Shown here: positions 1 to 40,128 of the stretch, piece after piece
How the letters are laid out: each line of letters starts with the position of its first letter
Position numbering within the stretch: the stretch's first letter is position 1
DNA from: an uncultured Gammaproteobacteria bacterium
GTDB lineage: Bacteria; Pseudomonadota; Gammaproteobacteria; Arenicellales; CAJQKF01
NCBI GenBank assembly: GCA_905478855.1
Contig: CAJQKF010000066.1
Span: 1-40,128 of the forward strand
Direction: 5' to 3'
DNA length: 40,128 nucleotides
The notes under the pieces: generated by a model
What the model was told of the DNA's origin: nothing
What the model saw: only the letters and a program-made list of their open reading frames with translations
Databases searched by the model: none
Position numbers and translations under genes: made by a program

Positions 1-440
1 ATCGCGGCAATCTTTACAAATGTTGAAAATATAATTTCAAATGGATGAAAGCGGAGCGCGGTGGTGAAATCAAACTCAGTGTCGCTATGGTGCATCCTGT
101 GGAAGCGCCATAGCAGTGGGACTTTGTGAGACAAACGATGTTGAAAATAAATAACTATCTCCAGCAAAATATATCCAACACAAGTTATCAGAACATAGGG
201 TAGATTAATAATTTGCAATAATCCAGCACCCTGTTGTTCGGCGTAAACACTTGCACCTAGTGCCCCAACTGGAACAATTAATCTGACGCTAATGGTTGCA
301 ACGAGAACCATTGCAAAGTGCCCGGGCCAACGCTTCTTTGAGCACGGTATTCGTCGCGGTCGATATTTTTCAGCCGTTGCTATGATCAGTAACATGCTGA
401 AGAAAAAAGCCAAACGGGTGATTACAAGTGGGTCAGCCAC
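1..440 (-). CDS. Sterol desaturase / fatty acid hydroxylase family protein (cut by window edge)
   Basis: Reading the minus strand from a GTG at 440 gives 146 codons that stay open to the window edge. Hydrophobic segments lie at about residues 10-22, 43-65 and 80-100. They are followed by the histidine boxes of the membrane di-iron hydroxylase superfamily: HRLSH (101-105) and HRMHHSD (114-120), then FHPFE at 131-135. Family members hydroxylate or desaturate sterols, carotenoids or fatty acids in the membrane; the substrate cannot be told here. An in-frame TGA lies a few codons upstream of the GTG, so GTG 440 or the ATG at codon 16 is the start. No good Shine-Dalgarno is visible. The start is only 8 bases downstream of the stop of the secreted-protein gene, so the two are probably co-transcribed. 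The C-terminal part, with the remaining histidine boxes, is outside the window. Confidence 0.88.
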   Translation of the reverse strand, partial: MADPLVITRLAFFFSMLLIIATAEKYRPRRIPCSKKRWPGHFAMVLVATISVRLIVPVGALGASVYAEQQGAGLLQIINLPYVLITCVGYILLEIVIYFQHRLSHKVPLLWRFHRMHHSDTEFDFTTALRFHPFEIIFSTFVKIAA

Positions 441-448
441 TGAGTTAA

Positions 449-1921
449 TTAGTCATCTACGAAAATAGTGGTAAACCCAGGGTTACTGTCTGCAGTTCCG
501 TCACTTACAACAATTCTAATTGTGCGAGGTGGGTCTAATGTTGGATCGGCCTGTACATTATCAAACTGTACGGCGAGAATGGCCTGTTGATAATCAGAAG
601 ACGATGCTGTTCCCGTTAGGCTGACTGAATCATTATCAGCGATTACAGTAACACCGCTGGGAATGTTGTTAGTATCCAACACAAACGTATCACCCAACTG
701 GGCATCGACAAATGTGATTGTAGCGGATTCGATATTGTCATCAAAATCATCATCCATGATGGATATGTCGGTATCAACTATTGAAATGGGGTCACCTGAA
801 AGAATCGAGAAATCGGTAATGAAATTATTTCCAGATACTGTTGTATCGTCTTCATCAAGGTCTAGTGTAGGAGCCGTATTATTTTGATTTTCCTGATCAA
901 CTTCGTCTCCTTCCGCAACGGTATCTACTATGACAAGTGCATCGGTACCGTTATCCACGCTTGATTCAGTGTCGACCTGTTCTTCGTCGCAACCTTGTCT
1001 TGAGATAAGAATATTATTACTCGAGCTGTTATTGCCCGATGCGGTTGGATTATCACGTACCAGAAAATTCAGTCGATCCGAAACAACATGGAATCCGTCG
1101 TTTGCGAACAATGTGGCGCTGTAGGAGCCATTGGGTAAATCCGCAATACAGGGTCGATCGCCATATCGAATTCGGGTTTCGCCATCTATTTGCCAACTGT
1201 GTCGAAGAATATCTGGTCCTGAGTCTGGATCAAAAGAACGGGTTGCGTCGAGCCGAAGATCGCCCCGTTTAGTTGACGAAATACCTGCTTTAGCCACCGG
1301 TTTGCTGGCAAAAAGCGGTCCTTCACCGGCAGGGAATAGAAGCACTTGATCTATGAGTGTGAACGGTTGAGACTTTCGGGTATTGGTGTTTTGTCGAAAT
1401 TGAATTTTTATCGATTGATTTAAAAATCGAGTGGTATCTATGTAATGAACAAAAAATCGACCATCTCTGGGCTCACTGGGGCATCCTTGATGCAGCCTAA
1501 CCACGCTGGTCAGATAGGAGTGTGCAGTGAGAACGTCGTCATTGCTGTTAAGGATGCGAACTTCAAACTCAACCGGTTTGATGGTTTTCCGACCATCACG
1601 TGTACCGGTCAGGCTGGTAAACATAATGCCGTCTCCGGCATTAAAGCTGTCTGATGTTAAAATACCAACTGAAGAGCGACGGGCACTCTCACCAGATGAC
1701 AGTATGGCGGCATAGTTTCCCGAAAGCTGAATATGGGTAGTGTCTTCTTCAGAGAAACAGTTTCCCTGCTCGACAATATCGGCAATACCGTCACGTTGTT
1801 CTGAGATTGTCCAGCCGATAAGAAATCCAGCTTCAAAGTCGCCATTCGGCAGAAAATCAACCGCTATTGAGGTTGCCGAAAATAAACACAAGAGCAGGGT
1901 TGCGCCGATACTACGAATCAT
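449..1921 (-). CDS. Secreted protein with PKD-like and cadherin-like domains
   Basis: 490 residues. The N-terminus has an arginine and a hydrophobic run (residues 2-20) typical of a Sec signal peptide, with cleavage likely near residue 20-22. Residues about 22-195 begin with a 'PNGDFEAG' stretch as in carbohydrate-binding or DUF642-like jelly-roll modules. Residues about 205-292 look like a PKD fold (LDATRSFDPDSG, then a tryptophan-containing core and an SYSATLFANDG strand). An acidic, asparagine-rich linker (about 293-345) leads to one cadherin-like repeat beginning NTAPTLDLD and ending in VSDGTADSNPG, the type found in tandem in giant RTX-like adhesins. Acidic clusters such as DDDFDDN suggest calcium binding. 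No membrane anchor or sorting signal is visible at the C-terminus, which ends in the repeat. Role inferred: extracellular binding protein. Function beyond that is unknown. Confidence 0.8.
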   Translation of the reverse strand: MIRSIGATLLLCLFSATSIAVDFLPNGDFEAGFLIGWTISEQRDGIADIVEQGNCFSEEDTTHIQLSGNYAAILSSGESARRSSVGILTSDSFNAGDGIMFTSLTGTRDGRKTIKPVEFEVRILNSNDDVLTAHSYLTSVVRLHQGCPSEPRDGRFFVHYIDTTRFLNQSIKIQFRQNTNTRKSQPFTLIDQVLLFPAGEGPLFASKPVAKAGISSTKRGDLRLDATRSFDPDSGPDILRHSWQIDGETRIRYGDRPCIADLPNGSYSATLFANDGFHVVSDRLNFLVRDNPTASGNNSSSNNILISRQGCDEEQVDTESSVDNGTDALVIVDTVAEGDEVDQENQNNTAPTLDLDEDDTTVSGNNFITDFSILSGDPISIVDTDISIMDDDFDDNIESATITFVDAQLGDTFVLDTNNIPSGVTVIADNDSVSLTGTASSSDYQQAILAVQFDNVQADPTLDPPRTIRIVVSDGTADSNPGFTTIFVDD

Positions 1922-2114
1922 AAGAGTGTCGAAGTTTATAAATTGAGCTCATGAATGTTGAAATTGTCCATTTTACCGGTATGGTTGTGAGTTCAAAGTC
2001 TAACGGTTTTTTAGATAATCTGCACAGAAATACTGGATCTAATTAACAGTAAAAGATTAATAGCACGAATCAACAGATAGTTGGTAAAAATTACAACATA
2101 GCAGGAATAAGAAT

Positions 2115-3221
2115 ATGGCTTCAGGATCAAAAAAAGCGGTCTTAATGGCAATTGTAGGAAATGCGGTAGTTACTGTTTTGAAGTTTGGAGCGGCAATGCT
2201 AACGCATTCGGCATCAATGATGAACGAAGCCGTGCATAGCTTTATGGACACGACCAATCAATTATTTTTGCTCATTGGGCTAAAAGCTGGAGAACGACCT
2301 GCTGATGAAATTCATGCCTTTGGCCATGGACAGAAAAAGTACTTATGGAATCTATGGAGCGCCATAGGACTATTTTCAATTGGTGCCGGTTTAGGCCTTT
2401 CGCATGCATGGCACAGTTATAAGGAACTCGGAGAACATTCTTATCAGGAAACTCTTAGCGTATCGTTATTAGGATACTCAGTCGATCCATTATGGGTGTC
2501 TGGTGTGGTCTTGTTGATTGCTCTAGTCGTTGAAGCATGGGTGTTATACGTTGCTGCTAAGGAATTTCTTTCGAGGATGAAGGCCGATAACGAAACTGGT
2601 TTTTGGAAATATCTGAAAAAAACAGATGATCCAACCCTGTTAGCGGTATTGTTGGAAGATAGCGTGGCTGTTTTTGGCGTAATACTAGCGGCAACCGGTA
2701 TCGGTCTTGCACGACTTACTGGCAACCCTGTTTGGGATATTGGATTTTCAGCGGTTATTGCATTAATACTGGCGGTTGTGGCGGTATTGCTAGGTGCGAT
2801 AAATATGCGTTTCTTGACTGATATTAGCGATAAGGAAGCAGAACAGGCATTTTGTGACATTGTGCTAACACATCCGCAGGTTGAGCGCTGGCACGACCTT
2901 CGATCTGTTATTATTGATGAATCGCATACGGTGCTGGTTGCAGAGATTGAACTGCGTGAAGAGATTATTCTTACCGGCTTGGCTCGGCGGGTTGATGAGA
3001 TTTACGAAGAATTTCTGCAGCGTGTGCCTAATCATCGAAGAGATGACGACGCCGTTATAAAATATCTACTGTTACGCTCTACTGTACAAGCTACATTGGA
3101 ACGTACTGAACAGGTTATTGACGAGATCGAAAAAAGCGTAAAACAACGTTGCCCGCAAGTGTTCCACCTAACCCTCGAGGTTGAGGGAATCGCGGAAACG
3201 AAAAAACTTGAATCAGTTTAA
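2115..3221 (+). CDS. Cation diffusion facilitator (CDF) transporter, ZnT9-like
   Basis: 368-residue inner-membrane transporter with six predicted helices in the first 220 residues and a cytoplasmic ZT-dimer-type domain after that. CDF proteins export Zn2+, Fe2+, Mn2+, Co2+ or Cd2+ by proton antiport. The TM2 motif reads NEAVHSFMD (37-45): the usual first aspartate is glutamate 38, with H41 and D45. The TM5 segment reads LLEDSVAVFG, lacking the usual histidine four residues before the aspartate. The HAFGHGQ and GAGLGLSHAW patterns resemble eukaryotic SLC30A9 (ZnT9) and its bacterial relatives, not FieF or ZitB, so the metal is uncertain. The start ATG is preceded by a GGAA stretch about ten bases upstream. 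It is followed 23 bases later by the FKBP gene in the same direction, possibly one transcript. Confidence 0.88.
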   Translation: MASGSKKAVLMAIVGNAVVTVLKFGAAMLTHSASMMNEAVHSFMDTTNQLFLLIGLKAGERPADEIHAFGHGQKKYLWNLWSAIGLFSIGAGLGLSHAWHSYKELGEHSYQETLSVSLLGYSVDPLWVSGVVLLIALVVEAWVLYVAAKEFLSRMKADNETGFWKYLKKTDDPTLLAVLLEDSVAVFGVILAATGIGLARLTGNPVWDIGFSAVIALILAVVAVLLGAINMRFLTDISDKEAEQAFCDIVLTHPQVERWHDLRSVIIDESHTVLVAEIELREEIILTGLARRVDEIYEEFLQRVPNHRRDDDAVIKYLLLRSTVQATLERTEQVIDEIEKSVKQRCPQVFHLTLEVEGIAETKKLESV

Positions 3222-3244
3222 ATTATTTTAATTGGAGTAAATAA

Positions 3245-3958
3245 ATGAATTTGAAATCGCGCGTAAGTGCTGTTTGTTGCGCAATGGCGCTAGTTACCAG
3301 TGCTCATGGGGCAAGTGTGGAGTTGGAAACGGAAGAACAGAAACTGAGTTATGCAATAGGCTTTAGTTTTGGTCAACTCATCATGCAACAGTTTGGCCCG
3401 CAATTGGGCGGTTTGGATACCAAGATACTTAGCCAGGCTATTGGTGATGTATTGGGCAGCGCCGAACCAGCGATGTCTATGAATGATATACAAGAAGCCA
3501 TGACTGAATGGCAAATGAAACAACAGGAAGTTCAGGCAGCTGAGCAGGAAGCACTTTCTAAATCTGCTGAGGAAAGTTCAGCGGCGGGTGCAGCCTTTAT
3601 GAAAGAAAATGGTGCTCGAAAAGGCGTCGTTACAACAGAGAGCGGATTACAATATGAAATAGTTACGGCTGGCGATGGTGCCAAACCAACAGCTGACGAT
3701 ACTGTCGAAGTTCACTATCGTGGCACTTTAATCGACGGTACCGAGTTCGATAGTTCTTACAAACGTAATACCCCTGCTTCATTTCCAGTGGGTGGCGTTA
3801 TTGTAGGTTGGCAGGAAGCGTTGCAGCTCATGCCGGTGGGATCCAAATGGAAAGTTTTCATTCCGTCAAATCTGGGTTACGGAGAGCGTGGCGCTGGCGG
3901 TTCTATAGGGCCTAATGCTGCATTGATCTTTGAAGTTGAATTACTAAAAATCATGTAA
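3245..3958 (+). CDS. FKBP-type peptidyl-prolyl cis-trans isomerase (Mip/FkpA-like)
   Basis: 237 residues. A signal peptide covers about residues 1-22, placing the protein in the periplasm or outer membrane. Residues about 28-125 form the helical FKBP_N dimerisation domain (TEEQKLSYAIGFSFGQ), followed by a glutamate/alanine-rich connecting helix. Residues about 138-237 are the FKBP catalytic domain, with VEVHYRGTLIDGTEFDSS, a VGGVIVGWQEALQLM segment and IPSNLGYGERG; the hydrophobic pocket tryptophan and the tyrosines of the active site are present. It catalyses proline cis-trans isomerisation and acts as a folding chaperone for exported proteins. Length and domain order match Mip/FkpA/FklB proteins. 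A GGAG ribosome site lies 7 bases before the ATG. No lipobox is evident, although cysteines occur in the signal segment. Confidence 0.95.
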   Translation: MNLKSRVSAVCCAMALVTSAHGASVELETEEQKLSYAIGFSFGQLIMQQFGPQLGGLDTKILSQAIGDVLGSAEPAMSMNDIQEAMTEWQMKQQEVQAAEQEALSKSAEESSAAGAAFMKENGARKGVVTTESGLQYEIVTAGDGAKPTADDTVEVHYRGTLIDGTEFDSSYKRNTPASFPVGGVIVGWQEALQLMPVGSKWKVFIPSNLGYGERGAGGSIGPNAALIFEVELLKIM

Positions 3959-4019
3959 ATTGAATGTGACGTAATACGTTTTAAACTAGAGAGTTTTTCA
4001 CATTATATTTCTAATATGA

Positions 4020-4868
4020 ATGTCTGAAGATAATCTAATTGTGGTGCTAGTGCTTTTTGCTGCGTTGCTACACGCAAGCTGGAATGCACTTGTCAAAGGT
4101 GGCCAGGACAAGTTGATTGTTCTGGCCACTGCTAATTTTGTGGGTACGGTATTTGGTTTTGTTTGTATCTTTGTTCTTCCGTTTCCCGATTCTGCCGCCT
4201 GGCCATATCTCATTGCCTCCGCCATTTTTCATACGGGCTATTACTTCTATTTATTGAACGCCTATGAACATGGAGATTTAAGTCAGGTTTATCCTCTTGC
4301 CCGAGGGACGGCGCCATTACTCATCTCCATAGGGGCATGGATCTTCGCTGGTGAAACTATTACCGTCATCGGTATGTTTGGTGTTTGTTTGGCCTCGTTT
4401 GGAATAATCGCATTGTCGTTTGAAAGGGGCTCCCCGTTTAATGGTAAAAACCACGCTGTAATTCCAGCTCTTGTAACCAGTCTATGGATCGCCGCATATT
4501 CTATTACAGACGGCATAGGTGGTCGTCTTGCAGGTAATGTCTTTAGCTATGTTGTTTGGTTAGCCTTTATTGATGGGATACCAATTGTTCTTTATACAAT
4601 ACATCTTCGAGGTTCAACTGAGGTTTTTAGTTACTTGAGAAGTCGCTGGGTGTTCGGTGTTTTGGGCGGCACTTTTTCATTGCTAGCATATGGAACAGTA
4701 ATTTATGCTATGAGTCTGGGTGCGATGGGTATGGTATCTGCAGTAAGAGAAACCAGTGTTATCATGGCTGCATTAATTGGAATCGTTTGGTTTAAAGAAA
4801 AGTTAACACCTATTCGCGTTATTGCAGCTATTGTAGTTACTTTGGGCGTGTTATTACTCAAGAGTTAA
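4020..4868 (+). CDS. EamA/DMT-family permease
   Basis: 282 residues with about ten hydrophobic helices arranged as two EamA repeats, the layout of drug/metabolite superfamily exporters. The N-terminus (ALLHASWNALVKG) is characteristic of one DMT subgroup in which HxxWN sits at the end of the first helix. The second repeat includes GTVIYAMSLGAMGMVSAVRE and ends with IAAIVVTLGVLLL. The substrate is not predictable. The ATG at 4020 was chosen because the out-of-frame ATG four bases earlier runs into a stop after three codons. There is no clear Shine-Dalgarno. It lies 61 bases downstream of the FKBP gene and may have its own promoter. Confidence 0.85.
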   Translation: MSEDNLIVVLVLFAALLHASWNALVKGGQDKLIVLATANFVGTVFGFVCIFVLPFPDSAAWPYLIASAIFHTGYYFYLLNAYEHGDLSQVYPLARGTAPLLISIGAWIFAGETITVIGMFGVCLASFGIIALSFERGSPFNGKNHAVIPALVTSLWIAAYSITDGIGGRLAGNVFSYVVWLAFIDGIPIVLYTIHLRGSTEVFSYLRSRWVFGVLGGTFSLLAYGTVIYAMSLGAMGMVSAVRETSVIMAALIGIVWFKEKLTPIRVIAAIVVTLGVLLLKS

Positions 4869-5330
4869 CTTTTTTCATTCCGTACCAATAGTGTTATTGC
4901 GTAAAACTCACTCTCTACCAATAATGCATATACGTAATGTCGCTTCCTAACCTAGCGCGTCGAAGTTGATCGCTACGTTTAATATTCGTATCTATTCATG
5001 CATCGTGATAAGAAACTTACGGCCGTTTTTAGTAAGTTATTATGTAAATTGGTGTTGGTATCTCAATTCATTGATTAGTTTTACTGTTTTATTTTCCGTC
5101 AATTGCTTTAGCTGTTGCAGACTATTTTCATCGAAAGGCTTAGGTTAAATGTCGTTGCTTTCTTTGCCATACGTAATGCATCCTCACATCTCGTACAGCC
5201 GTTTTTGCTAAGGTGATCGAATCTGCTGATTTCTATTTTTAGTATACAAAGCAAATCGCATTCTTAATGAAACCGCGCATGGGATTTGTAATTGGATACG
5301 CTAGGAGTAAGTCTTCTAATTTTCGCCGAC
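4869..5330. other. Non-coding gap between permease and amidase genes
   Basis: 462 bases between convergent genes. I see no credible coding sequence: the open frames are short and rich in phenylalanine, cysteine and serine, as expected of AT-rich non-coding DNA. One perfect 7-base inverted repeat (AACTTAC at 5014-5020, GTAAGTT at 5032-5038, loop of 11 bases holding five T) may form a weak hairpin, but no T-run follows it, so I do not call it a terminator. No tRNA-like structure was seen. Confidence 0.5.
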
Positions 5331-6773
5331 TTAGAGAGAACCAGCCCAAACCGGCGGTTGGAAACTGCGCCAGACAAAATGAGATTCAAGTGCGCGACTC
5401 AACTGGAGAATGATGTGATCTTCTCCAGTGTGGCCGGCAATTTGCACCGAGTTAGGCCTCTGGCCGCTATAAAGCTGCACTGGCAAAGATGCGGCGGGTT
5501 GTCCGGTTATATTGCATATGGTTGAAAACGGCGCAAATCGGTACCCGGTAGCAAGCCATTCATCGAAATCGAATTTATCAGTCCGACTATCTAATGTGCC
5601 AACTTCGAGTGGTTCTTCTGCCAGGGCAGGTGAAAGAACTACGTCAATTTTAGACATTGATTGCATTAGTTTCATGCTAACGCGATGTACATTTGTTCTT
5701 GCTCGGTAGTAGTCTAGCGCACTTGCTGAATCGACAACTTTACGAAGAAAGTGACTCATTGCTTCAAGTTCGTCAGGTTGTGGTTGGCGTCCTAGGCGAT
5801 CACATTCGTTGTTAATTAGTTCTGCGATCTCTATCATCCATAGTGATTCGTTCCAGATTCCCATATCGGGTATTTCTGGGTACTGATATTTGACTATGTT
5901 ATGTCCCATTAACTGCAGTGCCTCTGCAGTCTTTGCTACAGCATCTTGTTGAGACGGGATAACGTTAAGACCACCAGGGGTTTGTAAACATACACCTATA
6001 GTGAGTGAGCGCAGGGGAAGGTCAAGTTGGGCTAAATAGGATTTAACAGAGCCCTCAGTGCGATAACGGTACCCCGGCTTATGCCCCGCAGTAACATCAA
6101 GAACTGCAGCGCTGTCTCTAACGCTGCGAGTAAGTACATGGTCGGAATTAAAACCATTGGCAAGTTCAGGATGGTCTTGATTCACGACACTGAGCCCACT
6201 TGTTGGCTTAAACCCGTAAACGCCACAGCATGCGGCTGGTATGCGAATAGAGCCTCCGAGATCGGTTCCATGAGCAATCGGAACTATGCCGGCTGCAACA
6301 GCAGCAGCCGCGCCACCACTGCTGCCGCCAGTGGTCAAGTTGCGCGTCCAGGGGTTGTAGGTTGTACCTCGAAAGGTTGGTTCTGTGACGAAGTCTTCAG
6401 CAAATTCTGGTGTGTTGGTTTTGCCAAGAATAACTAATCCGGCATTACGAATTTTTGTCACAATTTCGCTGTCTTTGCGCGGTTCGGCGTTTGCAAAAAA
6501 ACGGCTTGAGAATGTCGTCGGCATATCGTGTGTGTATACGTTTACATCTTTAAGTAAAAATGGCACACCGGCAAGAGGAGTGTCGGGAAATAATTCCCGA
6601 CTACGTTGTTGTGCATTATCAAAGTTTGTCAGGGTGACGGCATTTAAACTTGGATTAAGGTTTTGCAGACATTTGATAGCTATTTTTGTTACTTCATCAG
6701 CAGAAAAATCTTTATTCTTAATTGCAGTTGCAAGGCCAATGCCATCGTGGGAAGTGTATTCATCGGGAGTCAT
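5331..6773 (-). CDS. Amidase signature family hydrolase
   Basis: 480 residues, usual length for the amidase signature family. The Ser-cisSer-Lys triad is visible: lysine 75 in PFLLKDVNVY, the serine pair 151-152 in TTGGSSGGA, and nucleophile serine 175 in GTDLGGSIRIPA, followed by CCGVYGFKPTSG. The enzyme hydrolyses an amide to acid and ammonia in the cytoplasm. The family includes GatA, aryl-acylamidases and 4-guanidinobutyramide-type amidases; nothing in the sequence fixes the substrate, and the absence of gatB/gatC here argues against a tRNA amidotransferase. A GGA-type ribosome site lies just before the ATG at 6773. The gene points the same way as the downstream-numbered Old Yellow Enzyme gene, 87 bases away, and the two may be an operon. 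Confidence 0.9.
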   Translation of the reverse strand: MTPDEYTSHDGIGLATAIKNKDFSADEVTKIAIKCLQNLNPSLNAVTLTNFDNAQQRSRELFPDTPLAGVPFLLKDVNVYTHDMPTTFSSRFFANAEPRKDSEIVTKIRNAGLVILGKTNTPEFAEDFVTEPTFRGTTYNPWTRNLTTGGSSGGAAAAVAAGIVPIAHGTDLGGSIRIPAACCGVYGFKPTSGLSVVNQDHPELANGFNSDHVLTRSVRDSAAVLDVTAGHKPGYRYRTEGSVKSYLAQLDLPLRSLTIGVCLQTPGGLNVIPSQQDAVAKTAEALQLMGHNIVKYQYPEIPDMGIWNESLWMIEIAELINNECDRLGRQPQPDELEAMSHFLRKVVDSASALDYYRARTNVHRVSMKLMQSMSKIDVVLSPALAEEPLEVGTLDSRTDKFDFDEWLATGYRFAPFSTICNITGQPAASLPVQLYSGQRPNSVQIAGHTGEDHIILQLSRALESHFVWRSFQPPVWAGSL

Positions 6774-6860
6774 TTTTCCGGTCCTATATAAACAGTAAAA
6801 CGTATTACTAACTAATTTTGAATAACATCGTATCGTGTAATTAAAAAATTAACGTAATAA

Positions 6861-7991
6861 TTAACGCATTTCGGTTTTCGTATCAGCAAAAATTGATGAA
6901 TGCTGATAAGGCAAACAACGCCAATATTGTTGGGGAGCGTTGATAGTTTCTCCTAATTCATTTGCCGCTCTCCAGGGCCACCGAGGATCAAACAACATCG
7001 CTCTCGCAAGGGCAATTGCGTCGGCATGACCATCGGCCAAAATTTGTTCAGCCTGTGCGGGTTCGGTGATAAGCCCGACCGCCATCACCGGGATGTTTAC
7101 AGTTTGTTTTATTTCTGACGCCAGATGCACTTGGTACCCTGGCGTAGATTTGATGCTTTGTTGGGGCGAAACACCACCCGAGGAGACATCAATGAAGTCA
7201 CACCCACGCGCTTCAAGTTCACGGCATAAATTTTTACTTTGTTCAATATCCCAGCCGCCGCGTACCCAATCGGTGGCGGATAGTCGAACTCCAAGCGTTA
7301 CAGTGTCCCCAACAGTATCTTTTACTGCATTAAAAACTTCCAAGGGCATGCGCAATCTGTTATCCGTTGATCCACCGTAATTATCCTGACGATGATTTGC
7401 TAACGGGGATAGAAACTGATGCAGTAAATAGCCATGGGCCATATGTAACTCGATTACATCAAAGCCCATACGAACGGCCCTTAGAGCGGATCTAACAAAA
7501 TCGTCAATTACAGTCTGTATATCAGTTAATGTCATTTCTTTAGGAGGCAGTTCATTGTCATTGTGCGCCAATACCGAGGGTGCCATGGTTTGCCAACCCC
7601 CCTGATCTACCGGTATTAAGGTTCCACCCGCCCACGGTGCATTGCTAGATGCTTTGCGACCTGCATGTGCGAGTTGGATGCCAAGTGGCATAGTAGAGAA
7701 ACTTCGAACCGCACTTATTACCTGTGAGAGAGCGCGCTCGTTTTCGTCACTATATAAACCAAGGCAATAGGGTGTAATTCTGCCGTCAGGGTTAACCGCT
7801 GTGGCTTCGAGAAAAAGTAATCCTGCACCTGAGATAGCCAAGCTGCCAAGATGGGTTTGATGCCATGCTGAAGCATTTCCATCTGTGGCAGAATATTGAC
7901 ACATTGGTGCAATAATAATTCGATTGTTAAGAGTAGTTTTAGCAAGTGATAGTGGCTTAAACAGTCGGGATAGCGTTGTTTGTGAAGTCAT
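6861..7991 (-). CDS. NADH:flavin oxidoreductase, Old Yellow Enzyme family (YqjM/XenA-like)
   Basis: 376 residues from the ATG at 7991. An upstream ATG (8084) would add 31 residues of asparagine/lysine-rich, non-family sequence, so I reject it, although neither start has a good ribosome site. A TIM barrel that binds FMN: APMCQYSATDG near the N-terminus (the cysteine that tunes the flavin in YqjM and XenA is residue 31), QLAHAGRKAS, the HMAHGYLLHQFLSP segment and NHRQDNYGGS, and the C-terminal phosphate-binding ALARAMLFDPRWPWRAA. These NAD(P)H-dependent enzymes reduce activated C=C bonds of enones, nitro-esters or xenobiotics. It probably shares a transcript with the amidase, but a common substrate is only a guess. 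Confidence 0.92.
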   Translation of the reverse strand: MTSQTTLSRLFKPLSLAKTTLNNRIIIAPMCQYSATDGNASAWHQTHLGSLAISGAGLLFLEATAVNPDGRITPYCLGLYSDENERALSQVISAVRSFSTMPLGIQLAHAGRKASSNAPWAGGTLIPVDQGGWQTMAPSVLAHNDNELPPKEMTLTDIQTVIDDFVRSALRAVRMGFDVIELHMAHGYLLHQFLSPLANHRQDNYGGSTDNRLRMPLEVFNAVKDTVGDTVTLGVRLSATDWVRGGWDIEQSKNLCRELEARGCDFIDVSSGGVSPQQSIKSTPGYQVHLASEIKQTVNIPVMAVGLITEPAQAEQILADGHADAIALARAMLFDPRWPWRAANELGETINAPQQYWRCLPYQHSSIFADTKTEMR

Positions 7992-8255
7992 GGCTAGATT
8001 AAGACGGAATACGGGTTTTAGAAATAAAATCTTTTTGTTATTGTTGTTGGTATTGCTGCTAATTGCAATAACGTGCGTCAGCATACAACAATATTCACAA
8101 GGGTAAGTAATGGTATTCGTAATGACTTATTTTCGCGATAGTTTCCTGCACACGAGTATCTAGTAATTGTTGGTGTTATTAGTTAATCGTACTAGCTTCT
8201 TTATCTAAGATTGAAAGGTAGTTATCAAACAAGTTTCCAACTCTGAGGTTAATGC

Positions 8256-9431
8256 ATGCGCGACAAGTTCATTATTTCAGGTGGCGGCATCGGTGGATTA
8301 GCCACGGCTCTGGCGCTATCCCTTGCCGGTAAAAAAAGTATTGTACTTGAACAAGCAGCGGAGTTTAACGAAATTGGGGCTGGTATACAGTTAGCGCCAA
8401 ATGCTTTTCACTGCCTAGATTTACTCGGAGTAGGTGAGGCTGCTCGGAGTATTGCGATTTATATTGACCAACTTCGGTTGATGGATGCCACAGATGCGAA
8501 GGAAATTTGCAATATTCCGCTAAAAGAAGATTTTCGTAAGTGGTTTAAAAACCCATATGCAGTTATTCATAGGGCGGATCTTCACGGTATTTTACTTAAA
8601 GCTTGTAGGGCATCCAACTTAATAGAATTACGTGCCTATCATCACGTGATTGGGTATTCTAAAGAGGATGCTGGTGTTTCTGTGCAGGTGAAAAACTCCG
8701 ACAATGTTTGTGGACGGGCCTTGGTTGCTGCAGACGGACTGCATTCAGTTGTCCGAAATACGATGCTAGGAGACGGTGTTCCGAGAATTTCTGGGCATAC
8801 GACCTATCGCTCCGTCATACCAGTGGAACGTATGCCAAAAAACAGTCGATGGAATGCCGCTGCATTATGGGCAGGACCTAAATGCCATATCGTACACTAC
8901 CCCCTGAAGGGCTGGAAATACTTCAATTTGGTGGTTACCTTTCACGATGATGCACAACGAGTGGTTTCAGGTGAATCCGTAAGTGCAGAACAGGTGACTC
9001 GTGGGTTTGATCATATTGCAGAGGAGCCGTTTAATATTGTTCGGCAGGGAATTGACTGGCGTTTGTGGGTGCTTTGTGATCGTGACCCAGTTACCCGGTG
9101 GACAGATGGTCCGGTTGTTTTACTTGGGGATGCGGCACATCCAATGTTGCAGTACTTCGCTCAAGGCGCTTGTATGGCGATGGAAGATGCAGTGTGTCTG
9201 GGAATGATGGTCAAATCTTTCGATAAACCGTCGGAAGCATTTAACCAATATCTTGATCGCCGTATGGTTCGTACTTCCCGAGTTTCGATGTATTCAAGAT
9301 TGATAGGAGATCATATTTATCATCCGTCAGGAGCACAGGCAGCTGTGCGTAATAGTGTAATGTCGGCGTTGAGCCCAGAAGATTGGTATCGAAAACTGAA
9401 CTGGATTTATGGTCCACAGTCGTTTGGGTGA
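8256..9431 (+). CDS. FAD-dependent aromatic monooxygenase (3-hydroxybenzoate 6-hydroxylase / salicylate hydroxylase type)
   Basis: 391 residues, class A flavin monooxygenase. The dinucleotide fold is at the N-terminus with GGGIGG (9-14) and EQ at the end of the second strand; then GAGIQLAPNA, the DGLHSVVR loop, and the FAD-ribityl motif GDAAHPMLQYFAQGACMAMEDA (abbreviated to its key residues G-D-A-A-H-P and E-D-A). The LQYFAQGA segment and the HYPLKGWKYFN strand are typical of 3-hydroxybenzoate 6-hydroxylases and salicylate 1-hydroxylases. Such enzymes use NAD(P)H and O2 to hydroxylate an aromatic acid. No ring-cleavage dioxygenase is present in the window, so the substrate remains open. The ATG at 8256 has GAGG about 8 bases upstream. 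It starts a same-strand run with the ureohydrolase gene 56 bases on. Confidence 0.88.
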   Translation: MRDKFIISGGGIGGLATALALSLAGKKSIVLEQAAEFNEIGAGIQLAPNAFHCLDLLGVGEAARSIAIYIDQLRLMDATDAKEICNIPLKEDFRKWFKNPYAVIHRADLHGILLKACRASNLIELRAYHHVIGYSKEDAGVSVQVKNSDNVCGRALVAADGLHSVVRNTMLGDGVPRISGHTTYRSVIPVERMPKNSRWNAAALWAGPKCHIVHYPLKGWKYFNLVVTFHDDAQRVVSGESVSAEQVTRGFDHIAEEPFNIVRQGIDWRLWVLCDRDPVTRWTDGPVVLLGDAAHPMLQYFAQGACMAMEDAVCLGMMVKSFDKPSEAFNQYLDRRMVRTSRVSMYSRLIGDHIYHPSGAQAAVRNSVMSALSPEDWYRKLNWIYGPQSFG

Positions 9432-9487
9432 GGGTTGGCCTTTCTGAAAATTCTACGTTCTAGCGTAAACATCAGTAGGTATGAATA

Positions 9488-10432
9488 ATGGTAGACAAGC
9501 CAAATATGGGAGCAATGTTCGGTGGCAAATCAAGTGGAGGGTTTCTTGGTGTTGCCGAAGGCCCGTTGGATAAATCGGTTGATATAGCAATACTGGGAGT
9601 GCCAGCGGCTACCCCCTATGCTTCAGTCGGACCATACTGTGCAACTGCTGCCCGACAGGTCCGCTCGGCACAAGTATGGCCGGGTATTTCGAAGCATCAT
9701 GATTTCGATCTTGGTGAAAAGGTTATTCCGGATAATGTAACCGTTGTCGATCTGGGGGACTTGGATTATAGCGAAGTTGATTTTGTCTCTAACCGTCAGA
9801 ATATAACGAATGCGGTTGAAGAGATTCTATCGATTAAAGCAGTTCCTGTTGTTATAGGCGGTGATGACTCTGTACCGATTCCGGTATTTCAGGCATTTAA
9901 GGATTATGGGCCGGTAACAGTGATTCAGTTCGATGCACATATAGACTGGAGAGATAACGTGGATGGAGAACGTTACGGGCTTTCGAGCAACATGCGACGT
10001 GCATCTGAAATGCCTTGGGTAAAGCATATGGTGCAGATTGGTGCGCGGGGGATTGGTAGTGCGAAGCCGTTGGATTTTCAAGATGCAATTGACTGGGGTG
10101 TGCGATTTTTTCCAATGCGGGAATATCGAAAAAGCTCCTTTGAGAAAGTACTAGCCGCTATACCTAACTCTTTACCGGTAATCATTAATTTTGATATTGA
10201 TGTCATGGATCCCACAGTAGTTCCGGGTGTCATAGGACCGGCACCGGGTGGTTTCGACTATTACGGTGCGGTTGAGATTATTGAGAAAATTGCTTCAAAT
10301 CACGAAATTGCTGGATTCAATTTACTGGAATTTATGCCAGATAACGATATTCAGAATCGCAGTGCATTAGTTGCGTCTCGCATTATTACAACGGTTCTGA
10401 ATCTAGTATCTAAGCAAAAAGGTAAACGCTAG
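9488..10432 (+). CDS. Ureohydrolase (arginase/agmatinase fold) of a divergent subfamily
   Basis: 314 residues with the arginase-fold motif order intact. The first motif, normally GGDHS, is GGDDS (124-128), so a manganese-ligand histidine is aspartate 127. The second, DAHxD, is intact as DAHIDWRD (149-156). The downstream loop that usually carries a catalytic histidine (SHG) reads GLSSNMRRASE. The third motif is NFDIDVMDPTVVPG with both aspartates. The family hydrolyses guanidino compounds (arginine, agmatine, guanidinobutyrate, guanidine) to an amine plus urea. Because several linked changes sit in an otherwise well-kept protein, I infer a specialised subfamily with another substrate, not decay; similar GGDDS proteins are commonly labelled agmatinase in proteobacteria, which I regard as unproven. 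Neighbours are a monooxygenase upstream and an aldehyde dehydrogenase downstream. Confidence 0.85.
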   Translation: MVDKPNMGAMFGGKSSGGFLGVAEGPLDKSVDIAILGVPAATPYASVGPYCATAARQVRSAQVWPGISKHHDFDLGEKVIPDNVTVVDLGDLDYSEVDFVSNRQNITNAVEEILSIKAVPVVIGGDDSVPIPVFQAFKDYGPVTVIQFDAHIDWRDNVDGERYGLSSNMRRASEMPWVKHMVQIGARGIGSAKPLDFQDAIDWGVRFFPMREYRKSSFEKVLAAIPNSLPVIINFDIDVMDPTVVPGVIGPAPGGFDYYGAVEIIEKIASNHEIAGFNLLEFMPDNDIQNRSALVASRIITTVLNLVSKQKGKR

Positions 10433-10760
10433 TAGGTTTGCGGAATGAATTGTTTACTATGGAATTTTGTACGAAATTAGCCAGCGCATAGCTGTCATAT
10501 GTTTTTCAACTTAGTGTTGATACAATGGTCTTGAATGTTACGTGTGCATAAAATTATTCATCGAGGAATAGAAGTAATAATCAATAGTAACTCGATGTAT
10601 TATTTTAGGAGAATATCGAGCACTAGTGTCATTTCTCGTGCGTCAGGACAACAGCCGCAACTGATTTTGTAAGCAAGGCATTAGCGTATATACCGCGCTT
10701 GTATTTGCGAAAAATGAAGTCTTTAATTTGTCTTAATGAACTATTATTCAGGAGAGAGTT
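10433..10760. promoter_or_regulatory. Intergenic region upstream of the aldehyde dehydrogenase
   Basis: 328 bases with no gene. It holds a perfect 7-base inverted repeat, CATCGAG (10559-10565) and CTCGATG (10591-10597), an extra ATCGAG at 10615-10620, and next to it the 8-base palindrome CACTAGTG (10621-10628). These could be operator sites for regulation of the aldehyde dehydrogenase and exporter pair, but no regulator gene is adjacent. An AGGAGAG ribosome site sits just before the ATG at 10761. The region suggests that the aldehyde dehydrogenase has its own promoter and is not simply read through from the ureohydrolase. Confidence 0.35.
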
Positions 10761-12272
10761 ATGTCGATGACAGATGTGTTTAAAAGTTTAAGTGGGAAGA
10801 TACTTATCAATGGGCAGTATATTGAGAGTACATCCGGTGAGCGAATACCGATTATAGACCCGTCTAGTGAGTCTACGATTGGGGAAATTGCTGAGACTTC
10901 CATGACGGAAATAGATCAAGCAACAGTAGCGGCTAGTAAAGCTCAAAAAGGCTGGTGGCGTTTAAGCGCACTTGAACGTGCAGAAACTATGCATGATATT
11001 GCCAATGAGTTACATGGGCGGAAAGCTGAGCTAGCTGAGGCACTGACTCGAGAAATGGGAAAACCATATAAAGAATCCGCAGACGAAGTTGATTGGTCGG
11101 TATCCGCTATACGTTACTATGCGGAAATTGGTCGTAGTGATGTGGGTAAGGTAATTGGCAATGCGGTAGAGGGGCATTTTAACTACACGCTGAAGTTACC
11201 CCTTGGTACCGTAGTTTCTATTCAGCCCTTTAACTATCCGATGACTTTGCTTGCTTGGGAAGGCGCTGCAGCGTTAATTTGCGGGAATGCAGTCATTGTA
11301 AAGCCTTCGGAATATACCTCTATTACGACACTTCTCTTTGCGGAAACTTTTAACCGTCATCTCCCCGACGGATTGTTTCAAGTTGTAACCGGAGCAGGTG
11401 CTGCGGGTAAGGCACTGGTCGAACATGCAGACACTCATATGGTGGCGTTTACAGGTAGTGTTCCAACCGGTCGCGCGATCGCTGCTACATGCGGCAATTT
11501 GATGAAGCCGACGCTGATAGAAACATCGGGTAATGATCCTTTTATAGTAATGCCAAGTGCGCCGTTGGATGTCGCGGCGCGGGCCGCCGCTTTTTCAGCT
11601 TATATGAACTGCGGGCAGATTTGCGTATCCGCAGAACGGTTTTTCGTGCATAAAGATATTCATGATGAATTTATCGAACTGCTTGCAGAACACGTGAAAG
11701 CTATTCGTATAGGTAATGGACTGGGTAAGGTTGAAATGGGTCCAATGGTCAGTGAAAAGGAACGGGGTCGCTATGAGCGTGTTATTCAAAGGGCTATAGA
11801 GCAGGGTGCAAAAGTACGAACCGGCGGGGGACGTCCGGATGATTTGGAAAAAGGTTGGTTTGTCGAGCCGACGATACTGCAGGACTGCACTGTGGAAATG
11901 GATATATTTCAGAACGAGAGTTTTGGTCCCGTGGCTCCAATATGTAAAGTGAGTAGTTTTGAGCAAGCTATGGAACTAGCAAATGACTCCAAATTCGGCT
12001 TGGGTGCTTGTTTGTATACAACTAATATGAGCGAAACCATGACGGCTGCTAACGAGCTACAAGGTGGCATGGTTTGGGTTAATGCGCCATTATTGGATAA
12101 CGACGGAGGCCCGTTCGGGGGAACGAAAATGAGTGGTATGGGCCGTCAGCTTGGCGCTGAAGGCCTTGAGACATTCCGACAAACTAAGTTCGTTTGGATA
12201 GATCCACATTGTGGTACACAAGATTTCTGGTGGTTTCCGTATGATGACAAAGAGGCATATAAGGGCACGTGA
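10761..12272 (+). CDS. NAD(P)+-dependent aldehyde dehydrogenase
   Basis: 503 residues, full-length ALDH superfamily. Catalytic and cofactor residues are all present: asparagine 158 in QPFNYP, lysine 181 in IVKPSEY, the FTGSVPTG loop (230-237), general base glutamate 254 in IETSGNDP, and nucleophile cysteine 288 in NCGQICVSAERF. It oxidises an aldehyde to the carboxylic acid in the cytoplasm. The C-terminus is unusual in ending with a DFWWFPYDD aromatic tail, which I recognise from a subset of ALDHs but cannot link to a substrate. A strong AGGAGAG ribosome site precedes the ATG. Its stop codon overlaps the GTG start of the EamA exporter by four bases, so the two are translationally coupled; an aldehyde or acid handled here may be what the transporter moves. 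Confidence 0.95.
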   Translation: MSMTDVFKSLSGKILINGQYIESTSGERIPIIDPSSESTIGEIAETSMTEIDQATVAASKAQKGWWRLSALERAETMHDIANELHGRKAELAEALTREMGKPYKESADEVDWSVSAIRYYAEIGRSDVGKVIGNAVEGHFNYTLKLPLGTVVSIQPFNYPMTLLAWEGAAALICGNAVIVKPSEYTSITTLLFAETFNRHLPDGLFQVVTGAGAAGKALVEHADTHMVAFTGSVPTGRAIAATCGNLMKPTLIETSGNDPFIVMPSAPLDVAARAAAFSAYMNCGQICVSAERFFVHKDIHDEFIELLAEHVKAIRIGNGLGKVEMGPMVSEKERGRYERVIQRAIEQGAKVRTGGGRPDDLEKGWFVEPTILQDCTVEMDIFQNESFGPVAPICKVSSFEQAMELANDSKFGLGACLYTTNMSETMTAANELQGGMVWVNAPLLDNDGGPFGGTKMSGMGRQLGAEGLETFRQTKFVWIDPHCGTQDFWWFPYDDKEAYKGT

Positions 12273-13177
12273 ACTCAAGTAGAGGACTGAAAAAATTTGA
12301 GTCTTCTATCGTTAACGCGGATGTAAAGTTTTTCACAGGTGCTGTGTGGATGATCAGCGCCGGATTACTATTTGTCGCTGTAGCAGTCATCGTGCGTCAC
12401 CTGAGTTCTTCAATGCCCTCGGTGCAGGCTGCGTTTATTCGATATGCTTTTGGACTAATAATTCTGTTACCAGTACTACTTCGCATGCAGTGGAGAAATA
12501 TTGGGTCGAAAAGCTATGCTATTTATATTGTCAGAGGAACGATCCATGCTGGCGCCGTTATATTGTGGTTTTTCGCCATGTCTCGCATTTCAATAGCTGA
12601 GGTAACGGCGATAGGTTATACCGCTCCAATATTTACTACGTTGGGTGCGGTTATCTTTTTTAACGAAACAATTCGCATTCGTAGAGTTTTGGCGATCGCA
12701 TTTGGGTTCATTGGTGTGCTAATCATTATACGACCTGGTTTTAATCAAGTAAGTGTTGGCTCACTGGCGCAATTGCTAGCTGCACCATGTTTTGCTGGTT
12801 CGTTTCTTTTGGCTAAGCAGCTTACTAAGTCTCACGCGCCTGGTGATATATTGGCACTTTTATCCGTAGGTTGTACCATGGCGCTTTTGCCCGGTGCATT
12901 ATTAGTTTGGGTAACGCCGAGTGGTACTGAGCTTATATGGCTTATGTTGGTTGCTGTGTTTGCTACAGTGGGACATTATGCGCTAACCCGAGCAATAGCT
13001 TGTGCACCGTTGTCGTTAACCCAGCCTTTCTCGTTTCTGCAGTTATTATGGGCCGTGATATTTGGCTATATCTTCTTTGGTGACGTTCCCGATACTTGGG
13101 TTATTGCTGGAGGTTTACTAATACTAGGATCTGTTACTTATATGTCACACCGCGAGTCAAAGGCTATTTCCAAATAG
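12269..13177 (+). CDS. EamA/DMT-family permease coupled to the aldehyde dehydrogenase
   Basis: 302 residues, about ten hydrophobic helices in two EamA repeats. Recognisable family segments are SMPSVQAAFIRYAFG in helix 2, AEVTAIGYTAPIFTTLGAVIFF in the first repeat, and LTQPFSFLQLLWAVIFGYIFFG with GGLLILGSVTY in the second. The start is a GTG inside the GTGA overlap with the preceding stop codon, a classic coupled arrangement. The family exports or imports small metabolites; direction and substrate are not visible. It is a different DMT subgroup from the permease at 4020-4868. The gene converges on cinA, whose end is 66 bases away. Confidence 0.88.
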   Translation: MNSSRGLKKFESSIVNADVKFFTGAVWMISAGLLFVAVAVIVRHLSSSMPSVQAAFIRYAFGLIILLPVLLRMQWRNIGSKSYAIYIVRGTIHAGAVILWFFAMSRISIAEVTAIGYTAPIFTTLGAVIFFNETIRIRRVLAIAFGFIGVLIIIRPGFNQVSVGSLAQLLAAPCFAGSFLLAKQLTKSHAPGDILALLSVGCTMALLPGALLVWVTPSGTELIWLMLVAVFATVGHYALTRAIACAPLSLTQPFSFLQLLWAVIFGYIFFGDVPDTWVIAGGLLILGSVTYMSHRESKAISK

Positions 13178-13243
13178 GTAGCCGTTTCTTTCGGTAACTC
13201 TCAAATTTAATCGAATGCAGATATAGGCCATATATGTGGCATG

Positions 13244-14509
13244 TTAGTGCTGTTCGAAATCGATACGTTCATAAACCGGTAAGTTCAACAGGTATCGGCG
13301 TAAGCAATCAAGTGCTAATTCAATTGCTGCAGTTTTCGTCCAACCTACTCTACCGGGTAATGTGCCTTCTCGCATGTGGACCCCGGTTTTATTTCCTATA
13401 GCGATGCTAATGTTTGCTGATTCGTTTGATTTCTGGTTATGTTCCAGATGGACCATTAGTCCTATAGAACACTGCGCGGATTCGCACAACTGATGAACTG
13501 TTTCTACAACGGGCTGATTTGTAGCTATACCGGTATTGTTACTGGCATCTAACATGGCACATAGTTCATCGTAGTTCGTTGCTGCGTACCCCCGTGTAAT
13601 GTTGTTATTTGAACTACAACCCAAGAGTCTAGATAGTACGCCACCTGCTGTTCCGGTTTCTGCAATGGCTAATAGTGCGTTACTTTTAGCGAGTGCCTGA
13701 ATAATGACTCCCTCTAGTGTTTCGTTGTCTTCGGCGACAACAAAATTTCCCAGTTTCTCGCGAACAGCGTTTGTCAGTGGCTCAAGTTTCTTCTTGAGAG
13801 TATCTTGGTTAGTATCACTTATTGTCAGTTTTGTTTCTAACTGGGGGAAGTGAGATTGGAATCCGAGCTTTACGTCCCGCTGCGGTGCCATCTTCTCAAT
13901 GTCTGCTAGTAATCTGTCAGCACGAGATTCTCCAATTCCAAAGCTGTGAAATCGCTTGACCTGAGTATAAATAGTGTTGCCTCGCATGGCTTGTAGTCGC
14001 GGCAGTATTTCGTCTTCGACCATCAGTTTGAACTCCCGAGGTACACCGGGGGTGAAAAAGAATCGTGCGCTATTTATATTAAGGGCGAAACCGCATGCAG
14101 TACCAATCGGGTTGTCAATCAACTCGGAACCCGCAGGTAACATAGCCTGTTTCTGGTTGTTTGTCGGCATTACTCGGCCGTTCTTATGGTACCAAGATTC
14201 GATTTCTCCTAACCAGTAATGATTGAGTTCTAAAGGCTGGTTAGCTGCCTGGGCCGCAATTACCTGAGTTAGATCGTCTACTGTCGGCCCGAGTCCTCCG
14301 TTTACAATAACGGCGTCCGCGCGTTCGGAAGCTTGTCTAAAAGCAGTTAACAAACTGCCTGAATCGTCGCCAACCGTGGTTCCCCAATAGGTTTGAAAAC
14401 CATGCTCAGTTAGCCTTTGTGCTAAATGACTGTAGTTGGTATTAACTGTTTTTCCAGTAAGTATTTCATCACCAGTGCATAGAATTTCGATTTTCAATAG
14501 ATTGTCCAA
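13244..14509 (-). CDS. cinA: CinA family protein with atypical PncC domain
   Basis: 421 residues, usual CinA length. Residues about 5-170 form the MoaB/MogA-like domain with EILCTGDEILTG, VNGGLGPTVDDLT and the FFTPGVPREFK segment; the middle part is the KH-like linker. Residues about 265-415 align with the PncC nicotinamide-mononucleotide amidase domain, but the signature normally read AESCTGG is AETGTAGG, so the catalytic-site serine is threonine and the cysteine glycine, and the following FRGG/AYSN strand is also altered (ITRGYAATNYDEL). CinA usually salvages pyridine nucleotides (ADP-ribose pyrophosphatase and NMN deamidase). I infer an intact N-terminal enzyme and a doubtful amidase. The annotated start is TTG at 14509; a TTG at 14497 gives an N-terminus closer to the family. 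Confidence 0.9.
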   Translation of the reverse strand: MDNLLKIEILCTGDEILTGKTVNTNYSHLAQRLTEHGFQTYWGTTVGDDSGSLLTAFRQASERADAVIVNGGLGPTVDDLTQVIAAQAANQPLELNHYWLGEIESWYHKNGRVMPTNNQKQAMLPAGSELIDNPIGTACGFALNINSARFFFTPGVPREFKLMVEDEILPRLQAMRGNTIYTQVKRFHSFGIGESRADRLLADIEKMAPQRDVKLGFQSHFPQLETKLTISDTNQDTLKKKLEPLTNAVREKLGNFVVAEDNETLEGVIIQALAKSNALLAIAETGTAGGVLSRLLGCSSNNNITRGYAATNYDELCAMLDASNNTGIATNQPVVETVHQLCESAQCSIGLMVHLEHNQKSNESANISIAIGNKTGVHMREGTLPGRVGWTKTAAIELALDCLRRYLLNLPVYERIDFEQH

Positions 14510-14670
14510 GAAAATAGGAGGTAGATTGGCTGTATTGTTGCGAGTCGAATTAGTAAAGTCAATTACGCTTCGACTATATGCGTCAGCTTTTTAAAAACAG
14601 CATAACTGACGTATATTTTTGTGCTGTAATACAGTGGATATAACAGTCTTTTTCGAGAATGAGGTTTTTA

Positions 14671-15678
14671 ATGAAAGCATGGGAAATCCAATCGCCAGGC
14701 GGTATCGATTCGTTGGCGATAACTGAGCATCCGACGCCCAAGCCAGATTTTGGGCAGGTGTGTGTTCGAATAATGGCTTCATCAATAAATAATCGGGATT
14801 TAAGTACGATCTTAAACCCCCAGGTACGCAATGTACCGTGGGGAAGAGTGCCAAACTCAGACGCTGCTGGTGAAGTAGTGTCTGTTGGTGAAGGCGTATC
14901 TAGATTTGGCGTTGGCGACCGAGTTGCCGGTTGCTTCTTCGGGGATTGGACGAGCGGTCCGATCTCGTCACAAATAATGTCCTCTGCATTAGGCGGCCCA
15001 CAGGATGGTGTATTAGCTGAAGAAGTTGTATTTTTTGAATCGGGCTTGGTTATGATCCCCGATTACTTATCGTGGCAGCAGGCCGCCACATTGCCGTGTG
15101 CTGCGTTGACAGCTTGGCGCGCTCTTGTCGAAAGTGGCGGAGTAAAGGCAGGAGATAACGTATTATTACTTGGGACCGGTGGAGTTTCTTTGTTTGCACT
15201 GCAATTCGCAAAAATGCATGGCGCTCGTGTAATTTTAACGTCTTCCAGTGATGAGAAACTCCAGAAAGCTTCTGCTTTAGGTGCAGATCAAGTAATTAAT
15301 TATCGAAAGGAACCACACTGGAATGAGGCTGTGCTTGAACATACCCGTGGGCTCGGAGTTGATCATGTTGTAGAGGTTGGTGGCTCAGGAACTTTAGCAA
15401 AGTCTATAGACTCAACCCGGGTTGGTGGGCACATAGCGTTCATTGGAGTGTTAGACACCTCAGAGTTAGATATTACTGGATTAATGCGAAAATCTATTCG
15501 TTTGCAGGGTATGTATGTCGGGTCAAGAAGTTTATTTTTAGAAATGAATAATGCATTAGATTTTCACAAAATTAGTCCAGTTATTGACAGAACCTTTACG
15601 TTTGATCAAGCTCCAGCCGCTTATCAATACATGCAGCAAGCGCGTCATTTTGGGAAAATAGTAATTTCTATGGAATAA
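14671..15678 (+). CDS. Zinc-free MDR-family NAD(P)-dependent oxidoreductase
   Basis: 335 residues from the ATG at 14671. I prefer it to the ATG twelve bases earlier because GAGG lies six bases before it and the protein then begins MKAWE as in relatives. GroES-like domain first, then a Rossmann domain with LLLGTGGVSLFALQFAK (GTGGVS near 168-173) and TSSSDEKLQKASALGADQVINY. The zinc-binding cysteine and histidine of true alcohol dehydrogenases are missing (the loop reads NNRDL), so it resembles quinone oxidoreductase-type members that reduce C=C or carbonyl groups with NADPH. A 9-base inverted repeat with one wobble (around 14579-14587 and 14606-14613) lies upstream and could be an operator. 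No substrate can be assigned. Confidence 0.88.
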   Translation: MKAWEIQSPGGIDSLAITEHPTPKPDFGQVCVRIMASSINNRDLSTILNPQVRNVPWGRVPNSDAAGEVVSVGEGVSRFGVGDRVAGCFFGDWTSGPISSQIMSSALGGPQDGVLAEEVVFFESGLVMIPDYLSWQQAATLPCAALTAWRALVESGGVKAGDNVLLLGTGGVSLFALQFAKMHGARVILTSSSDEKLQKASALGADQVINYRKEPHWNEAVLEHTRGLGVDHVVEVGGSGTLAKSIDSTRVGGHIAFIGVLDTSELDITGLMRKSIRLQGMYVGSRSLFLEMNNALDFHKISPVIDRTFTFDQAPAAYQYMQQARHFGKIVISME

Positions 15679-15713
15679 TTTGTGAGCCGATGATCTCTGT
15701 CTTTAAATTGCAT

Positions 15714-16822
15714 TTATCGGAGTGTTAGTCTTTTATAAAGTGCAGATCCGAGATGATGAAGCCAGAGTAGAGGTATCCACACTTTGCCTTTGTTGGGATA
15801 TTTTGAGAGCAAGTATTCGAAATCTGGAAATACATGTTCGATAATGAGTTTGTATTTAGCTGTCCACCCCGGTAATAACTTTAAGTCATCGATTATTAGA
15901 CCGAGTTGACTTTTCCTGAATCGGTTTGTTTTTTGTGCGGTAGCCGCGTGTTGGGATAGTGAACTCAATATAGAGCTAGGAATTATAGTGTGAAACAGCT
16001 CTTGAGTCCTTTCGAATCCATCAAGACAGACAGTGGAGAGATCTTTCTTGTTTGCTAGTTCTGTAAAAAGTTCTAACTCTCGTGTTGGCATATTTAGAAT
16101 AAGCAAATGAATATCGTAAATCCATTTCAGCATGTTTTTATCATGGTTGGAATTTCCTAATCGATGCATACATGCAAGTAAGAGGGCGTATTGTGGATTT
16201 AGAACAAGCGCTCGTGGCGGCGTTGAGAGTGGAATGGAATTGAGCAAAGCTTCCTGATAATTTATGGTCTGGGCGAATTGTGGAGCATTTGAGATTCGCC
16301 AGTGAATATCAAATGATACGTATATCGAGTGACCAGGGTGGAAGTGACAGAAAACTGATGGCTTCGATAGGTCGAGCGTCCAAGGGAATAGCCTTGTTTT
16401 GATAATAATTTTCGTGTTTTTTCAATATCATTTAAATTGATAAATAGATCACAATCGGTTCGCTCTCTCAATTCTGCCTGGGGATAATGTGTTTGTGAAA
16501 TTCCTGCACCTTTTAACAGAATTGGATTAATATCTACATTTTTTAATTCAGTCAGAACGCGAGCTTCTTCTGTCTGTCGTAACATATTGACGAGACTTTG
16601 AATTTTATATTCATTATTTAAACTGTTTTTAAATTTCGTAGCGGCATTTCCTTCACATGGTAAGTGTTCGATTTTTTTATATATTATTGCGCTCACACCC
16701 TGTGACTTGCAGACACTTATTAGTTGGTCACATTCAGCATTGGATAGCTGTATACCTTCAGGTGCGTCATCGCGTAATACACGAGTTAGGAAATTCAAGT
16801 GATTTGTTATTTTAAGATTCAA
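15714..16822 (-). pseudogene. Frameshifted nucleotidyltransferase-family protein (PF14907 type)
   Basis: Two minus-strand frames together encode one protein. The first (16822 down to about 16355) carries the family's LLKGAGISQTHYP and RERTDCDLFI segments, the latter being the metal-binding aspartates. The second frame, read back from the apparent 16247 start, continues into FHPGHSIYVSFDIHW, RISNAPQF and then NPQYALLLACMHRL and WIYDIHLL, which is the expected order in uncharacterised nucleotidyltransferases. The frames join at the AAAA run at 16351-16354 (TTTTCTG on the coding strand), where one missing base would restore a protein of about 365 residues. Relatives usually sit beside polysaccharide or lasso-peptide maturation genes; here only a small glycosyltransferase lies within 5 kb. 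Either a recent pseudogene or a sequencing error in a homopolymer. Confidence 0.8.
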
Positions 16823-16986
16823 TCTGGATTTATGCGTAGGTGTTGGAGATTGATATGTATGCGAGATTTTTTTTCAATTTACATGCTGATAATTTAATTT
16901 ATTTTTGTGCCCTTAGGTAGTTCGAGTTTTTCATATTATATTTTTAATAGGCTACGTTTTGTCAGATTTGAAATGTTGCTCTTTAT

Positions 16987-17457
16987 CTAAGCTAACGGTA
17001 ATGCTGTCTCGTATTTGACTTGTTTCAATGCCAATGATGAACGTATGTTGGAAATACCCTCTACACCGGTTAAGTGGTTTAAAATAAAGTCCTTGAGCGT
17101 ATTGACGTCCGCAGCCACAACACGAATGAGATAGTCAGAATCCCCTGTCATTAGATAGCACTCCAGCACTTCTGGTAGTGTACTAATACTTTTCTCGAAA
17201 TTTTCCAATGCTCGCTCCGATTGTTGTTCTAGAGAAATCCTTATGAAGACTGTGAGTGCAAGGTCTACCTTTTCGGGGTCAACTAGGGTGACATGACGCT
17301 TTATGATCCCACGCTGGGTAAGTGATTTAACTCTCGCCAAGCATGGGGAAGGTGATAACCCCACCTGTTCGGCTAGCTCAACGTTGCTCAAACGAGCATT
17401 TTTCTGGAGTTCTCGTAGAATGCGTTTATCGGTATTATCAATTTTTATCTTTAGCAT
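16987..17457 (-). CDS. Lrp/AsnC-family transcriptional regulator
   Basis: 156 residues, the normal length. An N-terminal winged helix-turn-helix (KIDNTDKRILRELQKNAR, then NVELAEQVGLSPSPCLARV) is followed by the RAM ligand-binding domain (about 68-145) with VLECYLMTGDSDYLIRV. These proteins form octamers, bind amino acids and control nearby genes. It is divergent from the E1 dehydrogenase gene, 118 bases apart, which suggests it regulates that gene. Known parallels are MdeR with MdeB in Pseudomonas putida methionine catabolism and BkdR with the branched-chain keto acid dehydrogenase. The inducing amino acid is not known. Confidence 0.93.
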   Translation of the reverse strand: MLKIKIDNTDKRILRELQKNARLSNVELAEQVGLSPSPCLARVKSLTQRGIIKRHVTLVDPEKVDLALTVFIRISLEQQSERALENFEKSISTLPEVLECYLMTGDSDYLIRVVAADVNTLKDFILNHLTGVEGISNIRSSLALKQVKYETALPLA

Positions 17458-17575
17458 AATCTATCGTATTTGTTCTAAATGTAAGCATAATATTGTTCAT
17501 TATAGGTGTAACTAAGATGATTTTGTCTGAATATGCGTTGGATATTTTGATACTGTTGTCTTCCACAATAAAAAC
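17458..17575. promoter_or_regulatory. Divergent promoter region between the Lrp-type regulator and E1 gene
   Basis: 118 AT-rich bases separate the two start codons. They contain several A/T tracts (AATATTGTTCATTATA around 17488-17503 and ATATTTTGATA around 17540-17550) of the loosely conserved kind that Lrp proteins bind. No clear -35/-10 pair or perfect palindrome stands out. The call rests on gene arrangement and composition only. Confidence 0.35.
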
Positions 17576-20233
17576 ATGTTTTTTAGACCGACAATGACTG
17601 AATCTGATTTAACTACCGATGAACTAGAGTTTGAGAAAACTGAATGGATTGAGTCTCTGGATTCGTTAATTGAGAGTGACGGGGCTGAAAATGCAAGATT
17701 AATACTTCAGGCGCTAGATCGACATGCAAAAGAAATCGGCTTAGTTCAGGAATCATCGCGATTCTCACCATATAGAAATACTATTGCAGAAGAGCAACAA
17801 CCGAAGTATCCCGGCGATATAGACGTTGAGGAACGAATTACTGCCATACTGAGATGGAATGCTTTAGCGATGGTTATGCGGGCTAATCAGGCTTATGGTG
17901 AGTTAGGTGGTCATATTGCAAGTTATGCATCTGTTGCAGAGATATTCGAAATGGGTTTCAATCATTTCTTTCGTGGCGGGAATTCTGCCGATCTTGTATA
18001 TTTCCAACCCCATTCTGCGCCCGGCATCTATGCTCGAGCCTACCTAGAAGGGAGACTGGATGCACAGCATCTAGCGCACTATAGACAAGAAACTTCTGGT
18101 CATGGGCTTTGCTCTTATCCTCATCCGTGGCTGATGCCGGATTTTTGGCAATTCCCTACAGGGTCAATGGGAATTGGGCCTATTAATGCGATATACAATG
18201 CGCGTTTTATGAAGTATCTCGATTCTCGGGGTTTTACTGAAAACGAAGGCCGTAAAGTCTGGGGCGTATTTGGTGATGGGGAGATGGATGAACCTGAGTC
18301 TCTAGCCGCACTTTCTCTGGCGGCACGGGAGAAATTAGACAACCTTACATTTATCATTAATTGTAACTTACAACGACTTGATGGTCCGGTACGTGGAAAT
18401 GGGCAAATAATTCCCGAGTTAGAGTCGATTTTTCAGGGTGCCGGTTGGAATGTCATAAAGGTATTATGGGGATCTGAATGGGATGCGCTATTTGCAAAAG
18501 ATACTAATCACGCGTTGCTGAGACGTTTTGCTGCAACTGTTGATGGTAAATATCAGACATTGGGCGCAAATGATGGTGAGTACAATCTTAAGCATTTCTT
18601 TGCCGAAGATCCTGAAGTAATGAAACTGGTTGAACATATGACTGACGCTGAAATTGATGGGTTGCGTCGCGGCGGACACGATGTTCGAAAACTTTATGCT
18701 GCGTTTTCGGCGGCTAATGATTGTTTAGATCGGCCAACAGTTATCCTTGCAAAGACTAAGAAAGGATTCGGTATGGGTGAGGTTGGTGAGTCACGCATGA
18801 CTTCACATCAAACTAAAAAGCTGGGGGCTCAGGGACTTCTTGAATTTCGTGATCGATTTTCCATACCTATGTCCGACAAAGCCATCGAAGATTTGGAGTT
18901 TTACTGTCCAGATTCGGATAGTGCGGAAATGAAGTATCTGCTGGAAAGGCGGCGACAGCTTGGAGGTAGTTTACCAAAACGCTTAACACGCTCTCAATCT
19001 ATCGAATTTCCTCCACTGGATAGCTATGCTGGTTTCGTTAATGAACCTAATGATAAAGGTGGCTCAACGACGATGGCTTTCGTTCGTATGTTAGGTGGAT
19101 TGTTACGCAATGAAGATGTCGGTCCCAGAGTCGTGCCCATTGTTGCAGATGAAGCACGAACCTTTGGTATGGCCAATCTATTTCGGCAAATCGGAATCTA
19201 TTCACCCGGCGGGCAACTATATGAGCCTGAGGATTCCGCGAGTCTATTGGCATATAGAGAACAAGAAAATGGACAGCTTTTAGAAGAGGGTATATCCGAG
19301 GCAGGTGCATTAGCATCCTGGACAGCAGCAGCAACATCTTACAGTACCCATAATGTGCCAATGTTATCTGTATATATCTACTACTCGATGTTCGGCTTTC
19401 AGCGAGTAGGGGATATGATATGGGCGGCTGCGGATCAAAGAGCACGTGGTTTTCTAATTGGAGCGACTGCAGGAAAAACCACTTTGAGCGGAGAAGGATT
19501 GCAGCATCAAGATGGAAATAGTCATGTGATCGCAGCCATGGTTCCAAATTGCCGCTCCTATGATCCATGTTATGCCTATGAACTAGCTGTGATATTTGAC
19601 TATGGCTCGCGTCGAATTATGCGAGAAAATATTGATGAGTTTTACTACATTACTGTAATGAATGAAAATTATCCCCAGCCTAAAAAGCCGAGCGGTATTG
19701 AGGATGATATCGTTAAGGGAATGTACTTGTTGAGTTCAAGCAATGATGACTCGTCATTACGTCGTGTTCAATTGATGGGCAGTGGTACGATATTGCGTGA
19801 AGTAGAAGCGGCCGCAAGAATATTAGAACAAGATTATCAAATTGTGAGCGATATATGGAGTGTTACAAGTTTTACTGAATTGGCAAGAGATGGGGACGAG
19901 GTCGAACGTTATAATAGATATAACCCCAAGTCTAAAAAATTGAGGAGTCATGTTGATAGGTTGTTATCAGACAAACAGGGGCCTGTAGTTGCAGCTACTG
20001 ACTATGTTAAACAATATCCGAATCAGATTCGTGGTTTAGTTAAACGTTCGTACACTGTTTTAGGTACAGATGGGTTTGGAATGAGTGATACCCGACAAAA
20101 ATTGCGTAAACACTTTATGGTGGATAGGCATAGTATTATCATAGCGGCACTCTATGCACTTCTTGATGAAGGTGAAGCTACGGTTGCTGAGATTGAAGCG
20201 GCTAGCACTAGTAGAGAGGAACCGCTTCTTTAG
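17576..20233 (+). CDS. Homodimeric 2-oxoacid dehydrogenase E1 (pyruvate dehydrogenase AceE type)
   Basis: 885 residues, close to the 887 of E. coli AceE, and collinear with it: RITAILRWNALAMVMRANQ, GGHIASYASVAEI, YFQPHSAPGIYARAYLEGR, the thiamine-diphosphate motif starting GDGEMDEPES and ending INCNLQRLDG, GRRGGHD-type and GFGMGE loops, and ADEARTFGM with IYYSMFGFQRVGD in the second half. It decarboxylates a 2-oxo acid and passes the acyl group to an E2 lipoyl domain. No E2 or E3 gene lies nearby, so it must borrow a partner complex. Stand-alone E1s of this kind next to Lrp regulators include MdeB, a 2-oxobutyrate dehydrogenase, so it may be a specialised paralogue; pyruvate cannot be excluded. 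The start may be ATG 17576 or, six codons on, 17594 (MTESD); neither has a clear ribosome site. Confidence 0.93.
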   Translation: MFFRPTMTESDLTTDELEFEKTEWIESLDSLIESDGAENARLILQALDRHAKEIGLVQESSRFSPYRNTIAEEQQPKYPGDIDVEERITAILRWNALAMVMRANQAYGELGGHIASYASVAEIFEMGFNHFFRGGNSADLVYFQPHSAPGIYARAYLEGRLDAQHLAHYRQETSGHGLCSYPHPWLMPDFWQFPTGSMGIGPINAIYNARFMKYLDSRGFTENEGRKVWGVFGDGEMDEPESLAALSLAAREKLDNLTFIINCNLQRLDGPVRGNGQIIPELESIFQGAGWNVIKVLWGSEWDALFAKDTNHALLRRFAATVDGKYQTLGANDGEYNLKHFFAEDPEVMKLVEHMTDAEIDGLRRGGHDVRKLYAAFSAANDCLDRPTVILAKTKKGFGMGEVGESRMTSHQTKKLGAQGLLEFRDRFSIPMSDKAIEDLEFYCPDSDSAEMKYLLERRRQLGGSLPKRLTRSQSIEFPPLDSYAGFVNEPNDKGGSTTMAFVRMLGGLLRNEDVGPRVVPIVADEARTFGMANLFRQIGIYSPGGQLYEPEDSASLLAYREQENGQLLEEGISEAGALASWTAAATSYSTHNVPMLSVYIYYSMFGFQRVGDMIWAAADQRARGFLIGATAGKTTLSGEGLQHQDGNSHVIAAMVPNCRSYDPCYAYELAVIFDYGSRRIMRENIDEFYYITVMNENYPQPKKPSGIEDDIVKGMYLLSSSNDDSSLRRVQLMGSGTILREVEAAARILEQDYQIVSDIWSVTSFTELARDGDEVERYNRYNPKSKKLRSHVDRLLSDKQGPVVAATDYVKQYPNQIRGLVKRSYTVLGTDGFGMSDTRQKLRKHFMVDRHSIIIAALYALLDEGEATVAEIEAASTSREEPLL

Positions 20234-20283
20234 GTTTTATTCTTAGAAAATAAATATTCTAATTGATTCTATAGTGTTATCTC

Positions 20284-21018
20284 TTACTCTTCATCTTCGA
20301 TAAGTTCATAACGCTGCCGGCAGAAATCCATCATCGCGTGAGCATGAAACCAGTCGACTGAAAAATCGATATCCTGTTTCGCATACTCTAAGAAATAGGG
20401 ACCACCTATAGTGAAATGAGCATTTTTCACATTGTCTTTTTCAACGCCTCCATAACCGAATGGATATTCCCCGACTAACCAGTTCCAGGCAAGAGGTAAT
20501 TCACCAACTAGGCCAGCTGATTCCAGCCACTTAAATTGGTGGAGTTCTAAACCGCTAGCTGTATTTACATATTCTGGTGTGAGAGCGGTACATTGTTCGT
20601 TGTTGAACAACATTACAGATGACCAGTTCTTTTTAGGATAAGTGTACTGAACAGTACCTAGATATTTCACTTGGTCCGATGGGGAGTAGTCGTGTTTTAC
20701 AACTTGAACGGCATATTGTTTATCAAATAAATCAAATAGCTCTGTTATGTCGGTTCTTACCAACATGTCGCAATCCATAAACAGAGACTGTCCTTGGTAG
20801 CCACACAAGTAAGGTAATAAAAATCGCGTAAAGGAAAAATCGTTTGATTGCTTAGGGTCGCGTGGGCGTGTATAGATACTTATTAAGTTTTTACGTTTTA
20901 TCGGTATAAATGCAAGTGGTCGAGTAGATTTTGCCATAATGGAATGGATTAACGTATGCCACGCTGTGCTCTCCACTTTATCGTAACCGACGCCGATAGT
21001 CAGAACGTTACTATTCAT
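20284..21018 (-). CDS. GT8-like glycosyltransferase
   Basis: 244 residues. A nucleotide-sugar transferase fold is suggested by the N-terminal LTIGVGYDKVES strand, a FSFTRFLLPYLCGYQG segment, and the DxD motif in LFMDCDMLV (aspartates 82 and 84), where Mn2+ and the nucleotide sugar bind. A later NTASGLELHQFKWL segment and a C-terminal histidine (WFHAHAMM) follow. Family members transfer sugars to lipopolysaccharide, glycogenin or capsule precursors, but the acceptor cannot be inferred here. No signal peptide or membrane helix, so it is cytoplasmic. It stands alone, converging on the E1 gene, and is near the broken nucleotidyltransferase gene, so it may be a remnant of a surface-polysaccharide locus. 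Confidence 0.7.
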   Translation of the reverse strand: MNSNVLTIGVGYDKVESTAWHTLIHSIMAKSTRPLAFIPIKRKNLISIYTRPRDPKQSNDFSFTRFLLPYLCGYQGQSLFMDCDMLVRTDITELFDLFDKQYAVQVVKHDYSPSDQVKYLGTVQYTYPKKNWSSVMLFNNEQCTALTPEYVNTASGLELHQFKWLESAGLVGELPLAWNWLVGEYPFGYGGVEKDNVKNAHFTIGGPYFLEYAKQDIDFSVDWFHAHAMMDFCRQRYELIEDEE

Positions 21019-21548
21019 ATTAATATTTACCCAATTATGCTATTTGATTCGAATTTGAAATGATGTCAGAACTTGTTGTGTAGTGAACTTATAGATGTTT
21101 AACTTATATAGAGCTCGTTACTCGTTAGGTCTGAAATGGTTTTTCTATATGACCAATTCTAGCTTAAAGGATCGTTGATCGCTATGGCGACAGCTTGAAG
21201 TTACGAAAGTTATCGATAGTTACTTGCATATGAAGTTGATTGCATTGCGTGCTCGAACAACATTCGCGTATAGAATTCCTCAGCACTCTTTTTCATCATT
21301 GGCCAGGTATTCAATTTTTTTCCTAGCATTAGATGTTTTTGAATAATCAAAGAATCTTTCTAAACGGAAGTGAAGATGTTCGTTTAGATATGGGTTCACC
21401 ATTTGTGATGGCTGCCACATCAGCAGTGATGAATTATTTATGCTAAATTTGCGTTTCTACGAAAAATGTTATCCATAAACATAGCTATGGGATAGTGTTT
21501 AAAATCTGTATGTCCCTAATAACGCCGCTAACCTTGTTCGGATGATTT
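21019..21548. other. Gap upstream of the MmgE/PrpD-like gene
   Basis: 530 AT-rich bases between divergent genes (the glycosyltransferase and the MmgE/PrpD homologue). Promoters for both must lie here, but no convincing -35/-10 pair, riboswitch or strong hairpin was found. The middle (21210-21420) holds two overlapping minus-strand reading frames with protein-like composition, listed separately as a possible decayed gene. The remainder shows nothing I can name. Confidence 0.5.
21210..21420 (-). pseudogene. Possible decayed coding remnant
   Basis: On the minus strand one frame runs from an ATG at 21420 to a TGA at 21280 (46 residues, with MVNPYLNEHLHFRLERFF). A second frame, open from about 21356 to a TAA at 21210, contains MLGKKLNTWPMMKKSAEEF and FYTRMLFEHAMQ. 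Both have mixed, protein-like composition unlike the flanking DNA, and switching frame near 21355 would give one continuous C-terminal fragment of about 75 residues. I do not recognise a family. It lies just upstream of the glycosyltransferase on the same strand, so it may be the tail of a lost sugar-transfer gene. Chance open frames remain a real alternative. Confidence 0.25.
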
Positions 21549-22895
21549 ATGAATCAGGTATTACTTAAATTTATACATAACTGCCATTACGAACAACTTC
21601 CTGATTCGGTAGTACATTCTGCTCGTAGAGCCGTTTTAGATTTATTGGGTGTTGCTGTGGCGGGTACATCGACAAATTTGTCTAAGATAATAAGATTACA
21701 CGCTTTAGAACAGTTTGGCGCTATGAGTTCGAAAGTTCCATTGCTCTTTGATGGACGGATGACTAGTTTGAGTGGTGCTGCACTTGCTGGTGGAATGACA
21801 ATAGATTCAGTCGATGCGCACGACGGGCATAAACTTACCAAAGGTCATGTGGGTTGTGGGGTTTTGCCAGCATTGCTGGGCTTTTCCTTCTTAAACACAG
21901 CTCTAAGTGAGAAACAGTTTCTGACGTCACTTGTTGTTGGATATGAAGTAGGTGTGAGATGCGGAATCGCGCTTCATAAAACTGCATGCGACTATCACAC
22001 GTCAGGTGCCTGGGTGGCTCTTGCCGTTGCTGCAGTAGGCTCTCGACAGATGGGTTTGACTGATGCTCAGACCCGGGAAGCTTTAGGTATAGCTGAGTAT
22101 CATGGGCCACGAAGTCAAATGATGCGATGTATCGATCATCCTACAATGGTAAAGGATGGATCAGGGTGGGGAGCGATGGCTGGGGTTTCTGCAGCGTTGC
22201 TCGCTCGTGACGGTTTTACTGGTGCTCCAGCGATAACAACAGAGCATGAAGACGTTGCTGATGTCTGGTCTGATTTAGGCGTGATCTGGAGAATGGATGA
22301 ACAGTATATGAAACCATATCCGGTTTGTCGTTGGGCTCAACCGGGAGTCATCGCCGTTCTCGAGCTTATGAAGCGGCATGATTTTTCGTATGAACAAATT
22401 AAGGAAGTCGAAATTGGAACCTTCCATGAGTCGGCTCGGCTTGCTACCGCTCGCCCATTCACAACCGAGCAAGCACAGTATAGCCTGCCTTTTCCTGTGG
22501 CCGCAGCATTGGTTCACGGTGGGGTTGGAGTAAATGAAATTGAAGGTGAAGGGTTGCGAAACGAAAAAGTTACTTCACTAAGTGCTCGAATTAAATTAGT
22601 AGAGGTAGAACAGTACAATGAAGAATTCCCTGCACGCCGTTTTAGCCACGTAATTGTCAAACTTATAGACGGCACGGTGTTGGATTCAGGTCCGACTGAG
22701 GCGGATGGCGATCCTGAATCGCCATTAACTGATGAACAAATAGATGAAAAATTTGATCGATTTTCACGCAGTGGAATTAGTGAATCGCGAGCCGAATCTA
22801 TAAAAGATATAGCTTGGAGCTTCGGCGAACGTTCGTCGCTCGATTTGCTTTATAAAGCTATATTCGAAAAGTGTGATGTTTCCGAAGAACCATAA
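21549..22895 (+). CDS. MmgE/PrpD family protein
   Basis: 448 residues, standard for the family. N-terminal helical domain with PDSVVHSARRAVLDLLGVAVAG, then the active-site region DSVDAHDGHKLTKGHVG followed by CGVLPALL, a GVRCGIALH helix and a HPTMVKDGSGWGAMAGVSAA segment; the C-terminal domain includes KPYPVCRWAQPG. The family covers 2-methylcitrate dehydratase (PrpD), cis-aconitate decarboxylase and several epimerase-like or dehydratase proteins acting on tri- and dicarboxylic acids. No prpB or prpC is next to it, so methylcitrate is not the obvious substrate. It converges on the fumarase-like beta subunit with three bases between stops, so it may supply or consume an acid of that operon. 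Confidence 0.9.
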   Translation: MNQVLLKFIHNCHYEQLPDSVVHSARRAVLDLLGVAVAGTSTNLSKIIRLHALEQFGAMSSKVPLLFDGRMTSLSGAALAGGMTIDSVDAHDGHKLTKGHVGCGVLPALLGFSFLNTALSEKQFLTSLVVGYEVGVRCGIALHKTACDYHTSGAWVALAVAAVGSRQMGLTDAQTREALGIAEYHGPRSQMMRCIDHPTMVKDGSGWGAMAGVSAALLARDGFTGAPAITTEHEDVADVWSDLGVIWRMDEQYMKPYPVCRWAQPGVIAVLELMKRHDFSYEQIKEVEIGTFHESARLATARPFTTEQAQYSLPFPVAAALVHGGVGVNEIEGEGLRNEKVTSLSARIKLVEVEQYNEEFPARRFSHVIVKLIDGTVLDSGPTEADGDPESPLTDEQIDEKFDRFSRSGISESRAESIKDIAWSFGERSSLDLLYKAIFEKCDVSEEP

Positions 22896-22898
22896 TTT

Positions 22899-23561
22899 TT
22901 ACATAAGCTCGTCTTTTCGATTACCTGTTTCGCCATATCGATGGAGCGCGGGTTCCTTTAACCCGTCGTAAAGACCTTCTACATTTTGGTTTATCAATTC
23001 ACCTTGTTGAGCGAACAAGGAATTTCCTTGCAGGTCACTATCCACAAGAAACGGGCCAAAGTTCTTAACTTTAAAAATCCATAGCGCTTGGGCGATACCC
23101 AGTTCATTGAGCCAGTGCACAGCGTCGACTGATTGAACTCCGCGACCAAGTAACGCACCCGTGCCGTATCCAACGGTGGTTAAATATACAGCTCCCCGTG
23201 GTGCTAATATGTTTTTATAGTCGTTCACTGGCATTCCGCCTTTGCCGATTACTATTTTAGTATTTGTTAGATCCAACCATTGTGCAAGGTATTTAGAAAA
23301 ACGAAAACTGGCAGTAGCCGTTACACCACCAATATGAAACTCCCCATTCTCATTCTTTGATGCAGCGGGTGAACAATGAAAATTAACATTACTTCGCGAG
23401 GTTAAATCATCTGGTAGCTCTCTTCCATCAACCAATACTTTGTTGTACACGCCTTCGCGAGCGGTGTATACAATACCGTTTAGAAAAACTATAGAACCGA
23501 TAGCCAACTTTGCTATATCGTCCGGTGATGCCGGTAGATCCAGGTTAACTTTATTCAGCAT
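22899..23561 (-). CDS. Class I fumarase-type hydro-lyase, beta subunit
   Basis: 220 residues from the ATG at 23561, which shares its A with the TAA stop of the alpha subunit (TAATG), so translation is coupled. An upstream start would overlap the alpha gene and add unrelated residues. The fold matches the C-terminal half of class I fumarase and TtdB: IGSIVFLNGIVYTAREG near the N-terminus, then KIVIGKGGM and a YLTTVGYGTGALLG strand. The substrate-binding segment normally read TTxxRM is TATASFRFSKY. With the alpha subunit it should hydrate or dehydrate a 2-enoate dicarboxylate (fumarate, mesaconate, tartrate type). The altered signature leaves fumarate doubtful. It is the last gene of the operon. 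Confidence 0.88.
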   Translation of the reverse strand: MLNKVNLDLPASPDDIAKLAIGSIVFLNGIVYTAREGVYNKVLVDGRELPDDLTSRSNVNFHCSPAASKNENGEFHIGGVTATASFRFSKYLAQWLDLTNTKIVIGKGGMPVNDYKNILAPRGAVYLTTVGYGTGALLGRGVQSVDAVHWLNELGIAQALWIFKVKNFGPFLVDSDLQGNSLFAQQGELINQNVEGLYDGLKEPALHRYGETGNRKDELM

Positions 23562-24502
23562 TATGTATTCTCCCAAATAACAGTTTCTCGTCGATAGTAG
23601 GGTGTAAACCACATCGGATCCGTTCGATACTCAATGGTGTCATCAGCATGTATACGCGCAGTTGCTCTGCGCGATGATAGACAAAATGTATGCACACTTA
23701 TTGGCATTCCACCTGTGTGTGTATGTCCAACTTCAATATGAAGGTCGACAGCCATTGAAGAGCCGACAAAACCCATTGGACCCATTCCTATACCGTTGGC
23801 AACATCCTTTAGTTCAACTTCTAATTCTGCAATTTTTGGGTCTGGATTTCGGTTGCCAACAACACGCAGACAAGCCGCTTGTTTACCAAGTTGCATACAG
23901 GTATCTTTGGAACCACCCAGCCCGATTCCTATGATTGCGGGTTGGCAGCATAACCCGCGCTTACCAAACGAAATAAGTGTATCTAATAGAAATCTTTTGA
24001 TCCCATCGATACCGTCGCCAGGAAATAGCATACGGTAATCAGTTCCGAACAAGCCACCTTTATGGACAGTGGTGATATCGATCCAGTCTGCGTCTGGTTC
24101 GAAGCTCCATTCTACTTCCGGCGAATTGATGCCGACGTTGTTATTATTGTCTGTGCGCCATAATGGATGAACTCGGTTTGGGCGAAGAGGAACATCTATC
24201 GTCGCACGGGCAGTAGCAGAACGCATTGCTCGTTCCATCCCGGTGAATCCGCCATCAAATCGTGCATGATCTCCAACCTTTACATAATACCGTGGTAATC
24301 CAGTATCTGCACACATCGGTCGACGGTCTTCTGTTGCCGCTTCGTAGTTATTAATCATGGTTTTTATAACAAAACCTGACAACTGTTCAGATTCTTTCGC
24401 CGCTACAGATTTGATCCCGGCAAGATAGTCTTCTGGAATATCTATAGCCGCTTTTTTCATAATCTCGTAGCTGGCCTGCTCTAGTGTTGCATTGGAAATC
24501 AT
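23561..24502 (-). CDS. Class I fumarase-type hydro-lyase, alpha subunit (Fe-S)
   Basis: 313 residues from the ATG at 24502; the longer start at 24544 lies inside the flavoprotein gene and adds fourteen unrelated residues. The cluster-binding region is typical of class I fumarases and tartrate dehydratase alpha: RRPMCADTGLPRYYVKVG, then GLCCQPAIIGIGLGG with a KDTCMQLG segment, and near the C-terminus GHTHTGGMPISVHTFC. These cysteines should hold an oxygen-sensitive [4Fe-4S] cluster. It begins four bases after the flavoprotein stop and overlaps the beta gene by one base. Two separate subunits are the form seen in many archaea and some bacteria, not the fused FumA/FumB of E. coli. Activity requires the beta subunit. 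Confidence 0.92.
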   Translation of the reverse strand: MISNATLEQASYEIMKKAAIDIPEDYLAGIKSVAAKESEQLSGFVIKTMINNYEAATEDRRPMCADTGLPRYYVKVGDHARFDGGFTGMERAMRSATARATIDVPLRPNRVHPLWRTDNNNNVGINSPEVEWSFEPDADWIDITTVHKGGLFGTDYRMLFPGDGIDGIKRFLLDTLISFGKRGLCCQPAIIGIGLGGSKDTCMQLGKQAACLRVVGNRNPDPKIAELEVELKDVANGIGMGPMGFVGSSMAVDLHIEVGHTHTGGMPISVHTFCLSSRRATARIHADDTIEYRTDPMWFTPYYRRETVIWENT

Positions 24503-24506
24503 TGTT

Positions 24507-26261
24507 TTAACTCTGGGTTGGAGGTGGAGCACCGGCTTCGTCATCTATCAAGGATTCTCCTGGCTTGACGATGGAAAACTCTACTGGAACGGTTTTGGCG
24601 GTTAGATTGTTACCGTCTTGGGAAACTTGAGTATAGGCAGTAGTGGTTAAATCTCCAGATTCCGGAAAATCCTCACGATAATGAGCCCCGCGTGAATCTG
24701 TGCGTTGCAGGGATGCAAGTGCAATAACGTCACTTACATCAAGTAGACTGTCCATATTTAGCCAATCGTGCCAGGTCAGATTAAATCGACGATCATCGTC
24801 AGTGAGTCCGGTTTGCATGAGTTGTGTGCGAATATTACTAATAGCTGTTTGGCCTTTAACTATTCCGCTTGCCTCGCGGGTTATGCCAACATGTTCCCAC
24901 ATGTCTACCCAGAGACGTTCACGTAATTCCATAATATCAGAATGGGTTTTCGAAAAAGGGTATTCAGCCCTTTGTATCCCCGCATCTATTGCGTTCTGGT
25001 CTGCATCTCTAAATCCTAGACCTTTGTTTATAGCAATAGCCATGGATTCCCCTGCAATTCCTCCAAAAACGGTACTATTGGCAACACCATTACCGCCTAG
25101 CCGGTTGGCACCGTGAACGCCGCCAGCGTCTTCTCCGGCTACATATAATCCCGGAGATGCGGTTGATCCGTCAATTTCCATTTCAATGCCACCCATCATG
25201 TAGTGTGCGGTGGGGACAACTTCGACGCGTCCTCCTGCGAGATCAAAACCACAATCCTCACAGCGCTTAACCATGCCTGGAAATTTCTTTCTAACATTCT
25301 CTTCACCAAGATGCGCCATTTCGATATACAAGCCTCCCTGGGGTGTTGTACGTCCTTCGCGCATTTCGTTGTACATGCTACGTGAGACAATGTCTCGTGT
25401 TGCTCGCTCGGCAGCTGGATGATAATTACTCATGAAACGATCCCCATTTCCGTTTAACAGATAACCACCTGCACCTCGAAGTCCCTCTTCTAAGATTGTT
25501 CCAGTCATTCTTGTGTTACTTCCAGCAAGAATACCGGTCGGGTGAAACTGCACCATTTCCATATCACGAAGTGGTAGTCCATAACGCAGAGCCATTGCTA
25601 GTCCATCACATGTTTTGTCTCCTGATGGGGTATGGTACTGATACATTGAGGGTCCGGCACCGGTGCCAAGTAAAACAGTTTTTGCCTGAACAAAACGATA
25701 CTTCCCTGTACGAATATCGATGAGTAATACCCCTGAAATACCCGATCCGTCTGCCGCTGGTATCAGTTCTATGGCCCGATGTTCTTCCAGCTTATGCACG
25801 TCCAGCGTCCAAACTTTTTCCATCAGACGATTGATGATTTCAATACCTGTTAAATCACCTTTATGCGCCGTTCGGTCAAAGCTTTGCCCCGCAAATGCTT
25901 TTTGGTGAAGGGTGCCATCATTGTTTCGATCAAAAAAGCACCCAAGTTCATTTTCCAGCTCACGAATACGTTCGATAGCCGTTTCGCATAGTCGCCATGC
26001 AAGATCTTGGCGTGGTAACCATTTGCCGCCAACAATAGTGTCCATGAAATGTCGTTCAACTGAATCCCCAGGATTGAGCGCAACATTAAATCCTCCTTGT
26101 ACCATGCGTGTACAGCCTGATTTTCCAAACAGCCCTTTGACGGCGATGGTGACATCGAGATCGGGGTTTGTTTGTTTTGCATGCAATGCTGCAAATAGTC
26201 CGGCACCACCTGTCCCCAGAATAAGAATGTCGGTTTTGTGATGCTCCACAGAAGTCTTCAT
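24507..26261 (-). CDS. Succinate dehydrogenase/fumarate reductase-like flavoprotein subunit
   Basis: 584 residues. The FAD fold starts DILILGTGGAGLFAALHA. The catalytic set of the family is present: FHPTG histidine, the arginine in GDRFM, AHYMMGG histidine and the arginine in GANRLGGN. The place of the covalent-FAD histidine (SHTVAAQGG in SdhA/FrdA) reads GCTRMVQGG, with cysteine 50 replacing histidine, so FAD is probably non-covalent as in L-aspartate oxidase. It should oxidise a succinate-like acid and pass electrons to the iron-sulfur subunit at the inner membrane. The ATG follows directly on the TAA of the upstream membrane subunit gene. The protein ends with a proline-rich tail. Given the context, a substituted succinate is as likely as succinate. 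Confidence 0.92.
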   Translation of the reverse strand: MKTSVEHHKTDILILGTGGAGLFAALHAKQTNPDLDVTIAVKGLFGKSGCTRMVQGGFNVALNPGDSVERHFMDTIVGGKWLPRQDLAWRLCETAIERIRELENELGCFFDRNNDGTLHQKAFAGQSFDRTAHKGDLTGIEIINRLMEKVWTLDVHKLEEHRAIELIPAADGSGISGVLLIDIRTGKYRFVQAKTVLLGTGAGPSMYQYHTPSGDKTCDGLAMALRYGLPLRDMEMVQFHPTGILAGSNTRMTGTILEEGLRGAGGYLLNGNGDRFMSNYHPAAERATRDIVSRSMYNEMREGRTTPQGGLYIEMAHLGEENVRKKFPGMVKRCEDCGFDLAGGRVEVVPTAHYMMGGIEMEIDGSTASPGLYVAGEDAGGVHGANRLGGNGVANSTVFGGIAGESMAIAINKGLGFRDADQNAIDAGIQRAEYPFSKTHSDIMELRERLWVDMWEHVGITREASGIVKGQTAISNIRTQLMQTGLTDDDRRFNLTWHDWLNMDSLLDVSDVIALASLQRTDSRGAHYREDFPESGDLTTTAYTQVSQDGNNLTAKTVPVEFSIVKPGESLIDDEAGAPPPTQS

Positions 26262-26609
26262 TTAATAAACCCGAATTATGAATAACGTGGCAATCAGTAT
26301 GGTAGCGATAGTGCATGGCACGATCCATGCCGCGTACCGATTGATGCGCCGAGGCCAATGAGTGAACTCCAGTAATAAAACCCGTATACCAAAAAATAAA
26401 TGAGCGGCAAGTAAAGTTACCAATCCCCATTCTGCAATTTTTACGGGTAGCATTTCAGCCAGTGTAAGGTACTCGTCCATCGCGTCTGCGCCATTGATGG
26501 CTGTGCTTAACAGTAGAAAGTGGAATGGCAGGAATACCGCAAGCGCAACTCCAGACACCCGATGACCTATTGATGCTAGGTAGCTTTTGTGACTTCGTAG
26601 AGGATGCAT
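26262..26609 (-). CDS. Succinate dehydrogenase cytochrome b subunit (SdhC-like)
   Basis: 115 residues with three transmembrane helices (about 18-36, 55-78 and 92-113). The SIGHRVSGVALA segment at 13-24 is the SdhC signature, with serine and arginine of the quinone site, and LLAAHLFFGIRVLLLEF contains the likely haem-ligand histidine. It anchors the flavoprotein and iron-sulfur subunits to the membrane and passes electrons to quinone. It sits between the second membrane subunit (five bases upstream) and the flavoprotein start (directly adjacent). Confidence 0.9.
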   Translation of the reverse strand: MHPLRSHKSYLASIGHRVSGVALAVFLPFHFLLLSTAINGADAMDEYLTLAEMLPVKIAEWGLVTLLAAHLFFGIRVLLLEFTHWPRRINRYAAWIVPCTIATILIATLFIIRVY

Positions 26610-26614
26610 ATGAG

Positions 26615-26938
26615 CTAAACCACAGATGTGACGGCACGAATGCCAAGCAGTAACAACATTAACCCGAACAACAAACAGAATCCGTTAATGATTGCCTGAT
26701 TCATAGATGTCCATTCCTTCAGTATGTTTCGAATTCCGATAGGAGCATGTACGGCTACAGACAGGACGAATGCAAAATAGAATGATGCCCACGCCCAGCT
26801 TCCGTGTGTTCTGGAAAGGATTTCGGCACCACTAAGACCATCACTAACAGCATATAGAATGAGGCCTAGATGTATAATAACTAGAGGTGCCAGTATCATG
26901 GCCGACAAACGTTGTGCAATGAATAGATAACGATTCAT
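26615..26938 (-). CDS. Succinate dehydrogenase-like membrane anchor (second cytochrome b subunit)
   Basis: 107 residues, three hydrophobic helices. AQRLSAMILAPLVIIHLGL carries an arginine and serine in the quinone-site position and a histidine fit for haem binding; a second histidine is in VHAPIGIRNIL. Sequence resembles SdhC-type anchors more than E. coli SdhD, so the complex has two related anchor proteins. Its ATG overlaps the stop of the iron-sulfur gene by four bases (ATGA). With the 115-residue subunit it should form the membrane part of the complex. Confidence 0.85.
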   Translation of the reverse strand: MNRYLFIAQRLSAMILAPLVIIHLGLILYAVSDGLSGAEILSRTHGSWAWASFYFAFVLSVAVHAPIGIRNILKEWTSMNQAIINGFCLLFGLMLLLLGIRAVTSVV

Positions 26939-27672
26939 TTCTTATCCTCCTTTGGTAAGCCCTTAAAGACCATCTTCTTCAGACCCGTAATACTTTCGGA
27001 AGGATTAAGTTGAATAGGGCAATGGCGAGTGCAGTTGCCGTGGCTATGGCATGACTGACAGCCGTTTTCTGAGAATGCCTTTTCGAAGGTTTCTTGGCGC
27101 TTTGCATGTCGTACATCATTTACTAATGTCCATGCTCTATTCAATGCCGCTGGTCCTACATAATCACGATTCCAGTGGACTACATCACAGGCGCTATAAC
27201 AAACGGCGCAATTGATGCATTGCAATCCCGCATCCGCGGCCTGTCTTAGTGGTGAATCCGGTTTAATGTTCGCTGGCGGATCGTATCGGGTTCTTGAGCC
27301 AGAAAAGGGTGCTCCAGCTTTCTTCCAGGTATCGATAAAAGGTTCCAAATCGCAAACCAAATCTTTTATTCGTGGGAGGTTGCGTAACGGCTCCACCGTC
27401 AACTGACCGTTATCCACAACCTTCTTGATGTGCGTTCGACATGTCCATCTTGGTAGGCCATTTACGGTCATCGCACATGAACCGCATACCCCTACTCGAC
27501 ATGCAAAACGATATGCAAGGTCAGGTTGCTGAAAGCGTTGAATTTCAGTAATCACATCTAGCACGGTTTGGTTTTCCCTTGCCGGAACCTGATAATTAAC
27601 TAACTCGCCCTCATTGCCACCACGCCAGACGTTAACGCTAAGATGGGAGTCCTTTGTTTTGGGCTCAGTCAT
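26935..27672 (-). CDS. Succinate dehydrogenase/fumarate reductase-like iron-sulfur subunit
   Basis: 245 residues from the ATG at 27672, which overlaps the thiamine-enzyme stop by eight bases; a longer start at 27717 would be deep in that gene. All cluster ligands are visible: [2Fe-2S] cysteines 58, 63, 66 and 78 (CRVGVCGSC and the later C), [4Fe-4S] cysteines 152, 155 and 158 in CINCAVC, and [3Fe-4S] cysteines in CHSHGNCTRHCP (208, 214, 218). The order is that of SdhB and FrdB. It relays electrons from the flavin to the membrane anchors. An additional cysteine at 205 sits three residues before the 3Fe-4S set. Operon position between the thiamine enzyme and the anchors is unusual for a citric-acid-cycle complex. 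Confidence 0.93.
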   Translation of the reverse strand: MTEPKTKDSHLSVNVWRGGNEGELVNYQVPARENQTVLDVITEIQRFQQPDLAYRFACRVGVCGSCAMTVNGLPRWTCRTHIKKVVDNGQLTVEPLRNLPRIKDLVCDLEPFIDTWKKAGAPFSGSRTRYDPPANIKPDSPLRQAADAGLQCINCAVCYSACDVVHWNRDYVGPAALNRAWTLVNDVRHAKRQETFEKAFSENGCQSCHSHGNCTRHCPIQLNPSESITGLKKMVFKGLPKEDKK

Positions 27673-29332
27673 TAATTTGTCCTGACCGTGGATTACTGTA
27701 TTGTGGAGCTGGAGCACCAGGCAAGGATATGTTAATGCAGGTTGTTCCTGTTCCTGACATGCTTTTTTCGATCATTTTTTCAACGAGAGTTAGGTCAGTA
27801 ATATTTTCACCTTTGCAACCTAGTCCAGTTGCCGCAATATCGTATCGTGTATTTTCCTGAAGTGAACAACCAAAAGCGCGATCGTGTCCATAGTCTCTCT
27901 GCTGAATAACGTGTTCCGCATTCCACTTAGAATCATTGCCAATAATGATGGTTAAATCTAACCCTTCCCGAGCCGCTGTTTCAAATTCTGCAAAATGAAA
28001 ACCAGCTGTACCATCACCCATTATGGCGACGACCGGCGTGTCAGGGTTAGCAACTTTAGCACCAATTGCGTAAGGTAATCCGGCGCCGATCGCTCCAGAT
28101 GGACCGTTGGTGATACGCGTGTTAGCAGTAACGTAGCCTTGAGCCCATTGGCCAAACTCGCCACCATCACATATCAAAACCGTATCAGGAGTTTTTGCTA
28201 CGGCATTGCCTATGGCAATGGCAGCTAGATGACTTGCCTTTTCCCCTTCATCATATACGGCGAGCTGTCGATAGGAAATAGCATCTTGCACTTTTCCCAT
28301 CCATGTTTTTCTGCTCTCCATCATCGATGTTTGAGTAAATCGTTCTTCGTCAGTGGACATCAATGTTTTGACTACGGATTGTGCATCACTATTAATGGTT
28401 AAACTGAGGCGTTCGGCAAACTGCCTTTGCGCATGTTCTGTGTATTGCATGTCATCACAAATCAGTACTAATTTACTATTTGGCATTATTTCTGTGGATG
28501 CGAACCCAGACATAAAGTCAATCCGTTTGCCTAAATAGATAACTAAATCGGACTCAGCAAGAACAGACTTTATAGCGCCTTTTGCTGGATCCCGAAGACC
28601 GCGAGGGCTATCTAAGTCAATTATTGGAACACAGGCTAATGAGGCTAACTCGGTAAGTTGACATCGTGTTTGGGCACGGAAGACATGCGGTCCGGCAAGT
28701 ATTAGTGGCTTATTAGCCGAATAAATTTTATTTAGCAGTAGGGTAAGGTCTTGCCGGGAAATAGGATCTGACACTACTTTCTGATTGGAATAGGAAGTAT
28801 CGTTCTCCCAGTGATCATTAACGGCTTCTAGTAGATCGGCGGGTAAAGCAATATGCACAGGACCGGGCGTACCGTTCAGTGCCAAGGCTTTAGCCTGTGC
28901 AAATATCTCGGCGGGATCGTCCTCGAGTGTTAAACGGAAACTATGTTTTACGAAAGCTTTAGCCGCGCTAAATTGATCAAATTCTTGAAAGGCTCCTTGC
29001 CCATCTAACTTACAGGGAGAATCTCCGCTTAGAAATATTACGGGTGACTCGGACATCGCTGCGGAATAAAGAGCGCCAAGGGCGTTTGCGAAACCGGGAG
29101 CGGCAGTAACGAGTGCTACACCAATTTGCCCGCTAACCTGTGCATAAGCTTCTGCCATAAATACCGCAGCTGCTTCATGTCGGGTATGTATTAGCCGAAT
29201 CGGAAATTCAAAAATAGCATCATACAGCGGCATGATTTGATTTCCAGACAAGGAAAAAATAACGTTTACACCTGATTTATGTATGGCCTCGGCTAAACGA
29301 TCGGCGCCCCGGCGTTCGTTTTTAATTGTCAT
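27665..29332 (-). CDS. Thiamine-pyrophosphate-dependent enzyme (acetolactate synthase-like)
   Basis: 555 residues, full-length three-domain TPP enzyme of the acetolactate synthase / 2-hydroxyacyl lyase / decarboxylase superfamily. Catalytic glutamate 53 lies in THRHEAAAVFMAEAYA-type context (HTRHEAAA). The substrate loop has GQGAFQEFDQ. The central domain has LILAGPHVFRA, and the C-terminal cofactor motif runs from IMGDGTAGFHF to the asparagine in IIIGNDSKWN. Reaction not assignable: it could decarboxylate a 2-oxo acid, cleave a 2-hydroxy acid or condense two. It is the first gene of the operon, divergent from the LysR gene 113 bases away, and overlaps the iron-sulfur subunit, so it is made in step with the membrane complex. 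I see no small regulatory subunit such as ilvN. Confidence 0.9.
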   Translation of the reverse strand: MTIKNERRGADRLAEAIHKSGVNVIFSLSGNQIMPLYDAIFEFPIRLIHTRHEAAAVFMAEAYAQVSGQIGVALVTAAPGFANALGALYSAAMSESPVIFLSGDSPCKLDGQGAFQEFDQFSAAKAFVKHSFRLTLEDDPAEIFAQAKALALNGTPGPVHIALPADLLEAVNDHWENDTSYSNQKVVSDPISRQDLTLLLNKIYSANKPLILAGPHVFRAQTRCQLTELASLACVPIIDLDSPRGLRDPAKGAIKSVLAESDLVIYLGKRIDFMSGFASTEIMPNSKLVLICDDMQYTEHAQRQFAERLSLTINSDAQSVVKTLMSTDEERFTQTSMMESRKTWMGKVQDAISYRQLAVYDEGEKASHLAAIAIGNAVAKTPDTVLICDGGEFGQWAQGYVTANTRITNGPSGAIGAGLPYAIGAKVANPDTPVVAIMGDGTAGFHFAEFETAAREGLDLTIIIGNDSKWNAEHVIQQRDYGHDRAFGCSLQENTRYDIAATGLGCKGENITDLTLVEKMIEKSMSGTGTTCINISLPGAPAPQYSNPRSGQIND

Positions 29333-29445
29333 AGTTTGGTCCGCAATGATGAAATCTTTATTAGTTGTTTATATTAATTCTAAAAAACTAAATATACAAA
29401 TTATGTTGTTGAGTAAAGCTCAAACTAACGTTAGAATTTTAAAAC
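29333..29445. promoter_or_regulatory. Divergent operator region with LysR-type box
   Basis: 113 very AT-rich bases between the thiamine-enzyme operon and the LysR gene. TTGAG (29409-29413) and CTCAA (29419-29423) form a perfect inverted repeat with five bases between; the inner T and A are eleven bases apart (T-N11-A), the LysR consensus. Two bases later comes CTAACGTTAG (29425-29434), a perfect palindrome. Both are near the regulator start, where autoregulation and activation of the divergent operon usually take place. Promoter elements themselves are not clear. Confidence 0.5.
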
Positions 29446-30324
29446 ATGGACATTAAAATGATTAAAACATTAGTCGCAATCGCCGACCATCGAAGTTTTC
29501 AAGCCGCTGCGAGTGTTTTGCAAATGTCGATTTCAAACGTGAGTTTGCAAGTTCATGCCATTGAAAGTCATCTAGGTGTTCGTTTATTTGATCGTGGGTT
29601 TCGGCCTCCACGTCTAACGGAGGCTGGTGTGGATTTTGTTAAACGTAGTCGTGAGATGCTCGTAGTCTGGGATAGTCTCGGTAATAGTATTAGTCAAGGT
29701 GGCGAGTTTGGTACGCTAAAGGTGGGTGCTGTCCACACGGCTGTAGCGGGAGGGGTGGCCGTTGCTCTAGGGCGGCTACGTCAGCATGAGCCAGGTCTTT
29801 TTATTCAACTACATACTGAATTAACATTAGAATTGATACGATCTTTACAGAATCATAGTATTGATTGTGCAATCGTTACGGAACCGTCAAATATACTAGC
29901 CAATATTCACTTTTCGCCTATCGCCAGAGAAGAGCTTGGAGTTATCGCTCATGTGGACTGTGAAGGTGACAACGCATTAGAGGTTTTGCGACGAAATCCT
30001 TATTTACGATTTAACCGTCATGCAACTTTGTCCCAGCATATTGAATCTGAGTTGAAACAGAGGAATGTCAGTATCGACCCGACAATGGAAATCACAACGT
30101 TAGATGCCGTAGAGTCATTAGTAATGAATGGCCTGGGGGTATCGATTGTACCAATTGGTAAGCATGTACGGGCGTTGCCGAACAACGTTAAGTCGATATC
30201 ATTCGGTTTACCAAAAATGTACCGTACGCTTGGTCTAATGGTCAGAGCGAATTGTCCTCGAATGCATTTGGTTGATCGGCTTATTGCTGAGTTAAAGCAT
30301 GTGTATTATTCGTCAGAAAACTGA
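29446..30324 (+). CDS. LysR-family transcriptional regulator
   Basis: 292 residues. Winged helix-turn-helix at 1-65 (KTLVAIADHRSFQAAASVLQ, then ISNVSLQVHAIE and LGVRLFDRG), and a co-inducer-binding domain from about residue 90 to 285 with LKVGAVHTAVAGGVAVALG and GLGVSIVPIG. LysR regulators normally activate the gene opposite them when a pathway metabolite binds. Divergence from the thiamine-enzyme/dehydrogenase/fumarase operon and the T-N11-A box make that operon its likely target. Its 3' end overlaps the convergent 115-residue gene by 19 bases. Confidence 0.92.
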   Translation: MDIKMIKTLVAIADHRSFQAAASVLQMSISNVSLQVHAIESHLGVRLFDRGFRPPRLTEAGVDFVKRSREMLVVWDSLGNSISQGGEFGTLKVGAVHTAVAGGVAVALGRLRQHEPGLFIQLHTELTLELIRSLQNHSIDCAIVTEPSNILANIHFSPIAREELGVIAHVDCEGDNALEVLRRNPYLRFNRHATLSQHIESELKQRNVSIDPTMEITTLDAVESLVMNGLGVSIVPIGKHVRALPNNVKSISFGLPKMYRTLGLMVRANCPRMHLVDRLIAELKHVYYSSEN

Positions 30325-30653
30325 GGTAGTTCACGGAGACGATATTGGGTCAAATTAACAGAACCAACAGCTTCTTTGATACCGATAGCTCCACCGTTCA
30401 ATCTGAGTTGCAGATTAATATCACTGGCGTAGATCGCTTTGCGAAATTCTGCGTAAGAAATTTTCGGTGGGCAATCAAGACGCGTATTTAGATATGAAAA
30501 AAGGGCTGGTAGCGTAAAACACAACTCACTCGTGTCGATGGTGATGTCTGGACAATTTGCCAAGTTGGAAGTTTCAGCGTCAAATTCTCCAGACAAAAAC
30601 TGCGTGAAGACCGTTAGTGCAAAATTAGCCCATAGTTGAGCTAATTCATTCAT
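30306..30653 (-). CDS. Hypothetical protein, third gene of the cobalt-transport transcript
   Basis: 115 residues; no family recognised. It is acidic to neutral, soluble, without signal peptide or membrane helix. Features include three cysteines spread along the first 80 residues (NLANCPD, SELCFTL, RLDCPP) and a central LPALFSYLN hydrophobic patch. The gene starts 51 bases after cbtA in the same direction, and its end overlaps the convergent LysR gene by 19 bases, which supports translation of a compact, real gene. Membership of the riboswitch-controlled transcript suggests a role tied to cobalt or cobalamin, for instance metal handling, but this is inference from position only. Confidence 0.6.
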   Translation of the reverse strand: MNELAQLWANFALTVFTQFLSGEFDAETSNLANCPDITIDTSELCFTLPALFSYLNTRLDCPPKISYAEFRKAIYASDINLQLRLNGGAIGIKEAVGSVNLTQYRLRELPQFSDE

Positions 30654-30704
30654 TTAAGTTTTTACACACGTTTGATTGCTGAAGAGATATAACACCGCTA
30701 GGTG

Positions 30705-31442
30705 TTAGTTTTCACTATCCAGCGAGACAAATCGCTCTGTTGCGAATCCGGATAGTGCGCCGATGAGTAAACAAAAAAGCACCATGCCAATTGCCGTCAT
30801 GCTAAAGAACTGGTGAGTCAAACTAGTAAGAGCTTCAATCGCTTCCGGGGCAGGATTGGAAAATTTCAATTCCATAGGGCTTTTTTCTGCAAAAACATGG
30901 GGCGCTGATACGATCAATAATCCTAATGGTTTGTATTTCACTGCCAGGTAATAGAGTAACGCTATACCTGTAGCAGCAGATGTTGAACACATAATCCACC
31001 AGAATTGACGATATTCTAGGGCACTAGCAATTGTTCCCGGGAGTTCTGGATGTAGGCCGAAGTAAGCAGGTGCTGCAAAAATAACAATAAGAAGTGTGAC
31101 CCCCCAAAGGGTACCGCGCCATCTATTTACTGCAGGCTTACTCGATTTGTAGTTGTGTAACGCCATTAATGCGATCAGAAATATAGAAAAGGCTGTGCCT
31201 ATGAGAATATTTGAAAGTACTGTAAGTGCCGGACGGCCGAGTTCTGTGCTCAATAAGTGATCATGGGAATGATCGCCATGATCATCATCGTGTTGAGGAG
31301 TTGCATCATTGGGTGCGAGAACTTCATATTCTTCTGCCGCTGAGATTAGCGGAGTGATAGCGATATGTTGAAATGCGCCGTAGATAATACCGGATATCAT
31401 TCCAACTAATAAAGCTGAAAATATAAGGTTCCGAAATATCAT
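30705..31442 (-). CDS. cbtA: Cobalt transporter subunit CbtA
   Basis: 245 residues, about five or six transmembrane helices. After the first helix comes a histidine/aspartate-rich loop (51-62, HDDDHGDHSHDH) suited to capturing Co2+, typical of CbtA. Later helices include NILIGTAFSIFLIALMALHN and FWWIMCSTSAATGIALLYYL, then SAPHVFAEKSPMEL, and the C-terminal helix ends the protein near SGFATERF. Known family role: cobalt uptake with CbtB for cobalamin synthesis. GAGG lies eight bases before the ATG. It follows cbtB by 102 bases, with a terminator-like hairpin in between. Cobalamin riboswitch control upstream is the usual arrangement. Confidence 0.92.
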   Translation of the reverse strand: MIFRNLIFSALLVGMISGIIYGAFQHIAITPLISAAEEYEVLAPNDATPQHDDDHGDHSHDHLLSTELGRPALTVLSNILIGTAFSIFLIALMALHNYKSSKPAVNRWRGTLWGVTLLIVIFAAPAYFGLHPELPGTIASALEYRQFWWIMCSTSAATGIALLYYLAVKYKPLGLLIVSAPHVFAEKSPMELKFSNPAPEAIEALTSLTHQFFSMTAIGMVLFCLLIGALSGFATERFVSLDSEN

Positions 31443-31476
31443 TCTGAGACCTCTTACAAATTTAGAAGACCACAGA

Positions 31477-31510
31477 CAAAAGCCCGGCTTCTATTAAGGA
31501 AGGCGGGCGA
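31477..31510 (-). terminator. Terminator-like hairpin between cbtB and cbtA
   Basis: On the minus strand GCCCGCCTTC (31508-31499) can pair with GAAGCCGGGC (31491-31482) with one mismatch in ten, with a short loop of seven bases, followed by TTTTGTCTGT. This is a Rho-independent-type structure placed just after cbtB, so it may make cbtB more abundant than cbtA by partial termination. Confidence 0.6.
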
Positions 31511-31544
31511 TAAACCTGCTTAGGTAGCGGTGTGCCGAATTTCT

Positions 31545-31736
31545 CTAATGGCAGGGAAAGGCAAAAGCATGTCGTGCGTCGTGCGCTGCACTATGGGCGA
31601 TATCCATAGAAGCAAATCCCACTCCGTAAAGCAACACTAAGCCTAAAGCTAAGGCGGCGCCAATTTGAACGAAAGTAGAAATTCGTATAGATGAAAGGCT
31701 ACGATCAGATTGAATTTGTGTAGTTATATTTTGCAT
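31545..31736 (-). CDS. cbtB: Cobalt transporter subunit CbtB
   Basis: 63 residues from the ATG at 31736; GGAG eight bases before it decides this start over the ATG at 31760, which adds eight residues. One transmembrane helix (about 24-43) is followed by a C-terminal histidine set (AHSAAHDARHAF ending PCH), the metal-binding tail characteristic of CbtB. Works with CbtA to take up Co2+. It is the first gene downstream of the cobalamin riboswitch. Confidence 0.92.
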   Translation of the reverse strand: MQNITTQIQSDRSLSSIRISTFVQIGAALALGLVLLYGVGFASMDIAHSAAHDARHAFAFPCH

Positions 31737-31805
31737 TCTGTAATCTCCGAATGTATGCACACCCGCATAGTAGATTGATTTTTACTCATGTATACGAAGC
31801 ACACG

Positions 31806-31967
31806 AGGTAACATTAGTCAGAGGTCGGTTTCGGACTTCGATTCACTATTGAATCGAGACTGTTGCGGGGGCAGTGTTGGCAACGAACAAAAAGATCGTT
31901 TTCGTTCCAAACTTCCCGATTAACTTCGTTTCCAAAGATCCTATGATTACAATGAAGTGTATCACCT
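31806..31967 (-). promoter_or_regulatory. Cobalamin riboswitch upstream of cbtB
   Basis: On the minus strand the conserved core of the adenosylcobalamin-class element is readable: TTAATCGGGAA, then GGAACGAAAAC, then CACTGCCCCCGCAAC (31876-31862), a GATTCA/TGAATC hairpin (31855-31840), and a B12-box-like AAGTCCGAAACCGACCTCTG stretch (31838 downward). Ends were set by a P1 pairing of AGGTGAT (31967-31961) with GTTACCT (31812-31806), using two G-T wobbles. When cobalamin is plentiful it should reduce expression of cbtB and cbtA. No separate terminator is evident between it and cbtB, so control may be at translation, since the cbtB ribosome site is about 60 bases downstream. Confidence 0.9.
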
Positions 31968-31986
31968 TTCCGTTGATTTAAAAGCG

Positions 31987-32026
31987 CTTCGACGTGTTTT
32001 CTTCGACGTGGTTTTGCGGTTTTGCG
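31987..32026. repeat. Tandem short direct repeats upstream of the riboswitch
   Basis: CTTCGACGTG occurs at 31987-31996 and again at 32001-32010, four T apart; immediately after, GTTTTGCG is repeated in tandem at 32011-32018 and 32019-32026. The left copy abuts the palindrome AAGCGCTT (31982-31989). The block lies where the promoter of the riboswitch transcript and of the divergent flavoprotein gene should be, so the repeats may be binding sites for a shared regulator. Nothing else in the 478-base interval (31761-32238) beyond the riboswitch is recognisable. Confidence 0.6.
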
Positions 32027-32238
32027 ACTTGACTGAGTTCTGTGGCGGATTAGCTGTAGGCTCTCGAATAGATATCCTCGGCTATATTTGTGCCTAGGGG
32101 ATCATTCCACCATCAAGGTGTTGGGTAGGACACGCTTTGTGCGGTTTGCTATGATTACCTAATTCTCGGTTCGCTTTGTAGGCGAGTCGCGGTCAAAAGC
32201 TTAATATTTGCTGTACCTGATAATACGGATCATAGCCT

Positions 32239-34194
32239 GTGAACTACGAAACTTTATTTTCACCTTTTAGTATTAGACATATTACCTTCAAAAATCGAAT
32301 CTTTTCTACGGGCCATATGACACGTATGACCCAAGATGGATTACCGACTGAACAAATGCTGGCCTATCATGAGGCCCGAGCAAGAGGTGGAGCGGGCTTG
32401 ATTATATGTGAAGCGGCACGGGTGCATGACTCTGCGCTTTCAGATTCTCCGGCTATTGATGCGAGTACAGATCGATGCATCGCACCATATACGCGCATGG
32501 CTCAGGCGGTTCACCACTATGGATGCAAGATGTTTGGCCAAGTAAGTCACTCTGGGCGAGCAAACGATCGACGACGAGGTGGACTTCGTGATGTGCCATA
32601 CTCTGCATCTGCTACACCTGACGAGCGTTTTCATAATGTTCCCAGACAAATGAGCGGGGAAATGATCGCGGAAGTAGTTTCGGCTTATGGGAGTGCAGCC
32701 AAACGACTGATTGTAGCAACGCTTGACGGCATTGAAATCCCCGTTAGTCATGGTCTGCTTCCAGCCCAGTTTCTAAATCCAAGAGTGAATTGCCGAAGCG
32801 ACGAATACGGCGGAAATCTAGAAAATCGGTGCCGATTTGTGGCTGAAGTTATTCGCTGCGTTAGGCGCGTAATAGGTGATGAGAGTATTCTCGGAATACG
32901 TTTTTCAATAGACGAGCTGGAACATGGCGGTCTGGAAAAGCAGGAGTCATTGGCGCTATGCGAATTCCTTTCTAAGATGCCGGAACTGGATTATTTTAAT
33001 GTTATTGCTGGCTCAATGGCAGGCTTGAGTGGATCGGTTCATGTTGTGCCTCCAATGATGATTGAGCATGCATATACGGCACCGCTCGCCCACTCATTGA
33101 AAGAGATCACGGACAAACCGGTTTTTGTCGCGGGGAGGATCAATCATCCCCAACTTGCAGAGAATATATTGAATTCTGCACAGGCTGATATGTGCGGCAT
33201 GACTCGTGCACTCATTTCAGATTCCCAAATGCCAAATAAAGTGCACGCTGGAAAGGTCGAAAGTGTGCGCTTGTGCATAGGTTGCAATCAGGCATGTATT
33301 GGTCACTATCACTTGGGTACTTCTATTTCTTGTATTCAGAACCCGGCATCAGGAAGAGAGCAACAGCTTGGCCGAGTTCGCTTGGTCTCCAAGACTAAAC
33401 AGATTCTTGTGGTTGGTGCGGGTCCGGCAGGTCTAAAAGCCGCTGCAACCGCGGCCGAGCGGGGTCATAAGGTGATGCTAGCTGAAAAATCGTCTAAGCC
33501 GGGTGGCCAGGTCAATTTGGCGCAGATGCTGCCTGGGCGTTCTGAGTTCGGTGGTTTAACTGAGAATTTACTCCGTGAGGCGCAAGAGGCCGGAGTTGAT
33601 TTTCAGTTTAACACTGAAGTTAATGAGGCTTTTGTTAGCCAGAATAATGCCGATTCAATAATTCTTGCTACGGGTGCGATACCTAACGTTCCTGAAATAC
33701 CGGGCGCAGAGACATCTCAAATTGTAACAGCGTGGGAGGTACTACGTGGTGAGGTTAAGGTTGGCTCCAATGTTCTGGTGGCAGACTGGGGTGCCGATTG
33801 GGTAGGACTTGGTTTGGCAGAGCTGCTAACTCGAAACGGTAGCTCAGTTCAGTTGGCTGTTAATGGCATGATGGCAGGCTACAATCTGCAATCTTACGTT
33901 CGTGACCAATGGCTTGGAACAGTGTTTCAATTAGGTGTTGAGATAATTCCGTATAGCCGATTGTTTGGCGTCGATGAATCTACGGTTTATCTGCAACATA
34001 CGCTCAATAACGAGCCTGTTATTTGCGAAAATGTGGATACGGTTGTATTAGCATTAGGGCATAAAGCAGAAGCGAGTCTGGAGGAATACGCTCGCCGATC
34101 TAAGATCGCGTTTCATATGATCGGGGATTGCTTAAGTCCCCGTACCGCAGAAGAAGCAGTATATGAGGGAATGAAAATTGCACGGGCTGTGTAG
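32239..34194 (+). CDS. NADH:flavin oxidoreductase / trimethylamine dehydrogenase-like Fe-S flavoprotein
   Basis: 651 residues starting at GTG 32239; relatives begin at the same place, and the ribosome site is weak. N-terminal Old-Yellow-Enzyme TIM barrel for FMN (FSTGHMTRMTQDGLPTEQM, FGQVSHSGRAND, FLNPRVNCRSDEYGGN). A [4Fe-4S] site follows near residue 350, CIGCNQACIGH and a later cysteine in SISCIQNP. Then a dinucleotide-binding domain with VVGAGPAGLKAAATAAERG (about 395) and a second half ending GDCLSPRTAEEAVYEG. The same architecture is seen in trimethylamine and dimethylamine dehydrogenases, 2,4-dienoyl-CoA reductase and N-methylproline or stachydrine demethylases. The neighbouring amine oxidase favours an amine substrate. 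Not confirmed. Confidence 0.88.
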   Translation: MNYETLFSPFSIRHITFKNRIFSTGHMTRMTQDGLPTEQMLAYHEARARGGAGLIICEAARVHDSALSDSPAIDASTDRCIAPYTRMAQAVHHYGCKMFGQVSHSGRANDRRRGGLRDVPYSASATPDERFHNVPRQMSGEMIAEVVSAYGSAAKRLIVATLDGIEIPVSHGLLPAQFLNPRVNCRSDEYGGNLENRCRFVAEVIRCVRRVIGDESILGIRFSIDELEHGGLEKQESLALCEFLSKMPELDYFNVIAGSMAGLSGSVHVVPPMMIEHAYTAPLAHSLKEITDKPVFVAGRINHPQLAENILNSAQADMCGMTRALISDSQMPNKVHAGKVESVRLCIGCNQACIGHYHLGTSISCIQNPASGREQQLGRVRLVSKTKQILVVGAGPAGLKAAATAAERGHKVMLAEKSSKPGGQVNLAQMLPGRSEFGGLTENLLREAQEAGVDFQFNTEVNEAFVSQNNADSIILATGAIPNVPEIPGAETSQIVTAWEVLRGEVKVGSNVLVADWGADWVGLGLAELLTRNGSSVQLAVNGMMAGYNLQSYVRDQWLGTVFQLGVEIIPYSRLFGVDESTVYLQHTLNNEPVICENVDTVVLALGHKAEASLEEYARRSKIAFHMIGDCLSPRTAEEAVYEGMKIARAV

Positions 34195-34322
34195 CGTCAT
34201 AAACGGACATGTAGCGTATAAGTCTGGTTTTATAGTCGATGTGCTTTGTTGAGCTATTTTCGTCGCTTCTTAGTTGAATAATCGGTGGGCCTAGATGCAT
34301 ATATTTTTTGATAGGCATAGGT

Positions 34323-36221
34323 TTATGTGTTGTTACCGTAACAAACTGACGGGCAAACACTGAGCGAGGGGTTTCGTTCAAAGAACCCCACTGGTTTTAA
34401 CATGAATCCGATATATTCTACAGGCATTATCGGAAAGTCTTCAGGCCGAGGGACATGCATAAGTCCGAAGGTATGCCAAACTACAATATCAGTGTCGACG
34501 AGATTTCGATTCGCCTGAGTCCATTCAGGCAAGCCTGGGCCATATTCATTTTGATTTACAAAACTTCCAGGTGCATGTAGTTGCTCAGGATCAAATGCGG
34601 TTATCCATAAATCGTGATTAACGAATCCGGCACGGCGCAGAAAAGCTGAATTTGGTTGGTGCATTGGTCGCATATTTTTGCCCGGCATAAGTTTATATCC
34701 GGAAGGCCAACCGAGGCTGTTTACTTTAGATTGGTTGATGATTTTCCAATAACGAGCATCATCAGGATTGCTATCTCTGCCAGATTCCGATTCAGAACGA
34801 ACGATAGTCTCTGCTATACCGTGTGCATTACCATGAGGGTTATTTTCACTCGTTGGTATACGACGTGCGTCTATTTCAATAGCTGTATTCTGGTCACCGT
34901 CCACACTCATGTCTAAACGGACGTTAAAGTAATGCTCGTGTATCATCGCATTTAAGCTTGGAGCAACTATGGTTCCATATTCATCACTTAAACCGGCCTC
35001 TACCGCTCGTGTGTAAAGCATTCCTGTTAGCTTGGCTTCGAATTCTATAGTGCCATCTAAATACAAATACCAGAATAATCCATAATCGTAATTTCCTATG
35101 GTAAAAAACGATGAGATAACTAATCGTCGTGAGCGTCTTACCTCAGTATTTCCTGTTACTGAGTCTGTATGTTTCCATAGAATTCCATAGTCCTCTTCAT
35201 GCATACAAATAGCATTCTTCATAGTTTCGGCATGACCCGTTTCAGTAGCTCTGTCGACGTCGAAATAATAAATTTCGCCCACACAGTCGCAGCCGAGAGT
35301 AAGGGAATTAACTTGGGCGCCAAATACTCCCTCGCCTAGGTCGAAGGAATGATTCATATAGTGATCATGAGCCGTGTCTGCATAGGGAACCACCAGTTCG
35401 CTTAAGGATGCACGATAGATCACCGGCCGGATAGCGTCTTTGTCTCTGATTTCGAGTGTATGAAGAACTAATCCCTCTTTTGGTGTGAAACCAACTCGAA
35501 ATTGCCAACTATTCCATTTGACTAAGTGGCCCTCCACTATAAAGCCAGGGCCATCTGGTTGTGTTATGTCAAGATTGGCTTGGGGTGCTCGAGCAGGTAA
35601 TTGGTCGTATCTATATTCCCCTCGATCAGGTGGAATGGCTACTATCCCAGTATCTTCGACACGTATAATTTCCATTTTATTGAGATCAGCGACCGGTACC
35701 AGACCTTCGATAGGGCGAACATGAGGATTATCTCCCGGGTTCTCTACGAAGAAGCAGCGGCCTCGCATTAGTCTACGATGTTTTTCATCGGCGGTGAGAA
35801 AGTTTCCAACGGCTAGAATGCCGATAGAAACTTGATCTAGATTGGTAATACCACGAGCATTCAGCCCGGCTATTAAATCTGGATGTTGTTTTGCAATTCT
35901 CTCAAGTTCTTCACATTCAGACTGGACAATGACAGGTTGCACTCCAGTAATATTTTTCCACGAAACAACTTTTTCTTCTCTTAGCGATACTACAACTTCA
36001 AATACTTTTTCAGTATCCCTGCTCCAGACAATAGCGAAGGCCTCTCTATTCACTTTATCACCAATAGTGAAGCTTCTAACGATTTGCTTACGTGGTTCGA
36101 GAAGCCGTACTTGTTCGAAAAAGAAACGTGGGCCGATGTCAGGACTTGCAAGAATTACAGCTATCGCTTTTTGGATCTCGTCGAGTGTCAGTGGGTCTAA
36201 CGGATGCGTTTTTAGCGACAT
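34323..36221 (-). CDS. Copper-containing primary-amine oxidase
   Basis: 632 residues, close to Arthrobacter globiformis amine oxidase. Two N-terminal domains (about 1-200) precede the large catalytic domain. Key residues are visible: catalytic base aspartate 294 in HSFDLGE, the tyrosine that becomes topaquinone (378) in IGNYDYG, copper ligands histidine 428 and 430 in IHEHYFNV, and histidine 589 in HVPRPEDFPIMP. It oxidises a primary amine to aldehyde, NH3 and H2O2. No signal peptide is seen, so cytoplasmic or exported in another way. The divergent start region upstream (36222-36451) has no recognised regulator. It converges with the trimethylamine-dehydrogenase-like gene, a pairing that suggests amine use as carbon or nitrogen source. 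A nearby catalase-like protein may deal with the peroxide. Confidence 0.95.
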   Translation of the reverse strand: MSLKTHPLDPLTLDEIQKAIAVILASPDIGPRFFFEQVRLLEPRKQIVRSFTIGDKVNREAFAIVWSRDTEKVFEVVVSLREEKVVSWKNITGVQPVIVQSECEELERIAKQHPDLIAGLNARGITNLDQVSIGILAVGNFLTADEKHRRLMRGRCFFVENPGDNPHVRPIEGLVPVADLNKMEIIRVEDTGIVAIPPDRGEYRYDQLPARAPQANLDITQPDGPGFIVEGHLVKWNSWQFRVGFTPKEGLVLHTLEIRDKDAIRPVIYRASLSELVVPYADTAHDHYMNHSFDLGEGVFGAQVNSLTLGCDCVGEIYYFDVDRATETGHAETMKNAICMHEEDYGILWKHTDSVTGNTEVRRSRRLVISSFFTIGNYDYGLFWYLYLDGTIEFEAKLTGMLYTRAVEAGLSDEYGTIVAPSLNAMIHEHYFNVRLDMSVDGDQNTAIEIDARRIPTSENNPHGNAHGIAETIVRSESESGRDSNPDDARYWKIINQSKVNSLGWPSGYKLMPGKNMRPMHQPNSAFLRRAGFVNHDLWITAFDPEQLHAPGSFVNQNEYGPGLPEWTQANRNLVDTDIVVWHTFGLMHVPRPEDFPIMPVEYIGFMLKPVGFFERNPSLSVCPSVCYGNNT

Positions 36222-36451
36222 AATTCAGCTCTAGCGTGTATTAATTTGTGGTTTGATGAAGAATTCAGATGGGATAATACTACCTGAACGTCATTTCGGG
36301 GCAAAGGTTTTAGTAATGTCAAATTAGCAGACCTAACCGATCTCATAAAATTATAATCGAACGAATTGTAAAATGCTCTGCCGAATCGGGCATGAATTAT
36401 TTGAAAGTTATTTTGTCTGTACCCGTAATTAAAAAGATTAATAGGAGATAA

Positions 36452-36631
36452 ATGACGGGTATCAATTGTTGTATGCTGGTTTTTGTAAGTTGGGTTTCAA
36501 CGAATAGCTTCTCCCAATCCGATGCAGGCAAAGAAAATGAAATCGTTGCGTTTCATCTCATCGTTCAGGAAGTTGGGAGCTTTGGTGTCTTTGTGTGGGC
36601 TCGACAGGCCCAGTTGAATGTATTCTTTTGA
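36452..36631 (+). CDS. Small protein of 59 residues, probably exported
   Basis: A short gene in what otherwise looks like a 476-base gap (36222-36697). ATG 36452 has AGGAG seven bases upstream (ATAGGAGATAA), the best ribosome site in the area, and the frame runs to TGA at 36629-36631. A strong intrinsic terminator starts 23 bases later on the same strand. The product begins MTGINCCMLVFVSWVST, hydrophobic with a polar QSDAGKENE stretch after it, as in a signal peptide, and ends in a hydrophobic part (VGSFGVFVWARQ). No family recognised; no known motif. Upstream, 36222-36451 has a TTGAAA at 36407-36412 that might be a -35 box, with no convincing -10. Could be a leader or a chance frame; the ribosome site plus terminator make chance less likely. 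Confidence 0.55.
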   Translation: MTGINCCMLVFVSWVSTNSFSQSDAGKENEIVAFHLIVQEVGSFGVFVWARQAQLNVFF

Positions 36632-36653
36632 TATTCTAACTATATGAAAGGTA

Positions 36654-36690
36654 GGCGCAATATCTAACTATGAGATATTGCGCCGTTTTT
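36654..36690 (+). terminator. Strong intrinsic terminator
   Basis: GGCGCAATATCT (36654-36665) and AGATATTGCGCC (36673-36684) form a perfect 12-base stem with a seven-base loop (AACTATG), followed by GTTTTT (36685-36690). On the plus strand this ends the transcript of the 59-residue small gene. It also lies eight bases beyond the stop of acuI, which comes from the other side; without a T-run in that direction it would be a poorer terminator for acuI. Confidence 0.88.
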
Positions 36691-36697
36691 AAATAGA

Positions 36698-37678
36698 CTA
36701 CCTGTTTACATCAACTACAACTCTTCCACGGGTCGCACCTGCTATCTGCTCACTTGCGGTTGCAATTGCATCGGATAATGATATTTCAGTCATCATTGCT
36801 TCGATATGATCGAAGTTAAGATCTTCAGCTAATCGATTCCAGGCTTCAATGCGGTCTTCCTTTGGTCGATTGACACTATCAATGCCGGTTAAAGTTACGC
36901 CTCGTAATATGAATGGCATAACGGTTGATGGGAAATCAAAACCTTGGGCAAGTCCACAGGCGGCTACGGTGCCGCCATATTTAGTGGTTGCACAAATATT
37001 TGCTAGAGTATGACTGCCTACGGCATCGATCGCACCTGCCCAGCGCTCACGACCTAATGGACGCCCTTTTTCAGATAGTGTATTTCTGTCTATCGTATCC
37101 GTCGCACCGAGACTCTTAAGATATTCAGCTTGTTCCTGTCTGCCGGTTGACGCAATTACGGTATAACCAAGTTTAGCAAGTAATGATATGGCAACACTTC
37201 CGACACCGCCTGCTGCACCGGTTACCAAAACTTCTCCTTTGTCTGGGGTGACGCCATGGCGCTCAAGAGCTATAACGCAAAGCATCGCAGTGTATCCAGC
37301 AGTGCCAATAGCCATTGCCTGTTGACTGGTGAATGCCTCTGGAAGGGGAATAAGCCAGTCGCCTTTTAAACTTGCGTATTGAGCGAGTCCACCCCAATGA
37401 CCTTCGCCGACACCCCAACCGTTTAAGATAACTTTGTCGCCAGCGGTAAAGTCCGGATGACTGCTTTCTTCAACGGTCCCAGATAAGTCGATTCCAGGAA
37501 CCATTGGGAAGCTACGAACTACGGGAGATTTGCCGGTAATTGCTAGGCTATCCTTATAGTTCAGAGTTGAGTAGTCGACTTGCACAACAACATCACCTTC
37601 AGGAAGTTCTGCTCGATCAATTGTTTGTAAAGAGGCGGAATACTCATTCTCATTCTTATTGATTAATAGTGCTTTCAT
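36698..37678 (-). CDS. acuI: Acrylyl-CoA reductase (NADPH), AcuI/YhdH family
   Basis: 326 residues, standard length for AcuI. Begins [16 protein letters not shown] with the family's [17 protein letters not shown] segment, then [30 protein letters not shown] and the Rossmann motif [23 protein letters not shown]. The C-terminal part includes [12 protein letters not shown] and GRVVVDV. It is a zinc-free medium-chain reductase that converts toxic acrylyl-CoA to propionyl-CoA with NADPH, acting in DMSP/acrylate and 3-hydroxypropionate metabolism; in many marine bacteria it is the detoxifying step. No dddL/dmdA-type gene lies beside it. It is transcribed alone, with the catalase-like gene 118 bases upstream on the same strand. 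Confidence 0.92.
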
Positions 37679-37796
37679 TTGTCGGAGTAGTCGGTGATTT
37701 ATTTAGGGTTATAAGGTGTATTCAGTTTGATAAGTAAAAAAAAGAATACGGATAAAGATTCATATCCAGAGGATGCTCGTTTTATTTCTGGGGTTA

Positions 37797-38927
37797 TTAA
37801 TTACTTGAATTTACTCGTTCTGAATAAAGATCGTGATATGCGAACTTTCGTAAGCGGTTCAACCCACCCAGTGGACGATGCTCCGCTAAACTATGCCATG
37901 GTCGAAATGACATATCTTCGCACTCGTCTTTAGAGAGCTGAGTGTTTCCTTTATTGGTTTGTATTCTTAACTCTGCCACGGCTACTGGATCTGGTTGTTT
38001 CCATTTTACATGAGGATCTTCGACTCGTGCTAAGGCTTTATCGGACTGAATTTGCATATTTAACGTCATGCAAATTGGATCTGGGTTTGAATGTCTAATG
38101 TCTTCTAATAGTTGCACAGATAAATAGTCAGGATTTGTCTTGGAAACCTTTTGTGGCCTATCTTTACGCAAGGTTACAGACGAACCGATGCACCGGCTTT
38201 GCACTAGGGAGTAGCGTGCCGCTTTATCTTCGCCAAAAGCATAAGATGATGCGCTGTGATAAGTTACCGCCAACGGGCTCGATATTTTAGTTTTTGCACG
38301 TGACGCATTCCACATGAGCTTCAATCCTCCGTTGAATGCATTTTTCACAAAAAAGGAAGCTCCTTTCTTTTTATCAATCATAAGATGATACAGTAAGTCT
38401 CGCACAGTTTGAACGCTATCGATGAACATAGCTTCACCCGTGACTAGTAAAAAATCTTGGCTAGGAATGTTCTGATACTGTGGCGTGGCAAAACCACTCG
38501 TCTGCTCGGGCAGTAGTACCTTCACTGCGGCTCCTCGAATATTTTTCTTCTTATCTGACGTCTCTCCAGAACCATTTGAAAATCGTATTATGCTGTCAAA
38601 AGTTTCGTAGGGTTGCTCGAATAACCCGACTCGATTTTCGCTTTCCAACGGTAAAATGGTAACACGAGACTTTAAACATCCATGACCTTTTGCATGAAAA
38701 AACCGAGAAACATCTTGAGATTGGGTTTTTCCTGCGGCAACCCGGAGCTTCATAAGGCGAATAATTTCGGTTATGTTCTCGGTCTCGCTTAGCTCCTGTG
38801 TTTCGAACTCATGGGAAGTATGCGTTACCTCACTTGATGCGTTAACATATGGAACACTTAGTGCTAGAGCAGTGAGTGCAGAAAGTACAATTTCATTTTT
38901 GTATTTGCGACTAATTTTTTGTTTCAT
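37797..38927 (-). CDS. Secreted catalase-like haem protein
   Basis: 376 residues. A lysine-rich start and hydrophobic segment (about 12-30, ending PYVNAS) form a signal peptide, so the protein is periplasmic. Catalase-fold landmarks: RFFHAKGHGCL with catalytic-type histidine 78, IRFSNGSGE, RGAAVKVLLP, SQDFLLVTGEAMF, and a C-terminal EDMSFRPWHSLAEHRPLGG block that is typical of short catalase-related proteins (SrpA and the catalase-like peroxidases). It lacks the length and tail of a true catalase, so a peroxidase or peroxygenase role with haem is more likely than bulk peroxide breakdown. It is adjacent to the broken lipase-like gene and upstream of acuI. Confidence 0.85.
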   Translation of the reverse strand: MKQKISRKYKNEIVLSALTALALSVPYVNASSEVTHTSHEFETQELSETENITEIIRLMKLRVAAGKTQSQDVSRFFHAKGHGCLKSRVTILPLESENRVGLFEQPYETFDSIIRFSNGSGETSDKKKNIRGAAVKVLLPEQTSGFATPQYQNIPSQDFLLVTGEAMFIDSVQTVRDLLYHLMIDKKKGASFFVKNAFNGGLKLMWNASRAKTKISSPLAVTYHSASSYAFGEDKAARYSLVQSRCIGSSVTLRKDRPQKVSKTNPDYLSVQLLEDIRHSNPDPICMTLNMQIQSDKALARVEDPHVKWKQPDPVAVAELRIQTNKGNTQLSKDECEDMSFRPWHSLAEHRPLGGLNRLRKFAYHDLYSERVNSSN

Positions 38928-38944
38928 AGTTAATAGACTGCGTA

Positions 38945-40042
38945 TCAGTCAGTATTTTGTAAATTACTTAGTTCATTTTTTGGGTTAATTGTCGAAATTT
39001 CTAATGTAGAGTTAACACAAAATGATTCGCTCCATTTGATTATTTTCATATGTACCTTGTTGTTCTCATCGATTAACTCAGATTGTTTTTGAGTTAATGT
39101 TCCGGTAGTAAGTAGTGTCTTTATAGCATTGGTATTTTTTTCAAAACGTGTTTCTAGAGTTTTTCCGAGGTTGAAAATACTTTCGGGTGCATAATCTGAA
39201 TCTTTATCCATCATACGTTCAAATACCTCGTCGGCTATAATAGCGTTAAGCGGAAGATCACGAGGTTTATGAGTATATACAGGGCCCGTTGAAAAGCGAA
39301 TTTTACCCAATGGATTAGGATTAGTTTTAAGAATTGATAGCTGTTCAGTATCAATTATGACGGATTCATCAGCTGCTGCTTTTCTATCAGTTTCTAGTTT
39401 GACTCGCCGTTCAGCTGATAAATAAATACCCCAGCTTTCATCATCATTTTTAGTTGATTTATCATAGGCGTAACCACTGCTAATATGACGTAACAAAAAA
39501 TCCAGAGTAATGTCGGATAATTGGTCTGTAGCATAACCACCTCCGATATTCGAGTGATTACCGCTAAACCAGAGCTCTACTATTCTGTTGGGGTGTATAG
39601 GGTCCTGATCCATTAGCGTTGGCACGAAGGCATCTCGTGTTTCGTCCAATGCAACCATGTGGTAGGCTCGTTTCACAGAATCTGGAATCGTTAGATCTTT
39701 AAGAAGATTGATTTGTTGGAAGGGTATGCCCATGATGTTTTTGGCAATCCCGAATGCACCAACTGTATCCCAACAACCTAAAACATTTATTGGCACATTT
39801 TCCAATTTGCTAATTGACTTCCATATCTGCCAATGTCGGCCAAATGCTCGGAGTGTCCAGACGCTGGTCGGTACTCCGCGTTTACTAATAGCACTAGCGA
39901 GAAGACGAGCAATTGCTGCACCCCGGCTAAATCCGAAGATGAATATTCTATCGCCGTCGCGATAATTACGAATTAAATCCAGATATGCTCGATCTACGAT
40001 AGTGTACGTCGCCAGATAAATATGGACTTTTGGTTGCCTAAT
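38945..40042 (-). pseudogene. DUF2235 (Tle1-like) alpha/beta hydrolase, 5' end broken or missing
   Basis: A frame open from 40042 to the stop at 38945. It encodes DRIFIFGFSRGAAIAR (nucleophile elbow, 39934-39905 region), then VLGCWDTVGAFG, LDETRDAFVPTL and LWFSGNHSNIGGGY, in the order of DUF2235 lipases; Asp and His partners of the serine appear in the last motifs. The only apparent start, a TTG at 39805, would discard the nucleophile. Going upstream the frame has no ATG, and TAA (40043-40045) plus another stop cut it; all three frames up to the edge are interrupted. The family's N-terminal 'CFDGTWN' region is not found. I therefore read it as a frameshifted or truncated gene. Such hydrolases attack phospholipids and often serve as type VI effectors, but no vgrG or immunity gene is visible. 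Confidence 0.7.
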
Positions 40043-40128
40043 TTAAGAGACGGTTCAGTCCATCGGGTTTAGGTTTTGTGCTCGGTTATGGTAATGCATT
40101 TGTTTTCTCGATGCTAATGTGTTGAGTT

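Follow-up and report, generated by a model that had tools for sequence, protein, structure and literature searches.

GGDDS-type ureohydrolase-family proteins lacking a metal-ligand histidine and the catalytic-loop histidine: a distinct subfamily with candidate guanidino or amidino substrates

The stretch of DNA analysed here (the window, 40,128 nucleotides from an uncultured gammaproteobacterium) carries a gene for a ureohydrolase-family protein in which aspartate replaces a metal-ligand histidine (motif GGDDS) and the histidine of the catalytic loop is missing. Judged by their sequences, proteins of this kind are a real subfamily, and neither an error nor the product of decay. We consider it probable (roughly 0.6) that the window protein is a catalytically competent binuclear metallohydrolase, that is, an amidinohydrolase of the arginase/agmatinase family.

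Results

The gene occupies positions 9488 to 10432 of the forward strand, to which the coordinates of its motifs below also refer, with an ATG start, AGTAGG shortly upstream, and a stop after 314 amino acids; its product matches the PF00491 profile with 179.8 bits (cut-off, 22). The first-pass annotation had described a GGDDS metal site, in which a ligand histidine is aspartate, and a loop, GLSSNMRR, without the catalytic histidine, and both are read in this open reading frame and recur in relatives. The GGDDS motif, which replaces GGDHS, covers residues 124 to 128 (9857 to 9871), and the loop covers residues 164 to 171 (9977 to 10000). In the alignment to E. coli SpeB, the site-A metal-ligand histidine corresponds to Asp127 (9866 to 9868), and the loop histidine corresponds to Leu165. 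The DAHID and DIDVMDP motifs, which had been called intact, were confirmed at residues 149 to 153 (9932 to 9946; metal ligands D149, H151, and D153) and 236 to 242 (10193 to 10213; metal ligands D236 and D238). Five of the six canonical metal ligands (two His and four Asp) are present, the site-A histidine being the one replaced. Glu281 (10328 to 10330), the equivalent of SpeB Glu274, is shared with all eight reference proteins.

Five NCBIfam ureohydrolase models match the protein, all with scores under their own cut-offs; these include the equivalog models for agmatinase (TIGR01230, 120.7 versus 174.3), formimidoylglutamase HutG (TIGR01227, 97.2 versus 229.15), and arginase RocF (TIGR01229, 55.8 versus 227.6). 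The AlphaFold2 model, built from nine sequences and weak in the loop (pLDDT 77.5, pTM 0.84, segments 153 to 162 and 188 to 192 under 50), predicts a normal fold of the arginase/deacetylase family. Its structural matches 1gq6 (VIA Z 32.1, rmsd 2.3, 272 aligned), 3nip (Z 31.8, rmsd 2.9, 286 aligned), and 1wog (Z 31.4, rmsd 2.9, 279 aligned) are tied.

The GGDDS gene is patchily distributed, as none of three genomes of the same family had a match at E ≤ 1e-30. Across the order, GGDDS occurred in 14 of 109 genomes, the window's own included, and 15 of the 109 had a match at E ≤ 1e-55, the one without GGDDS carrying GGDHG. The class (369 genomes) yielded four matches at E ≤ 1e-90, two of which, the window gene and one other, have GGDDS; in the phylum, 28 of 398 genomes had matches of mixed types at E ≤ 1e-72. 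Further relatives came from GTDB contigs (8 loci) and plasmids, while phage records gave only four weak matches (25 to 29% identity). Fragments under 260 amino acids (L046, L068, and L081) and copies in set 1 (L006 to L008) were dropped earlier, and removal of 18 near-identical rows from 103 left 85 for the first tree. All rows were included because they resembled the query or other rows, and the counts therefore hold for this sample.

In this maximum-likelihood tree, from which the site-A and loop columns were excluded, one starred branch (98/93) comprised 36 rows with Asp and 5 with Cys at position 127. This Asp/Cys clade was nested in a starred clade of 60 rows (100/99), every one of which lacks the loop histidine; the remaining 19 rows keep the site-A histidine, mostly within a GGDHG motif, and their loops read, for example, GYSSPIRR or GLSSPIRR. 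One step further out, a group of 12 rows combines GGDHS or GGDHA with a loop of the GHGN type and so has the loop histidine, and Deinococcus radiodurans agmatinase (DrAGM; GGDHS, loop Asn) branches outside that group. Since 19 rows without the loop histidine keep the site-A histidine, the changes map to separate branches. The simplest reading of these sequences is a sequential one, in which the loop histidine was lost first and the site-A histidine then gave way to Asp, with Cys appearing inside one subclade. The "concerted change" proposed in the first-pass annotation therefore does not hold: the loop histidine is absent from the wider clade, GGDHG sisters included, and also from DrAGM.

The window protein belongs to a starred clade of 12 rows (100/100), the other eleven being 53 to 57% identical to it. 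Asp127 and the loop GLSSNMRR are found in 12/12 of these, with L009 reading DGDDS, so neither feature is accidental. Among the 41 Asp/Cys rows, position 165 is Leu in 27, Tyr in 8, and Phe in 6, and D149, H151, D153, D236, D238, and E281 are each present in 41/41; the invariance of five ligands and of Glu281 argues against decay. A second tree (89 rows with plasmid sequences, 12 rows having been removed and 3 near copies left out) gave the same picture, with a less well supported Asp/Cys clade of 42 rows (90/85, not starred) and, at 100/100, a clade of 26 rows that includes the window protein and has loops of the form GLSS[NTS]MRR. One GGDDS protein, L137, had no settled place in this tree, and a second origin of GGDDS is therefore possible.

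The idea of a distinct subfamily was borne out by these data, as the starred clade lies apart from SpeB, GbuA, GpuA, GdmH, and plant arginase, and the window protein stays under all five NCBIfam cut-offs. No agmatinase or guanidinobutyrase of proven function with the same motifs grouped with it: GGDDS is absent from all eight reference proteins in the tree, which are either characterised or of solved structure, and E. coli SpeB falls in another starred group.

Motifs varied in other ways among the relatives. GGDCS (in one case GSDCS) occurs in L052, L084 to L087, L134, and L135, placing Cys at the metal-A position as in Zymomonas arginase; the hosts are S. meliloti, Phyllobacterium, and Geminicoccaceae plasmid records (annotated agmatinase) and four other genomes. 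DADAFNS (L049), DADAFDS (L051), and DQHLD with DLDAFEP (L089 and L142) were also seen. An arginase-family gene fragment on a Sinorhizobium alkalisoli plasmid (L138:7025-7303) is probably a decayed copy. Plasmid record CP070277.1, labelled Dysgonomonadaceae, equals Martelella lutilitoris NZ_CP066787.1 in size (166348) and match scores and is probably mixed or mislabelled.

Upstream of the ureohydrolase gene is a gene for an FAD monooxygenase (8256 to 9431, forward strand; 523.2 with the 3-hydroxybenzoate 6-monooxygenase model, cut-off 459), which ends 56 bases before it and is perhaps co-transcribed with it. An aldehyde dehydrogenase gene (10761 to 12272, forward) lies 328 bases downstream and is overlapped by a gene for an EamA-family transporter (12269 to 13177, forward). 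We compared the neighbours up to three genes away at 37 Asp/Cys loci, the L048 gene, merged by the ORF caller, being set by hand. At the other loci compared, no counterpart of the monooxygenase was found next to the gene, and the dehydrogenase is within three genes in no other of the 37; L119, a more distant locus of the GHGNPLRR type, has a related dehydrogenase directly next to its gene. In the clade of the window gene, conservation of neighbours does not extend past near relatives, and the set of monooxygenase, dehydrogenase, and EamA transporter is not shared. A cyclase-like gene (c7, 5/37 loci) and an indolepyruvate oxidoreductase-like gene (c12, 4/37), both named from reading their sequences, are confined to near relatives. 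A short-chain dehydrogenase (8/37 loci) was rejected as a recurrent neighbour, the proteins being unlike one another (mostly about 25 to 35% identical) apart from two near-copy sets. Elsewhere in the window, neither Pfam nor NCBIfam gave a match at E 0.001 for a 490-aa open reading frame (449 to 1921, reverse strand).

Seven PF00491 genes are present in the draft genome of the host, which measures 4.08 Mb and is 94% complete. The tree group of SpeB and GbuA holds five of the six other paralogues, L004 and L005 being long branches of unsure placement. We found neither a urease gene (urease alpha) nor a urea carboxylase over cut-off in this draft, so released urea would not obviously be used, a point against a urea-releasing enzyme. 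Urease did not co-occur significantly with GGDDS across the order (4/14 versus 16/95, P = 0.28) or for the core GGDDS subset (4/10 versus 16/99, P = 0.084). A second altered ureohydrolase of the host (L004:1480-2388, contig C136) has GGDGA, with Gly for the site-A histidine; its loop, TNANQFTH, also lacks the histidine, and its DAHTD and DMDFFDP motifs are intact. A GGDHG paralogue (L067:8010-16830, contig C31) lies near genes for a TauD-type dioxygenase, hydantoinase A/B, an FAD oxidase, and an HpcH-type aldolase.

Gene context was more telling in relatives, where the best of it points to the metabolism of arginine, ornithine, and citrulline. An amino-acid ABC permease cluster is within three genes in exactly 6 of the 37 Asp/Cys loci, all from one alphaproteobacterial subclade (Shinella twice, Paracoccus, Agrobacterium, Martelella, and one further genome), and in 6/6 the gene follows LysR and an amino-acid (lysine/arginine/ornithine-like) ABC operon. 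Ornithine cyclodeaminase, CtlX, and an Lrp regulator are encoded in four of the six (stretches of 18 to 20 kb), the other two showing none; near copies from Shinella and Martelella likewise have all three. For Martelella, the cyclodeaminase scored 570.8 (cut-off 350) and CtlX 396.2 (cut-off 334), and the binding protein, the sole one tested, was nearest to arginine and lysine/arginine/ornithine binders at 198.1, under the NCBIfam cut-off of 256.35. CtlX is a putative citrullinase, and genetics point to ornithine as an intermediate (PMC9007349, in part). Because the importer, ornithine cyclodeaminase, and CtlX lie near the gene, an arginine-like substrate is favoured in this subclade. Its members are only 43 to 46% identical to the window protein, and no such importer was found within three genes of the window gene or its 11 clade relatives, some of whose stretches are short.

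Other GGDDS members lie near genes of histidine or ergothioneine type, which suggests that specificity differs within the clade. The near copies L136 and L148 have in their neighbourhood an amine importer, an annotated hutH, and a HutF gene that scores over its cut-off; L148 has an annotated hutI as well. In L137 (L137:3202-7921), the GGDDS gene is beside those for S-methyl thiourocanate hydratase (945.9, cut-off 880) and hutI (299.0, cut-off 298.15), an arrangement resembling a gene cluster for sulfur-histidine breakdown. The ammonia-lyases of L148 and L137 scored 458.0 and 175.5, under the hutH cut-off of 539.15, and their substrates are therefore unsure. Ring opening at these loci would leave isothioureido- or formimidoyl-glutamate, amidines that such an enzyme could cut. 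A literature search on thiourocanate and ergothioneine found nothing.

In eight annotated plasmid loci of the sister type that keeps the site-A histidine (L139 to L146), an amino-acid ABC importer adjoins the gene in five, another ABC importer in one, and none in two; a gene annotated argE is present in two of the eight. In L139, L145, and L146, two PF00491 genes flank the amino-acid importer, with an annotated urea carboxylase-associated gene in L139 and L145. The second PF00491 genes of these three loci group with DrAGM (99/89), and the pairs are possibly paired enzymes.

Discussion

Metal binding and hydrolysis by the window protein are predicted from its sequence. Site A would consist of four carboxylates (D127, D149, D153, and D236), with Asp127 standing in for the histidine, and site B (D149, H151, D236, and D238) would be normal. 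With the amidinium or guanidinium carbon of the substrate held in place by Glu281 and Asp153, a metal-bound hydroxide would attack it, and catalysis would proceed without the loop histidine as proton shuttle, giving urea and an ornithine-like amine. The chances that the substrate is a guanidino or amidino compound are about two in three, and that it is arginine-like about one in three.

Characterised relatives bear on both changes. E. coli SpeB (7lol) and P. aeruginosa GbuA (3nio) share with the window protein the fold, Glu281/Glu274, DAHxD, and DxDxxDP but differ in having GGDHF or GGDHT and an HGTxF loop and in forming a separate group. In SpeB, Glu274 and Asp153 contact guanidine, and His126, which aligns with D127, holds a weakly bound Mn, the minimum need being one Mn per site (PMC8125230, in part). 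The H163F variant has activity down to 3 to 5%, and E274A and D153N are weak too (same source, in part); these residues therefore matter, which counts against a competent enzyme. DrAGM (1wog) is the best PDB sequence match of the window protein (115 bits, among the best 60 of 62 listed), and its loop, SNSSPFRR, likewise has no histidine, as noted in PMC8125230, according to which no kinetics are reported for it; however, DrAGM keeps the site-A histidine and lies outside the 60-row clade. In metformin hydrolase MetCa/MetCb (8ryi and 8snf), Asn199 of MetCa takes the place of the loop histidine, akin to the window loop, and N199H lowers activity (PMC11271267, in part); there, however, MetCa keeps all six ligands and the genes are paired. 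Guanidine hydrolase GdmH (7esr) has the fold and five ligands in common with the window protein but keeps the site-A and loop histidines and lies outside the window's clade.

A parallel at site A is the Zymomonas mobilis ZM4 arginase zmARG (6KSY), in which this histidine is also replaced and metal is still bound: the crystal, loaded with zinc, shows Cys92 on the first metal, and with Mn the enzyme hydrolyses arginine with a kcat of 302 per s (PMC6988801, in part). It differs in having Cys rather than Asp and arginine as a shown substrate (same source), and 6KSY is absent among the sequence matches listed (best 60 of 62, 33 of 33, and best 60 of 70). Site-A exchange with activity kept (zmARG) and loss of the loop histidine (DrAGM and MetCa) are thus already known. 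Given the precedents of SpeB, DrAGM, MetCa, and zmARG, neither of the two changes, taken by itself, points to an inactive enzyme or a different substrate; an altered ligand alone is weak evidence for the substrate other than arginine or agmatine that the first-pass annotation suggested, because the Cys-bearing arginase cleaves arginine. A full-text literature search for GGDDS and GGDCS, with most subscription papers outside its scope, did not find the clade, zmARG being the sole ureohydrolase title.

These precedents also lend some weight to the strongest alternative, an unlikely one on balance, that the protein is an ordinary arginase, agmatinase, or guanidinobutyrase whose active site tolerates both changes as neutral variants. 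In its favour are the activity of zmARG on arginine, the weakness of site A in SpeB (PMC6988801 and PMC8125230, both in part), and the alphaproteobacterial relatives near ornithine cyclodeaminase and CtlX. Against this, the protein falls under the NCBIfam cut-offs for agmatinase, HutG, and arginase and within a separate starred clade, and three of the six other host paralogues already exceed the TIGR01230 agmatinase cut-off, with one pairing with SpeB and one with GbuA on the tree.

It is less probable still that the enzyme is HutG-like, with a formimidoyl or isothioureido amino acid produced by ring degradation of histidine or ergothioneine type as its substrate, as the surroundings of L136/L148 (HutF and annotated hutH) and L137 (S-methyl thiourocanate hydratase and hutI) might suggest. 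Asn114 of Trypanosoma cruzi formiminoglutamase may be at the site-A position. Entry 4myn for that enzyme is titled "N114H variant," which would then also speak for such a role. However, HutG model scores are far under the cut-off of 229.15 not only for the window protein but also for L136 (94.7) and L137 (83.1), the ammonia-lyases of L148 and L137 miss the hutH cut-off, and L137 has no settled place on the tree. Co-occurrence of GGDDS with hutU across the order was not significant (9/14 versus 48/95, P = 0.40); the core subset gave 9/10 versus 48/99 (P = 0.017, uncorrected for kinship or subset choice). HutG over cut-off was found in none of 27 genomes (the host and 26 of the class). A HutG role in the host itself is disfavoured, as its hut cluster includes HutF (580.1, cut-off 413.05) and needs no HutG.

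A pseudoenzyme or structural partner subunit, like the metformin hydrolase beta subunit, is very unlikely. Degenerate beta subunits are known in the family (PMC11399263, in part), and the host has seven PF00491 genes, but the window protein has one ligand swapped for a metal-capable residue and five invariant in 41/41, versus three to five of six lost in the MetCb clade (PMC11271267, in part). Moreover, no second PF00491 gene is adjacent to the window gene, which is the single PF00491 match on its contig (C66). Weakest of all, with hardly any chance, is a single-metal amide hydrolase of deacetylase type: histone and polyamine deacetylases have the same fold with one metal and an Asp-His-Asp set, but Asp153, the other site-A ligand, and the guanidinium-binding Glu281 are invariant here and would be needless for such an enzyme.

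Returning to a competent binuclear amidinohydrolase, we tentatively extend it to the whole clade, in a combined proposal that we hold to be possible but doubtful. The Asp/Cys clade would then be an undescribed ureohydrolase class, free of histidine at site A and in the loop, whose subclades act on different amidino substrates, and the substrate of the window enzyme would be a guanidino compound to which no enzyme has so far been assigned. Within that same doubtful proposal, the subclade substrates might be imported modified arginines in the alphaproteobacteria and ring-opened thio- or methyl-histidine products, namely S-methylisothioureido- or formimidoyl-glutamate, near S-methyl thiourocanate hydratase or hut genes.

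Taken together, if these proteins are active, they would be arginase-fold enzymes working with an all-carboxylate site A and no loop histidine, both of which histidines are usually deemed important for catalysis, and the "agmatinase" annotations that these motifs single out might then be incorrect. Testable classes of substrate are suggested by the importer operon and by the thiourocanate cluster.
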